From Rugalucina vietnamica (lineage: Eukaryota; Mollusca; Bivalvia; Lucinida; Lucinidae): 64,000 bases of DNA. Both the position numbers and the translations under genes were made by a program. Positions within the stretch are counted from its first letter, which is position 1; the number at the start of each line of letters is the position of its first letter. The notes beneath the pieces are model-generated. The model ran no database searches, was not told the origin of the DNA, and saw nothing but the letters and a program-made list of their open reading frames with translations. The DNA is taken from NCBI GenBank assembly GCA_964017185.1, contig OZ024876.1, forward strand, positions 34,697,278-34,761,277, given 5' to 3'. Of the stretch, positions 1 to 64,000 are shown in pieces.

Positions 1-100
1 GGGGCAAAGATAAGAAAAATAGGTAAACCCCTGCAAACCCCAGTTTTTACACGTAAAAGTGGGGTTTAATGGGGTATACATTTCATAGATATGTTTTCCT
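1..100 (+). repeat. Hairpin element family M2, right part, cut by window start
   Basis: This is the right-hand part of a dispersed element here called M2. A full copy is about 270 bp. It starts CATTACGAAAACATGCCCATG, has a central palindrome (ACCGCCTCGCCGAGGCGGT type) flanked by copies of ACCCACAATCTATG, then TATACCCC blocks, and ends in GGACATGTTTTCCTGAT. Only the segment after the palindrome is present. Confidence 0.7.
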
Positions 101-205
101 GATCTGATGAAAAATTTGAAAATCAGTTAAAAAGTTGTTGACATGGGCATTTTCCACAAAACAAAGAAACAGACAGCTTATCCTATTTTAACATGATTGT
201 TATAG

Positions 206-361
206 GAAGCTCTGGAGACGAGAACAAAACTCATGCAGGACAACAATGAGAAACTAAAGGTACAGGTGGACTCGTACAAGAAACGACTCGGGGCCGTTAC
301 GAGAGAGAAGAGAGAATACGAGGAGAAATTCCTTAAACTCACACAGGAAGTACAGAGAAAG
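206..361 (+). CDS. CNTLN: Centlein-like coiled-coil protein, internal exon (exon A)
   Basis: This 156-nt exon (52 codons, phase 0 at both ends) follows the acceptor TTGTTATAG and ends at the donor AAG|GTACGA. The peptide is highly charged (E, K, R, Q) with heptad-like leucines and no proline, as in a long coiled coil. It reads in phase with the later exons at 4257, 5131, 7426 and 19060, which together supply about 245 C-terminal residues. The naming as centlein, a centrosomal linker protein of about 1,400 residues, rests on my recollection of its C-terminal region (an NLSxSDL-type motif, then a short lysine-rich exon and an LEKMxER-type helix). It could be another centrosomal coiled-coil protein. 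The 5' part of the gene lies left of the window. Confidence 0.55.
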
Positions 362-391
362 GTACGACCAAACAAAACTATATACTTCATC

Positions 392-667
392 ATGAAAACA
401 TATCCGTGTAATATATACCCCCTTAAACCCCACTATTATATAGCAAAACTGGGGTATGCAGGGGTATACCCATTTTTCTTATTTTTGCTCCAAAACATAG
501 ATTGTGGGTACTCGTTAGAACCGCCTCGCCGAGGCAGTTCTAACATGTACCCACAATCTATGTTTTGGGCAAAAATAAGAAAAATATCAAAAATTTTCTG
601 CAGAAAATTTTCAATTTTTACAACTTAAGAAAAATCTATATGTTACATGGGCGTGTTTTCGTAATGT
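392..667 (-). repeat. Hairpin element family M2, full copy
   Basis: Both ends are present: CATGAAAACATATCCGTG at the left, and CATGGGCGTGTTTTCGTAAT at the right as its near-complement. The central palindrome at about 505-560 has GTTAGAACCGCC pairing with GGCAGTTCTAAC, with one stem mismatch, flanked by inverted copies of CATAGATTGTGGGTAC. It lies in the intron right after exon A. Confidence 0.8.
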
Positions 668-824
668 GTTTCCAGTTTTGCCATGAAAATGATAAGGCTA
701 ATTTGGTTGATTTTCAAATGTTATTTTTTTTTTTTTTTATCTGATATTACTAGAAATGAAAAGAAAGCTTTTTTTGCTGGTGAAGATGATAGTGGAAAGG
801 GCCAAGTTAACTGTTACATATAAA
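668..824. other. Intron sequence with T-rich tract
   Basis: Intronic sequence between an M2 copy and a HINE. It has a T-run near 724-738 and no recognisable element. Confidence 0.5.
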
Positions 825-2262
825 ACCAGAGGACCAATGGTCCTGTAAACGCTCACCTGAGATCTGCTGTACATATGAATGTTATAGAAAATAGTCCCAG
901 TATAGGGGCAGATGAAGCCCTTGGGCCATTTGTTTTTCAGAATAATCAATATACTGTCCATACAAGTTTTTCCCTTCAAATGACATTTTAACAGTTTACC
1001 CATTCAAATACATAGGCAACCCATGTTGACCTTGCCTTAAAATAGGTCAAGGTCATCACAGGGTCATGATTTATACATACATTGTAGTACTTAAGTCATT
1101 GATGCTTCATGCCAAGTTTCTTCGAAATTGGTCCACCGGTTCCGGAGAAGAAGGTTTTTGAAGGGTTTATATCATATATGGGCATGGCGGCCATCTTGGT
1201 CATGTGACCTTGATTATTTATATACACATTGATTCCCCCATTCTATAGATGCTTCACAGAAATTTGGCTTTGATTGGCCAAGTGGTTTCAGAGGAGAAGA
1301 TGTTTGAATATTATTGTAATATACATGTATAATGCCCCGGGGCTGGGGCAAATGAGCCCCGGGGTCCAAATTTTTTCAGAATCATTAATATTCAGTCCTA
1401 CTGCCCATTTCCTGCAAGACTTTCACTTTAAATGACATTTCAAATGCATTGGCGACCTGTGTTGACATTGCTGTAAAATAGGTCAAGGTCATCTATATAC
1501 ACATTGAAGTGCTTGAGCCATCAATGCTTCATGCCAAGTTTCTTCGAAATCGGTCAACCCGTTCCAGAGAAGAAGATTTTTGAAGGGTTTTTACCATATA
1601 TGGGCATGGCGGCCATCTTGGTCATGTGACCTGGATTTCTTATATACACATTGGTTCCCCCTTCATATAGATGCTTCATATAAAATTTGGCTTTCATTGC
1701 CCAAGCGGTTTCAGAGGAGATGTTTGAATATTATGGTAATATACATGTGTTATGCCCCAGGGTGGGGGCAAATGAGCCCCTGGGGTCCAGTTTTTTCAGA
1801 ATCATTAATATTCAGTCCTAATGCCCATTTCTTGCAAGACTTTCACTTTAAATGTCATTTTAAAAGTTTTCCCCATTCAAATGCATTGGGGACCTATGTT
1901 GACCTTGCCGTAAAATAGGTCAGGGTCATCACAGGGTCATGATTTATATACACATTGAAGTGCTTGAGCCATCAATGCTTAATGCCAAGTTTCAATGAAA
2001 TCGGTCCACCGGTTCTGGAGAAGAAGATTTTTGAAGGGTTTTTACCATATATGGGCATGGCGGCCATCTTGGTCATGTGACCTGCATTATTTATATACAC
2101 ATTGGTTCCCCCTTCCCATAGATGCTTCATGTAAAATTTGGCTTTGATTGGCCAAGCTGTTTCAGAGAAGAAGATCTTTGAAAATGGTGGACGACGGACG
2201 GACGACGGAGCATGGGTATACTATAAGCTCACCTTGTGAGCCTGACGGCTCAGGTGAGCTAA
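825..2262 (-). mobile_element. Helentron-like non-autonomous element (HINE), copy 1
   Basis: In the - orientation it begins TTTTTAGCTCACCTGA-like (here GGTGAGCTAAC on +, at about 2250-2262) and ends with the palindrome AGGACCAATGGTCCT followed by CTGGT (825-845 on +). Subterminal GCTCACCTGA and TCAGGTGAGC are complementary. The body is a set of about 480-bp tandem units, each with CATATATGGGCATGGCGGCC, GGTCATGTGACC and AAGGTCATC motifs. This layout (subterminal inverted repeats, 3' hairpin before CTRRT, internal tandem repeats) matches Helentron-derived HINE elements. No Rep/helicase coding is present. Confidence 0.65.
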
Positions 2263-2511
2263 CAATAAAAATGTGAAAGCTGTCCGAGATAAAATGCAAA
2301 ATTAAAGATTCACAAAATCTTTAGGATAGAGGCATTAATTATGTTTTTCTATGAATATGAATAAATTGTTCTAGATTTGTTATAATGTAAATTGAGTAGT
2401 TCAGGAAACCAGAAAAACACTCATATTTTGCTTTGACCTTATGTCCAAAATGGTTAAGTGGCTGGCAGTTGGTAAGAACAGACAAATGGAATTGTAGTAA
2501 CAAGTTGATGT
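2263..2511. other. Intron, no recognised element
   Basis: AT-rich intronic sequence between a HINE and an M2 fragment. I see no gene or repeat in it. Confidence 0.4.
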
Positions 2512-2682
2512 ACCCACAATCTATGTTTTGGCTCAGAATAAGAAAAATAGGTATACCCCTGTAAACCCCAGTTTTACTATATAAAAATGGGGTATAAGAA
2601 GAAATACCGTACATGGCGGCGTAAATACTGGTACATTTCAGGGACATGTTTTCCTTTCAGGGACATGTTTTCCTGATGTTAC
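2512..2682 (+). repeat. Hairpin element family M2, right half
   Basis: Starts at ACCCACAATCTATGTTTTGG and runs through AAGAAAAATAGGTATACCCC to GGACATGTTTTCCTGATG. The left half with the palindrome is missing. The end segment GGACATGTTTTCC is duplicated at 2642-2675, next to the start of the splice-site array. Confidence 0.7.
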
Positions 2683-2792
2683 ATTGTCATTGATTGTGTT
2701 TTTCCAGGATACGATAGTGGTAGATTGTCAATGATTTGTCATTGCTTGTGTTTTCCAGGATAAGATAGTGGTAGATTGTCAGTGATATCATT

Positions 2793-3030
2793 TGAGCCGC
2801 CTAATGAGAAAACCAACAATCTACATTTGCGAAAACAAAGGCGCAGATCAGCTTCGCAGTAACACTGCGAAGCTGATGAGCGCCTTTGTTTTCGCTACAC
2901 GGATAGTACAATTCCTCTACTTTTTAAATTCAATATTGCCAGTCTCTAGCCATTTTCTGTGCTTGCAAAGCCCGGTTCGTGTCAGTCCTGTTCGCAAACC
3001 ACATTGTTGGTTTTCCCATGAGGTGGCTCA
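2793..3030 (+). repeat. GAGCC MITE (family M1), copy 1
   Basis: M1 is a roughly 235-bp element with inverted ends (GAGCCGCCTCATGAGAAAAC and GTTTTCTCATGAGGCGGCTC) and an internal stem-loop near the left third. Here the ends are intact. The stem allele is TTCGCAG paired with CTGCGAA, with two extra bases in the loop. It is inserted in the 51-bp splice-site array. Confidence 0.85.
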
Positions 3031-3445
3031 TTTGTCATTGCCTGTGTTTTCCAGGATAAGATAGTGGTAGATTGTCAGTGTTGTGTCATTGATTGTGTTT
3101 TCCAGGATAAGATAGTGGTAGATTGTCAGTGATTTATCATTGATTGTGTTTTCCAGGATAAGATAGTGATAGATTGTCAGTGATTTGTAATTGCTTGTGT
3201 TTTCCAGGATAAGATAGTGGTAGATTGTCAGTCATTTGTCATTGCTTGTGTTTTCCAGGATAATATAGTGATAGATTGTCAATGGTTTGTCATTGCTTGT
3301 GTTTCCAGGATAAGATAGTGATAGATTGTCAATGATTTGTCATTGCTTGTGTTTTCCAGGATAAGATAGTGATAGATTGTCAGTGATTTGTCATTGCTTG
3401 TGTTTTCCAGGATAAGATAGTGGTAGATTGTCAGTGATATCATTT

Positions 3446-3685
3446 GAGCCACCTCATGAGAAAACCAGCAATCTACGTTTACGAAAAACGAAGGCGCAGA
3501 TCAGCTTCGCAGTAACTGCGAAGCTGATCAGCGCCTTTGTTTTTGCTACACGGATAGTACAATTCCTCTACTTTATAAATCCAATATTGCCAGTCACTAG
3601 CCATTTTCTGTGCTTTTACAGCCCGGTTCGTGTCGGTCCTGTTCGCAAAACACATAGTTGGTTTTCCCACGAGGCGGCTCGGTTT
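3446..3685 (+). repeat. GAGCC MITE (family M1), copy 2
   Basis: Full copy with both inverted ends and stem allele TTCGCAG/CTGCGAA. The sequence before it (GTCAGTGATATCATTTGAGC) is the same as before copy 1, so the two are probably one insertion later duplicated with its surrounding 51-bp units. Confidence 0.85.
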
Positions 3686-4256
3686 TGTCATTGGTTGTGT
3701 TTTCATGATAGTTTGTCATTGATTTGTCATTGGTTGTGTTTTCTAGGATAAGATAGTGGTAGATTGGCAGAGTTTTGTCATTGATTGTGTTTTCCAGGAT
3801 AAGATAGTGATAGATTGTCAGTGATTTGTCATTGGTTGTGTTTTCCAGGATAAGATAGTGATAGATTGTCAGTGATTTGTCATTGCCCGTGTTTTCCAGG
3901 ATAAGATAGTGATAGATTGTCAGTGATTTGTCATTGCCCGTGTTTTCCAGGATAAGATAGTGATAGATTGTCAGTGATTTGTCATTGCCCGTGTTTTCCA
4001 GGATAAGATAGTGATAGATTGTCAGTGATTTGTCATTGGTTGTGTTTTCCAGGATAAGATAGTGATAGATTGTCAGTGATTTGTCATTGGTTGTGTTTTC
4101 CAGGATAAGATAGTGATAGATTGTCAGTGATTTGTCATTGGTTGTGTTTTCCAGGATAAGATAGTGATAGATTGTCAGTGATTTGTCATTGGTTGTGTTT
4201 TCCAGGATAAGATAGTGATAGATTGTCAGTGATTTGTCATTGGTTGTGTTTTCCAG

Positions 4257-4442
4257 GATAAGATAGTGATAGATTGTCAGAGTAAGAAGATGGAGCTGGA
4301 GTCAGCACTGGCAGAGATGGAGAAGACTGCCACACAGCAGATGAAATGTCTCGCTCGTGAGAGTGAAGATGCTCTCGAAACGGCTAAGGATAAACTCAGA
4401 GAGATTGGGCTCACGCTGCAGGCTTATCAGCGATTTATTAGG
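4257..4442 (+). CDS. CNTLN: Centlein-like coiled-coil protein, exon B
   Basis: This 186-nt exon (62 codons, phase 0-0) follows acceptor TTGTGTTTTCCAG and ends at donor AGG|GTAGAG. It opens with residues DKIVIDCQSKK and continues as an uninterrupted alpha-helical, glutamate-rich segment with two cysteines, then leads into a tail around LTLQAYQRFI. A start at 4281 (after GTCAG) would also keep frame, but that site has no pyrimidine tract and would drop eight helix-compatible residues. The first 24 bases of this exon are repeated upstream in the tandem array. It is joined by the same phase to exons at 5131, 7426 and 19060. Confidence 0.65.
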
Positions 4443-4523
4443 GTAGAGGAGTGTTATTTAATGAATTATTTACAACATCAATATTTTACCACTGTTTGGT
4501 AAAGGATCTATACTCATTGGGGC

Positions 4524-4720
4524 AGTGGCACGAGAAAACCAACAATCTGGGCTTCCGGCCAAGTTTGACACAAACCAGGTTGTACACTCACAGAAGCAGG
4601 CTAGAAGCTTGAAAATTCAGATTTAGATAGGAGAGACATCTATGCGGTGAAAACAAAGGCCCTGATCAGCTGTGCGTTAAGATACTGCACAGCTGTTCTG
4701 CACCTGTTTTCATATGCATG
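4524..4720 (-). repeat. GAGCC MITE (family M1), degenerate copy
   Basis: Starts at GGCACGAGAAAACCAACAAT and includes the inner blocks and a decayed stem-loop of the TGTG/CACA allele (CAGCTGTGCG and CTGCACAGCTG). The far end is eroded. Confidence 0.65.
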
Positions 4721-5130
4721 TTGTCAGTTTTCTAATACTGCTTTAAAAAGTGGCAAGTACTGGATCATAAATTTATATTTTCCTGTAGTTTGGTTACTTT
4801 ATGAAGTATCCCTTATGTTCTGTGAACATTAAGTTGGCATTTTTTGGGGGTACATAAAAAGTCTACACAAATACACACATACATGGGCTACTGGTGAAGC
4901 TAGTGGTCAAGTGAGCCAGAGTTTGTAGGTTTGATATCAGAATCCCAGTTTTTGGACAAGATTTTGATAGCTTTGTATTTATCTGGTGTGGGAGAGCTGT
5001 TTCACAAATTCTTGCATGTCAGATAAGGCTTCCAAGTGTCTATGCATGCCCTACAAACATGTAGGATTCTCATTTTCTACTCGGATTCTAATTTTCTATT
5101 GAAATAATCATGCCTTTACAATATTTTCAG
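4721..5130. other. Intron between exons B and C
   Basis: Unremarkable AT-rich intron ending in the acceptor ATATTTTCAG. No element recognised. Confidence 0.5.
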
Positions 5131-5325
5131 TCATTATCCCAGGAAATAGTCCGACGAACTCAGCAGACACGCACCTCCATGAAAGAAGAGTCCTTGAAGA
5201 AATCAGGGGCAGATAACTCTACCGTGTCAATGCAGAAGGCTCAAGATTTGGCTAAAAATATCCTCAATCTGAGTCAGTCGGATCTAGATGAAATAATGAG
5301 CGCTGATGGAGAATCAACAAAAATG
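5131..5325 (+). CDS. CNTLN: Centlein-like coiled-coil protein, exon C
   Basis: A 195-nt exon of 65 codons, phase 0-0, from acceptor ATATTTTCAG to donor ATG|GTTAGT. The first half continues a basic helix (residues SQEIVRRTQQTR). The second half holds the segment AKNILNLSQSDLDEIM, which is the part that most suggests the conserved C-terminal region of centlein. An acidic tail (SADGES) follows. Confidence 0.65.
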
Positions 5326-5337
5326 GTTAGTATCATA

Positions 5338-5572
5338 TGAGCCATGATGGAAGAAAACTGGTCTTCAGGATTTCTGACCAACTGTGACACAAACCAGCCT
5401 ATGCTGCCACAGAAGATTGCTAGGAGGTTGAAGTTTCGGATTTAGGAAGAAGAGAGATTATACTATCTGAGGAGCAAAAACAGAGGTGCTGATCGGCTGT
5501 GCAATATGCACACTGATCTGCGCCTTTGTTTTTGTATAGGCAAAAAGCCTGTTTTCGTGTGATGTGGCTCAT
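5338..5572 (-). repeat. GAGCC MITE (family M1), copy with TGTG stem
   Basis: Directly after the donor of exon C. Both ends are recognisable (ATGAGCCATGATGG and GATGTGGCTCAT), with a shortened stem GGCTGTGCA/TGCACA. The inner termini are of the GGTTTCCGACC type rather than the CATATGCG type. Confidence 0.7.
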
Positions 5573-5657
5573 ATAGTATAGTTAGTCAACCTTTCTGACC
5601 ATGCCTGCCCCCCCCCCCCCCCCTTCCACACATACACAAATGAATAAATTATATAAA

Positions 5658-7177
5658 CAAGAGGACCAATGGTCCTGTAAACGCTCACCTGAGATCTGCT
5701 GCATATACCGATAAACATGTTTGAATATTATGGTATTTAACCCCAGTGCAGGGGCAGATGAAGCCCTTGGGCCATTTTCTTCTTTTTTTTCAGAATAATC
5801 AATATTCTGTCCATTTGCCAATTTCCTGCTGGCTTTTCCCTTCAAATGACATTTTAACAATTTTCCCCATTTAAATGCTTGGTCAACCCATGTTGACCTT
5901 GCCATAAACTGGGTCAAGGTCATCACAGGGTCATGATTTATGTATACATTGTAGTACTTAAGCCATAGATGCTTCACACCAAGTTTCTTTGAAATAGGTC
6001 CACCGGTTCCGGAGAAGAAGATTTTTGAAGGGTTTTTACCATATATGGGCATGGCGGCCATCTTCGTCATGTGACCTTGATTATTTATATATACATTGAT
6101 TCCCCCATTCTATAGATGCTTCACATGAAATTTGGCTTTGATTGGCCAAGCGGTTTCAGAGAAGAAGTTTGAATAGTATGGTAATATACATGTATAATGC
6201 CCGGGGTTGGGGCAAATATGCCCCTGGGGTCCAATTTTTTTCAGAATCATTAATAGTCAGTCCTACTGCCCATTTTCTGCAAGACTTTCACTTTAAATGA
6301 TATTTTAAAGGTTTTCCCCATTCAAATGCATTGGCGACCTATGTTGACCTTGCCGTAAAATAGGTCAAGGTCATCCAAAGGTCATAATTTATAAACACAT
6401 TGTAGTACTTCAGTCCCGGATGCTTCATGCCAAGTTTCGTTGAAATCGGTCCATTGGTTCAGGAGAAGAAGATTTTTGAAGGGTTTTTACCATATATTGG
6501 CATGGCGGCCATCTTGATCATGTGACCTGGATTATTTATAAACACATTGATTCCCCCTTCCCATAGATGCTTCCTATAAAATTTGGCTTTGATTGGCCAA
6601 GTGGTTTCAGAGAAGAAGATCTTTGAATATTTTTGTAATATACATGTATATTGCCCCGGGGTGGGGGCAGACCAACCCCTGTGGTCCATTTTTTTTCAGA
6701 ATTACCTACTTGCCCATTTCCTGCAAGTTTTGCCTTTCAAATAACATTTTAACAATTTTCCCCATTCAAATGCATGGGCGACCTATGTTGACCTTGCCAT
6801 AAAATAGGTCAAGGTCATCCAAAGGTCATAATTTATAAACACATTGTAGTACTCCAGTCCCCGATGCTTCATGCCAAGTTTCGTTGAAATCGGTCCAGTG
6901 GTTCCGGAGAAGAAGAATTTTGAAGGGTTTTTACCATATATGGGCATGGCGGCCATCTTGGTCATGTGACCTGGATTATTTATAAACACATTAGTTCCCT
7001 CTTCCCATAGATGCTTCATATAAAATTTGGCTTTAATTGGCCAAGCGGTTTCAGAGAAGAAGATCTTTGAAAATGGTGGACGACGACGGACGGACGACGA
7101 CGACGGATGCCGGACGCTGGATCATGGCCATCCTATAAGCTCACCTTGTGAGCCTAACGGCTCAGGTGAGGTAAAAA
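5658..7177 (-). mobile_element. HINE, copy 2
   Basis: Same family and orientation as 825-2262. It has AGGACCAATGGTCCT at the left end, GGCTCAGGTGAG at the right, and about three internal tandem units with ATATATGGGCATGGCGGCC. It lies in the intron between exons C and D. A C-run precedes it at about 5609-5623. Confidence 0.65.
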
Positions 7178-7425
7178 GGGTGTACAGAAAGGCGGTGTCT
7201 CATCTGGGGCTATCGATGTATTCTGTTTGCTTAGAAAAATTCCATAAAAATGCATTAAAAATTATGCCCCTAAAATTGAAGCTGGACACCCAAATGATAA
7301 TGATGGAAAAGTTTATTCATTAAAATAGGAGTTAAGCAGCAGAACAAACAAAGTTTATGGATCTCTGTAATTTATTGAAAATGCTTAACGGTGTCCATTT
7401 AGTTTTGTTTTTGTGATTTTTGCAG
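7178..7425. other. Intron end before exon D
   Basis: Plain AT-rich sequence that ends in TTTTTGTGATTTTTGCAG. Confidence 0.4.
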
Positions 7426-7500
7426 GAAACTGAACTGGAAACGGAGAAAAGAAGGGACAAGAAATGGTTGAAAAAAGTTGATCGTACGCAGAACAGTAAG
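7426..7500 (+). CDS. CNTLN: Centlein-like coiled-coil protein, exon D
   Basis: A 75-nt exon of 25 codons, phase 0-0, from acceptor TTTTTGCAG to donor AAG|GTAGGG. It encodes a charged, lysine-rich helix (ETELETEKRRDKKWLKK). It is small, but both splice sites and the phase agree with exons C and E. Confidence 0.6.
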
Positions 7501-7795
7501 GTAGGGTTGTTGCTTCAGTTGTTTTTCATTACAAAAACTTGCCCATGCAATACCGTACTTCGCGATGTATTATGCGCACTCGTGCATAACACGCACTCAA
7601 TTTTTAGGGGTCAAATCTGGTGAAAAAAGTCATGTTCCTATACATAACACGCGGCAGATTTGGACCACAGATCGAAGCTGTACTAAACTGAGCATTGTAA
7701 GTTCATATAAACCTTCCTCTCCAATTTCAATCACCCATCGTAGTATACGACACTGGCATCTCATCAATGATGAATTGAAAAGAAAAAGAAAATTA

Positions 7796-8150
7796 AAAAG
7801 AAAAAAAAAAAAAAGAAAGCAAAAAATCGTTTGCTAGGCATTCGCCAAGGTGCAGTTTTCTTTAAGTATCTCTTTATGGTACTTTGAGAAAAAAAAAAGA
7901 AAAAAAAAATCGTTTTCTAGGCATTCGCCAAGGTGCAGTTTTCTTTCAGCATCTCTTCATGGTACTATGAGAAAGAAAGAAAAAAAAATAAAAATAAAAA
8001 AACATCGTTTGCTAGGCATTTGCCAAGATGCAGTTTTCTTACAGTTTCTCTTTATGGTTCTATCAGAAAAGAAGAAAAAAATCGTTTGCCAGGCATTCGC
8101 CAAGGTTCTGTTTTCTAACAGTTTTTCTTTATGGTACTATGAGATCAAGT
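7796..8150 (+). repeat. Four tandem ~85-bp units with A-rich tracts
   Basis: Each unit reads roughly A-run, ATCGTTTGCTAGGCATTCGC, CAAGGTGCAGTTTTCTT, then TCTCTTTATGGTACTATGAG. Units differ by a few bases and by A-run length. Apparent reading frames across it come from the repeat. Confidence 0.8.
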
Positions 8151-8664
8151 AATATAACTCATCTTCCGGCAGTAAAAACTTAAAAATCATCTTTTCTAAT
8201 GGAAAGCATAATGTGTGTATGAACCGTGTCGGCTGCCTGAATAGCTTGTGTATTCACAAGTGATAATTGTCATTTTTAGACAACACAGTATAATGCTAGC
8301 AAAGCGTGAATGACACACATTGTTTTCTTAAGATTAGTGATAAAAGCTGTGAAAATAAGGCAAGCCATGCACAATTACCCGCTAGGGGATTATCGATAGA
8401 CCATAACGTGACCATAAACAAAGGTTGCTGAAGGCTATTAATGACACATGTTACGCAACGTTGCTCGATGTATTCGTTCAGTGATTACTGAAGTCCAAAA
8501 ATTGGGACACCTAAATCTTGTATTAATCTACCATTTTCGATAATGTACTTCTTCTTTTGCGCTTGAGAACGGCGCATTGTAAATACGGTATCGTTATTGT
8601 AAAGGTATAACACCACAAGCAAAAGTTATTCAAGTCCGGTTGCGCCGAAAAGTCAACGGCGGAG

Positions 8665-8710
8665 CTCTATTCTATTCTATTCTATTCTATTCTATTCTAT
8701 TCTATTCTAT
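8665..8710. repeat. (ATTCT)n microsatellite
   Basis: About nine uninterrupted copies of the pentanucleotide CTATT. Confidence 0.95.
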
Positions 8711-9041
8711 AAACAACAACAATTCCCAGTTATCTTTCTTACCAAAATGGCGGTCGATCTTCCATAAAACATCGCGACACATGCAAAATATACAAAAACA
8801 ATGATTTTACTCAATAAAAATCAGTAGAAACCTTGGAAATCAACCGATCTTTACGTTTTCTCACATCGATTGGTATTTGTATGCAGTTTGAAGCTCATTA
8901 TCAATCATTTTAGCTATTGTCATGAGTTTTCGCGACCTACGAAAAAAGTCTGAAATTTGGTGTTCTTATACAAAACGCGCACCACATTTTGTACACCACA
9001 ATCTGGGCAAAAAAACTGCGTGTTATACGCATGTGAATATG

Positions 9042-9262
9042 ATAAATTTTTTTTCAGAAGTAAAGAATTGAAAATTTCATCGCAAAAAATTTAGATTTTT
9101 TCAATATATTTGTTCAAATCATAGATTGTGGGTAAACAAGTGCCCACAATCTATGTTTTGGAGCAAAAATAAGAAAAATAGGTATACCCCTGCATAGCCC
9201 AGTTTTGCTATATGAAAGTGGGGTATAAGGGGGTATATATTACAGAGACATGTTATCCTGAT
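9042..9262 (+). repeat. Hairpin element family M2, short-loop copy
   Basis: AATCATAGATTGTGGGTA and its complement CCCACAATCTATGTTTTGG are separated by only about 10 bases, so the ACCGCC palindrome is missing. The TATACCCC blocks and the end ACATGTTATCCTGAT follow. Confidence 0.7.
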
Positions 9263-9372
9263 TTGACACTCAGTATCATGTACAGTATTTGCATACAACT
9301 ATTCTATAACAGGCCTACGTGAAATGATTAAAATCTGTGAAGATCAACAATTTGAAGATTAAAAGCTTGATA

Positions 9373-9590
9373 TTTGAGCAGCCTTATGAGAAAACCAACA
9401 ATTTGCATATGCAAAAACAAAGACACAGATCAGCTTCATGGTAACCGCGAAGCTGATCAGTGCCTTTGTTTTCGCTACACAGATAGTACACTTCCTCTTT
9501 TTCTTAAAATCCAAACTTTTAAGCTTCTAGCCTGCTTGTGTCGGACGTGTTCGGAAACCACATTGTTTTCTCATGAGATGGGCTCCTTTG
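9373..9590 (+). repeat. GAGCC MITE (family M1)
   Basis: Left end GAGCAGCCTTATGAGAAAAC and right end CATGAGATGGGCTC. The stem is imperfect: TTCATGG on the left against CCGCGAA on the right. Confidence 0.8.
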
Positions 9591-9689
9591 TTTAAGATTC
9601 TTACATCCAATCACATTGGTTGGGCAGATCACATGATGCATAGCTTCTATTAATGTCACACATGTTCAAGTTTTGTTATCTCTTACTCT

Positions 9690-12600
9690 ATGTAGTCCGG
9701 CACGAATATGGCATATTTTCGATGGACCTGGAAGTCGGGTATAAAGTTTTTTTCTTGATGGATTCTTGTAGGTAAGACATTGCAATTTAAGATTCTGGAT
9801 GATGACAGCCTGTCATCATTGAGCATTTTGAGAAATTCAAGATGGCGTCCAAGATGTCTAAAATGATGAAAATACATATGGTCTGCTATACATTTTGTCC
9901 ATAAAATGAATGAAAATGCTATGTTGCCTCACAACCTTGTTAGGTATTAACTCAACTGTCTTCAGTTAATCATATCTGGTTTGAAAACCAAGGATGGCAT
10001 CCAAGATGGCTGCCAAAATAAGATTTTTTTTTAAAGATTTTAATTGTTTTACCATATATTTATACGGTAAACATATTTGAGCTTTTTCTCGATTAGACAC
10101 TGACATTATAGAATCAAAATAATGAACTCATGACATCATCGAGCCTTGTCAGAAATTCAAGATGGCATCCAAAATGTCTACCAGATACTGATTTAGAACT
10201 AAAAAGTCAATTACACTGATCTGAAAGTGAATGTTTGTTTGAATGTTTGTTTGCATTTTGATCAAATCTTGAAGGGAAGTTATAGAACTGTTGAAGCTTA
10301 CATATTTTTGCAAGCTGTAAAATCATCATATTTAAGATGACATCCAAAATGGCCACCAGAAAAACACCACCACAATTTCTTCTCTTTCTGTATATTGTTG
10401 CTGTAAAATAGACAGGAAAATACCACATGGTTCATCTAAGCAAATGCTTTGAATATATTTTAAGTAATTGCTTTGAATTATCTTTGAAGCTATTAAAAGT
10501 GCAGATTTAACACACTGCATTGCTGTTATTCTATTACTGTAATTTCAGTTTAATTTTACACATATTATGAAAAGGATCCATAATAAATGGTCACTGTGAC
10601 AGTGTAAAACGATGATGAAAATTGCATTACCATTCATTCATAGATTCATTATCAGCATGATACATGTAAAATCATCAAATTGGCATTTATAAGATTTATA
10701 ATAGTATAAAAAATATTTGCGCTTGAATTGAATACCAATGCATTTCCTCCACACAACTAAAGCTAAGAAACAAGCTTACATGTTAAGTGCACAGTGGAGA
10801 CTTTTGTACAGTTTTTTTTCTTATTTATAAGTCGTATCGGGTATGACTTGTTATATACTCCAGCTTAGCTCCTTTTACTGAAAGTATATTGATTTATATA
10901 GCTTCAGAACAAATGGACAGGATTAAGATCTAGAAGATATATACTGTCAAAAATCAACAGCATTGATGATAAAAACATCCTTGACGATATTGCAACTGCA
11001 GTGGATGCAATAATTACAAAACACAGTGTAGGTCATGTGTGTACAAGGGATGCTTCAGCCGAAGGATGTACAAAGGACCTTTTATATCTAAGGATCTATA
11101 TATCTGCAGATATCGGTGTTACAGGAAACACACTTAAATGCGAAAATCTATGTAAATTTTAACAAACTCTAGGTAGCACACTGTACAATATAGATCAATG
11201 TCCTGGGGAAATTTTTATTTACGGATTCACACCGAGCTGTCTAACAATGGTGCAGAAATACACACCTTAGTGCAAGCCGTGACAGAAATATTGTCAATGT
11301 CAACAGAGCATGAAAATCAGATCAAGGGGAATACCAGGCTATGGTGCATGCTTTAAAAGTATATCAATGACAATTAACAGACACGATTACACAATCCAAA
11401 TGTTAGCCTCTACTTAAAATATCAATGGCCTGGAATGAAATCAAGGGTTCCAAGTGTAAGAGTTTGCTTAAGAATAGTTCAAAGACAGCTACACATTCAG
11501 CCAGCTAAGTAATATGACATTAATTTGGCCAGAGTCAGAGGGGCATGAAATATATGTCAATGGCATCAGTAGAAGGTATGTGTTTGAAACATACAAGCAT
11601 GTTCATGTATATAAAGGACAAATACTTAAGTAATAATAAAAAGATAAGCAAGGTTTTACAATTACAGCTAAGTTACTGATAAACACCTTTCAATGCTAGA
11701 CTAAACATACTTTGGCAAAACATTCAACAGTCAAAGTGAATGGAACATACAAAATAGACCAATGATACCTGGTCAATATGCATACTTGAAAGCATATTTA
11801 GCCAAAGGAAATTATTACGTACATCCGAAAAGTTGAGCTCTTATATCACCCCATGCTATAAGCAGATGCAATAAAACAACAATTATGCAGCTAAGGACGC
11901 AGTCTAAAAACCATTTGTCTCACAGTTTTGTGTTATTTATTTCCTACAAGCCTAAGCCTAACCACAGCGCTATGTGGCACTATGACTTTCAGTTTCACTT
12001 CAAAAAATGCAATTTAGTTGATTTAAGAAGGCGATTTGGTGGTTAGAGGTACAGTAGCAGATCTGATTTTAAAAGGCATGACTGACAATTTCAGTTATTT
12101 AGGAGGTCAAAGTATAAAAATGTGCAATAGTGACCAATCTTTATAGAAAATGAGCGTTAATTAAATCAAGTGTTAGTTCAACAGTCTTTTATACCTAGTC
12201 TGTCGGCTTATGACAGTTCTTGTTTTCAAACGATACCAGGAATCGTGAGGTGTTGAGATTTAAAGTAACAAAAAGTACATCAGTGTCATCCGCAACAATT
12301 GAAACTCTTTTTCGATTTTCATGAAGTACAGAAGTGACTATATGGTATACAAGGATATTATCTGTCTGCTTTTAAGTGTGTTTATGTCAATACTTTCAAT
12401 TGAAATACATTTTTACATATTTTGTTTGCTTTTTAGCCTGTATCAACTAATTTGTGGATATCATTGCTCCCTTTATAAATCTAAGCATCCTGTGTAAGAC
12501 CATAGCCTATAGAATTTAATAAGCTGCTGTTTGTTCTCGGTAACAGCAAATAACAATAAAATGAATATTGACCAGACATACTATGTGAGCGCCATTATAC

Positions 12601-13402
12601 AGTGGAGTCCTTGTTATTTTTTCATTAGTATTCCTAAGAATTAAACGTTTTATGGTGCATTAAAATCAGAAATATACAAAAGGTTTAACAGTTTACATGT
12701 ATCAGGAAAATGTTTATAATATTTAAATGTTCGTCTGACAGCCATCGTGGATTCCATATTGTACTCAAGCCTGGAAAAGGTAACTACTTTTTGATATGCC
12801 AATATGTATTAAATGCTGAGATAAAACAGCATTTTTCATTCAGTTAGAGACAAACTTTAAAACAGTGCGTAAAAATTATTTTCAGATATCATCTTGATCA
12901 AATTGTTTAATGCTGACAGGGTGTCAAAAGTTGGATTATATACTGACAAGGTCTAACATGCATGGATCTATAAAGAAAACAAAACTTAATATGTCATGTT
13001 CATGCCTAATTGATCAAAATATGTATGCATAAGAAGCTCAAATATGTATATCCTGTGCAGACATTTGTATTCGTCAAGAAATCTTATTCTGGCGGCCATC
13101 TTGGATGTCAGTTTTGATCCTAAAACCAGGGAACAATAACTTATGTCAGATATAATAATACCTGCTAAAGTTGTGAGGAAACATAGCATTTTTATTCATT
13201 TTAACGGGCACTTTGTACAATAAAATATGTATTTTCATTATTTTCTGACATCTTGGACGCCATCTTGAATTTCTCAAAATGCTCAATGATGACAGGCCGT
13301 CATCATCCAGAATCCTTAATGGCAATGTCTAACCTACAAGAATCTGTAAAGAAAAAAACTTTATACCACAATTCCAGGTCAAATCGATTTTGTGCCGGAC
13401 TA
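9690..13402. mobile_element. Large inverted-repeat element of ~3.7 kb without coding
   Basis: A left arm (about 9694-10030) and a right arm (about 13080-13400) are inverted copies. Shared landmarks include GTCCGGCAC, AGATTCTTGTAGGTAAGAC, GGATGATGACAGCCTGTCA, AATTCAAGATGGCGTCC and AAGATGGCTGCC with their complements on the right. The arms are diverged by substitutions and small indels, so this is old. The 3-kb middle (10030-13080) has no ORF above about 70 codons and no recognised domain. Shorter repeats of the CAAGATGGCATCC motif occur near 10160 and 10340. Confidence 0.55.
10430..13080. other. Unidentified AT-rich core
   Basis: Core of the inverted-repeat element. I find no ORF of note, no tandem repeat and no RNA gene. 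If it derives from an autonomous transposon, the coding has decayed beyond recognition. Confidence 0.4.
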
Positions 13403-13439
13403 ATGTCACTCTTTGTCAGAGTCTACTTTTTCACTCATC

Positions 13440-13625
13440 AGGAAAGAGTGTAGGACAAAACACCCCACGGACAAAACACCCCACGTCCATTTTGTTATAG
13501 GTGGACGAAAACCACCACATGTTTTTTTTGAAGGCTGACAAAACACCCCACGCCCAAAAGTATAACATGGACAAAACACCCCATGCAGATTTTAAAATTA
13601 GGACAAAACCCCCCTCATGTTTTTG
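13440..13625 (+). repeat. ACACCCCACG short-repeat element, copy 1
   Basis: Four copies of GGACAAAACACCCCACG or close variants, with GGTGGACGAAAACCACCACA between them. An inverted copy lies at 18665-18840. Confidence 0.75.
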
Positions 13626-13750
13626 CAGTGTAGATAAGCAGATGGAAGCAGACAGAAGCATCCTAATGCAAACAACATGCATTTTCTGGTATTAATATCA
13701 CTTCATTTTCCTTCTTTCAATTCTATGTTGATGAACATGATGAATGGATA

Positions 13751-15913
13751 TTTTTAGCTCACCTGAGCCGAAGGCTCACAAGGTGAGCTTATAGGATGGC
13801 CATGATCCGGCGTCCGTCCGTCGTCCGTCGTCCGTCCGTCGTCGTCGTCGTCGTCCACAATTTCAAAGATCTTCTTCTCTGAAACCGCGTGGCCGATCTA
13901 GTTGAAATTTTATGTGGAGCCTCCTTGGGAAGGAGCATTTCAAGTTTGATCGCGAAATCCAGGTCACATGACCAAGATGGCCGCCACGCCCATATATGGT
14001 AAAAACCCTTCAAAAATCTTCTTCTCCAGAACCGGTGGGCCGATTTCCACGAAACTTGGTATGTAGCATCAGGGACTTCAGCCCATCATAGTTTGATAAA
14101 ATGATGACCCTTGGATGACCTTGACCTATTTTACGGCAAGGTCAAATTTGGAAACATAGGCTTTTACATGGGAAAAAGTGAAAACTATGGATTTTTTGAA
14201 AACTATTGCAGCCTGAGGCCTGAAAAGTGGTAGATGCAAACAACTAATGGAGTAGATGAAGGTATGTGATTAATGTAGGTCAAGGTCATCTCTTGACCTT
14301 GGCCAGTCTGTCGTCCATTCACACTTTTCAAAGATCTTCTTCTCTGAAACTGCTGGGCCAATCGAAGTGAAATTTTATGTGGAGCATCCATGGGTAGAGG
14401 AGACGAAAGTTTGATTGCGAAATCCAGGTCACATGACCAAGATGGCTGCCACGCCCATATATGGTAAAAACCACTCAAAAATCTTCTTCTCCAGAACCGG
14501 CAGGCCGATTTTCATGAAACTTGGTATGTAGCATTTGGGACTCCAGCCCATCATAGTTTGATAAAATTATGACCCTAGGATGACCTTGACCTAATTTACG
14601 GCAAGATCAATTTTGGAAACATAGGCTTTAACATGGGAAAAAGTGAAAACTATGGATTTTTTGAAAACTATTGCAGCCTGATGCCTGAAAAGTGGTAGAT
14701 GCAAACAACTAATGGAGTAGATGAAGGTATGTGATTAATGTAGGTCAAGGTCATCTCTTGACCTTGGCCAGTCTGTCGTCCATACACACTTTTCAAAGAT
14801 CTTCTTCTCTGAAACTGCTGGGCCAATCAAAGTGAAATTTTATGTGGAGCATCCATGGGTAGGGGAGACAAAAGTTTAAATGCGAAATCCAGGCCACATG
14901 ACCAAGATGGCTGCCACGCCCATATATGGTAAAAAGCATTCAAAAATATTCTTCTCCAGAACCGGTTGGCCGATTTCCACGAAACTTGGTATGTAGCATT
15001 GGGAACTTCAGCCCATCATAGTTTGATAAAATGATGACCCTTGGATGACCTTGACCTAATTTACGGCAAGGTCAAATTTGGAAACATAGGCTTTTACATG
15101 GGAAAAAGTGAAAACTATGGATTTTTTGAAAACTATTGCAGCCTGATGCCTGAAAAGTGGTAGATGCAAACAACTAATGGAGTAGATGAAGGTATGTGAT
15201 TAATGTAGGTCAAGGTCATCTCTTGACCTTGACCAGTCTGTTGTCCATACACACTTTTCAAAGATCTTCTCTGAAACTGCTGGGCCAATCAAAGTGAAAT
15301 TTTATGTGGAGCATCCATGGGTAGGGGAGACGAAAGTTTGATCACGAAATCCAGGTCACATTACCAAGATGGCTGCCACGCCCATATATGGTAAAAACCA
15401 CTCAAAAATTTTCTTCTCCAGAACCGGCAGGCCAATTTTCGCGAAACTTGGTATGTAGCATTTGGGACTCCAGCCCATCCTAGTTTGATCAAATGATGAC
15501 CATAGGATGACCTTGACCTATTTTACGGCAAGGTCAATTTTGGAAACATAGGCTTTTACATGGGAAAAGGCGGAAACAATGGATATTTTGGAAACTGTTG
15601 CAGTCTGAGACCTGGAAGTTGCTAGATGCAGACAACCAATGGAGTCAATGAAGGTAAGTAATTAATGAAGGCCAAGGTCATTTCTTGACCTTGACCCAAG
15701 GTCATTTAAATATCAAAATTAAAATTGTGGTTTTCTCATAAATCACTGGGTTTGGAAACTATTGCAGCCTGAGACCTGAAACTTTGCAGATGCAGACAAC
15801 TTATGAATTCAATAAAGGTGTGTGAGTATTCAAGGTCAAGGTCATTTCATGATGACTTAATACTGCAGGATCAGGCTTCAGGTGAGCGTTCTCAGGACCA
15901 ATGGTCCTCTGGT
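13751..15913 (+). mobile_element. HINE, copy 3
   Basis: Begins TTTTTAGCTCACCTGAGCCG with GGCTCACAAGGTGAGC as a second palindromic block. It ends CAGGTGAGCGTTCTC, then AGGACCAATGGTCCT and CTGGT. There are about four internal units of roughly 480 bp, each with CCAGGTCACATGACCAAGAT and CACGCCCATATATGG. A CG-rich simple tract of CGTCCGTCC/GTCGTC type lies near the 5' end. Same orientation as copy 4. Confidence 0.7.
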
Positions 15914-16400
15914 CTTTGATGCCATTCCAATTATCACTTATTAAAACAAATGCATGTATACTGATTGTGTTTGTACATTTTTTAAACTCATAATGTGCTA
16001 ATTGAGTGCTATTAAGGTAATTGAATTTTTTAATCATTTAATTAATTTTCACAATTAACTCAAACACCTTTATAATCTGTCTGCGCTAAAATGGTTGTTT
16101 TTCAATTGAAGTCAAATTGTTAATTGCTTGTTTGTCTGATTAAAATGATTTGAAATATGTTGTGATATTATTTTTGTAACAGCCCATATACACATTAACA
16201 CAACCAGATCTGTTCATTAAAAAGTTTAAATCTTAAATAAGTTCATAGGCAGCTTTCATTAACTAATGTAAAGAAATAATAAAATTTGGCCATGGTTTCA
16301 TGTCCAAGTCATCAATTTTGTTATGTTATATGGGGAGCTAAAACATAAGACATTCTTATTGAAATCAAATTTGGTTATGGTTTCTTGTCCAAGTCATCAA
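15914..16400. other. Spacer between HINE copies 3 and 4
   Basis: AT-rich unique sequence with no ORF or repeat. GTCCAAGTCATCAATTTT occurs twice (about 16302 and 16389), the second time at the insertion point of copy 4. Confidence 0.4.
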
Positions 16401-18551
16401 TTTTTAGCTCACCTGAGCCGAAGGCTCACAAGGTGAGCTTATAGGATGGCCATGATCCGGCGTCCGTCCGTCGTCCGTCCGTCGTCGTCGTCGTCGTCCA
16501 CAATTTCAAAGATCTTCTTCTCTGAAACCGCTTGGCCAATCTAGTTGAAATTTTATGTGGAGCCTCCTTGGGTAGTGGCATTTCAAGTTTGATCGCGAAA
16601 TCCAGGTCACATGACCAAGATGGCCGCCACGCCCATATATGGTAAAAACCCTTCAAAAATCTTCTTCTCCAGAACCGGTGGGCTGATTTCCACGAAACTT
16701 GGTATGTAGCATCGGGGACTTCAGCCCATCATAGTTTGATAAAATGATGACCCTTGGATGACCTTGACCTATTTTACGGCAAGGTCAAATTTGGAAACAT
16801 AGGCTTTTACATGGTAAAAAGTGAAAACTATGGATTTTTTGAAAACTATTGCAGCCTGAGGCCTGAAAAGTGGTAGATGCAAACAACTAATGGAGTAGAT
16901 GAAGGTATGTGATTAATTTAGGTCAAGGTCATCTCTTGACCTTGGCCAGTCTGTCGTCCATTCACACTTTTCAAAGATCTTCTTCTCTGAAACTGCTGGG
17001 CCAATCAAAGTGAAATTTTATGTGGAGCATCCATGGGTAGAGGAGATGCAAGTTTGATCGCGAAATCCAGGTCACATGACCAAGATGGCTGCCACGCCCA
17101 TATATGGTAAAAACCACTCAAAAATCTTCTTCTCCAGAACCGGCAGGCCGATTTTCATGAAACTTGGTATGTAGCATTTGGGGCTTTAGCCCATCATAGT
17201 TTGATAAAATGATGACCCTAGGATGACCTTGACCTAATTTACGGCAATGTCAATTTCGGAAACATAGGCTTTTACATGGGAAAAAGTGAGAACTATGGAT
17301 TTTTTGAAAACTATTGCAGCCTGATGCCTGAAAAGTGGTAGATGCAAACAACTAACGGAGTAGATGAAGGTATGTGATTAATGTAGGTCAAGGTCATCTC
17401 TTGACCTCTGTCGTCCATACACACTTTTCAAAGGTCTTCTTCTCTGAAACTGCTGGGCCAATCAAAGTGAAATTTTATGTGGAGCATCCATGGGTAGGGG
17501 AGACGAAAGTTTGATCGCAAAATCCAGGTCACATGACCAAGATGGCTGCCACGCCCATATATGGTAAAAACCACTCAAAAATCTTCTTCTCCAGAACCGG
17601 CAGGCCGATTTTCATGAAACTTAGTATGTAGCATCTGGGACTCCAGCCAATCATAGTTTGATAAAATGATGACCCTAGGATGACCTTGACATATTTTACG
17701 GCAATGTCAATTTTGGGAACATAGGCTTTTACATGGGAAAAAGTGAAAACTATGGATTTTTTGAAAACTATTGCAGCCTGATGCTTGAAAAGTGGTAGAT
17801 GCAAACAACTAATGGAGTAGATGAAGGTATGTGATTAATTTAGGTCAAGGTCATCTCTTGACCTTGGCCAGTTTGTCGTCCATACACACTGTTCAAAGAT
17901 CTTCTTCTCTGAAACTGCTGGGCCAATCAAAGTGAAATTTTATGTGGAGCATCCATGGGTAGGGGAGACGAAAGTTTGATCGCGAAATCCAAGTCACATT
18001 ACCAAGATGGCCGCCACGCCCATATATGGTAAAAACCACTCAAAAATTTTCTTCTCCAGAACCGGCAGGCCAATTTTCGCGAAACTTGGTATGTAGCATT
18101 TGGGACTACAGCCCATCATAGTTTGATCAAATGATGACCATAGGATGACCTTGACCTATTTTACGGCAAGGTCAATTTTGGAAACATAGGCTTTTACACG
18201 GGAAAAGGCGAAAACAATGGATATTTTGGAAACTGTTGCAGTCTGAGACCTGGAAGTTGCTAGATGCAGACAACCAATGGAGTCAATTGAGGTAAGTAAT
18301 TAATGAAGGCCAAGGTCATTTCTTGACCTTGACCCAAAGTCATTTAAATATCAAAATTAAAATTATGGTTTTCTCATAAATCACTGGGTTTTGAAACTAT
18401 TGTAGCCTGAGACCTGAAACTTTGCAGATGCAGACAACTTATGAATTCAATAAAGGTGTGTGAGTATTCAAGGTCAAGGTCATTTCATGATGACTTAATA
18501 CTCCAGGATCAGGCTTCAGGTGAGCGTTCTCAGGACCAATGGTCCTCTGGT
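16401..18551 (+). mobile_element. HINE, copy 4
   Basis: Same structure as copy 3 with closely similar ends and about four internal units. The two differ by scattered substitutions and small deletions (for example at 17401), so they are related but not a recent tandem duplication. Confidence 0.7.
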
Positions 18552-18664
18552 TAGTCATGTTATATGATTCATATTATCTTGGATAAAGAAAACATAAGAT
18601 TTGGTTATGCCTAAATTTTACAGCCATCAATTTCCAGTCATGTCATATGGGGAACTAAGAAAAA

Positions 18665-18840
18665 CATGAGGGGGGTTTTGTCCTAATTTTGAAATCTGCA
18701 TGGGGTGTTTTGTCCACGTTATACTACTGGGCGTGGGGTGTTTTGTCAGCCTTCAAAAAAACATGTGGTGGTTTTCGTCCACCTATAACAAAATGGACGT
18801 GGGGGGTTATGTCCGTGGGGTGTTTTGTCCGTATACCATC
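18665..18840 (-). repeat. ACACCCCACG short-repeat element, copy 2
   Basis: Inverted relative to 13440-13625: GGGGTTTTGTCC, then CATGGGGTGTTTTGTCC and GTGGGGTGTTTTGTC blocks in the mirrored order. Together the two copies bracket HINE copies 3 and 4. Confidence 0.75.
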
Positions 18841-18869
18841 AGGAAAACATGTCCATGAAATGCATACAC

Positions 18870-19043
18870 CTTTGTTACAGCTACTGCACAGCTGATCAGT
18901 GCCTTTGTTTCCACTTCATAGAAGATAGAACAGATCTTACATGCTAAATTTCAAGGTTTTATTTTATGTGGCTGTACAGCCAAGTTTATGTCCGACCTGG
19001 TTGGAAACACAGATTGTTTGTTTTGCTCATGCCAAGGCTCATT
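18870..19043 (+). repeat. GAGCC MITE (family M1), right part
   Basis: Starts in the loop of the stem (CAGCTACTGCACAGCTGATC) and ends AAGGCTCATTT. The left third is missing. It stops 16 bases before the last exon of the coiled-coil gene. Confidence 0.75.
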
Positions 19044-19059
19044 TTTGAATGTCTTTCAG

Positions 19060-19185
19060 GATGATTTTGCCATGGCTCTCACAGACCTGTTTCTAGAAAA
19101 GATGGAGGAAAGGAGTGAACTTATTGCCAAACTTTGGACCAGTAAAACTGCCGGCCAATCAGAAATCAGGGTGGATAACACTTGA
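19060..19185 (+). CDS. CNTLN: Centlein-like coiled-coil protein, terminal exon
   Basis: The exon follows the acceptor TTTTTGAATGTCTTTCAG and gives 41 codons plus TGA, entered in phase 0. It begins with an amphipathic helix (ALTDLFLEKMEERSELIAKL) and ends in a polar tail. The intron before it is 11.6 kb and holds two HINEs, a large inverted-repeat element and several smaller repeats. The exons found here add up to 245 residues. Identity as centlein is tentative, but the exon itself is well supported by splice site, phase and stop. Confidence 0.6.
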   Translation, partial: DDFAMALTDLFLEKMEERSELIAKLWTSKTAGQSEIRVDNT

Positions 19186-19384
19186 CCAATCAAGGACACT
19201 GTTACATCCTCGCAAGGCTTACATTCCAACCAGTCAAGATCTGTGATATATACCATAAAATTTAGTTCCAACAGCTTTTGTTTTTGATGCTGTAAGCTTT
19301 AACTTATGCACCATAAAGATTGAGAAAAGAAAATGTTAAGATCAGGCAAATATGGATGTGAACAGCCTTAAATTGAGTTGCGAG
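19186..19384 (+). other. Probable 3' UTR of the coiled-coil gene
   Basis: Follows the stop codon. No canonical AATAAA is seen in the first 200 bases, and the nearest on this strand is near 20951. The transcript end is undetermined. Confidence 0.4.
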
Positions 19385-19592
19385 GTGAGAATACTGGTCT
19401 CCAGGGTTTCCGACAAAGTCCGACACAAATGGGCCTATACAGTCTCAGAAAACGGCTACGGATATAAGACGAGAGAATGAACTATCCATATGGCGAAAAC
19501 AAAGGTGCTGATCAGCTGTGCAATTACTGCACAGCAGATCTGCGCCTTTGTATTCGCATAGGCCAAAATCTGGTTTTCTCATGACGCGGCTC
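19385..19592 (-). repeat. GAGCC MITE (family M1)
   Basis: Carries GGTTTCCGACAAAGTCCGAC, a stem CAGCTGTGCA/CTGCACAG (TGTG allele), and the end TTTTCTCATGACGCGGCTC. Confidence 0.75.
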
Positions 19593-19795
19593 AATAACAT
19601 CATTGTGGTTCTGTTTCATAGAGTTTTGCCTTTGAAATGTGCTGATAGAATAGCAACGCACCTGAATCATACTGCATCTGGAAATGGTCTTTTCAGAGAG
19701 CAGTCTGGTTTGGATCTGCACTGTAGCTAGCTGTCAAGAATTGCAAGTTGATATATCTTTTATTGTTATTGTGTATGCTGATAAAAACTATAACT

Positions 19796-20745
19796 ATTTT
19801 TATACCCGGCCACTTAAAAAAGTGCGGGGTATTATGTTATACCCCCCAAAAAAAATTTGCGTTTGAGTGTCTGTCTGTCCATCTGTCTGTCTGTCCGTCA
19901 GCGTTTCGTTTCCGGGCTCTATCTTGAGAATTTATTGACCGATTTTCTTCAAACTTTGTATAGGAGTTCATATCAGGAAAGAGTGGTCTGGGATTGAAGA
20001 TGGGTAAATTTCGTCAAATATATACAGAGATATGGCCCTTGATTTACGTTAAAATTTTGTTTCCGGGCTTTATCTTGAGCATTTATTGACCGATTTTCTT
20101 CAAACTTTGTATAGGAGTTCATACCAAGAAGGAGTGGTCTGGGATTGAAGATGGGTAAATTTCGTCAAATAAGTACAGAGTTATGGCCCTTGATTTATGT
20201 TAAAATTTTGTTTCTGGGCTCTTTTCTTGAGCATTTATTGACCGATTTTCTTCAAACTTTGTATAGGAGTTCATACTAGGAAGGAGTGATTTGGGATTGA
20301 AGATGGGTAAATTTCGTCAAATAAGTACAGAGTTATGGCCCTTGATTTACGTTAAAATTTTGTTTCCGGACTCTATCTTGAGCATATATTGACTGATTTT
20401 CTTCAAACTTTGTATAGGAGTTCATATCAAGAAGGAGTGGTTTGGGATTGAAAATGAATAAATTTGGTTGAATAAGTTCAGAGTTATGGCCCATGATTTA
20501 CATTAAAATTTCGTTTCCTGCCTCTGTTTTGTGCATTTATCATTCAATTTACTTCAAACTTTGTATAAAAGTTCAAATCAGGAAGTAGTGGTTTAGGATT
20601 GAAGATGGGTAAATTTTATCAATGTTTTCAGAGTTATGGTCCTTCATTTATGACAAAATTTTGTTCTGCTCTTTATCTTGAGAATTTATTGACAAACATT
20701 TTTGCTAGATTAAATTTGCGTGGCGGGGTATCATGCATGCCTGCA
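19796..20745 (+). mobile_element. Repeat element with ~150-bp tandem units (ATACCCGGCCAC type)
   Basis: It opens with a hairpin (ATACCCGGCCACTT, then AAGTGCGGGGTAT) and a CTGTCTGTCC simple tract. About five tandem units follow, each with CTTGAGCATTTATTGACCG, CTTCAAACTTTGTATAGGAG and GATGGGTAAATTTCGTCAAA. It closes with GCGTGGCGGGGTATCATG, which is complementary to the start. The plan resembles the HINE elements in this window, but the 3' terminus is not clear. Confidence 0.6.
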
Positions 20746-20968
20746 GCACTTTTATTTCCTTTCATGAGACAAAGAAACTAAAGCCTGTCTCATACTTCTA
20801 CTTCTGTCATGCAAAGCTTTGTAATTGACTTTTATAGTGTTCATGTATTGTATAATTTTGTAATTCCGTCCATCAACTACATTGTCTCATTTCTTTGTGA
20901 TTTGTATTTAAAATGCCTTTGTGATATTAAAGTTTTTAAAAGAATTAATCAGTAATAAATGTGCCACA

Positions 20969-21186
20969 ACATGAGAAAACCAACAATCTGCATATGCGAA
21001 ACAAAGACGCAGATCAGTTTCGCAGTAACTGCGAAGCTGATCAGCGCCTTTGTTTTCGCTTCATGGATAGTAAAATTCCTCTACTTTCTAAATCCAAAAT
21101 TTCAAGCTTATAGCCATCTTCTGTGATGGTACAGACCAGTTGGTGTTGGACATGTTTAGAAACAACATCTCATGGCATGGCTCTAA
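20969..21186 (+). repeat. GAGCC MITE (family M1)
   Basis: Left end GTGCCACAACATGAGAAAAC, right end CATGGCATGGCTC. Stem TTTCGCAG/CTGCGAAG. Confidence 0.8.
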
Positions 21187-21329
21187 TAGAAATACAAGTT
21201 ATGATGATAATTAGGATAATGAGACATGCCATAGAGAAACCTGTCTTCTTGGTGTGTGTGACCAGGCTCAAGACAAACTAGGCTTAGGCTAGCAACCACA
21301 GAAGATGGTAAGAGGCATGAAATTTATTA

Positions 21330-21568
21330 TGAAAACACGCCCATGCAATATAAGAAGACGTTTTAGAGATGCAGATATGAAAATTTTCCGAAAATTAATT
21401 CAGAATTTTTCTTAGTTTTGCTCAAAACATTGATTGTTGATACACAATAGAGTACCCACATTCTATGTTTTGGATCAAAAAAAAAAAGAAAAATGGTATA
21501 CCCCAGTTTCACTTTATAAAAGTGGGGTTTAAGGGGGGTATACTCTTCATGGACATGTTTTCCTTATG
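21330..21568 (+). repeat. Hairpin element family M2
   Basis: Starts ATTATGAAAACACGCCCATG and ends TCATGGACATGTTTTCCTTATG. The central palindrome is largely lost; only AACATTGATTGTTGATAC and GTACCCACATTCTATG remain of the inverted blocks. Confidence 0.7.
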
Positions 21569-21814
21569 TCTGTTTTCTGGTTTAGGAGGTATTAGGACTT
21601 GTCTATCAATGCAGCAGAGAAAGTTATGCTGATCAATTGCTCAGGTATAAGATAACATGATGTGTTGAAGACCGGTTATGACCCATATGTCAAACTTTGA
21701 AAGGTGACTCTTGGTTTTGTGTTTTGTGGGTAAACTGCATACAGCAGGTCACCAGAGATAACAATAAACATTCTGGGATCTGCAGTCAATAGACATAATT
21801 GTGTGTCACTTTCG

Positions 21815-22235
21815 GAAAACTCCATAGAATGTATTTTCATTTTTGCAAGAAAAATTATGCTGCGTCCCCTGGTCAACATATTTTCATGTTTTCGGTGTCA
21901 TTTGAAAGGTAATTGATGAAGCAATAAAGGGGATATTCTCATTCAATTCTACAAATTTTCAATTTTTTTTTTTACAATTTTTGGGCAATGTCACCATTGA
22001 TGTCAGTGGGAAAGTTTTGTTTGTTGTTTTTTTTTTCAAAATTTCTTAAAAGTTTAAACTGCTACAAAAAATGCAGTGTCAGAACTTCTGACATCAAATA
22101 ACCTTTGTTTATTGCTTTATTTAACTTTCATATGGCACCAAAATCATGAATATATGTCAACGAGAAGAGGCAGAATAAGTTTTCTTGTAAACATGAAAAT
22201 ACACATAAGCCTATGGAGTTTCTGAATGTGAGGAA
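21815..22235. repeat. Inverted-repeat element, copy 1
   Basis: The arms are inverted copies: TCATGTTTTCGGTGTCATTT and GAAGCAATAAAG on the left, with TTGCTTTATTTAACTTTCAT and GGCACCAAAATCATGAATAT on the right. A second copy lies at 62850-63215. Confidence 0.6.
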
Positions 22236-22463
22236 CAATTATTATGTCGATTGACTGTATACTGTAGCAGATCTGCTTGCTTGTTTTTGCATATGCAGAC
22301 AAGCAAACTTTCCCTTGTTGTGGTTCATTTAAAATATTCATCTGGGCTTCTCCAGTCATTATGGGTGAGACTTTAAGCCGAGGTCCTGTCTCTAGCTGTT
22401 GTGTGGATACAAAATACAAACACCACTACCACTTAACATGGCCATGAATTACACTAGCCTGAT

Positions 22464-22695
22464 ATGAGCACTTCATGAGAAAACTTGGATTTTCGCCTAT
22501 GCGATAACAAAGACGCAGATCAGCTGTGCAGTAACTGCACAGCTGATCAGCGCCTTTGTTTTCGCTATTTGGATAGAACAATTCGGCTTCTTCCGAAATT
22601 TCAAGCTTGTAGCCATATTTTGTGGCTGCGCGTGCCGGTTTGTGTCGGACCTGGTCGGAAACACCGAAAACCGTTTTTCTCAGGTCGCGGCTCAA
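22464..22695 (+). repeat. GAGCC MITE (family M1), TGTG stem
   Basis: Left end GAGCACTTCATGAGAAAAC. Perfect stem CAGCTGTGCAG/CTGCACAGCTG. Right end GTTTTTCTCAGGTCGCGGCTC. Confidence 0.85.
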
Positions 22696-22957
22696 ATGTC
22701 TTAGAAAATAAAGTATATATAATTTATTGTGCTGTTAGCATTTTATTTCTGTTTCCCGAAATATATTTGAGCAGCACCCATGATTGAAAAACAGTGTTGT
22801 TTGTGCTCAGCATATTTTTAAAATACCATAACTGCATAGAGAAAAGAATGCTCAATGAGGACTGGATGGATGCCAAGACAGATCTTACTGAATCTCCCTG
22901 CCATCTTGGACACCATCTTTATAATGCAACTGTTTTAGATGATCCCTATAGTCAAAT

Positions 22958-23193
22958 ATGAGCCGCATGGTGAGAAAACTGGATTTTTGCCTAATGCAAA
23001 AACAAAGGCACAGATCAGCTTCGCAGTAACTGCGAAGCTGATCAGCGCCTTTGTTTTCGCCACACGGTTAGTACAATCTCCCTTCTTCTTCAATCCGAAA
23101 TTTCAAGCTTCTAGCCTGCTTCTCTGACTATACAGGTCAGTTTGCGTCAGACCTGGTCTGAAACCCCGAAGACCAGTTTTCTCGCGCCACATG
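22958..23193 (+). repeat. GAGCC MITE (family M1), TTCG stem
   Basis: Left end GAGCCGCATGGTGAGAAAAC with the GGATTTTTGCC inner block. Stem CAGCTTCGCAG/CTGCGAAGCTG. Right end has CGAAGACCAGTTTTCTCGC. Confidence 0.8.
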
Positions 23194-23289
23194 GGCTTAT
23201 ATATCCCTATATTGCCTTGCTAGCAATGGTTTGTAGAAGAAGGCTTTCATTTTCTGCACTAGGTCGGCCATGCAACCATTTGTACAGAA

Positions 23290-23545
23290 TTCCTCTTATT
23301 GACATGACGTTACTGGTCTTTCTGTGTCTGTAGTGACATGAACGGCAAGGGCTACTTCTGCACTATCTGAGAAACAAGCTGAAATAATTGAAATTACAAG
23401 CAGAATCGTTTGGGAAGACCTCGTGGATGTCATCATGATTTTCTCAAAACCCTCAATAATGTCGTCATTCAGGTCCTGTAAAGGCAAAGTATAGCCAACA
23501 TGAATCACTAAAAATTAACTTTGTGCTCCTTATCCAGGTTTTTGA
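23290..23545 (-). repeat. Diverged fragment of the 3.7-kb inverted-repeat element arm
   Basis: The order GATTTTCTCAAAACCCTCAA, GTCGTCATTCAGG, AGGCAAAGTATAGCCAACA, CCTTATCCAGGT follows the right arm at 13255-13380 with many substitutions. Confidence 0.45.
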
Positions 23546-23562
23546 GTTAGCCAGGGCCCAGT

Positions 23563-24378
23563 TGTTCAAAATTAACGATGTTGGTAGTTAACAATTCTTT
23601 ACAGGCCTGGGGAATTTAAGGCCTGATTTCGGCCTCATGTGTTGGTAAAAAATTGAATTTTGGAATTTTGAGGAGTGATGTATTGCAAATAGCAGGTATA
23701 GGTCCCTGCTTATAAATTCTAGCACAAATATCACATTCAAATTACACATGTTGCCATGGCAATGCTTTGAAAAATAGAAATACCACTTTTTGCAATGTCA
23801 GGTTCATTTTTCACCATTCAACATCATTTCCAACTACCGGCCCACGCGACGAACAATTTCTTATGAAATAATTATCATCCAGTATCATCCAGAGATATTG
23901 TATGCTAAGTATCATTTTGTTCGAAGTGTGGGCTGGCACTAAAAAATAAAAAAAAAATGTGTTCAGAAATGGTCAAAAATAGACCAAAAAGTGCAAAATA
24001 TGCTCTATCTATGGTTCTTCTGGACGTTGCCATGGCAACACTTTTAGGATAAATGAAGTACATGTTCTTGTTTTTAATAGAGGAGACATATGACTGTTTT
24101 AAGGAATAGTTTTCTCACCTAAATCCCAAAATTTATTTTTTTAGCAAAATCTGAGGCCAAAATCAGGCGTTAAACGCCCTAGTCCTTTTAAATGGCAATA
24201 TTACAAATACACTGTTATTTTTGTTGATAAAATGTGAGAATCCGTGTGCAGTGCAAAGGATTCTCACATTTTTTTCATCAAAATATAACTGTTTGCTTAT
24301 GTAGTAGGCATTTCCTTAACAAGTTGAGGTCTTAATGATGACATTAAGCTAACAAAGTTTTGAACAACTGGCCCCAGG
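23563..24378. mobile_element. Non-autonomous inverted-repeat element (CCAGTTGTTCAAAA ends)
   Basis: Terminal GGGCCCAGTTGTTCAAAA at the left and TTTTGAACAACTGGCCCC at the right. CCAGG flanks both ends, but this may be part of the ends rather than a target duplication. An internal hairpin lies at 24226-24275 (ATGTGAGAATCC pairing with GGATTCTCACAT). No ORF. Confidence 0.65.
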
Positions 24379-24449
24379 TGGCTACCTTGCTGAGAAAGAT
24401 AGTCTTCCTTTTCTAAATCGTGTATTGTTAATTCTTATAACAGTTCTTT

Positions 24450-24785
24450 TTAATACAAAGACACTATATATCAACCTCATATGCAAAGACACTATATATC
24501 AACCTCATAAAGGGATTTGATACAAAGACACTATATATTAACCTCATAAGGGGATTTAATGCAAAGACACTATATCAACCTCATAAAGGGATTTAATACA
24601 AAGACACAATATATCAACCTCATAAAGGGATTTAATACAAAGACACTGTATATCAACCTCATAAAGGGATTTAATACAAAGACACAATATATCAACCTCA
24701 TAAAGGGATTTAAAGACACTATACATGTATATCAACCTCATAAAGGGATTTAATGCAAAGACACTATATATTAACCTCGAATTCT
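24450..24785 (+). repeat. 39-bp minisatellite, about eight copies
   Basis: Unit of AAAGACACTATATATCAACC and TCATAAAGGGATTTAATAC. Most copies are 39 bp, so both strands show open, repetitive reading frames. These are not taken as genes. Confidence 0.9.
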
Positions 24786-25009
24786 TGTTCAAGTCAAACC
24801 ATCTAGGCTACACTTATAAGTCTCTGGTTTGCTTGGGTGATTATTTTTTCAAGCACATTTTGATTGTCATGACATGCTAATGTTTGGTAGAAGTCCCATA
24901 GAATGGAGGCAACATTCCGATATGATCATAGCTGTTGACTGGGATACTAAGCCACAACTCAAACAAAAAGGGGTTTCATAAATAGTCGCTTTCTAGCTAC
25001 TGACCTAAC

Positions 25010-25277
25010 ATTATGATTACACGCCCATGCAATATAGAGAATGTCTTTCAGTTGTAAAAATGAAAATTTTCACTGGAAAAAGTGTTTTCTTATTTTTGCT
25101 TAAAACATAGATTGTGGGTACATGTTAGAACCACCTCGCCGAGGCAGTTCTAACGAGTACCCACAATCTATGTTTTGGAGCAAAAATAAAATTAGGTATA
25201 CCCCTGCAAACCTCAGTTTTTCTATATAAAATTTGGGTTCCATTGGGTATTCATTTCATGGACATGTTTTCCTGATG
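25010..25277 (+). repeat. Hairpin element family M2, full copy
   Basis: Left end ATTACACGCCCATG and right end GGACATGTTTTCCTGATG. Central palindrome GTTAGAACCACCTCGCCG and GAGGCAGTTCTAAC, flanked by TTGTGGGTAC and GTACCCACAA. Confidence 0.8.
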
Positions 25278-25447
25278 AACGAAGGCTACATCTACGGACT
25301 ACGTAAAGACCACACTGTTTTTGTTTAACACACATTTAAGAAGCACAATTGTGACATCAAATTTATAGATTTTTTAAGCCATTCTTCACAACTGTAATGA
25401 AGTGTTACATAGACAAAATGATGAACAATGAAAAAATAACAGCAAAA

Positions 25448-25708
25448 TCATCAGGAAAACATGTCCGTGCAATATATACATGAAGCCCCTTTAACCCCAC
25501 TTTTTCATTGCATGGGTATACCTATTTTTGCTCCAAAACAGAGATTGTGGGTACTTGTTAGAACCGCCTCGCCAAGGCGGTTCTAATGCGTACCCACAAT
25601 CTGTGTTTTGAGCAAAAATAAGAAAACTATCAAGATTTTTCTGATGAAATTTCCATTTGTTTATAACTGAAAAAAAATCTGTATATTGCATAGGCATGTT
25701 TTCATAAT
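25448..25708 (-). repeat. Hairpin element family M2, full copy
   Basis: ATCAGGAAAACATGTCCGTG at the left and ATAGGCATGTTTTCATAATG at the right. Palindrome GTTAGAACCGCCTCGCC and AAGGCGGTTCTAA. It is opposite in orientation to the copy at 25010. Confidence 0.8.
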
Positions 25709-25754
25709 GATATAGTGCCATTTTGAGGAGTCCATCTATAGAGTGTTTACTGGA

Positions 25755-25845
25755 GCAACAGTTCTTATCTTTTGTGCTTGTACAGCTTGGTTTGAGTCGA
25801 ACCTGGTCGGAAATCCAGAAGACCCGTTTTCTCGCATCGCGGCTC
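25755..25845 (+). repeat. GAGCC MITE (family M1), right end only
   Basis: TTGTACAGCTTGGTTTGAGT through TTTTCTCGCATCGCGGCTC. The left two thirds are absent. Confidence 0.6.
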
Positions 25846-26012
25846 TTGTATATAAATGCAGAGCTTGATTACTGGAACATGTACATTTTGTCACCAGTTA
25901 ACAGTCACCAGTGAAAATGTGCAAACTGTATACTGAACAAGGCGATATGGAACATATGTGTCATATAGCGTAGTGAGAGTTCCCAACTACATGCAGCTTA
26001 AGGTACAGCCGC

Positions 26013-26291
26013 ATTACGAAAACTTGCCCATGTAATATACAGAGAATTTTTTCAGCAATAAAAAATAAAAAATTCATTGGAAAAATCTATATTTTTCTTG
26101 TTGTTGCTCAAAACAAAGATTTTGGGTACACGTTAGAACCGCCTTGGCGAGGCGGTTCTGAGTACCCACAATCTATGTTTTGGAGCAAAATTAAGAAAAA
26201 TAGGTACATATGTATACCCCCGCATACCAGTTTTGCTTTATAAAAGTGGTGTTTAAGGGGCTATATGTTTCATGGACACGTTTTCCTGATA
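26013..26291 (+). repeat. Hairpin element family M2, 3' side of the TRIM-like gene
   Basis: CATTACGAAAACTTGCCCATG to GGACACGTTTTCCTGAT. Palindrome GAACCGCCTTGGC and GAGGCGGTTC. It ends 39 bp from the stop codon of the TRIM-like gene, and a second copy in the same orientation lies 100 bp upstream of that gene's start. Confidence 0.8.
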
Positions 26292-26329
26292 ATCCCAATA
26301 TTTACTTCAACATGTTTAATTTGAAACAA

Positions 26330-28258
26330 TCACACTTTATCACTGACTATTTTGTAAACTGCAATATCCTGAGACTTCCACCATGATACAACAACAGTAC
26401 CCAATGTTGCATTGTAAGCCACAGCACATGGTTTCTCTTCTCCCTCTAACTCCGTCAGTAGTCGGCCGTTAAACTGTCCATGTAGCATATAGAGGCCATC
26501 AGGATCTGTAGTCACGACAAAGAGGCTACCCCCTTTGTCACTGTCTATGCCCCAGTATTGCTTGATATTATCATCATGGTATTGATACAACACCTCACAG
26601 TCTTTGACTGTGCTGAAAGCTACTATTCCGTTCCTTAAATCTGATACATAGAATATGCTATTATCTTTACTCATTGTGACGTAACTCGGTTCTTGTAAAG
26701 TCCCATGTTTTGGAATAATGATTTTCTTGATTATGCCGTCTAAACCATAAACTTGTAGTTGGGTCTTCTTTCCTTCCCCACATGCAAGCCAGAGTGTTTT
26801 GTCAGTGCTATGATAGCCTATTCCATGACACTTGTATTCTGTCCGAACTTCATTCTGAACCACAAAGTCTCGACAAGCCTTCATGATTTTGATTGTTTTG
26901 ATGTAAGGAAATGACACAGCTATTATTTCTGTCTCAAGATCAGTAACGGCCCATGGACGGTCTTCAAACCATTTATGACATACAAGATCATATTCAGGAT
27001 TGAAAAGTTTCAGTCTTTGATTATTATAATCTACTAGAACCAGTCTGCCATTTGGTAAGAATGTGCAACCAGTCACACAGCATTCTGTTTTATCCTGATC
27101 TAGCTTTATCTCTTTCATGCCTGTCAGTTTCAGAGATATTTTACCCTTAACTGTCTCACCAGAGTCTGTATCCACATTATCATTCAGCTTTACGGCTTTA
27201 ACAGTTTTCATACTTGAATTTCCACCAGAGCTTTTACCCCCACCACTGTTCAACACACTCTTTCTAGAAGTATTGTCAAGCTTGTCTGCATTAGTCTCTT
27301 CATTCAGTTGTACCTTGGTATGTTTAATTACTCCTATAGATTCATGATTTTTCAGATATTCTTCCAAATCTTTGTTAGGATGAAACTCATATTTTGCTGT
27401 AGCAAGGGGATTTTTGTCTAAGCCAGTTAAAGTAGCCTCAGAGTCAGTTATAATTTTATCTAGCTTCTTTAAGCCTATCCATAGATCTATCTGTTTACCA
27501 GTGTGAAAAGCATCATCTATCTTTTCAACAGCATTTTCTAAAACTGGAGCTATACTCTTACATTGGTTAATTTCAGACATTATAATACCGATCTCTTTCC
27601 CAAAGTACTCTTCCTTTTCTGCCTTGAACTCATTCATTATATTCAGTATCATATCTATCAATTTGGTCTGTGTCTGATGAAGAATTTTGTCAAAACTCTC
27701 TTTCTGTTCATTTAGTTTTTGCAACTGTTTATTCTTCAGCTTTGTACTGTTTTTGCATCTTTGTATCATGTGAAATAACTCCGCTCTTGCATTTTGATGT
27801 TCTTTCTCTCGTTTTACATCAGCAGCCAATTTCTCAACAGTCTCAATAACCGGGCAATCCTTATGCTCCTCCTTTAGGCAAGTATTGCACACCAGCTCAC
27901 TACAGTTTAGGCAGTAACCCAACACCAACTTTGTTTTATGGATCTCACATTTGGCGACATAATTGAATGTTGGTTTCCGAATTACTCTCTCCTCTTCAAG
28001 CTTCCTAATTTTCACAGCCCAATGACTTTTCTTTTTCGGAATTTTGGGGTGTTTTGATGAGCATGGCTCACACAGAACTCCACAATATTTACAGTGGTAG
28101 GCTCCATCTCGTTCTCTCTTGAATTTTCTACACCCTGTACATTTTATATCATGTAATCCTTCATTGTCAATACCTAGAGCTTTTGGTCTCTGGTTTTCCG
28201 TCACATTTAGCTTTTTCTTTAATGTTATTGATGCCATAATGCTTTTCCTCCTTTCCAA
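26330..28258 (-). CDS. TRIM-like B-box / coiled-coil / beta-propeller protein
   Basis: This is a single open frame of 642 codons with no intron. Residues about 40-79 form a first zinc-binding module (C40, C43, C56, C59, C63, C66, H79). Residues 104-135 form a B-box2 type finger (C104, H107, C116, C119, C124, C127, H132, C135). Residues about 140-275 are a coiled coil. A Ser/Gly-rich linker (337-349) leads to about 250 residues with beta-propeller (NHL-like) strands, including motifs such as GRLVLVDYNNQRLKLF near 405-419. There is no RING finger before the first B-box, so a ubiquitin-ligase role is not supported. Large families of RING-less TRIM2/3/56-like genes are typical of bivalves, and some are linked to innate immunity; the role here is inferred only. 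Met8 is an alternative start. Confidence 0.85.
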   Translation of the reverse strand: MERRKSIMASITLKKKLNVTENQRPKALGIDNEGLHDIKCTGCRKFKRERDGAYHCKYCGVLCEPCSSKHPKIPKKKSHWAVKIRKLEEERVIRKPTFNYVAKCEIHKTKLVLGYCLNCSELVCNTCLKEEHKDCPVIETVEKLAADVKREKEHQNARAELFHMIQRCKNSTKLKNKQLQKLNEQKESFDKILHQTQTKLIDMILNIMNEFKAEKEEYFGKEIGIIMSEINQCKSIAPVLENAVEKIDDAFHTGKQIDLWIGLKKLDKIITDSEATLTGLDKNPLATAKYEFHPNKDLEEYLKNHESIGVIKHTKVQLNEETNADKLDNTSRKSVLNSGGGKSSGGNSSMKTVKAVKLNDNVDTDSGETVKGKISLKLTGMKEIKLDQDKTECCVTGCTFLPNGRLVLVDYNNQRLKLFNPEYDLVCHKWFEDRPWAVTDLETEIIAVSFPYIKTIKIMKACRDFVVQNEVRTEYKCHGIGYHSTDKTLWLACGEGKKTQLQVYGLDGIIKKIIIPKHGTLQEPSYVTMSKDNSIFYVSDLRNGIVAFSTVKDCEVLYQYHDDNIKQYWGIDSDKGGSLFVVTTDPDGLYMLHGQFNGRLLTELEGEEKPCAVAYNATLGTVVVSWWKSQDIAVYKIVSDKV

Positions 28259-28358
28259 GTGTCACATATTAATCCAAGAAAGTGTTGTTACATATGTTAA
28301 GTTTTTTTCTTCTGATTTAACATTTAGCTGTTTCACTGAAAAACACTTGTGTTTACTC

Positions 28359-28609
28359 ATTATGAAAACTTGACCATGCAATATACAGCGATTTTTTAGA
28401 AGAACCCCCCCCCCCCCCCGAAAATTTCGATATTTTTAATATTGTTGCTCAAAACATTTTTTCATGGGTACACGTTCAAACTGCCTCGCTGAGGCGGTTC
28501 TAACGAGTACACACAATCTGTGTTTCGGATCAAAAATAAGGAAAAGTATACCCCTGCATACCCGTTTTACTATATATGGGTATTCATTACACGGGTGTGT
28601 TTTCGTGAT
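28359..28609 (+). repeat. Hairpin element family M2, 5' side of the TRIM-like gene
   Basis: CATTATGAAAACTTGACCATG to GGTGTGTTTTCGTGATT. Palindrome CTGCCTCGCTGAGGCGG. A C-run lies at 28407-28419. It begins 101 bp beyond the TRIM-like start codon and may overlap its promoter. Confidence 0.75.
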
Positions 28610-28889
28610 TTCAGCAACATCACAAATAAAATCTTCATTCTTTTTAATTCACTTCATTTTCAAATGTGATATACTTTATGGATAAACACTACTCCAGTTT
28701 GCTTATGATATACATGTACAGTAGATGAAATTTGCACAAGAAAAGCAGTTTTTGAGATTCCAAACAATGTCTTGAAAAGACCAGATTAAAGAATAAAATG
28801 AGAAAACATATAGACACTGATCAACTTCACAGTTAACTTAAGCAAATATACTCGGGTATCAATACCCTTCTTTCAACTGTTACCTGCAA
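28610..28889. other. No recognised feature
   Basis: AT-rich intergenic sequence upstream of the TRIM-like gene. I see no TATA box or exon that I would defend. Confidence 0.4.
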
Positions 28890-29107
28890 TATGAGCTGCT
28901 ACATCAGAAAACCAACAATTTGCATATGCAAAAACAGAGGCGTAGATCAGCTGTGCAGTAACTGCACAGCTGATCAGCGCCTTTGTTTTCGCTACGTGGG
29001 TAGTACACTCCGTCTTCTTCTTAAATCCAAAAATTCAAGCTTCTGCCAGTTTGTGTTGGACCGGGTAGGAATCCAAATTGTTGGTTTTCTCACACAAATG
29101 CTCATTT
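28890..29107 (+). repeat. GAGCC MITE (family M1), TGTG stem
   Basis: Left end GAGCTGCTACATCAGAAAAC with the CATATGCAAAAAC inner block, and perfect stem CAGCTGTGCAG/CTGCACAGCTG. The right end is decayed (TTTTCTCACACAAATGCTC). Confidence 0.8.
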
Positions 29108-29339
29108 GTTTTCAACAGAAGAATGATATAGGAGAAACAATGAAAGTTAACGGTGTTTACAAAATGGAACCACTGATTTCAAACGAAAGTGATTTTCAGG
29201 TGTCAAGTAAAATTTTATACTTCATAACTTCTTACAAAGGTGGATGGTATTAGGTTACAAGTGCTTTTATTTTTCTATTGCAATAAATCATGGTATATTT
29301 GGTAATTCTTTTAACTGATTTGACTTTATTGCTTCATAT

Positions 29340-29820
29340 TATGGAAATCCGGGGCGACATGCTAATTGCTATTTGCTAAATGCTATTTGCTGAATGCTTA
29401 TTGTCTTTTGGTAAATTCGAATTGCTAATTGCCACATCCTAAGTGCATATTTTGTGGTCAATCACGTTTTTGTTTAGTTAACGACAACTAACAGGGAATG
29501 AAAAGAGAAACAATAAAGACAACATTGATGAGTTTGTCTGCATTATAAATGCTAAATGCTATTTGCTAAATGCTATTTGCAAAATGCTATTTGCTAAATG
29601 CTAATTGTTAAATGCTGATTGCAAACTAAATTGACTCTGCTTGTACATATTATGTTTTTATATTGTTAATTAATCCAACATGGTGTAAAATTATGAATAT
29701 TCTCAATATCCTTCATCGACCCTTTTCAAAATTCTTGGTTAGAGTTTATCATTTTGCAATAAGCATTTAGTAATTAGCATTTGGCAAATAGCAATTAGCA
29801 TGTCGCCCTGGCCTTCCATA
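29340..29820. mobile_element. MITE with 6-bp target duplication (GGCGACATGCTAATTGC ends)
   Basis: Inverted ends TATGGAAATCCGGGGCGACA and TGTCGCCCTGGCCTTCCATA, then TGCTAATTGC and its complement. TCATAT flanks the element on both sides (29334-29339 and 29821-29826). The inside repeats ATGCTATTTGCTAA. No ORF. Confidence 0.75.
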
Positions 29821-29857
29821 TCATATACCACAATATACTACTTCTGTCATGTGTTTG

Positions 29858-29945
29858 AGCCGCCTCATGAGAAAACCAACAATGTGCATATGCGAAACCA
29901 AAGGGGCAGATAAGCTTAGCAGTAACTGCGAAGGTGACCAGAAGA
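29858..29945 (+). repeat. GAGCC MITE (family M1), left end only
   Basis: GAGCCGCCTCATGAGAAAAC through a decayed stem (AAGCTTAGCAG/CTGCGAAGG), then it breaks off. Confidence 0.7.
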
Positions 29946-30002
29946 CCAAAGTTTGACTCGATATTTTAATAAAAGCTTTTGAAAAACATATACAGATGTT
30001 TT

Positions 30003-30210
30003 CGCATGGGAAAAACAACAATTTGGGTTTCCGACCAGTAAAAAAAAACAGGCTGTAAAGTCACCAAAGATGGCTAGAGGCTGGAAAATTTGAATTGTCT
30101 ATCTGTGTAGCGAAAACAAATGCGCTGATCAGCTTCGCAGTTACTGCAAAGCTGATCTGCGCCTTTGTTTTCGCATAGGCAAAAATCTGGTTTTCTCATG
30201 CTGCAGCTTA
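30003..30210 (-). repeat. GAGCC MITE (family M1)
   Basis: GGGTTTCCGACCAGT block at the left, stem CAGCTTCGCAG/CTGCAAAGCTG with one mismatch, and end TTTTCTCATGCTGCAGCTTA. It lies just beyond the stop codon of the methyltransferase gene. Confidence 0.75.
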
Positions 30211-30245
30211 CACGACGTATAAAACTTGAGTCTTGAATCAAATTA

Positions 30246-30477
30246 TTACTCTTCCAAGCTTCTGGCAATAGCGCTATAGATGGTAATGGTTGATGTGGAG
30301 CCAGTTACAAATGTTCTTGTTCTCCAAATGTCAATGTTAAAGCCACAAGCCTTATACACCGACTGAATTTCTTCAGGAGAGGACAACAAGGTTTTGAATA
30401 TCTTATCTCCGACAACATAATTAGCTTGATCTATGATGTCCACAACAACCAAGTTGCCACCTGGTTTGAGTAAGCTC
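30246..30477 (-). CDS. NNMT/INMT-family methyltransferase, exon 4 (terminal)
   Basis: The acceptor is TATATTTTACAG. The first base completes an Arg codon split across the intron (AG|G), followed by 76 codons and TAA. It begins with SLLKPGGNLVVVDI, the strand after the Rossmann core that has the LLKPGG signature of this family, and ends with the last beta strand. The fit in phase and motif order with exon 3 is exact. Confidence 0.88.
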
Positions 30478-30620
30478 CTGTAAAATATAAAATTCAGTTA
30501 TAAAATGTAGCCCATTGAATGGCTTAGAAGGAGAATGCACCATTCTTTATCAATTGCCCGGTGCAAAATTATTGCTAGGGACGGCCTCGTGTCCTAGCCA
30601 GCTATTAAATGCATACCGAT

Positions 30621-31076
30621 TAATGCACCAGTCATTTGTATCCCGGCTCCCCGAGGGCCGGGATATCGGGGACACAGCGGGGCTTAAGTGCCTGGATTTA
30701 ACCTCTGATGAGTTCTGGCAGTGCCGGGGATGTGCCGGGGTTTTGATTTTCCACCAATATACAGTCAAAGTAATTAGTTTTAACATGTTATTACTTTAAC
30801 GGTCATTATTTAATTTGCAAAAGTACCCGTGCATTCACTTGCAGACATTCGAGCCCCTCTCTCACTTTTTTTTTTCATTAGAACAGCTCCAACATGTCCA
30901 AGCTGTTGTTCCATATTATTGTCAGCCTCCGGGGAGCCGGGGCTTTTAGCAGGGATTTTACCGTAAATCTGACCACGCAGTGCTGAGCTTTTAGCAGTGC
31001 TTTGAAAACTGAAAAGTTAAACGCCCCGCTAAGCCCGGCCCCAGAGTGGCCGTGGATACAAATGACCGGTGCATAA
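30621..31076. mobile_element. Non-autonomous element with TGCACCAGTCATTTGTATCC ends, copy 1
   Basis: TGCACCAGTCATTTGTATCC at the left and GGATACAAATGACCGGTGCA at the right are inverted. TAA occurs directly outside both ends, as expected for a 3-bp duplication of PIF/Harbinger type. The interior is CG-rich with CCCGGC/GCCGGG palindromes. A second copy is at 50733-51002. Confidence 0.7.
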
Positions 31077-31181
31077 CAGTATAAATTAGTGTTGTATTGA
31101 TGAGGTCTCTACATCATGTAAGCATAAAATCTGCAGGACGCTTTTGAATAATTACTGTGTTGTTGATTGTATCATCATATA

Positions 31182-31680
31182 GTCACGGACTTTAAAAACG
31201 CAACACTTGCATTATCGATTCTGTATTCGGGGCGTATACAGAATTTTTCCGAAAAATGTTTGTTGAATTGAAAAGTACAATCAGTCTGCTTAACATCAAT
31301 ACCAAAAACGAAATGTCAGTGTCCGTTATTAACACCATACAGCATGATTTCAAGCGTTACCCAAAATTCAACAAAAATAAATTGCATAATAGGTCAATAG
31401 GAGCGAAAACAAGTCTTCAGGTCCAACATGATTTCTGGAAAGAAACACCAGAACCCAAACGGATGCTTTTGGTTGGCTTTCATTTGCATTCTGAAACTTT
31501 TCAAACACAGTGTATGGGCACGGGGCTAACGGGGCTAACGTACATTGTAAATGTACCATAACTTTGGCGCTGTAATCGAAAGCTTCTGTATTTTGAGAAC
31601 TTTATTTTATGATTCAGTTCAGTAGTCAGTTTTAAGCAAACGTTAGTGATATAAAGTGTTGCGTTATTAAAGCCCGTCAG
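31182..31680. mobile_element. Non-autonomous element with TA-flanked inverted ends (Tc1/mariner-like size rule)
   Basis: GTCACGGACTTTAAAAACGC then AACACTT at the left; AAGTGTTGCG then TTATTAAAGCCCGTCAG at the right. TATA flanks both ends, compatible with TA target duplication. The 100-codon frame inside resembles no transposase. Confidence 0.6.
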
Positions 31681-31851
31681 TATAAATTTCCTATTTTTAT
31701 GAAACTTGGCTTATTTTTACCTCATATCACTGTCGACTTGCACGCAAATTTTTAGAATTTGAAATTTTTAGAATTTGAATATCTTTGTCGAGAAGAGACT
31801 GAAAATTCACAATCATACATTTGCATGAAAAACTATTTCAATTCAACGCAC

Positions 31852-32046
31852 CTAATATTTTGCAGGACACTTCTGAATTCTTCGATTGTTACACCGGCCG
31901 CTTGAAGACAAAGACTCGTGGTTATAGCATCAAATCTCACATCTTCCAACTTGGTGCCCGTGAATGGATTTGCTTGTTTGATGTCTAATTCAACAGTGTC
32001 CTTGACCTTGTCCACCACCTTCTGATTGAGAGCTTCCCAAGTTTGA
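31852..32046 (-). CDS. NNMT/INMT-family methyltransferase, exon 3
   Basis: The 195-nt exon lies between acceptor TATACTTTCCAG and donor AG|GTGCGT. It enters with one base completing a Gly codon and exits with two bases of an Arg codon. It encodes the segment around VELDIKQANPFTG and FDAITTSLCLQAAG, matching the SAM-domain region where human NNMT has the STLCLDAA strand. That strand positions the cofactor's adenine side in known structures. Confidence 0.88.
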
Positions 32047-32064
32047 CTGGAAAGTATACAAGTG

Positions 32065-32232
32065 CCGCGTCATGAGAAAACCAACAATATGGTTTCTGTA
32101 CAGGTCCGACACAAACCGAGTTGAAGACATCCAGCACAGAAGATGGCTGGATGCTTGAAAAGTTTGGGTTTAGAAAGTAGAGGAAATGTGCTATCCATGT
32201 AGCGAAAACAAAGGCGCTGGTCAGCTTCACAG
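32065..32232 (-). repeat. GAGCC MITE (family M1), truncated at a G-run
   Basis: GCCGCGTCATGAGAAAACC at the left, then the GGTTTCTGTACAGGTCCGAC block, breaking off just after CAGCTTCACAG into a G-rich tract (32233-32256). Intron 2 of the methyltransferase gene. Confidence 0.7.
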
Positions 32233-32504
32233 TTTTTTGGGGGGAGGGGGGGGGGGGTGTTGTTTGAGGCCCCAGTCGATTGTTCCATGTGTGAACCGAT
32301 CCACGGCTTCGTGGGTGTTAATCAGTATGAAACGGGTTTTAAAGGTAGGCTATCGTCTGTAGGTTTCGAACTACTTGGCGACAGCGCTCCCCACAAAGTA
32401 TGGGTTGTTATTAGCCTGTTGACAGTTGACTGTAAATAGCCATTCAACATTGTTTTTCCTCAGTGACAGCTAACTGTAAATACATGTAGCCACTTGACGT
32501 ATTT

Positions 32505-32552
32505 GTCCAGTGGAAACACCCACATGCAGTATACAGATTTTTCATACTGCTG

Positions 32553-32594
<42 letters not shown>

Positions 32595-32782
32595 CAGAAG
32601 AACACATCTGATTTTTTTCTGCTCAAAACAAAGATTCGGGAGGCGGTTCTAATGGCTAACAATCTTAGTCTATTTTTTGAGCCAAAAAATAAGAAAAATA
32701 TCACAGAAATGCTACTGACAATATTCAATGTTTACAACTTTAAAATCTCCATAATACAATGCATGGGCGTGTTTTCGTTATG
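32505..32782 (-). repeat. Hairpin element family M2, degenerate, with poly(A)
   Basis: GGAAACACCCACATGCAGTAT at the left and GCATGGGCGTGTTTTCGTTA at the right. A 43-base A-run (32549-32591) and a broken palindrome (GGAGGCGGTTCTAATGG) lie between. Confidence 0.6.
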
Positions 32783-32866
32783 TAAGTCGGTGTCTAAGTT
32801 GGGATTTTTAAGCGACCTTTATCTTATTTTTACATACTTTATCTCGACAACTGTACCTGACTAACT

Positions 32867-33129
32867 CATTACGAAAACATGCCAATGTGATATCCAGATT
32901 TTGCCATAGTTGTAAAAATTGAAAATTTTCAGCAGAAAAATGTTTTTTCTTTCTTTCTAACTGTTTTTGCTCAAAACATAGATAGTGGTTACGCGTTAGA
33001 ACCGCCTCGGAGAGGCGGTTCTAACGAGTACACACAATCTAAGTTTTGAAGCAAAAATAAGAAAAATAGGTACACAACAGTTTTACTATAAAAATGGGGG
33101 TTTAAGGGGACATACATTTCATGGACATG
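32867..33129 (+). repeat. Hairpin element family M2, full copy
   Basis: CATTACGAAAACATGCCAATG to TTTCATGGACATGTCAC. Palindrome GTTAGAACCGCCTCGG and AGAGGCGGTTCTAAC. It ends 46 bp from exon 2 of the methyltransferase. Confidence 0.8.
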
Positions 33130-33175
33130 TCACAAGACAGCAAAGCGGCATGTAGATAGCAAATCGCATACCAAC

Positions 33176-33374
33176 CCTGTGGTATCTTTTCTAGCAAAAC
33201 ATTCCATTATATGTTTCATGTGCTGAGATTCTCCCCGATACCATTTCTCGAGGTATTCTAAATTGTTACTCCATTTATCCGACAAGTATATCTCCTCAAA
33301 CCAGTTGACGGCAGCTATGACAGGGTAGATAGGCCCACTCCCCACATCTAGCAGTTTCTTCCCCTGCAGTTTAC
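33176..33374 (-). CDS. NNMT/INMT-family methyltransferase, exon 2
   Basis: The 199-nt exon begins after acceptor GTTGTCACTGCAG, with two bases completing a Gly codon. It ends at donor GG|GTTGGT, chosen because it alone keeps phase with exon 3; a nearby GTATGC donor would break the frame. It encodes the SAM-binding motif I, KKLLDVGSGPIYP, equivalent to the DIGSGPTIY motif of mammalian NNMT. The acidic/aromatic strand EEIYLSDKWSNNLEYLEKW follows, holding the residue that binds the ribose of SAM in the family. Confidence 0.88.
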
Positions 33375-33452
33375 CTGCAGTGACAACAATGGCCAGTTTA
33401 ATATGGACCGACGGGCCCTGGGTTACGCTGAATCGTGTCCTTGCTGTGGCAT

Positions 33453-33661
33453 TGAGCCGCGACGCGAGAGAACCTGTCTTAGGGGTTTCCGACCAGGTCC
33501 GACACAAACCGGCCTGTACAGCCTCAGAAGCAGGTTGGAATCTTGAAACTTTGGAGATAAGTAGAAGAGGGATTTTACTACCTGTGTAGCGAAAACAAAG
33601 GCGCTGATCAGCTGTGCAGTTACTGCATATGCAAAAATCCGGTATTCTCATGGCGCGGCTC
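33453..33661 (-). repeat. GAGCC MITE (family M1), TGTG stem broken
   Basis: GAGCCGCGACGCGAGAGAACC at the left and TTCTCATGGCGCGGCTCAA at the right. The stem's second arm is deleted after CAGCTGTGCAGTTACTGCA. Intron 1 of the methyltransferase gene. Confidence 0.75.
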
Positions 33662-33671
33662 AATTAATACA

Positions 33672-33742
33672 CAGGTGACGCTGCTCCTGTCCCTAAATGA
33701 CTGAAAAATTGTTGAACTGGACTTTAAACTACCAACAAAACA
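33672..33742 (+). repeat. SINE 3' fragment
   Basis: GCTCCTGTCCCTAAATGACT, GAAAAATTGTTGAACTGGAC and a tail of AACAAAAC match the 3' part of the SINEs at 55666 and 62083. Confidence 0.55.
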
Positions 33743-34545
33743 TTAAGGAAACACGACTTTGCTGTGTTCATAGCTGTAAAATCTTAGATTTTCAGTGAAA
33801 ATGAAAGGATTGTTTTACTGCTTTACACACAGGATGTTCCCATCGGTGTTCCGCAAGTAGAGCGAAGTCATGCGTGAAACGGAGTTCGGGTTAACTAGCT
33901 GATTGGAAAAGGTACCTCAGGACCTTTTCCACAGTGTTTACTTTGAATATGAAGAAAATTCTACCCATGATCGACTGCTCTCTCCCAATTGCGCGTTTTG
34001 TCACATAAAGCGCTTGATAAAAACTAGTGAACCCGTCTATACTGACTAGACAGTTAACCGCAATCAATTAAATTTATCCATTTTTGACACTCCCCGTCAA
34101 ATAGCGGTAAAATCTAGCAAGCAGTCTCGATCGTGGTGACTGCTTATCATAGCGCATCTAGGTTTAGATCGTAGATACCCTGACGAGGGGTACAGATATA
34201 TGGCTGACTTTTAGTCCAACACATCGGTCCCATGGGTCTGTTTCTGGTAGTGTGGCTGCAGGTCAAAATTCAGAACTCTGTCACAAATTAACTGCACTGC
34301 AAAATGGTTTTCTACACATCGACATGTTCCCTTTAGTATTGGCTTTGATTCCATAACATCAGAGAATTAACAACACTGAAATCTAGAGCAAAAGGAATCT
34401 CTTATAACAAACGGCTGCTGACCTTTTCTTTGGTTTCTTTTTAAAGAAGCCAACTTGTATATGCTTTACACTGTATTTTGCCCCATACAGACGTTACAAC
34501 CACCTCGTTGATGCGGTTTTCAGCTCCACACGTATCCATAACATA
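33743..34545. other. Intron 1 of the methyltransferase gene, no element recognised
   Basis: Mixed-composition unique sequence with no ORF or repeat I can name. Confidence 0.4.
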
Positions 34546-34668
34546 TGAGCCGCCTCGTAGGAAAACCAACAATGTGGTTTCCGAACAGGTCCGACACAAA
34601 CCGACCTGTACAAGCACAGAAAAGAGCTAGAAGCTCGAAATTTCGGATTTAAGTAGAAGAGGAATTGT
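34546..34668 (-). repeat. GAGCC MITE (family M1), one end
   Basis: GAGCCGCCTCGTAGGAAAACC through GGTCCGACACAAACCGACC to AGTAGAAGAGGAATTGTA. It is cut exactly where the next element begins. Confidence 0.7.
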
Positions 34669-34682
34669 AACGTACGCTGCCC

Positions 34683-36340
34683 TATAGTCGTCATGGTCCT
34701 AAGGTCGTCACTTTTCTTTTGACCCCAACATTTCCGTCTTTGTCATCGAAACTTTTCAGAAGGGGCATGATTCTAATGGAAAATATCTCCTCTACTTTAT
34801 AATCATTAATTCACAACCTCTAAATCACCGGTTTCCTTGTAGTAGACGTTGAAACAGGGGTACCCAATTTTGCACAAAATTGAAAGGCTGTCGAGAGCTG
34901 AATATGCTTTTCATATCGATCCGGCGAAAGGAAATTCCCCTGAGCTACGCCTGCCTCTTAATGACTTGTACATTTAGACATGCCCAGAAGATACCGATCT
35001 ACCAATAAATGCTTCCCTTTCATTGATAAAGCATGTAAACACATAAATAACTGGTTGAAAAGTGAGATGACGACTTAAGGTCATGCCTGACGACCTTAGG
35101 TCGTCATGAAGAAGTGGTTACTTGATTCCGTTTTCAATTCTCTTTCTCCTATCCCCCTCCTTCATACTTGTCTTCCTCCATGCTTTGACTCGCCTGGACC
35201 ACTGATATAGCAAACTAAGACTTTCAGCACACCTTAGGGTCGACCGACACCCCCATACAACCCCACAGTACGCCCATGGGCTCAGAACACTGTTTACCAT
35301 TCACTAATGAGATACGACCACTATTGTCAATTTGTTCGTACGTAGATGACACCACTTGGATCACCAAACTACATATGTTTAACCACTGAGCTTCAAAGGT
35401 GGCTACAGAAGTGTCTTTCTGGACTAGGGTACATCCCAAGATCCACTACCACCATCAGCCTATGTAACAATCTTCAGCAAAAACCACAATTTTAGGTGAC
35501 TCTAAAACGGTCGGTATATTTTAGGACCAACAAGACAACCCACCAATCGCTTCTATATGCCATAAGACTGCCAACGTTTTTGACCAATCAGTGCGTTCTC
35601 ATAACCACGTTCATTGCCACGTATGCATTTAGTATGTCCAGTGTTCCACTAATTTCACCACTCAGGCATTCACTAGTCTTTAGACAACTTCTCCATCACT
35701 TATGCTTTCATTTGGTAGTCAGGCAAAACTACTTGCACCGTTTAGCAGAACTTCAGTCCGCCAATATAGGACAGTCCCCTCTGCTGTTTGTGATCTTTTA
35801 ATAATACCAACACATGCCACTTCTAAGTGCATGAGAACTAAGGCAAATTCCAAACGGCCACTATCATTATTGTTGATGGTTTAAAACACTTCACAGGTAC
35901 CACAAATAACTCCCAAACACCTCCACACCGAGGTACTTTATGTCATTAAAGGTACAAAAATGACGGGTCTAAGACTATCGTGACAACCCTAGGACCAGCT
36001 TAATATACCTACATAGCTACAGAGACATTAAGTGCACACCTGTGACTATCAACACCACTTCCGGACCACCCAATTACACGCAAAGTTACTAATTAATGCT
36101 AAGACCAACACAGTCCGTACATTGGACAAGAACCACGCCCGATCAGACCTCTGTTGGTCCTTCAAGATCAAATAAGCGATTCATAAAGTTCATTTGCACA
36201 ATCACACATGCTTTTATGGTCACAAGCGGTATTTATTGGTAGCGAAAAGACACTGTAGTACCACTTAATACTGCTGACGACCTTAGGGCCTGGTCACTGA
36301 CGACTTTAGGTCCCGGTGGTCCTAAAGTCGTCAGTCATAC
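34683..36340. mobile_element. Putative element with TGACGACCTTAGG palindromes
   Basis: GTCGTCATGGTCCTAAGGTCG at the left, a near-perfect palindrome TGACGACCTTAGGTCGTCA at 35089-35107, and the inverted set GACGACTTTAGG and GGTCCTAAAGTCGTCAGTCA at the right. The 1.1 kb between the last two clusters is richer in C and A than its surroundings. It holds frames of 60-101 codons that match nothing I recognise. Confidence 0.4.
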
Positions 36341-36507
36341 CCCTCTGCGTAAATTACCATCCTATATTGGTACTTGTGGCGATCACATGTACATTAAACT
36401 TGCATGAGTGTATACATGCGTTCCTATTGTATACCACTGAGTACAGACCTGTATGTGCTTTCTGATGAAAGTCTCGATTTAAAGGGTATATTTTGCACGG
36501 GCATTAC

Positions 36508-36670
36508 CGTCAAGAAAGGCGTCGTTGAATTCACCAAAGAACCACTCAGTTGTTTCCTTTACAATGTCATACTCCGAATCTCCGTTGTAAAGCGCCGACA
36601 CGTAGAGCTCAGGATCAAAGCACGAGTGCGCATGTGTGGTGATTTCAAACGTGGCCTCGTCTTTCGCCAT
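36508..36670 (-). CDS. NNMT/INMT-family methyltransferase, exon 1 (start)
   Basis: The ATG is at 36670-36668, giving 54 codons plus one base to donor ACG|GTAATG. The split Gly codon joins to exon 2. The four exons give 789 nt, 262 residues, close to the 264 of mammalian NNMT. The start carries SCFDPELYVSALY, equivalent to the FNPRDYLEKYY segment that lids the active site. The family (class I SAM methyltransferases: NNMT, INMT, PNMT) transfers a methyl group to an amine or pyridine nitrogen; the substrate here cannot be read from sequence. Exons are at 36670-36508, 33374-33176, 32046-31852 and 30477-30246. The start codon is about 110 bp from the inserted 9-kb transposon, so the native upstream promoter has been displaced. 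Confidence 0.9.
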
Positions 36671-36781
36671 TGCAAACTAGGCCTATTTTGGCTAAAATAG
36701 GGGCTGAATGTTTATAAAAGAGACTACATCTAATACGCATACTTCTCGAAACTGATTATACTGAACTGAAGTTTCAGCATC

Positions 36782-36784
36782 TTA
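36782..36784. other. Target-site duplication, left (TTA)
   Basis: TTA directly before TACCCCCATT; the same TTA follows GGGGGTA at 45761-45763. Confidence 0.7.
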
Positions 36785-36799
36785 TACCCCCATTCCACT

Positions 36800-37360
36800 G
36801 GGCGGCGTTTCTACTGCGTTTCCAAATATGGGCATAAAATACCGTGAAACGTAGAGAGAGCGCCAGAAGCGTAGTCGAAACGCCTTGATCGTAGTAGAAA
36901 CGTACTGGTAGCGCCTTGAACGCCACCCAAATTTGAAAGTTTTGACCCTGCTCAAAAATTTAAAACTTTAACGTAGAGAGAACTCCGTGGACTCGAAACG
37001 CAGTGGAAGCGTAGTAAAAGCGTATTAAGAACGGCATTAGCGTAGCAGTATTGTAGCCGTAGCGTGCATAACGTAGAAGAAGCGTAGCAGCATCGCAGTA
37101 AAAGCGTAGCGATATTTGTCCGCGATCCCAGTACGCTTCTCCTACGCTTTGGGCGCTCCTTCTACGCTACTCCCATACTCACGCTTTCACTACGATTCCA
37201 CCAAATTACCAATATCAACCAACGCACATCTTCTACGCATCCAGTACGTTCTTGGCGTTTTCACTACGTTACCACTACGCTTCCACTACGCTCTTGGCGT
37301 CTTGACTGCGTTACCACTACGCTTCTTGGCGATTGAGCTACGTTCATGGCGTTTTACAGC
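36800..37360. repeat. Subterminal CGTAG/CTACG motif array
   Basis: Dozens of short motifs of type GCGTAGTAGAAACG. They point one way (CGTAG) up to about 37110 and the other way (CTACGCTTC) from about 37130 to 37350, so the block is itself a diffuse palindrome. Similar motifs recur at 37680-37785 and 45530-45740. Such arrays often bind transposase. Confidence 0.7.
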
Positions 37361-37379
37361 ACGCACGCGCCAACCAGGG

Positions 37380-37387
37380 TATAAATA
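37380..37387 (+). promoter_or_regulatory. TATA box of the outer transposon
   Basis: TATAAATA in the context CAGGGTATAAATACG, 71 bp before the ATG at 37451. It fits a transcription start near 37410. Inferred from position only. Confidence 0.5.
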
Positions 37388-37450
37388 CGTCACCTGTTTT
37401 AGCATTGTCTTCATTGTTAAATGTTAATTTAAGCAATCCACAAAAAGAAA

Positions 37451-37636
37451 ATGCCACCCCGAAAGGGAAGAAAAGCAAACGCTACTAGTACTGCCACCCA
37501 GCCTCCAACAACTGAACCGCAGCAAGAGCCTACTCCAGAAGATGCTTCGCGTCAGGTCGAACAGGATATACCCCCTCCCCAACTCGAAGTTGAATCCCAA
37601 CCTTATTATCGCAAAACAGCCACTTATCTTCTTTGA
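37451..37636 (+). CDS. Small ORF of the outer transposon (possible first-exon relic)
   Basis: The frame has 61 codons after a good start context (AAAGAAAATGCC). It begins MPPRKGRKANATS, a basic patch, then a Thr/Pro/Gln/Glu-rich low-complexity stretch. It sits 71 bp downstream of a TATA box, inside the transposon and outside the Ngaro element. No domain is recognisable. It may be the N-terminal end of a transposon protein whose remainder is deleted, or a chance frame. Confidence 0.4.
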   Translation: MPPRKGRKANATSTATQPPTTEPQQEPTPEDASRQVEQDIPPPQLEVESQPYYRKTATYLL

Positions 37637-37789
37637 AGACTAGTTGTCAAATGCTGAAAAGATCTTAACTTGTTGAGTTTTCATGGACAAAACGCAGCAG
37701 AAACGCGGTGCCTGAGCTCCAAACGTAGAAAGGACGCAGCAGGAACGTAGTAAGCGTAGGTAAAGCGTAGTCAAAGCGTAGACAGAAAT

Positions 37790-38026
37790 CCCTTTGTAAT
37801 GCATCCTTCAAGGATGACAAGGAAGGGCCAAGCTCGTTTGAGGTAACAAAAGACAAATAACACACTAACTGTGGAAATGTCATTTATGTAATAAATGACG
37901 ATCTTGAAAATACGATTACAATGACATAATCAAATATCTCTATTTATACAATATTCTAAAGAATAAACAAACACTGTTTGGAATTAAAACATACTTCAAC
38001 CGAAAAGGGGGGCGAACAAACCGCCA
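37790..38026 (-). repeat. Ngaro split direct repeat B2
   Basis: Starts CCCTTTGTAATGCATCC and ends GCGAACAAACCGCCA on +. Matches 38268-38503 apart from one A. Confidence 0.9.
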
Positions 38027-38092
38027 CAAACCTATTATAAAAAACAAAATATACCCAAACACTTTTTGGTAGGTGCCAGGGGTGGAGGTGGG

Positions 38093-38270
38093 TAATTGAT
38101 TTGAAAAACTTTGTATTATAGAACGTCCTAGCAAGCGGGTATCTAAAATACTACTGACGATCGAAATCAATACTGCAGTTGATATAATTGCTTACTACGT
38201 CAGCAAATATATTAGTAGCCAATCATAATTTAAGGAGCATTACAAAAACGCTTATCTTCAATAAGCACCC
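38093..38270 (-). repeat. Ngaro split direct repeat A2
   Basis: TAATTGATTTGAAAAACTTT to TTCAATAAGCACCC on +. No difference seen from 45341-45518. Confidence 0.9.
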
Positions 38271-38503
38271 TTTGTAATGCATCCTTCAAGGATGACAAGG
38301 AAGGGCCAAGCTCGTTTGAGGTAACAAAAGACAAATAACACACTAACTGTGGAAATGTCATTTATGTAATAAATGACGATCTTGAAAATACGATTACAAT
38401 GACATAATCAAATATCTCTATTTATACAATATTCTAAAGAATAAACAAACACTGTTTGGAATTAAACATACTTCAACCGAAAAGGGGGGCGAACAAACCG
38501 CCA
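38268..38503 (-). repeat. Ngaro split direct repeat B1
   Basis: Begins with the CCC shared with the end of A2. Matches 37790-38026. Confidence 0.9.
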
Positions 38504-38594
38504 TACACAGCCGGCTTGCAACAGTATTGAAGCAAGCAGGTTGACGCCCCACCCGAGGACCTTCCTTGTCATTACAAACAGGCATCAGTATCAA

Positions 38595-39225
38595 TTGATA
38601 AACAAAAGAATAAAGGAAATTTATGAAACTGGGATAGCTATACGTGAACTTAAAACTGAAAAGGGTACACAGTATACCAGGCATAATCCATCATATATCA
38701 TACCCAAATAAGCATGACATGAGAGCTATCAGGAGCAGACTTATTCTGACCTCCCTCCAGCTATAATGTCACACTCATCAGAACAAAATTATCAACAACC
38801 AAGAAATTGATAAACAAAAGAATAAAGTAAATTGATGAAACTTGGTTAGCTATACATGAACTTAAAACTGAAAGGTTACACTGTATACCAGGCATAATCC
38901 ATCATATATCATACCAAATAAGCATGACATGAGAGCTATCAGGAGCAGACTTATTCTGACCTCCCTCCAGCTATAATGCCACACTCATCAGAACAAGATT
39001 ATCATCAACCAAGAAATTGATAAACAAAATAATAAAGTAAATTGATGAAACTTGGTTAGCTATACATGAACTTAAAACTGAAAAGTTACACGGTAGACAA
39101 GGCATAATCCATCATATATCATACCCAAATAAGCATGACATGAGAGCTATCAGGAGCAGACTTCTTCTGACCTCCCTCCAGCTATAATGTCACACTCATC
39201 AGAACAAAATTATATCATCAACCAA
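38595..39225. repeat. Three ~210-bp tandem units in the Ngaro 3' region
   Basis: Units share TTGATAAACAAAAGAATAAA, CAGGCATAATCCATCATATA and ATGAGAGCTATCAGGAGCAG. A shorter motif, GAGCAGCCTTATACTGACCT, repeats at 39341-39475. Confidence 0.85.
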
Positions 39226-39620
39226 TGAAATGGACAAAACATTGTGGTGAGACATATACTGACCACACAAAAATAATATGCAAGGAAAACGTGTACAATA
39301 TTGAATCCTGAGACAATGTGAAATAACTATGTTAAAGAGAAGCAGCCTTATACTGACCTCCCCAAAATATCACTATGATGACTTCATTCGGGAGCAGCAT
39401 TATACTGACCTCCCAAACATATCCCATATCATGATTACACTCGGGAGCAGCCTTATACTGACCTCCCACGGCCAAACAGACGTTTTCGGACATATCTCCA
39501 AATTGACATGATCTATAGTAAATGATAATAAAAAATAAAAACCTTAACAAGCAATGCGTAATGCACTAAAATCGCAAGGCGAGACAGACAGCTAACCCTC
39601 AAGCAATACTGCAGCATATC

Positions 39621-40610
39621 TTACTTTGGAAAAGAAAAACAATTGACTCTGATATATCTTTGAACAGCATTCGATTCCCAGCGACCCATACGCTTTATAT
39701 TATCCTCCGACAAACCTTGACAGAATGCCGACGTCGCAGCTCCGATACGAAACGAATGTGGCTTATATCGACTTTGGTCTAAACCGAGAAAAGATACAAT
39801 GATGCGTAATTTTTCAGAAACAAATGCATATGAAACAGGCAATCCATTTTGAAACTGAAACAATGGCCCAGATACATGCTTAAATTCACGAAGATATGCC
39901 TGCATTGCACGCACTGGACAACAACTTTCACTGTCGCGGTTTATAGGCAGTAAAAGCGTCATGGGTAACTGTTTCACGTTGTTTTTGAAATATCTGATAA
40001 TAACACGCATACCGACAACTGCCCTATCTCGGTAAATAAAACAAATATCATCTCTTTGAATAACACGGTTTTGAGAAACTCCATGTTTGACGCAGATTTC
40101 ACCCATTCGAAGAAAGGCATTAAAACTTAACAAGAATATAGCTTTCAATAGGGCCCTTTGGGAAAGAAGCATAACGGCCCTGGGCAATGCTAGTATCATT
40201 CTATGCAAAATAGTGGCAGTTATTGGTAAACGCATATCAAATGCAGAGCCATTTAATTTTTTAGCCCCTTTTAAAAACTGACGAACAAGAAAAGATGATG
40301 TCGGATCAGGATATCCTTGAATTTTATGAATAAAGGCGATAGCTGAAACATGCGATGCAATAGTGGAGGGTTGATAACCCAGATGAAACAAGCTTGTCAG
40401 AAAATTCAATAATAAAATGACCGAAACTGGAAGACAAACATTAACTCTGTTCCTACGGCCATACTCTGAGAATTTTTCCCAGACTTTTAAGTACGCTGTT
40501 TTTGTCTTCTTGTCTAAAGACGCCATAATAATTTCAGATGCGTCAGGAGTTAAATACGTAGCAGAGCTGCTGGCAGAACACATGGGTTGTCGGCTAGCCA
40601 AGGAGCCCAT
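39621..40610 (-). CDS. Ngaro tyrosine recombinase (YR)
   Basis: This intact 329-codon frame integrates the element by site-specific recombination in place of an integrase. Visible catalytic residues are R168 (FLRMGE), H285 and R288 (HSFR), W311 in the second-histidine position (GRW), and Y319 as the nucleophile. The N-terminal half (about 30-125) is the helical core-binding domain. Its start overlaps the end of the RT gene by 61 nt in another frame, so translation by re-initiation or frameshift is likely. Confidence 0.9.
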   Translation of the reverse strand: MGSLASRQPMCSASSSATYLTPDASEIIMASLDKKTKTAYLKVWEKFSEYGRRNRVNVCLPVSVILLLNFLTSLFHLGYQPSTIASHVSAIAFIHKIQGYPDPTSSFLVRQFLKGAKKLNGSAFDMRLPITATILHRMILALPRAVMLLSQRALLKAIFLLSFNAFLRMGEICVKHGVSQNRVIQRDDICFIYRDRAVVGMRVIIRYFKNNVKQLPMTLLLPINRDSESCCPVRAMQAYLREFKHVSGPLFQFQNGLPVSYAFVSEKLRIIVSFLGLDQSRYKPHSFRIGAATSAFCQGLSEDNIKRMGRWESNAVQRYIRVNCFSFPK

Positions 40611-42166
40611 TTCTTGGCGTCCTGTAATTGAAAACGAGATAAATTATCGGCAACGTAGTTTGTCTTTCCAGGCACATGCTTGCAACGAAAAACAATATTG
40701 TACGTCATTGTGGCTACAACTAAGCGCCGTACCAGCTTCATCATAATAGGGTCTTTGGAAGACATTTTGTTGACTACATACACTGTAGCTTCATTATCCG
40801 ATAAGAACAAAATTCTCTGATTTGCCATATCTGTGCCCCATAGCTCGACTGCAAGGACAATTGGAAATAACTCTAAAATATTAATATGCATATCCGAGAA
40901 TTCAGGCGGCCAAGTATGCATAAACCATTGGCATCCAAATACCGCAGCAAAACCTTTCGTAGACGCTGCATCGGTATACAAACGAAGGATATCAGACGCA
41001 ACCCAATCACCTGACAATAGCACATGTTGGCCATTAAACCCAGACATGAAGATTTCCCACGCGGCTAAATCAGCCCTTGCTTCATTATTTAATCTAATGA
41101 AATGATTTGGATTCGAAACATTTATGGTAAGATCATACAATCTGCGTAAAAACGCTCTCCCCGGAACAACACAACCCGTGGCAAAATTGAGTAACCCTAA
41201 TAGTGACTGAAGCTCTTTCAGGATCACCTTTTTCCGTTTTGAAAATTCTGTTAACATGTTTTTGATTTTTGTAACTTTTTCGTCGGGTAACCTGCTAATC
41301 ATTTCGCTCGAATCTACCTCAATTCCATAAATGACCAGCTTGGTACTAGGCCAGACTGTCTTTTCACGTTTAAGTGGTATCCCAATATCTTCACAAATGG
41401 AAATAAAACTTGCTAAATCGGAATGACATTTGATTGAATTTGCCGGGCCAATAAAGAAAAAATCATCTAATATATGGCTCATCGAAGCGCCAAAGTTATG
41501 AGACATGATCCACTGCAACGAAGAACTGAAACGTTCAAAACACTGACACGCCGCGGATAAACCCATGGGTAACGCACAATCCATGTAAAACTGTAGGTCA
41601 CCGTTATTGTCCGGCCAAGTAAAGCAGAGCAAATGCCTATCAAGAGGATTGATAGGAAGCAAGCGGAACGCATTTGAAATATCGGTTTTCGCCATTAATG
41701 CATTTTTCCCGAAACTCCTTATTAAGGAGGTAACCGTATCGATATTATCATATACCACTTGACTATCTAATTTATCAATACGCGAAGTAACCGACTCGGA
41801 ACGTGGGAATGACAAGTCATGGATCAAGCGAAACGACCCTGCCCCATGTTTTGGAATTAATGCCAAAGGTGAACATATCAATGGCTCACATGGCGGAAAC
41901 GGAAAAGGCCCCCGTACCCTGCCAGCGACGATTTCATCATTGATCATACGACTTACAACCAACGGGTTGCGGATTGCAGATATATGATTTCGAGAAATTC
42001 TAGAAATACAAGGACCCTGATATGGAACTCGAAAACCAAAAGCAAAACCTTGATATAAAAACTCCCGTTCCTTATCATCATAGCCATCAAGATAATGACG
42101 AAGACGTTCAGCCTTAACTGGCGTAGGCATTACACTATCAGTTTGATTTCCGAAATGTCGGCCCAC
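40550..42166 (-). CDS. Ngaro reverse transcriptase / RNase H
   Basis: This intact frame has 538 codons. The RT part has motif A with D162 (KTDISNAF), the LPMGLS block at 199-204, and the catalytic pair D234/D235 in HILDDF. The RNase H part has D399 (YTDAA), E432, D457 (SDNEA) and D507 (ADNLS), so both active sites look complete. It makes element cDNA from RNA. It overlaps gag by 29 nt at its 5' end and YR by 61 nt at its 3' end, each in a different frame. Confidence 0.92.
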   Translation of the reverse strand: MGRHFGNQTDSVMPTPVKAERLRHYLDGYDDKEREFLYQGFAFGFRVPYQGPCISRISRNHISAIRNPLVVSRMINDEIVAGRVRGPFPFPPCEPLICSPLALIPKHGAGSFRLIHDLSFPRSESVTSRIDKLDSQVVYDNIDTVTSLIRSFGKNALMAKTDISNAFRLLPINPLDRHLLCFTWPDNNGDLQFYMDCALPMGLSAACQCFERFSSSLQWIMSHNFGASMSHILDDFFFIGPANSIKCHSDLASFISICEDIGIPLKREKTVWPSTKLVIYGIEVDSSEMISRLPDEKVTKIKNMLTEFSKRKKVILKELQSLLGLLNFATGCVVPGRAFLRRLYDLTINVSNPNHFIRLNNEARADLAAWEIFMSGFNGQHVLLSGDWVASDILRLYTDAASTKGFAAVFGCQWFMHTWPPEFSDMHINILELFPIVLAVELWGTDMANQRILFLSDNEATVYVVNKMSSKDPIMMKLVRRLVVATMTYNIVFRCKHVPGKTNYVADNLSRFQLQDAKKWAPWLADNPCVLPAALLRI

Positions 42167-43400
42167 GAGAAGTACTTGTGGGTGTAGCTACAGAAGTGCT
42201 TACGGGTGCGGTCTGTCCCTGAACCTGACGACTTAATAACGACATATTTTGACCCTGCGTGATGGCAGATTTAGTTGACACAGACTCCTGGGGGGCAGAC
42301 GCACGATCGCGCTGATTCCTTGCAAATGCAAAGCAGCTTATCCTTGAATGGTTACCCTTATAGCAAAAACTACACATATGACTAAAATTGCACTGGCGCC
42401 TGTCGCAACCACGAGCACTGTTAAACTTGAAGCAAACTTTTCGATTACCAACAGACGAACCAGTGCGTACATTGTTGCGACTGGCACCACCGCTAGCCAA
42501 GGACATCAACGCTGCCTTGTTCCACAACTCAGTGTGCATCTGACCCCAAGGTAAATTCTGTGTTTGTCTATGCGACCTAAATGAACGATCATAAAAGTTA
42601 AATGCATGCGTCCCACATGAACGCTCTAAGTCACGAATTAGGTTAGTATAAGCCAAAAGTCCTGAAGCCTCACTTGGAAATTTCTGCAAATATACATCTA
42701 TGTAACAATGAAATGCAGTTAACCATTGCCCAATACTATGATCTGGACCTTGTAATTGTTTAGGCTGAACTTTGACTACCGTTGAGGGTCCCTGGTTGGA
42801 TATGTTAACCGCGAAATCTTGTTTGACTTCCCCGCGGCTCTGAATTTGATACAGCTGTGACATTTCGATATATTTTTTGTCCCAAATTTGCGATTTAATT
42901 TTGTCTGGTACCAGTGCACTTAGTGCTAAACCATACGAATGACACTGGGATAGAGGCATCGCATTTAATTCCGTACCCGGTAATAAAGTGTCCGTAAACT
43001 GCCCCGCAGCTAACTGGTTGCCACCATTGGATTCTTGCGCCAATTCCTGAGTCAAGTCACGCGTGCCAGGTAACGCCCCCTTATCATTCAGCTGATCCGC
43101 AGGAGCGACTCGAATGGGCTCCACCGCTGCCCCCAGATTTCGCCTTTGGTCCATAGACTGAAATACTAGACCCCTTTCAACCATTTTGTCCAGCATTATA
43201 TCGGCTAATTTATCAAGGGGCACAGCCTCAGTGACAGCCTCAGTTACATCCCCCTGCTGGTCATTCTTATCGGCAGCATTATCAGTGGGTTCTTGAGCCC
43301 TCTTGCCCCTTTTACTACGACGGGTAGCGACCTGATCCCCCAACGGCGCCTCAACATTTCGCTTCCTCTTAGGGGCCATATCTGAAGCTAAACAATACAA
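42138..43400 (-). CDS. Ngaro Gag-like protein
   Basis: This intact frame has 420 codons; Met8 (MAPKRKR) is an alternative start. The N-terminus is basic, a central stretch (about 215-300) resembles capsid-like helices, and the C-terminal part has two zinc modules. These are CCCH type (C323, C332, C337, H341) and knuckle type (C343, C346, H351, C356). Such fingers bind RNA in DIRS/Ngaro Gag proteins. The Ser/Thr/Gln-rich tail ends 29 nt into the RT gene. Confidence 0.85.
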   Translation of the reverse strand: MYCLASDMAPKRKRNVEAPLGDQVATRRSKRGKRAQEPTDNAADKNDQQGDVTEAVTEAVPLDKLADIMLDKMVERGLVFQSMDQRRNLGAAVEPIRVAPADQLNDKGALPGTRDLTQELAQESNGGNQLAAGQFTDTLLPGTELNAMPLSQCHSYGLALSALVPDKIKSQIWDKKYIEMSQLYQIQSRGEVKQDFAVNISNQGPSTVVKVQPKQLQGPDHSIGQWLTAFHCYIDVYLQKFPSEASGLLAYTNLIRDLERSCGTHAFNFYDRSFRSHRQTQNLPWGQMHTELWNKAALMSLASGGASRNNVRTGSSVGNRKVCFKFNSARGCDRRQCNFSHMCSFCYKGNHSRISCFAFARNQRDRASAPQESVSTKSAITQGQNMSLLSRQVQGQTAPVSTSVATPTSTSRGPTFRKSN

Positions 43401-44018
43401 TTACTTTATCGCCAAAGAAAAATTACAATTTACTTAAAATGTGTATCTCCCCTTATAATAGCATGTCTTATTGCTGTGCTATAAGTGCGTGTGTATGCTT
43501 AAGTCAAATTCTGACCTAGCTTTGTGGACGATAACTAAAACGAAATTACTGCATATTACAAGCGCCCCAAAACTAAAATATAAATAAACTACAACAAAGG
43601 TTTAATGAAATATGCATTAATCAAAGACCTGAGAGAACAGACTTGTACTGGCTTCCCCCAAGTCTTCGAATGAAATGAGATATCGAATTCTGTAGCTTGT
43701 TACCTATTACAATAACTTTGTACGCTGTCAAGATATTTGCACAGAATAAAACAGCTGTTTCCTTGTCACTGCTTAGATCAGTAAATATGCTATTATCAGA
43801 TTATCTGCCTTTTCACGTTTAAAAACCCACTTACTAACTAACCAAACGTCCATAAATCTGATTCATTTCAAAATTATCTAGTTTGAAACTTTGATAAATG
43901 ACAATAATTGAAGAGATACTTTGCATTAATGCGTAAATAATAAGATATTGTATTACTCCTGCCATAAATATTCTTTCTGTAATTTGCTTCTTAGCCGCAG
44001 GTAGTTAATACAGTGATA

Positions 44019-44263
44019 AGATCAAGAATAAAACCTCACATCACGTGAGCCTCAACAAGTGAGAGACAACGGCAAAAATAAGATCAAGAATAAAACCTCA
44101 CATCACGTGAGCCTCAACCAGTGAGAGAGAACGGCAAAAATATATTATAAGAGAATAACTGCTCTCATATTATAAGAGAATAACTGCTCTCATAACAGTG
44201 CACAGCTACGCCGTTGCAAATATCATGTGCAAAATGCACAGCTACGCCGTTGCAAATATCATG
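44019..44263. repeat. Tandem duplications in the Ngaro leader
   Basis: Three adjacent two-copy repeats: AAGATCAAGAATAAAACCTC type (about 60 bp), ATTATAAGAGAATAACTGCT type (about 25 bp), and GCACAGCTACGCCGTTGCAA type (about 33 bp). Confidence 0.85.
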
Positions 44264-44497
44264 TACATTTTATCTAAATAAAAAGAGGGGCTCGTAATGC
44301 TATTCAAGCAAAACTGTAGCCCAGTACACATAAATAAAATCTGTAGACAGTACCTGATGCAAGCATTAAAATCCGCCACATAACAGACCAAATACACTAA
44401 ACATTGCGCCATAAGATCACGCATTAAGAGATTAATTGAAAATGTGAACAGAATGTCGGGTAATGGATCTGCAGCTGTGTTAATTATTAATTATTTT

Positions 44498-44499
<2 letters not shown>

Positions 44500-44545
<46 letters not shown>
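44500..44545. repeat. Poly(T) tract inside the Ngaro element
   Basis: Run of about 45 T between the SGNH ORF and the gag gene. Confidence 0.9.
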
Positions 44546-44548
<3 letters not shown>

Positions 44549-44660
44549 CATGTGGCGAATCAAAACACCAGCCTATGTACGCCTACGATAATGTAAATAA
44601 CCACAAATAATTTCAAATAACATAATATGACCACTTCAGATATCTATACTATGAACAAAT

Positions 44661-45289
44661 TCACCATCTGGAAACCCGAATTATAGCATCTCTAATCGAC
44701 CTCAAATATTTACGGTTGCCCTCTTCATTGAGGTGTACCCCCGGAAAACGCCCCGTATGATCAAGTACAGGGATAGAGGGATTCCAAAACCCCCTGTGGT
44801 GCCAGAAATATATATTCGGAAATCTACCACAAGCCGGGCAATTTCGTCATTAGCTTTTACTACATGAGCATTAAATTCATCATATGGGAGTACATCCCTA
44901 AACAGAATTTGGCCTATAATGATTCTACCAACATCAAAACCTTCCCGCAGATATTCAGCGTATGAGCATAGGTCCCTTGCAAATTTTATAGGATCATAAG
45001 ATGCATTAGCCAAGTCATTGGTTCCTATATCTAGGAAAACTATGCTGGCCCCACGGACAACCCGCTCTTCCCGCCTCAATCGCTTGCGCTTCTCAAAACT
45101 CAACCCACTCAGGCCTTTAATACGTACATTATATTGACTGATATCAAGCCCCAGATTATTCCTAGATACATCTTTATCAATATAACTCTCAAGATGATTT
45201 ATAAAAGAGTGACCAAATAAGACTATGTCACGCATTATGCTACAGAAAATATAAACAATACTTACCTGTTTCAAGAATCTTAACCACAA
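44661..45289 (-). pseudogene. Ngaro SGNH/GDSL-like hydrolase ORF, frameshifted
   Basis: The open frame from 45289 (or the inner Met at 45235) runs 195 codons to 44702. It has the SGNH block I serine in VLFGHSF, a block II glycine in GLSG, and block III IGTND. It then leaves the expected frame near 44825. The conserved block V histidine (HLNEEG) lies in another frame at about 44735 and runs to a stop at 44661-44663. So one small indel separates the catalytic histidine from the rest. SGNH hydrolases are esterases found in some Ngaro and other retroelements. Here the ORF stands alone, upstream of gag. Confidence 0.7.
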
Positions 45290-45340
45290 TCCTTACTATT
45301 TGATAAAATACACTAGTCTAGACAAAACGTATTATAAAAT

Positions 45341-45518
45341 TAATTGATTTGAAAAACTTTGTATTATAGAACGTCCTAGCAAGCGGGTATCTAAAATACT
45401 ACTGACGATCGAAATCAATACTGCAGTTGATATAATTGCTTACTACGTCAGCAAATATATTAGTAGCCAATCATAATTTAAGGAGCATTACAAAAACGCT
45501 TATCTTCAATAAGCACCC
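45341..45518 (-). repeat. Ngaro split direct repeat A1
   Basis: The 5' end of the retrotransposon in element orientation. Matches 38093-38270. It ends in the terminal CCC at 45516-45518. Confidence 0.9.
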
Positions 45519-45760
45519 TTGACGTCGTGGAAGCGTAGCTAATGCGGCTTGGGGATTCCTAAAGCGCCGTAGAAGCGCTGTAGTAGCGCGACAAGAACGT
45601 CGCTAGCGTAGCGAGAACGTAGTCGAAGCGTACTAGAAACGTACTAAAAGCGTGGGAATCCTTTTTTTTTTTTACACATGACGGCGCTTCCACGGCGTTT
45701 CACAAGTTTTTTAAGAACGCCATGAACGTAGTGGAAACGCCGTCCAGTGGAATGGGGGTA

Positions 45761-45763
45761 TTA
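45761..45763. other. Target-site duplication, right (TTA)
   Basis: TTA directly after GGGGGTA. Pairs with 36782-36784. Confidence 0.7.
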
Positions 45764-46271
45764 AGAATAAGAATCTTTGTACAAATATGTGCTAGCAGTA
45801 CCTTAGACAAAGACAAACGACCTACATGGGTTTTTCAAGCACCGGGGAATTGATGCTTTCATTTTAGTCATCATACTCATGTCGGGACGGAGTTACCGCG
45901 TCCTGGGTATTAATCAGGGCACAGAACTACACTCATCTATTGTAGAACATTAGATTTACATCACGTTTATGCCCTTAAATGGCTAGAGCGGTGCCCTCCT
46001 ATAACTGACTTTTTTTTTTTTTTTTTTTTTTTTTCGGATCTGCCGAGTTTGTAAAAATAGTTCACCTACTTTTCTCCCCCGAATGATAATATCCGTATCT
46101 GAGATTCGTATTTTATTCATATCAAAATACATACTGCATGTACATGTGGGTCACATAACGTACGTTTTTAAAATAAGATACGGGAGCATTGACCTCATGT
46201 CTCATCATGAAAAAGTTTCTCTATTATGCATGATTATGGTTTAATATCGACGAGGGTATACAGATAATACA
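45764..46271. other. Intergenic, no recognised feature
   Basis: Unique sequence with a T-run at about 46009-46034. Before the transposon inserted, this would have been the upstream region of the methyltransferase gene. Confidence 0.45.
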
Positions 46272-46770
46272 ACAGGAAAACATTTCCGCGTATAATATAC
46301 CATGACCCTTTATACCCCAAAACTGGGGTATGCAGGGGCATACCTATTTTATTTTCTCCACATTACGAAAACATGCCCCTGCAATATACAGAGATTTTTA
46401 AAGTTGTTGAAAATGAATTTTTTAGTAGACTTTTTTTTTAATTTTTGCTCAAAACATAGATTGTTGGTACACGAAAGAACCGCCTCGCCGAGGCGGTTCT
46501 AACGAGTACCCACAACCTATTTTTTGGAGCAAAAATAAGAAAAAATAGGTATACCCCTGCAAACCCCATCTTTTCTATATATAAAAGTGGGGTTCAATGG
46601 GAGTATACTCTGTACGGACATGTTTTCCTGATAAAAACATAGATTGAGGCGAGGCGGTTCTAACGTGTACCCACAATCTTAGTTTGGAGAAAAATATAAA
46701 AACAAATTCTATTGAAAATTTTCAATTTTTACAACATATGAAAAATCAGTATGGCCGTGTTTTTGTATAG
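46272..46770. repeat. Three adjoining hairpin element family M2 pieces
   Basis: A left fragment of a - copy at 46272-46362, a full + copy at 46363-46633 (palindrome GAACCGCCTCGCC and GAGGCGGTTCTAAC), and a - fragment at 46634-46770. This looks like insertion of one copy into another. Confidence 0.7.
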
Positions 46771-46985
46771 GAGACCGCCCTTTGCGCTTATCGAAGACAT
46801 GTGCCACATACATTTCTTGCACACCAGACAGAAATTGCCACACTTTTTGCCTGGGTGATAAAATTGCATCTCACCCAGGTGTTCTCATCCAGGCTAAGTG
46901 CACCAAAAAAATTACGCAAAACCTTGAAATAAACCAGATTTTGGGGGTTGTTGTGCAAGAAAAAGAATCTAATATGGTGTTCTTT

Positions 46986-47094
46986 TCTAGATGGAAGTTT
47001 CCAACCCTCGGGATGACCGTGCTGAGCGGAACCTCGGCGGAGCCTCGGTTCCGCTCAGCACGGTCATCCCTTGGGTTGGAAACTTCCATCTAGA
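46986..47094. repeat. Long perfect hairpin, family M3, copy 1
   Basis: Arms of about 47 bases, CTAGATGGAAGTTTCCAACC with GGTTGGAAACTTCCATCTAG, then ACCGTGCTGAGCGGAAC with GTTCCGCTCAGCACGGT. The loop reads CTCGGCGGAGCCTCG. One or two mismatches. The loop and the CCAACCCTCGGG block are shared with the hairpins at 59751 and 60590. Confidence 0.9.
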
Positions 47095-47368
47095 ACAGAA
47101 CCCCATATAAGATTCTTATAGTATGACCGGGAGTTACTGCTGGCAGCAAATAGTGAAAATGCACTTTACCAAAGATTACATTTCATTAATTTTGTAATTC
47201 ATAAGATTACAGTCTACTTGACTTGTTAAGATTTCCAAAATTTAACCACCCAGCCCTCTTTCACTCTGACTTTCAAAGTAAATAACCCCTTTACGATGTG
47301 ATATTCAGAATATCCATCTTGATGGTGACAGTACCCGTGACAATACTTCACCAGGAGGGTGCCACAGG

Positions 47369-47533
47369 AGGCTGGTTGGTTGATTGGGGTTTAACGTCCC
47401 ACCAACAGCTAAGGTCATATGGAGACGGGATTTCTGTTTATAGTCCCATCCGACGGACTGGAGAAGCCCGGGATCGAACCTGCGACCCCTGGTTTACAAG
47501 GCGAGTGACATAACCAATGCACCAAGGAGGCTT
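47369..47533 (-). repeat. tRNA-derived SINE
   Basis: On - it reads GGTGCATTGGTTATG (A-box region), CAGGTTCGATCCCG (B box), and the tail GGGACGTTAAACCCCAATC. Related to 52061-52219. Confidence 0.75.
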
Positions 47534-47667
47534 CTAAAATAGGACAACAGTCCCTGTCTCTCATTGGACACAATATGTTTTCGCCCATCAAATATACCAG
47601 ATGAAGCAGAAACTTTATATTGGTGTTTAGGCCATATACGAATGCTGCTGGGAAAATAATGACAATT

Positions 47668-47901
47668 GAGCCGCCTCATGAGAAAACCAATAATCTGCAT
47701 ATGTGAAACCAAATGCGCAGATCAGCTTCGCAGTAACTGCGAAACTGATCAGCGCCTTTGTTTTCGCTACACGGAAAGTACACTTCCTCTTCTTCTTAAA
47801 TCCGAAATTTGAAGCTTGTAGTCTGCTTCTTTGACTGTACAGCCTGATTTGTGTCGGACCTGTTCGGAAACCACATTGTTGGCTTTCTCATGAGACGGCT
47901 C
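47668..47901 (+). repeat. GAGCC MITE (family M1), full copy
   Basis: GAGCCGCCTCATGAGAAAACC to TTTCTCATGAGACGGCTCA. Stem CAGCTTCGCAG/CTGCGAAACTG with one mismatch. Confidence 0.85.
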
Positions 47902-48680
47902 AAATAAGCAGACTGGGGGTTCGTTTTCCAAGAAAATACAGTGCAGGTGCACCAACATTCAAATGTTGGACATGCAAGCTTACTTTAGCAGTCGTTATAG
48001 TACGTACCAACTAGGAAGAATTTTCATTCGGTATTTCGACAGTAATGATGAAACCCTATTCGCAATGTGCGCTAAATAAAGTGAATATGACATGTATGCA
48101 ATAGCTGTATGTAAATCCATAAATGTGCATTATGTGTCCATGTGTCACTTATTTTCTCCTTCCAGACGTACTTTCTTGCATCGAAGAAAGTTGTTATAAA
48201 TATGACATGTACCTTTTGCGACAATAACACTAAACATCGGGGGAGGATGGGGAGCTCAGTCATCTAGTGTGGGCACCAGTTTCTCTCAGTGAGCAAAACA
48301 CATTCACTTGCCATAGACATGTAGTACTGGGTCCAGAATTCTTAAAGGGAAGGCCGTATTTAGTTTTTTCATATAATCTCTCTTATGAAAAGTATGCCTT
48401 ACACATGATAGTCTTAGTACTGTTCTATGACTAGTCTTGGTCATACAACTGCTAAACGACTATACTGGTTGGTGTGGTAAAACTTATTTGTTCTACGTAA
48501 ACAATTGTTCTCGTAAAAATGAATATTTTTCATAGTCATGCCCAAAAGGGGAATTTGAGTAAAACTGATGTTTGTTTACAAACTATGTGAACACCTTTGC
48601 TGAAAAGCATTTATCCCTATAAAATAAAGCGACAAGTGTGTGGTGATCTTTGATCTCACGTATAGAAAACACATAAAGGA
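47902..48680. other. Intergenic, no recognised feature
   Basis: Unique AT-rich sequence without a supportable ORF or repeat. Confidence 0.4.
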
Positions 48681-48905
48681 GCCACCGCATAAGAAAAACA
48701 ACAATTTGCATATGCGATAACAAAGGCGCAGATCAGCTGTGCAGTAAATGCACAGCTGATCAGCGTCTTTGTTTTCGCTACACAGTTACATGTAGTACTA
48801 TCCCTCTTCTTCTTAAAGCTTCTAGTCCTCATCTGTGACTGTACAGGCCGGTTTGTGTTGAACCTGGTCGGAACCCAAATTGTTGGTTTTCTCACGCATA
48901 GGCTC
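48681..48905 (+). repeat. GAGCC MITE (family M1), TGTG stem
   Basis: GAGCCACCGCATAAGAAAAAC to TTTTCTCACGCATAGGCTC. Stem CAGCTGTGCAG/TGCACAGCTG, with CATATGCG-type inner termini. Confidence 0.8.
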
Positions 48906-49176
48906 AAATCTAATTTCAACAAATACATACAACATCTCCGTGATGATGATGGTACACAATGAATACAGCCAATCATGGTACTATTGCTTACTGACACGGT
49001 CTTTTCCCATTTCGAAAGTTCTCATAACATAAAAGCATTCAAAAAAAGTTTTAGCATTCAGTGCGGCAAGTTTTAGAGACGGCATGAATTGTGAGAATAT
49101 CGTTCTAGTGACATCGTGTTTTCTGGCAGTTCTTGGTAATTAAACTTATCTTTACTTAATTCTGTGAAAACAGATC

Positions 49177-50020
49177 CAGGTCCCGAGGTTGTAAAACCTT
49201 TTCCAATCCAGCTGAGCATGATTTTTAAACAGTTCATAAATGCTTAACAAGTCAAAATTAATTGATATTATCGGTAGAGATGCCGCAAACTAGTAATTTA
49301 TCTTGCTTATGAATGTTAAAGTGCCGACAATTTATGAGCAGGATAAATTTCAATCTCAGCTGAGCTGAGTACGGAAAAAAGTCTTATAACCTCGGGACCT
49401 GTCCCTGAGGTTATAAAACTTTTTTTCATGCTCAGCTCAGCTGAGACTAAAAGTTAACCTGCTCATAAATGTTAAAATGCCAACAACTGTTGGCATTTTA
49501 GCATTTATAAGCAGGATAAATTACAGGCTTTGGACTTCTAAGCCTTTAATTTCAATGCATTTGGACTATTTCAGTATTTATGAGGAATTGAAATTTCAAG
49601 CTCAGCTGAGTTGAGCATAAAAAAAAGTTTTATAACCTCGGGACCTGGTTTAATAATTTTGCGTTCACATATGACACACTTTAAACCGCATTAATTTTGA
49701 CTGATACGGAATTTGCGTTTAAAATGATATCATCAAATTGAATATAACTTTCCCATGCAGTTCTTTTGTATCCTGGCCCCGAGGTTATAAAACTTTTTTC
49801 ATGCTCAACTCAGCCGAGCTTGAAATTTCAAATCCTCATTAATACAGAAATAACCTAAATATATTGCAACTGAAGGTTAAGAACTCCAAAGCCTGTAATT
49901 TATCCTGCTAATAAATGTTAAAATGCCAACAAAAGTTGGCATTTTAACATTTATGAGCAGGATAAATTTTTGTCTCAGCTGAGTTGAGCATGAAAAAAAG
50001 TTTTATAACCTCTGGACCTG
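49177..50020. mobile_element. Multi-palindrome element (CAGGTCCCGAGGTT ends)
   Basis: CAGGTCCCGAGGTTGTAAAAC at the left and GTTTTATAACCTCTGGACC at the right are inverted. Inside are TATAACCTCGGGACC and CTCAGCTGAG blocks in both orientations, plus two hairpins, AAATGCCAACAACTGTTGGC (about 49480) and AAATGCCAACAAAAGTTGGC (about 49925). It ends 12 bases before a splice acceptor. Confidence 0.65.
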
Positions 50021-50032
50021 GTTTTATTTCAG

Positions 50033-50084
50033 AGGCCGCTCCAACAACAAAAAAGCCGAGCAATAGCGGAGGAGAAGATGACAG
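50033..50084 (+). CDS. Single-pass membrane protein, exon upstream of the TM exon
   Basis: A 52-nt exon after acceptor GGTTTTATTTCAG, with donor CAG|GTAAAC. It encodes AAPTTKKPSNSGGEDD, a Thr/Ser/Lys-rich, low-complexity stretch typical of an extracellular stalk. It ends with two bases of a Ser codon that the next exon completes with T. Short but phase-consistent. Earlier exons (signal peptide, ectodomain) are not visible in the window. Confidence 0.55.
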
Positions 50085-50732
50085 GTAAACACTATGAATA
50101 AATTTCACTCTTTTCTCTTTGCGTGACGGATTAAAACTTACTTTTCTGGAAAATAGATTAAAATAGACAAAAAATTGGATAATGTATAATCCAATTTTGT
50201 AAACATGTCATGTTTTTGTACTTTTAAATATCGACTAATCCTCGAAAACGGGCGAGCAGGTGAGCTGACGAAATTAGACGCATAGTACCGGGGATTTTCG
50301 GGAAGTCCATTATAAGTAAGTAAAGACTTTACGTAAAGAGGGTATCTACATTTAGCATATATCCATGTACACATAAAAATGAGAATATGTGCAATAGCTA
50401 ATCTTCCATGAGGCCCTCGTGAGGTAAACATGCGTATTAGATTATGTGCGTTTTCTACATTGATTCCCAGTTAAACACTAACCGTGTGGCTACGAGTCCG
50501 TCGTGCATTACAACATATTGTACAGGTATGAGGATGGGGGCTGAGGTTCGAAACCAATATGCATTTATTTATTTTTTATCTTCTGAATTTTATTTGTATT
50601 CTTTCACAAAAGTATAACTTCGATTTTAATATATAATTTATACATAACTAGTAAGCAATAGTTAATTGAAATATTCAGTTTCTGTATTAACAAGGATGAT
50701 TTGTGCATACATGTATATATGTACGTGGCACT
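50085..50732. other. Intron, no recognised element
   Basis: AT-rich intron sequence of the membrane-protein gene. Confidence 0.4.
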
Positions 50733-51002
50733 TGTATAATGGACCAGTCATTCGTATCCCCGGTATAGCGGGGGCAAAGTGGGACTGAAGTGCCGGGATT
50801 GAACATTAGACAAAACCCGGCAGTACCGGAGATTTGCCTTAGTATTGTCAGCCTTAAGGGGTCCGTGGCTATTAGCAGAGACTTCTTGATCACAAATACT
50901 GACCCGCAGTACCGGGATTTTAGCGGGGTTTTAAAATGGAAAAGTTAAAAGCGTCGCTATTTCCCGGTCCCTTAGGGGCCGTGGATATAAATGACTGGTG
51001 CA
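50733..51002. mobile_element. Non-autonomous element with GACCAGTCATTCGTATCC ends, copy 2
   Basis: TGGACCAGTCATTCGTATCC at the left, GGATATAAATGACTGGTGCA at the right, and a CG-rich interior with CCGGGATT blocks. Related to 30621-31076 but shorter. Flanking TAA/TTA are not identical. Confidence 0.65.
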
Positions 51003-51205
51003 TTACATGTACATGTACATGTACGTTTTACATGTGTAATTTATTTTAGTAAAACGCTCATTTTGCTTTCCAAATCGATCTATCTAGTATCCAATGTTAT
51101 TCACATCATTCTGCGAAGTGGAACACAGGGCGACAGAACATGTAAACATACCAGCAAAGAATATATACGAGTATTGTAGGAAAGAAGAGAAAAAGCGGCA
51201 TGTCC

Positions 51206-51595
51206 ATATCCTTGAAGACTGAGTGGCTAACGCGGACACTGCTCATGACAGGGGTCAACAGGCGTAGAATCTGGAGAGTTTTACATAAAATATTATAAAA
51301 TAAATACAGGCAATAGTGTACTAATAAGAGGAAAAAAATCTAAAAAAAAAAAAAAAAAAAGTAAAAAATGGGATTCGAACGCCTACCAAAATATAATCGA
51401 TACGACTATGACTGCAGCGTTAACTTATTATGGATTCTAAATATATTTAGCATAAAAGGGAGAACTCTTAATACTCCGGAAAAAGGCGTACACTTTCCGG
51501 ATTGCTATATTTATAACATGTTTACCTATTTCGACGCTGTAAATGGAATGTGCGACCTATTGACATGACAATCAACAGTGCGCGGATTATACAGT
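51206..51595. other. Intron with tRNA-like scraps
   Basis: GAGTGGCTAACGCGG (51220-51235) resembles a Pol III A box. GGGATTCGAACGCC (51369-51382) resembles an inverted B box. Neither can be folded into a tRNA, and both are probably SINE remnants. A-run at 51342-51360. Confidence 0.35.
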
Positions 51596-51603
51596 ATATA
51601 GGT
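51596..51603. other. 8-bp target-site duplication, left
   Basis: ATATAGGT, repeated at 52911-52918. Confidence 0.8.
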
Positions 51604-52910
51604 CCCGGGGGGGGGGGGGGGCACTCCCTGGTAAGCAGTGTACCGATGCGTGATCAAAAAAACAATGAGAAAGGGTACTTTTTTTCAAGAAGGGCAGTGC
51701 GCAGCGCTGACATCATTTAGGGTAGGCAAAATGTCGTTTTTGTGGAAAAAGGGTATGTTTTTTACAATTCTGCTAAAACGCTGTGAAAAGGGGTGGACCG
51801 AGGCGTCCTTGGCCGATATGTTTTGGGCCGAAATGACTAAAATGTCTAAAACCTAAGGGATAAGATATGATTTTCCCTTTCTGTTCAACAATGTGTGTTG
51901 CTTCAATAGAAATTATTGTTTCTGCTAATGAGTAGTTCATACAAATAAAAATGGTTTGATTTAAATCTTGTCTTTTGTACCCTGCTCTCCATAATGCTTG
52001 CTATATGTAAGTGCTTGGTATTTATCTACTATATCAAGATTTATTTCAAGTATGTATAGAAGCCTAGTGGTGTAGTGGGAAAGCTGCTTGCCTTGTAAAC
52101 CAGGGGTCAATTCCAGGCTTCTCCAGTTTTTCGTACAAGACTTAAACTAATTTCCTATCGCCATATTACCTTAGCTGTTTAGTGGGACAAATCACAAAAT
52201 TAACCAACCAACCAACCATTATTTCATATATATTTGTGTCAATTTTCTGTGTACATTTGAACAAATTCAGATGCTGAGGGCAAAGCTTGAAAGCCCTGAA
52301 ACAATTTAAACCCCCAATACTTTATTACTGACAGTTCCAAGGCGATACTTCCTCTGTGGTTAGTCTGTTTCTCGTTTCAGTGATGACAATTTCTTTTGTA
52401 TGTGCATTTTAAGGTTTACCATCTTTTCTTATTGTACCTGTATGTTGCCTATTTGTAACTTTAGCTATTTCATGTGTTGATTGCATGACCAAATGTTTGT
52501 TTATGATCATATCAGTTCCACATTTTTAAGCATTTTAACCCAACAGAGCCAAAGTCTCAAAGGTGATCTTATAGGATAGGCAGGTACCTGGCATCCATCT
52601 TCCGTTACTGTAGTCTGTCTATATTTTAAAATTACTTCTCTGAAGCCATCAGGCAGATTGTTTGCATATTACACATATAGCATCTTCACGTGGTTATAAA
52701 AGAATTATTGCATTCCAGTGTTTTAGTTGACTACAGTGGAAAGGGGTACTTTTTGATGGGACACAGTGGAAAGGGTCACATTTTAAAGCAAACACAGTGA
52801 AAAGGGGGGTCAAATTTTAAATGTCGATCACACTGTTTAGGGTATGTTCAACAATCCTTTGATCACGCATCGGTACACTGCTTACCAGGGAGTGCCCCCC
52901 ACCCCCCGGG
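51604..52910. mobile_element. hAT-like non-autonomous transposon
   Basis: A 1,307-bp element between exact 8-bp duplications ATATAGGT, the size made by hAT transposases. The ends begin CCCGGGGG and end CCCCCCGGG. GCACTCCCTGGTAAGCAGTG and TACCGATGCGTGATC pair with GATCACGCATCGGTA and CACTGCTTACCAGGGAGTGC. Subterminal AAAGGGGT-type motifs occur at both ends. It carries a SINE at 52061. No transposase. Confidence 0.8.
52061..52219 (+). repeat. tRNA-derived SINE inside the hAT-like element
   Basis: AGCCTAGTGGTGTAGTGGGA (A-box region), AGGGGTCAATTCCAGG (decayed B box), and the tail AATTAACCAACCAACCAACC. Related to the SINE at 47369. Confidence 0.65.
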
Positions 52911-52918
52911 ATATAGGT
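52911..52918. other. 8-bp target-site duplication, right
   Basis: ATATAGGT, matching 51596-51603. Confidence 0.8.
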
Positions 52919-52934
52919 ACCCTATCCACGCCCT

Positions 52935-52935
52935 A

Positions 52936-52982
<47 letters not shown>

Positions 52983-52992
52983 TGATGATAAT
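52935..52992. repeat. (AAT)n microsatellite
   Basis: About 15 AAT units followed by GATGATGATAATGATAA. Confidence 0.95.
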
Positions 52993-53142
52993 GATAACAA
53001 TGGTCATAATAATGATAATTTCTCGGAACAAGGTACCAAGTGTTCAATAACGTGTATTCAACAAATTTTCACCTATGTACACACGTGAGAAATCTCTGAC
53101 AATGTGGAAATTCAAGTAAAAACAAATACGGTTTTACAAAAT

Positions 53143-53379
53143 GAGCCACGTCATGAGAAAACAAACATTAATTACACATGCGCAAACAAAGTCGCAGATC
53201 AGCTTCGCAGTAACTGCGAAGCTGATCACGCCTTAGTTTTCGCTACACGGATAGTACAATTCCTCTACTTTCTAAATCCAAAATTTCCTGCCACTAGCAA
53301 TCTTCTGAGCTTGTGCAGCTCGGTTTGTGTCGGACCTAGTCGGAAACCATATTGTAGGTTTTCTCATGACGCAGCACAA
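53143..53379 (+). repeat. GAGCC MITE (family M1), full copy
   Basis: GAGCCACGTCATGAGAAAAC to TTTTCTCATGACGCAGCAC. Stem CAGCTTCGCAG/CTGCGAAGCTG. It lies 48 bp before the membrane-protein exon. Confidence 0.85.
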
Positions 53380-53427
53380 ATGCAGAACTGTAACGTTTAG
53401 TTTATGTACTCTCCTATTTGTTTACAG

Positions 53428-53851
53428 TCCAATTTTAGATTTTCTGGAAAATTTGGACGCAGGAGAACTCACGGGTATAATCGTGGGAGGTTTAATTGGT
53501 TTAATCATCCTATGTGCGATCATCGAGGCCTTTCGACAGTGCTGTCAAGATCACGAGTGTTGTCGAGAACGTAACGGTTGTAATCGAGTCGCTGCCGAAC
53601 CTGGCGTCGGCGATATTGGACCTAGCGCTGTCGATTCAGCTGTGTACTACATAAGATCAAGAGCTCCTGTGTCTGCATCGGGTTTGAATCAGTGTTCCAC
53701 TGAATTGAATATGGGTGAAAATGGTGAACAAGGCCCGCCGCCGTACGAATATGCAGATACCAGGGCCGCGGTAGTGCCTTTTCGAAAATACAGGAATATA
53801 GATAAGGGTAGAGATGTGGCCAGTGCTCTTCAAACGAGGTCAAAACAGTGA
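53428..53851 (+). CDS. Single-pass membrane protein, terminal exon (TM + cytoplasmic tail)
   Basis: The exon starts after acceptor TCCTATTTGTTTACAG. The first T completes a Ser codon, then 140 codons and TGA follow. The opening acidic LDFLENLDAGEL leads into the membrane segment GIIVGGLIGLIILCAIIEAF. A cysteine-rich juxtamembrane stretch comes next (CC, CC and C within QCCQDHECCRERNGC), possibly palmitoylated or metal-binding. The tail has PPPYEY, a PPxY motif that WW domains (Nedd4-type ligases, for instance) bind in other proteins. I do not recognise the family. Confidence 0.7.
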
Positions 53852-53927
53852 AAAGAATAGGGACGGTTGTGACTAAAATAAGGATGCAACCAGTGCACGT
53901 GAAAACAAAGTTTACCCTGGAGATAAT

Positions 53928-54166
53928 GTCTGAGCCTGTGCGTGAGAAAACCAACAATTTGTGTTTCCGACCAGATCCGACATAAACCGGCCGTTACAAG
54001 CACAGATGATGGCTAGAGGCTGGAAATTTTGGATAGAAAGAAGAGGAATTGTACTATCTGTGTAGCAAAACAAAGGCGCTGATCAGCTTCGCAGTTACTG
54101 CGAAGCTGATCTGCGCCTTTGTTTTCGCTTATGCAAATTGTTGCCGGTTTTTCTCATGCGGAGGTT
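53928..54166 (-). repeat. GAGCC MITE (family M1), full copy
   Basis: GAGCCTGTGCGTGAGAAAACC at the left and TTTTCTCATGCGGAGGTTC at the right. Stem CAGCTTCGCAG/CTGCGAAGCTG. Confidence 0.85.
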
Positions 54167-55030
54167 CACCTGATAAACACATTGCCTTGTGAATTCCTTT
54201 TATTTGAATGATTTTGTGACCACAAAGTAGATGGTATTTGTATATTGGACGTTCTTTTTTTCCTGTTCGCATACATTAGCACGAAGGTATATACAAATGA
54301 AATTCTACTGACATTTAAAAGGCCTATTCCACTTTAGAATCTGGCTTCTGAAAGTTCATCTGACATAGAGAATGGCATTTTATGACAATACGAAGCACTG
54401 GTTATTATCACAGATTGATTTACCCCCGTTTTTTAATTCTGACAGTGTTAAGTTTTAATTGAGTGTTAACTTTTAGGATAAGCATAAGATAAAGCAACCT
54501 GGAATTAGATTAGCTTACTAAACCACAATATCATCTGCTCTATGCTTTCGTTTGTAGATTTGTTTTCGCAAAATGCATACATGTTCGTGGAAACAACGAC
54601 CAATGTACAATTATGTCAAAAGATTATTATATATGGGAATACACAGTAAATGCAAACCTCACCTGTTTAAAATTTTTATTTCTTAGTTTACTGAACGGCT
54701 TGTCTCAATGCTGGTTTGGAGCTCCGAAGGCAAGTTTTTTTTTATTCGTGACATTTACATGTCTAACCCGTGCAAACCGTGAGAGATGCACTGCGGCGGA
54801 TTTCACTAGATAAATGATACACTGTACACACCGGGTAAGTGGTCATCAAAAGCAGCATATTCTGATTATCAGCGCATCAGCTAAGTTCATCTGAAAATTG
54901 CCAACGACCGACATTGGCGTTTGCGAAACTTCACAACGGTTTGTGATGTGCAAACTTAACTGCTTGACACTGAAATAGACTGTATAATTGGCGTTTCCCG
55001 ATTGCCGCCTTCCCGGTGTGTTGGTACTTT
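54167..55030. other. Intergenic region between convergent genes
   Basis: No element or exon recognised. The membrane-protein gene (+) and PEX11 (-) converge here. Confidence 0.4.
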
Positions 55031-55044
55031 TTTATTTATTTATT
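55031..55044 (-). terminator. PEX11 poly(A) signal cluster
   Basis: On - it reads AATAAATAAATAAA, 22-35 bases past the PEX11 stop codon. Confidence 0.6.
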
Positions 55045-55065
55045 TTTTTTTATTTCTATTGTGTA

Positions 55066-55619
55066 CTATGACGGAACTAGTTTTAAAGCCGGGTTCCACA
55101 CTGTTGCCGCAGCAATAGCGGAAGAAAGTAGTCCCAATATTCCTTGAGTCCGTGGTGACAGCTTTATATATCCTAGTGTACTCATCGGAATGGACAAATC
55201 AAACAAGTTCTTTACTGTTTCCAGGAAAAGTGTCCTGTTCTCTTCAATGACGTGCAACAATTTCCTTTCTCGGCTTGGAATTGTGCGGTAATTTGTATCC
55301 CCATTTATGTACGGACTGTTTTTCTTCCGCGTGGCGGACTTGTTCAGCTCTTCTACAAGCAGGTTCCAAACACCGTAGAAATCCCGGACCAGGTTCAACA
55401 GAAGAGTTGCCAAATAGAACCGGGAGGACATTTCTGACCAGTATTGTTTATTCAGCTTTATCGCCCCTACATTATTGAACCAGAGAAAATGATCAAACAG
55501 TAAATAGAAGGCTTGGTTGATCTTTGAAAGCGTTATGGTCAGTCGTAGAACAACGTCCTTGAGATGTAAACTCTTTAGGGCGCCTTGAATAAAATCCAAA
55601 CTCTTTCCAAACCTCAACA
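55066..55619 (-). CDS. PEX11: PEX11 peroxisomal membrane protein, exon 3 (terminal)
   Basis: The acceptor is CTTTTTTCTTCGCAG. Two bases complete a Leu codon, then 183 codons and TAG. It holds most of the protein: LRFGKSLDFIQGALKS, the segment LKDVVLRLTITLSKIN, the aromatic FDHFLWFNNVG, then YLATLLLNLVRDFYGVW and the C-terminal hydrophobic region LGYIKLSPRTQGILGLLSSA that ends near WNPALKLVPS. These blocks follow the same order as in human PEX11A/B. PEX11 bends and elongates peroxisomal membranes during fission and sits in that membrane. Confidence 0.92.
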
Positions 55620-55665
55620 CTGCGAAGAAAAAAGTATAGATACATTTTAATATAAATTGAGGAGG

Positions 55666-55862
55666 AAGGGATGCATAGTGGCAAAGCATGGTATTCCAAG
55701 TGGAAAGGTCCTGGGTTCGAACCCCATGTGCACCGTGATGTGTCCTAAACGCCTGGTATAAAGTTTTCCAGATTGTTTTTGTTAAAACTCAGCAGGTGAT
55801 GGTTCCGTCCCGTCATGACTGAAAATTGTTGACTAGGCCACTGCAAAGAATTAATAAAACTA
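55666..55862 (+). repeat. tRNA-derived SINE in PEX11 intron 2
   Basis: GATGCATAGTGGCAAAGCAT (A-box region), CTGGGTTCGAACCCCATG (B box), GTTCCGTCCCGTCATGACTG in the body, and the tail AATTAATAAAAC. Antisense to the gene, starting 46 bases beyond the exon 3 acceptor. Confidence 0.8.
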
Positions 55863-56039
55863 ATGATACGGCGTTTTTAAACGTCATTTTTAATTGCAAA
55901 AAGAACGTGACACCAAATTCTCACCAGAAACTGATTGAAAGGATTTTGGGGTAATCATATAGGAGTATAGGACATATAGGTATCAAACATGATTTCCCAT
56001 TTATTAACATTCTCTAGGTCCCGAGGGGAGTGTTTTGAA

Positions 56040-56200
56040 AACCGATTACCCCAAAACATAGATCGTGGGTACTCGTTAGAATCGCCTCATAGAGGCGGTT
56101 CTAACGTGTGCCCACAATCTATGCTTTGAGCAAAAATAAGAAAATTATCATTATTTTTTTTCAATAAAAATCTTCATTTTTACAACAACAACAACAACAA

Positions 56201-56254
<54 letters not shown>

Positions 56255-56262
56255 TATATTGC
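56040..56262 (-). repeat. Hairpin element family M2 with A-run
   Basis: CCAAAACATAGATCGTGGGT, palindrome GTTAGAATCGCCTCAT and AGAGGCGGTTCTAAC, then ACAACAACAACAACAACA and about 49 A (56202-56250). It ends about 20 bases from the donor of PEX11 exon 2. Confidence 0.75.
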
Positions 56263-56282
56263 ATATCGTAATGTATACGTAC

Positions 56283-56398
56283 GTTTTCTGGTCATGCTGA
56301 ACATATACTCTATATTTTTCAGTTTCTTTATTGCCTCGGCTGCATGGCCTGACCTCTGTAGATGACCCCATACCATACGGCACCCATATTGAAATAAT
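56283..56398 (-). CDS. PEX11: PEX11 peroxisomal membrane protein, exon 2
   Basis: A 116-nt exon after acceptor ATAATTATTGCCAG, ending at donor AAC|GTACGT. It begins with the base that completes the last Arg codon of exon 1, then LFQYGCRMVWGHLQ, an amphipathic helix, and KKLKNIEYMFSMTRK. In PEX11 proteins this N-terminal helix inserts in the membrane and drives curvature. The ending splits a Leu codon with exon 3, giving the family's RKLLR-type junction. Confidence 0.88.
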
Positions 56399-56467
56399 CT
56401 GGCAATAATAATTTACAGAAAATTACACTTCATTTCTTAAAACAAGCATAATGAATTTATTTTAATT

Positions 56468-56711
56468 GAGCCGCCTCGTGGGAAAACCAACAATTTGCAT
56501 ATGCGAAAACAAAGACGCAGATCAGCTTCGCGGTAACCGCGAAGCTGCTCAGCGCCTTTGTTTTCGCTACTCGGATAGTACAATTCCTCCTCTACTTAAC
56601 TCCAAAATTTCAAGCTTCTAGCCATCTTCTGTGGCTGTACAGCCCGGTTTGCGTCAGACCTGTTCGGAAACCACATTGTTGGTTTTCCAACCGTTGAACG
56701 AGTCGGCTCAA
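56468..56711 (+). repeat. GAGCC MITE (family M1), GCGG stem
   Basis: GAGCCGCCTCGTGGGAAAACC to GAGTCGGCTCAAT. Stem CAGCTTCGCGG/CCGCGAAGCTG, a subfamily with a matched G-C pair replacing A-T. PEX11 intron 1. Confidence 0.85.
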
Positions 56712-57393
56712 TTATTAGTAGATCTACTATGCAGTAGCTGACGTCAGTTGTGAAATTTTTGAAAATATACTCGTATATTTGGAGAAGTTCAGGAGCTCTG
56801 AGTGCTTTTAGAGTTATAATATCTGAATTGATACATCACTGTGTACCCTAAACAGATTTAATTGAATATAAAACTCAAATACATGTACTACAAATGATTT
56901 ATTCAACACACACGTCACTTAATCTAATTTCATGGGAGAGACGAACTTACATAGGAGGACTTATACCCAATAAATAGAATCCAACCCTTAAAAAAGAAGC
57001 AACGTCCCGACATGACCATGTCTGTTTACTGGTTCTGTGAAACACTTTGGAAGTGAAAGTTTCAATTCAAGTGCATGTCCTATGTTAACATACATCCCTC
57101 CATCAGGAAATCTCCATGGGCGTGTTGTTGTACATGTAATGATCTGTAATGAGTTTAATAAAACACCATGCGCTCCTCAAAGTTCCCCAGACTGGTGAGT
57201 GGTCCCTTAATCAATACGACCGGGTCCCTCAATTTCATTAAAAGGCTACAATCATTGCCCATATTTAGCGATCGCAGGTGGGTTAGCCTGTGATTTTTGT
57301 TTCTAATTGCTAGAGCTAGAGGCTGATACGAAAAAGAAACACGGATTAAAAAGCTGTCCGAAGTTAAGGTACATGACGTGTTGATCTACTTAC
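56712..57393. other. PEX11 intron 1, remainder
   Basis: No element recognised. Confidence 0.4.
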
Positions 57394-57464
57394 CGGCAAA
57401 GCTTGTCTCTCCCATTTGTCTGTGCGTTGAATTTGATCAGGCTGCTCACTAGTTCAGTATCCAT
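57394..57464 (-). CDS. PEX11: PEX11 peroxisomal membrane protein, exon 1 (start)
   Basis: A 71-nt exon: ATG at 57464-57462, 23 codons, donor CCG|GTAAGT. The peptide MDTELVSSLIKFNAQTNGRD is the usual PEX11 N-terminus (compare MDAWVRFSAQSQARERLCR-type starts), followed by KLCR. Joined with exons 2 and 3 the gene gives 741 nt, 246 residues, close to human PEX11A (247) and PEX11B (259). The short first exon and phases 2 and 1 leave no room for another exon. Whether it is the A/B or the G (gamma) type is not settled, but the sequence looks A/B-like. Confidence 0.9.
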
Positions 57465-57884
57465 GTTGACAAATAGCCTCGAAGTACCAGGTGTATCACA
57501 TTTGAGTCAAAATGACCCTTAAACACCGTTGATAATTGATAGGAATTTGACAGTTGAAAGTTCAGTATTTAGCACGGTCGTACTTGTTTACAGCGGATAT
57601 CGATTGTATTCTGTGGCTCAACAAGTATTAACTTTACCAAGAGCTAACGATTAATATAGTATATTTAGGACACAGTAAGACGTTCTGATTTCAGGGGCAC
57701 AATAACCGAGCCAGAAACCAGATGGCGCGTCAAACATTTATGAAGACAAGACAGTGCATTGAAACATGATGGAATTGTTTTAGTATGATTCACCATTTTG
57801 TGATCGCCGCTTGCCTGACCGTGCTTCCTGTTAGATGCAAATTGATTAAACATGACCAATGTTTGTCATGTTTAACCGTTGAAA
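57465..57884 (-). promoter_or_regulatory. PEX11 upstream region
   Basis: About 400 bp between the start codon and the nearest MITE. No TATA box or defined site is evident. Confidence 0.3.
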
Positions 57885-58081
57885 GGCGAAAACAAAGGCG
57901 CAGACCAGCTTCGCAGTAACTGCGAAGCTGATAAGCGCCTTCATTTTCGCTACACGGATAGTACAATGCCTCTTCTTCTTAAATCCGAAATTTCTTAAAT
58001 CCGAAATTTCAAGCTTTGGCTGCACAGGCTGTTTGAACTGGTTGGAAACCCCAAAGACCGGTTTTCTCGCGTCTCGGCTCA
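57885..58081 (+). repeat. GAGCC MITE (family M1), left end missing
   Basis: Begins at GGCGAAAACAAAGGCGC. Stem CAGCTTCGCAG/CTGCGAAGCTG. The right end is of the GACCGGTTTTCTCGCG type. Confidence 0.75.
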
Positions 58082-58680
58082 AATCCCAACTGCATTATTA
58101 TACAAGGACCAAAAGTATTTCCACAACGTCGGAAACTCCATAGACTTACATGTATTTTCATGTTTATGAGAAAAACTTATCCTGCGCCTTCAAGCCAACA
58201 TGATTTTCACAGTGTTTCAGGTCCGTCACAGTGTGGGTGATTCTTTATGATATGAGCTACTGATTCTATGATATCAGGTCACGGATTATTGACAAATGCT
58301 ACGGATTCTTGACAAGGACTGATACTCCGTCTTGCAGACAACAAAAAATGTTTATTTTAGATAGTTGTAGATCTAAATTTTGTCAGGACACATATTAGCA
58401 GCATGGTTCATGGCAATCTTTGTATATATCAGTTTACATGTTAGGTGTTCAAAATAAAACCAATTAGATAAAATGAGCAAATATGAAAAACATGGCAATT
58501 CTGTAAAATTATGTGAATTTCTAAAGCAAACATGCTTGGAAAATAGCTTCTAACTCGGCTTACAGAATGTGCCCTTAGTGTAATAAGTACCTTATTGTCA
58601 ATGTAGTTTTTTCTCACCTCGGTGTTTGGAGTGGGAATTTCTGATTGCACAATTTCCTAATCATTGCCTACTTTTTCATT
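58082..58680. other. Intergenic, no recognised feature
   Basis: AT-rich unique sequence. Small frames only. Confidence 0.4.
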
Positions 58681-58839
58681 TTTGATGCATCAGATTTTAA
58701 GAAATACAAATATTCAAGGCCACTAACAAGAATTGATTATTCGAAACATCCACATTCCTTTCACCGCTGTTACAGGATCTCATTTCTATGGCAAGCCGTG
58801 CTACTATTTATTCAAAGAAACAGATATCTGTTATACAGT

Positions 58840-59676
58840 ATTAGATATCTTGTTCAATAAATAAGATATCTACTTTAATTTATGAGATATCTATTATTAA
58901 ATATCTTATATAGCAAATTAGAATTTTTTTTTATTAAATTAGATATATAAAATGTTAATTTAGATATCTTATAAGACATCTTAAATGATAATTTATGTTA
59001 CCTCTTGACAACCGATTTCTTTTACTAATATAAGATATCTACCATGTCAATACAGATATCTTATTTGTAGCCTTAAATTATCATGTAAGATATCTTATAT
59101 ACTATATAAGATATATTATTTGTGGAATTAAATATTTATATATTTTATTTAGCATATAAGATATCTTCTTTACGATATGATATATCTTATTTACTATATA
59201 AGATATCTATATTGCTAAACTAGATGTCTTAATTAGAAAAAGATATTTTATATAGCAAATTAGATATCGAAATTAATAATAAAGATATATTACTTATAGT
59301 GGTAAATATGATATATTATTTTGTAAATTAGATATCTTTATTAGAAATAAGATATCTTATATAGTATATAAGATATCTGAATTTCTGAATTACTACATAC
59401 GATATCTTAACTTAGGCTGTAAATAAAATTTCTGTATTGACATTGCGGATATCGTATATAAGTAAAAGAAAACGGTTGTGATTGGGTAAAACGACTAAGA
59501 TATCTTATATACTAAATAAGATATCTTACATACTAAATAAGATATCTTATTTATAAATCAAATAAGATATCTCATAATTATACTAAATAAGATATCTATT
59601 TTTGTATATATCTTATTTGCCAAATAAGATATCTACTTTAGCATATTAGATTCTTATTTGTGAATGTAATAAATAT
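58840..59676. repeat. GATATC satellite, left block
   Basis: Irregular array of AAGATATCTTAT-type words every 15-30 bases, with AT-only spacers such as TACTAAATAAGATATCTTAT. The core AGATATCT is self-complementary. Confidence 0.85.
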
Positions 59677-59750
59677 TTCTTACATACCTCTATCATAAAG
59701 ATAGAAAAATTCCGGTATTTTAGTGGTGGTAGATAAATAGAATCCATCAT

Positions 59751-59881
59751 GGGTGCCCAGTGGAGATAGGAAAATCCCAACCCGAGGGTCAACCCGTTCC
59801 AGTGGGAAACGAGGCTCGCCGAGTTTCCCACTGGAACGGTGGACCCGAGGGTTGGGATTTTCATTTCTCCACTGGGCACCC
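59751..59881. repeat. Long hairpin, family M3, copy 2
   Basis: GGGTGCCCAGTGGAGA pairs with TCTCCACTGGGCACCC, CCGTTCCAGTGGGAAAC pairs with GTTTCCCACTGGAACGG. The loop is GAGGCTCGCCGA. The inverse of copy 3. Confidence 0.9.
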
Positions 59882-60589
59882 ATGATCGATTCTTTTTCTT
59901 ACATACTCCGATTTTATCCTTTTACCGGTAACGTAACCTGGTACCGTGCTTTAACCCTTGTGACGTTGTGCATATTACGGATGTGACGTCAAATGTAAAT
60001 AAATCGTTGTCAAAGTCAGTAGTGATGTAGTTTTTATTTGTTTTTATTTTAAAACGAGCGTGATTCAAGAATACTCGCTGTGAAAAACATCACTTTTGTC
60101 TAGATTTGGTGAACGCCATTGCTGCAAGCAGTAGAAACGATCGAATTATATCGCGTGCTTTTCTTATCTTGCATGAGCAACCAAACCAGCAGTGTAAGAT
60201 CGATTTATTTACCACCACTAAAATACCGGAATTCTTCTATCTTTATGATAGAGGTATGTAAGAAAAATCGATCTTACACTGCTGGTTTGGTTGCTCATGC
60301 AAGATAAGAAAAGCACGCGATATAATTCGATCGTTTCTACTGCGTGCAGCAATGGCGTTCACCAAAACTAGACAAAAGTGATGTTTTTCACAGCGAGTAT
60401 TCTTGAATCACGCTCATTTTAAAATAAAAACAAATAAAATCTACATCTCTATTGACTTTGACAACGATCTATTTACATTTGACGTCACATCCGTAATATG
60501 CACAACGTCACAAGGGTTAAAGCACGGTACCAGGTTACGTTACCGGTAAAAGGATAAAATCGGAGTATGTAAGAAAAAGAATCGATCAT

Positions 60590-60720
60590 GGGTGCCCAGT
60601 GGAGAAAGGAAAATCCCAACCCTCGGGTCCACCGTTCCAGTGGGAAACTCGGCGAGCCTCGTTTCCCACTGGAACGGGTTGACCCTCGGGTTGGGATTTT
60701 CCTATCTCCACTGGACACCC
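60590..60720. repeat. Long hairpin, family M3, copy 3
   Basis: Same stem as 59751-59881 in the other arm of the foldback. Read on + the loop is CTCGGCGAGCCTCG, matching the loop of the hairpin at 46986. Confidence 0.9.
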
Positions 60721-60742
60721 ATGATGGATTCTATTTATCTTA

Positions 60743-61260
60743 TATGTTAAAGGAGATAGCTTACTTGTCAAATAAGATACCTTATATGTTAAAATATTAT
60801 TCACTATACTATTGTAGATATCTCTTATTCTCAATAAGGCATCTTATTTAGAAAATAAAAACATTAAAGATATCTAATTTGTTCTATAAGATATCTTATT
60901 TGTTATACAAGATTAACAAATAAGTTATCTTAATTTCTATATCAAATATCTAGATATCTATATCACTAATAAAGATGTCATAAATATAGTTTTTTATGTA
61001 TAGGATATTTTATATATCAGTTATGATATCTTATTTGTCAATTTAGATATTGACACTTTATTGATACTTTAACAAATAAGATATCGTACTTGGCTAAAAA
61101 GACATCTTATATAGTATATACGAGATTTTAACATCTTAATTGCTATATAAGGTATCTTCTTTATAATGGATATCTAATAAAATAAAGTATTTATTAATTA
61201 TTAAATTAATTATTAATTATTATTTATTAATTAAGATATCTAATATAGTATATAGGATAT
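60743..61260. repeat. GATATC satellite, right block
   Basis: Continuation of the AAGATATCTTAT array after the foldback, ending in TTAATTATTAATTATTA and a duplicated AAAACGGCTTGAGTGCAG segment at about 61280-61345. Confidence 0.8.
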
Positions 61261-61684
61261 GTCTTAAAAATAATAAAACGGCTTGAGTGCAGGTTAAGAT
61301 ATGTCTTTTCTTAAATAAATAGTAGAACGGCTTGAGTGCAGTTTGGGTGCAGGTCATCCATAGTGCAGGTTATATTTTCTTTTTGGTCCTTTGAGATCAG
61401 CGAGGATATTCTGAGAAATCAGAAAGTTATCATCGGTCAAGATTCATGTTCTAACCAATGTTTGATATATTTGGCCCCATTTAGATAATACTAGTCTTTA
61501 TATCGACTACCCTGTTGAAAGTTGCAAAATTTCAGTAATTCTCTTTGGCTCCATGTTGCCAAATCTAAAGGGTCACTGACGAGACTTTAATAGTCGAAAC
61601 CGCGGTATGGTCCATCCCTTTTCTCATTAATGTGTTCACTGCTCTTAAAGGATCTCAGTTTTAATTTTTATTTGAGATAATGAA
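61261..61684. other. Intergenic, no gene
   Basis: AACGGCTTGAGTGCAG occurs twice, otherwise unique. Confidence 0.4.
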
Positions 61685-61685
61685 A

Positions 61686-61921
61686 TGAGCCGCCTCATGG
61701 GAAAACCAACAATCTGCATAGGCGAAAACAAAGACGCAGATCAGCTTCGCGGTAACCGCGAAGCTGATCAGCGCCTTTGTTTTCGCTACTCGGATAGTAC
61801 AATTCCTCTTCTACTTAAATCCGAAATTTCAAGCTTCTAGCTCTTTTCTGTGCTTGTACAGACCGGTTTGTGTCGGACCTGTTCGGAAACCACATTGTTG
61901 GTTTTCCCACGAGGCGGCTCA
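61686..61921 (+). repeat. GAGCC MITE (family M1), full copy, GCGG stem
   Basis: GAGCCGCCTCATGGGAAAACC to GGTTTTCCCACGAGGCGGCTC, with nearly perfect ends. Stem CAGCTTCGCGG/CCGCGAAGCTG, as in 56468-56711. Probably a young copy. Confidence 0.9.
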
Positions 61922-62082
61922 GAATGCTTCTGCAGTTTCAGGCCTATACCTAAGCTTTGTACAGGCAAATGTCAATCTCCCAAAAGTTCCCCATCTCAAA
62001 GTCGGCTGGTGCATATTGCGGCTAAAATCTTATATACACAAATTAAACATGGCTTTGGTTGAGATCTCGCCACAGTAAAGAA

Positions 62083-62300
62083 GTGGGGAGCGCGGTGGCA
62101 TAGTGGTAGAGCATCGGAATCTGGAATTGAGGGGTTATGCGTTCGATCTCCACTGGCGGCACCCTGTTGTTGTCCTTGAGCGAGACACACTTACTCCCAA
62201 AATTACTAGCTAAACCCCAGTTAGCGGTGGCTCCGTCCCAACATGACAGATAAATTGTCGACTGGGATGTTAAACCTCAAAACAAACATAAAAAGATATG
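62083..62300 (+). repeat. tRNA-derived SINE
   Basis: GGTGGCATAGTGGTAGAGCA (A-box region), GCGTTCGATCTCCAC (B box), GTGGCTCCGTCCCAACATGA in the body, and the tail CTCAAAACAAACATAAAA. Confidence 0.8.
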
Positions 62301-62455
62301 GTGAGAAAGCAATATAGTTACATATAGGAAACTCAACTTGAGATTATAATCGACCACCAACATTAAGTTATATTGAATACTACATGGTGGGTCATTTATG
62401 ACAGCCCATGTCGTGTAAACATGCCAAATTCCTTCAGCCTCTGGTTATCGCTGTG

Positions 62456-62495
<40 letters not shown>

Positions 62496-62849
62496 CTCTG
62501 TATTGGAATGAAAACAGTAATATGACATGTTTAGAGTTCTTTTTGACTTAATATAACATTCATGGGTATGTGATGGGCCGGGATTTATTAAACCACCCCA
62601 ATAAGCCATAACATTACATAGCAGGTACCCCTACGTATAACTATCAACTTTCAACCTGTATACCTGACAGAGAACAGTTTCCGGCTTATATATTCTATGT
62701 ATGTGTACCATAAAGGTCATTTCCGGCATCAAAAACCTTGGAAACGCGGGTTTCTCATCAACTACCAATAGATAAGCTATGAAAATCATAAAGAATCTGT
62801 AGCGTTATTATAAAGAAGCAGTAGTTGAGTGACGGACCTTAAACCCTGT
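62301..62849. other. Intergenic with (CT)n microsatellite
   Basis: A run of about 16 CT units at 62459-62492. Nothing else recognised. Confidence 0.6.
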
Positions 62850-63215
62850 GATTCTTGTGTGTCATTGAAAGGTAGATAAAAATAAATAAAGGTTATTTGA
62901 TGAAGTTTCGACATTGCGTTTTCAATAAACAACAGTTTGATTTTTTTATGAAATTTTGAAAAAGCCACTTTCCCATTGACATCAATGGTGACATTGCTCA
63001 AAAAGTGTCAAAATAAATCTAGCGTGTTGTTTAAAAATTGATAGCTTTGAAACGCATGCATGAAATTAATTGAAAATATCTTCTTCATTGCTTTATTCAT
63101 TTACCTTCCAAATGACACCAAAATCATGAAAATATGTTGACCAGGAGAGACAGGATAATTTTTCTTGTAAACATGAAAATACACGCAAGTCTATGGAGTT
63201 TCTGACGTTGTGGAA
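62850..63215. repeat. Inverted-repeat element, copy 2
   Basis: Shares TTTACCTTCCAAATGACACC, AAATCATGAAAATATG and CATGAAAATACACGCAAGTC with the element at 21815-22235, in the same direction. Confidence 0.6.
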
Positions 63216-63624
63216 ATACTTTTGGTCCTTGAACCGTGTTTCTGTTAAAAATCTTCTCAGAAAAGTTCTATATAAATCATTGCACTTTTGTTTTCATTTA
63301 GTATAATAGAATGTCACCCATTTTTAGAAATGGTTTTGTTCAGAATGTCTTTCAGGTAACGCTTTTGAAGTCTTAGTGACTGACAAAGAATAATATGATG
63401 CACCATGTTAATTGGAATTTTGTTTCCTGTAAAAGAAATCTATTAAATAAAATGCCCACGTTTTGGAATAATACGTAGTTGTTTGTTCATGATGCTTTGG
63501 CATATAATGAGGCTGCATGCTAGCCCAAGGGTAACACGGTAAACTCTTGCAAAGGCTCACAGTTGTACTTTTCAGAAAAGAATATATTGCAATATTGCTA
63601 ATTATATATTTAGATGCATTCTAT
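63216..63624. other. No recognised feature
   Basis: AT-rich unique sequence. Confidence 0.4.
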
Positions 63625-63850
63625 ATGAGCCACTACGCCTGAAAAACAACAATCTACGTAGGCAAAGCTAATCAGTACCTTTGTTTTTGCTCCATACGTA
63701 AGTAAATTCTTTATTTTACGAGGGTGACCACGTGACGGATGGTGAAATGCCTCTTCTTACTAAATCCAAAACTTCAAGCGTCTAGCCATCTTCTGTAGCT
63801 GCACAGGCCGGCTTGTGTGGGACCCAGTCGAAAACCGAGAACTTATGTAG
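63625..63850 (+). repeat. GAGCC MITE (family M1), degenerate
   Basis: GAGCCACTACGCCTGAAAAAC at the left, the stem lost except AAGCTAATCAG, and the right inner block GTGTGGGACCCAGTCG. Confidence 0.6.
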
Positions 63851-64000
63851 TGATATGTTGTTCAAATCCTAGTAAAGTAGTAAATTAAAAACAAGGTTGT
63901 GAGGTAACAACAGAAATAATAAAATAACAACTGTTTATGTGAGTTTTAATGCTATTATACTGATAATTTAACACCATACATACATTATCCACATCCTTTT

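Follow-up and report, generated by a model that had tools for sequence, protein, structure and literature searches.

What becomes of a gene when the end of an intron, together with the first bases of the exon behind it, is multiplied about twenty-fold in tandem? Such an arrangement lies in the 64,000-nucleotide stretch of DNA from the bivalve Rugalucina vietnamica that was analysed here (the window), and an initial annotation, made from the letters of this stretch, had proposed that splice choice among the copies could act as a dosage switch that varies with copy number.

Identity of the host gene

A BLAST search of the window and the preceding 60 kb (together a 124-kb region) with a human centlein (CNTLN) protein sequence, a query written out by hand, returned 15 hits, of which 11 lie on the plus strand and in order between -42,854 and 5,307 (window coordinates), the best with an E value of 2e-11. 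Three shuffled control queries gave best E values of 0.4, none and 2.5. Three of the 11 colinear hits (E 0.77, 7.3 and 8.5) are no better than the shuffled queries, the one at 8.5 being the exon that bears the donor array described below, and the four hits off the line have E values of 2.0-6.5. As Pfam returned only weak matches for the centlein exons, below the curated cut-offs, the identification is based on the hand-written human query and the shuffled controls, and judged by this comparison the host gene is a centlein homologue.

Within the window, the exon before the array (206-361, plus strand) is an open frame that ends in phase 0 (...LTQEVQRK) at a donor GT at 362 and corresponds to residues 1189-1223 of the human query (E 0.027), the match ending at 361. 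It is followed by a predicted intron of 3,895 bp (362-4256, plus strand), which contains the array except for the exon part of its last copy, and by an exon of 186 nt (4257-4442, plus strand; DKIVIDCQSKKMELESALAEME...QRFIR), open and in phase, with a donor GT at 4443, which matches query residues 1236-1285 (E 0.062), residue 1236 starting at 4293. The next exon (5131-5325, plus strand; SLSQEIVRRTQQ...MSADGESTKM) is again an open frame, in phase with the other two, and matches query residues 1283-1344 (E 2e-4), while an open stretch at 7426-7500 (plus strand, end approximate; ETELETEKRRDKKWLKK...), chosen by eye and without a centlein match of its own, is a likely further exon.

Residues 1223 and 1236 of the human query are separated by 12 residues, or 36 nt, which is exactly the length of the interval 4257-4292. 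This agrees with the exon start at 4257 given in the initial annotation and places the eight repeated codons most likely in the ancestral exon, from whose edge the array would have grown into the intron. The opposite course, in which the repeat began within the intron and replaced or lengthened the start of the exon, making the 24 exon bases repeat-derived, could call upon the identity of the exon head with the nearest copies and upon a second in-phase AG at 4279-4280; however, the spacing in the human query leads one to expect eight codons at just this place, and we regard an intronic origin as highly improbable.

Other features of the window, all on the minus strand, are an element at 39621-43400 that combines a reverse transcriptase (Pfam RVT_1, 7e-9) with a frame resembling a phage integrase (0.002, under the cut-off) and that we take to be of DIRS-like make-up, a PEX11 gene at 55066-55788 (2e-35), an NNMT/PNMT-type piece at 33130-33663 (3e-10) and a B-box protein frame at 26330-28261 (8e-6).

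Anatomy and history of the acceptor array

A 51-bp unit is present 21 times at 2684-4280 on the plus strand, amounting to 20 decoy acceptors and the true one at 4257. The unit consists of 24 nt of intron end including the AG (TTTGTCATTGGTTGTGTTTTCCAG), 24 nt of exon head (GATAAGATAGTGATAGATTGTCAG), corresponding to the first 24 nt of the true exon, and 3 nt, usually TGA, which corrects the earlier description of an intron end plus 24 exon bases. The earlier count of about 21 copies was borne out by a window scan with a 37-nt core spanning acceptor and exon, which found 21 plus-strand places with 0-7 mismatches, all within 2695-4280, the next best places having 16 mismatches on the plus strand and 14 on the minus strand. 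The AG is kept in all 21 copies, and two of them, with cores at 2695 and 3296, have an indel of one base.

The copies do not form one uninterrupted array, since a dispersed hairpin element of about 245-250 bp breaks them twice, and Tandem Repeats Finder reports period 51 at 2684-2786 (2.0 copies), 3030-3438 (8.0 copies) and 3706-4280 (11.3 copies). In the first block the decoy exons start at 2708 (1-base insertion) and 2759, after which the first hairpin copy (2787-3029, approximate) lies within a unit. The second block holds eight copies, with decoy starts at 3055, 3106, 3157, 3208, 3259, 3309 (1-base deletion), 3360 and 3411, and is followed by the second hairpin copy (3439-3690, approximate) at the same point of the unit. 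Decoys in the third block start at 3747, 3798, 3849, 3900, 3951, 4002, 4053, 4104, 4155 and 4206, and then comes the true copy, which, as had been noted from the outset, runs on into the open coding exon at 4257. A 234-aa open frame on the minus strand (3597-4301; repeat LTIYHYLILENTTNDKS) spans the array and is probably a by-product of its stop-free 51-base period.

The acceptor array is a single place in the genome. Across all 1,089,854,562 bases (1.09 Gb) in 47 contigs, the junction-spanning 20-mer TTTTCCAGGATAAGATAGTG is matched exactly at 17 places and with one mismatch at 4, each of these 21 inside the array, and at two mismatches there are a further 9 scattered places; read backwards, the same 20-mer has no match in the whole genome.

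The closer a decoy lies to the exon, the smaller its distance from the true copy (Spearman -0.60, P 0.005, 20 decoys), and across 48 bases the true copy and the four decoys before it (starts 4053-4206) are identical. The true splice site itself seems to take part in the turnover of the array. The two hairpin copies with their flank are 92% identical, including identical first 60 junction bases, and sit at the same point of the unit, whereas some 20 further BLAST matches to the element within the window reach 86% at best; this pattern is best explained by a single insertion and the later duplication of a block of some 650 bp.

Assembling tandem arrays is difficult, and a copy number taken from one assembly may be wrong. 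Nevertheless, the window is free of N, the units differ in an ordered way and a transposon-like element lies inside the array, all of which speaks against an assembly artefact. Likewise, the related notion of a dead gene sits badly with centlein exons that are open and colinear over about 48 kb, and with a search for the three window exons that found no second copy elsewhere in the genome at E values up to 0.001. We therefore consider an artefact or a dead gene extremely improbable.

Decoy acceptors and the predicted outcome of their use

Compared with the true site from -20 to +3, five of the 20 decoys are identical, eight differ at one base and five at two or three, the remaining two being further away owing to their 1-base indel; the initial annotation had accordingly been correct in describing about 20 near-identical acceptors upstream. 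When the donor at 362 is joined in silico to each decoy, all 20 readings reach a stop inside the array. In sixteen the 24 exon-like bases run directly into TGA, so that DKIVIDCQ or a variant of it precedes the stop, in agreement with the early stop that had been foreseen for most copies, and four (starts 3055, 3208, 3259 and 3747) read on for 19 to 36 codons before stopping. Two open units had been listed before, near 3055 and 3753; the first is confirmed, the second corresponds to the start at 3747, and there are four such decoys, not two. According to the usual 50-nt rule, a premature stop far upstream of an exon junction leads to nonsense-mediated decay, and since the decoy stops lie far upstream of the 4442/5131 junction, this fate is predicted for the transcripts that use them.

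A branch-like adenosine at -24 (GTGAT in its common form) is the A of the closing TGA of the preceding copy. Most units, and likewise the true site, have this arrangement, with another candidate adenosine at -17, and the motif raises the prospect that the true acceptor may rely on repeat sequence. The true exon's own donor (GT at 4443) looks weak, with a score of 3.4 against 12.7 for the consensus by an approximate matrix. The unit columns give no sign of selection on the decoys: among the 18 in-register decoys, 7 of the 24 columns of the intron part vary, compared with 4 of the 24 columns of the exon-like part (P 0.49), so that no constraint on splice-critical columns was detected.

A donor array and a third repeated exon edge in the same gene

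Outside the window, an exon of the same gene at L005:1318-1449 (...LKETNQQLQSDLNLASQRLKVSKHSIQ) ends at CAG/GTAAGA (the slash marking the splice junction) and opens a donor array at L005:1318-6257 (window about -8681 to -3742), whose 88-bp units combine exon tail and CAG/GTAAGA, each copy after the exon being GTAA plus the exon's last 84 bases. Among the 28 donor copies listed, 27 keep GT and one has GC; a partial extra copy adds a GT at L005 4932, bringing the GT donors to 28, of which one is true and 27 are decoys. Each of the 27 later copies listed, the partial copy being outside this list, leads to a stop at codon 56. By direct reading, some 2.4 kb of different sequence, flanked on either side by ATACAG, splits the array. 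All 26 genome matches of a junction-spanning 22-mer at up to two mismatches fall within the donor array, which, unlike the acceptor array, has no similarity gradient toward its exon (rho 0.15, P 0.46).

The last donor unit ends in a weaker CAG/GTAAAC, with a score of 7.3 against 11.0 for the array donors by the approximate matrix, which suggests that the duplication, in bringing a G from the exon to position +5, strengthened the true donor. Downstream of the array, an exon (KLSNDVEKAQQEKTDLEKQM) starts at L005 7548; it can be aligned by eye with human centlein without gaps, whereas BLAST put the stretch elsewhere in the protein (E 2.0).

A BLAST comparison of 20 centlein coding stretches with approximate limits left 17 without a repeated copy, while two correspond to the large arrays and one gave a single extra hit. 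The latter is a third exon (KKRQKKPKRADPKELRHED; window about -23,880 to -23,600), in which, by direct reading, the acceptor and the first 15 coding bases are present three times, perhaps an early stage of an array.

Other arrangements known from splicing do not describe these arrays. An array of mutually exclusive or cassette exons was rejected, as neither unit type has a good partner site: the best donor-like site in the acceptor unit scores 2.3, or 3.3 where the unit has GTGGTA, compared with 11.0 for donors of the array (approximate matrix), and the donor unit offers at best 8 pyrimidines in 15 positions before an AG, against 11 in 15 at the true acceptor. NAGNAG tandem acceptors, with AGs three bases apart, are ruled out by the spacing of 51. 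Recursive splicing over an AG/GT ratchet was also discarded, the acceptor copies reading AG/GAT and the donor copies CAG/GT without a pyrimidine tract.

Exon-edge arrays elsewhere in the genome

A similarly built donor array is found in a second, unrelated gene. On contig C1 at about 30.15 Mb (L035:1117-3124), an exon of an SLC23-type transporter is followed by tandem GTGTCAG/GT donors, at least 30 including the true one in the 3.1 kb examined, in units that are mostly 58 bp and consist of GTAA and the exon's last 54 bases. The exon matches Pfam Xan_ur_permease (4e-8) and the solved SLC23A1 (3e-11; 53 of 53 residues ungapped). By these sequence matches, exon-edge donor arrays are present in at least two unrelated genes, centlein and the SLC23-type gene.

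More triple-donor arrays with units open up to CAG/GT were seen at C2:80546686, C3:76580367, C4:77910589 and C5:52308454. Peptides of 20-22 residues from these four arrays had no Pfam match, and one of them had no match among solved structures; the arrays are candidates for an exonic status, without a family match. Tandem TTTCCAGG arrays at C8:6051726, C10:49894149, C13:13244226 and C16:21527422 are candidate exon edges as well.

Are exon edges more prone to such arrays than other sequence? Counted at a period of 20-200 and at least three copies, tandem arrays make up 11.7% of the sequence in the 124-kb region, compared with 2.6% in a 200-kb sample (twenty 10-kb pieces of contigs C1 and C2). 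At the local density minus the two exon-edge arrays, 3.5 of 40 edges are expected to be hit by chance, compared with 2 of 40 observed (3 of 40 counting the short three-copy acceptor), and at the sample density the expectation is 1.05 of 40 (P 0.28 for at least two, 0.09 for at least three). At such densities the exon-edge arrays are explicable by chance; they recur, with no demonstrated excess over the density of tandem arrays. In the 200-kb sample no strong-donor array was found, and a looser acceptor scan, whose motif is lax, yielded five groups of at least three similar acceptor-like sites in the sample (L017, L020, L021) and six groups besides the acceptor array in the 124-kb region.

These counts bear on the idea that exon edges are hot spots of tandem duplication, for example through transcription- or splicing-linked breakage. 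Three exon edges in centlein and one in the SLC23-type gene would fit it, as would the genome search for three CAGGTAAG donors spaced 58-88, which gave 341 matches compared with 89 for the backwards motif, the SLC23-type exon edge being the first match listed, even though the single motif occurs slightly less often than its control (28,567 compared with 33,693). Yet by hand count among the matches listed, the donor loci on C1-C5 number only 9 against 7 for the control, the acceptor pattern falls below its control (55 matches, or 11 hand-counted loci, against 145), and the edges hit in centlein do not exceed the local expectation. Hence we think hot spots at exon edges distinctly unlikely.

Splice-site choice

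Taken together, we consider it probable that a minisatellite was born across an intron-exon boundary of centlein, that splicing is mainly exon-proximal, and that the array is a tolerated burden and not a dedicated switch. A tandem duplication across this boundary would have founded the minisatellite, each new copy bringing what looks like a complete acceptor, with pyrimidine tract, AG and a possible branch site, as well as the first 24 exon bases. Because the protein is preserved solely by the copy joined to the remainder of the exon, the surplus copies would all come to lie on the intron side, where unequal exchange would keep them turning over, the true splice site included. The same type of event would have produced the donor array and the three-copy acceptor, both in centlein, and the donor array of the SLC23-type gene.

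The only site that preserves the protein is, in either centlein array, the one nearest the exon remainder, and its use makes the exon shortest and the intron longest. Since exon definition pairs splice sites that lie nearest each other across an exon, splicing would mostly occur at this site, while a minority of transcripts would take neighbouring decoys and enter nonsense-mediated decay; with exon-proximal use and minor leakage, the array would be a burden that the gene tolerates. A minigene study (PMC9225289) reports that, under exon definition, the upstream, exon-proximal one of two identical donors is used exclusively. With acceptors, by contrast, it finds the advantage of the upstream site only weakened under exon definition. 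Going by this difference, leakage is expected to be low at the donor array and higher at the acceptor array, where the weak-looking donor of the true exon and the earlier transcription of the decoys would add to it; such leakage would lower centlein output. The lesser security of exon-proximal choice for acceptors than for donors, as it appears in that study, also counts against our preferred explanation, as do the low score of the exon's own donor and the donor array's want of a gradient.

The dosage switch of the initial annotation goes further: the decoys would compete, and the length of the array would set the share of productive centlein mRNA, varying between individuals. Near-identical competing sites, a stop behind every one of the 20 decoys and homogenised exon-adjacent copies, which suggest recent turnover, are in keeping with it, and work on human ABCA7 (PMC5954066) indicates that the length of a donor-bearing VNTR can accompany changes in splicing and dosage. 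The claim was not upheld, however, as the splice-critical columns show no sign of constraint and like arrays are expected by chance at exon edges, and we judge a dedicated switch unlikely.

Discussion

Both centlein arrays share unit size and the possession of a splice site with splice-site-bearing minisatellites of the ABCA7/IFI6 kind. The IFI6 (6-16) gene, according to work by Turri, Cuin and Porter from 1995, reportedly contains a minisatellite with multiple splice donor sites. There, as in centlein, one minisatellite supplies many splice sites of the same kind in one transcript, although the sites of IFI6 are donors in a reportedly shorter unit, whereas those of the window are acceptors at 51 bp. 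Tandem duplication of sequence that bears splice signals is also said, from studies by Zhuo in 2007 and by Gao and Lynch in 2009, to create introns; whereas that process makes new introns, the duplication in centlein multiplies one site of an existing intron.

For human ABCA7, PMC5954066 describes an intron 18 VNTR with a 25-bp unit whose first two bases are the exon 18 donor and whose length accompanies splicing changes; splicing at the donor of the following unit leads to a premature stop. The likeness lies in minisatellite units that carry a splice site and in the premature stop that follows use of the next one. The ABCA7 VNTR differs in being donor-side, with an intronic unit that has GT at its edge, whereas the centlein acceptor unit includes 24 nt of coding sequence, and in that length polymorphism and an RNA effect were demonstrated there, while the centlein array is known from its sequence. 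A study of human segmental duplications (PMC2812944) likewise describes internal tandem repeats that sit at exon-intron boundaries and are able to change splicing, with units of about 30 bp and four copies on average. These are minisatellites at exon-intron boundaries too, but there they change introns between paralogues, whereas here a single-copy gene holds about 20 acceptors and 28 donors. A literature search, carried out mostly outside the subscription literature, found no acceptor array of such size and no gene with both kinds of array; as the precedents (ABCA7, IFI6) are donor-side, an acceptor array, and both kinds in one gene, appear to be new relative to the literature searched.

Splice-site choice has usually been studied with two or three competing sites, which differ in strength too. 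With about 20 near-identical acceptors and 28 near-identical donors, position is almost the sole variable in centlein, and the arrays would set models of exon-centric and intron-centric proximity and of first-transcribed, first-used sites apart in a non-model animal. More tentatively, and in our estimate rather unlikely, the exon-edge splice-site arrays could form a recurrent class in ordinary genes, the centlein arrays jointly constituting a copy-number-sensitive filter with heritable differences in expression. If this were true, unequal exchange would alter the number of decoys and with it the share of productive mRNA, quickly enough for differences between individuals. The centlein array further indicates that a fast-changing repeat can embed a splice site, whereby the first bases of an exon and its splice signals may evolve in concert with a minisatellite.
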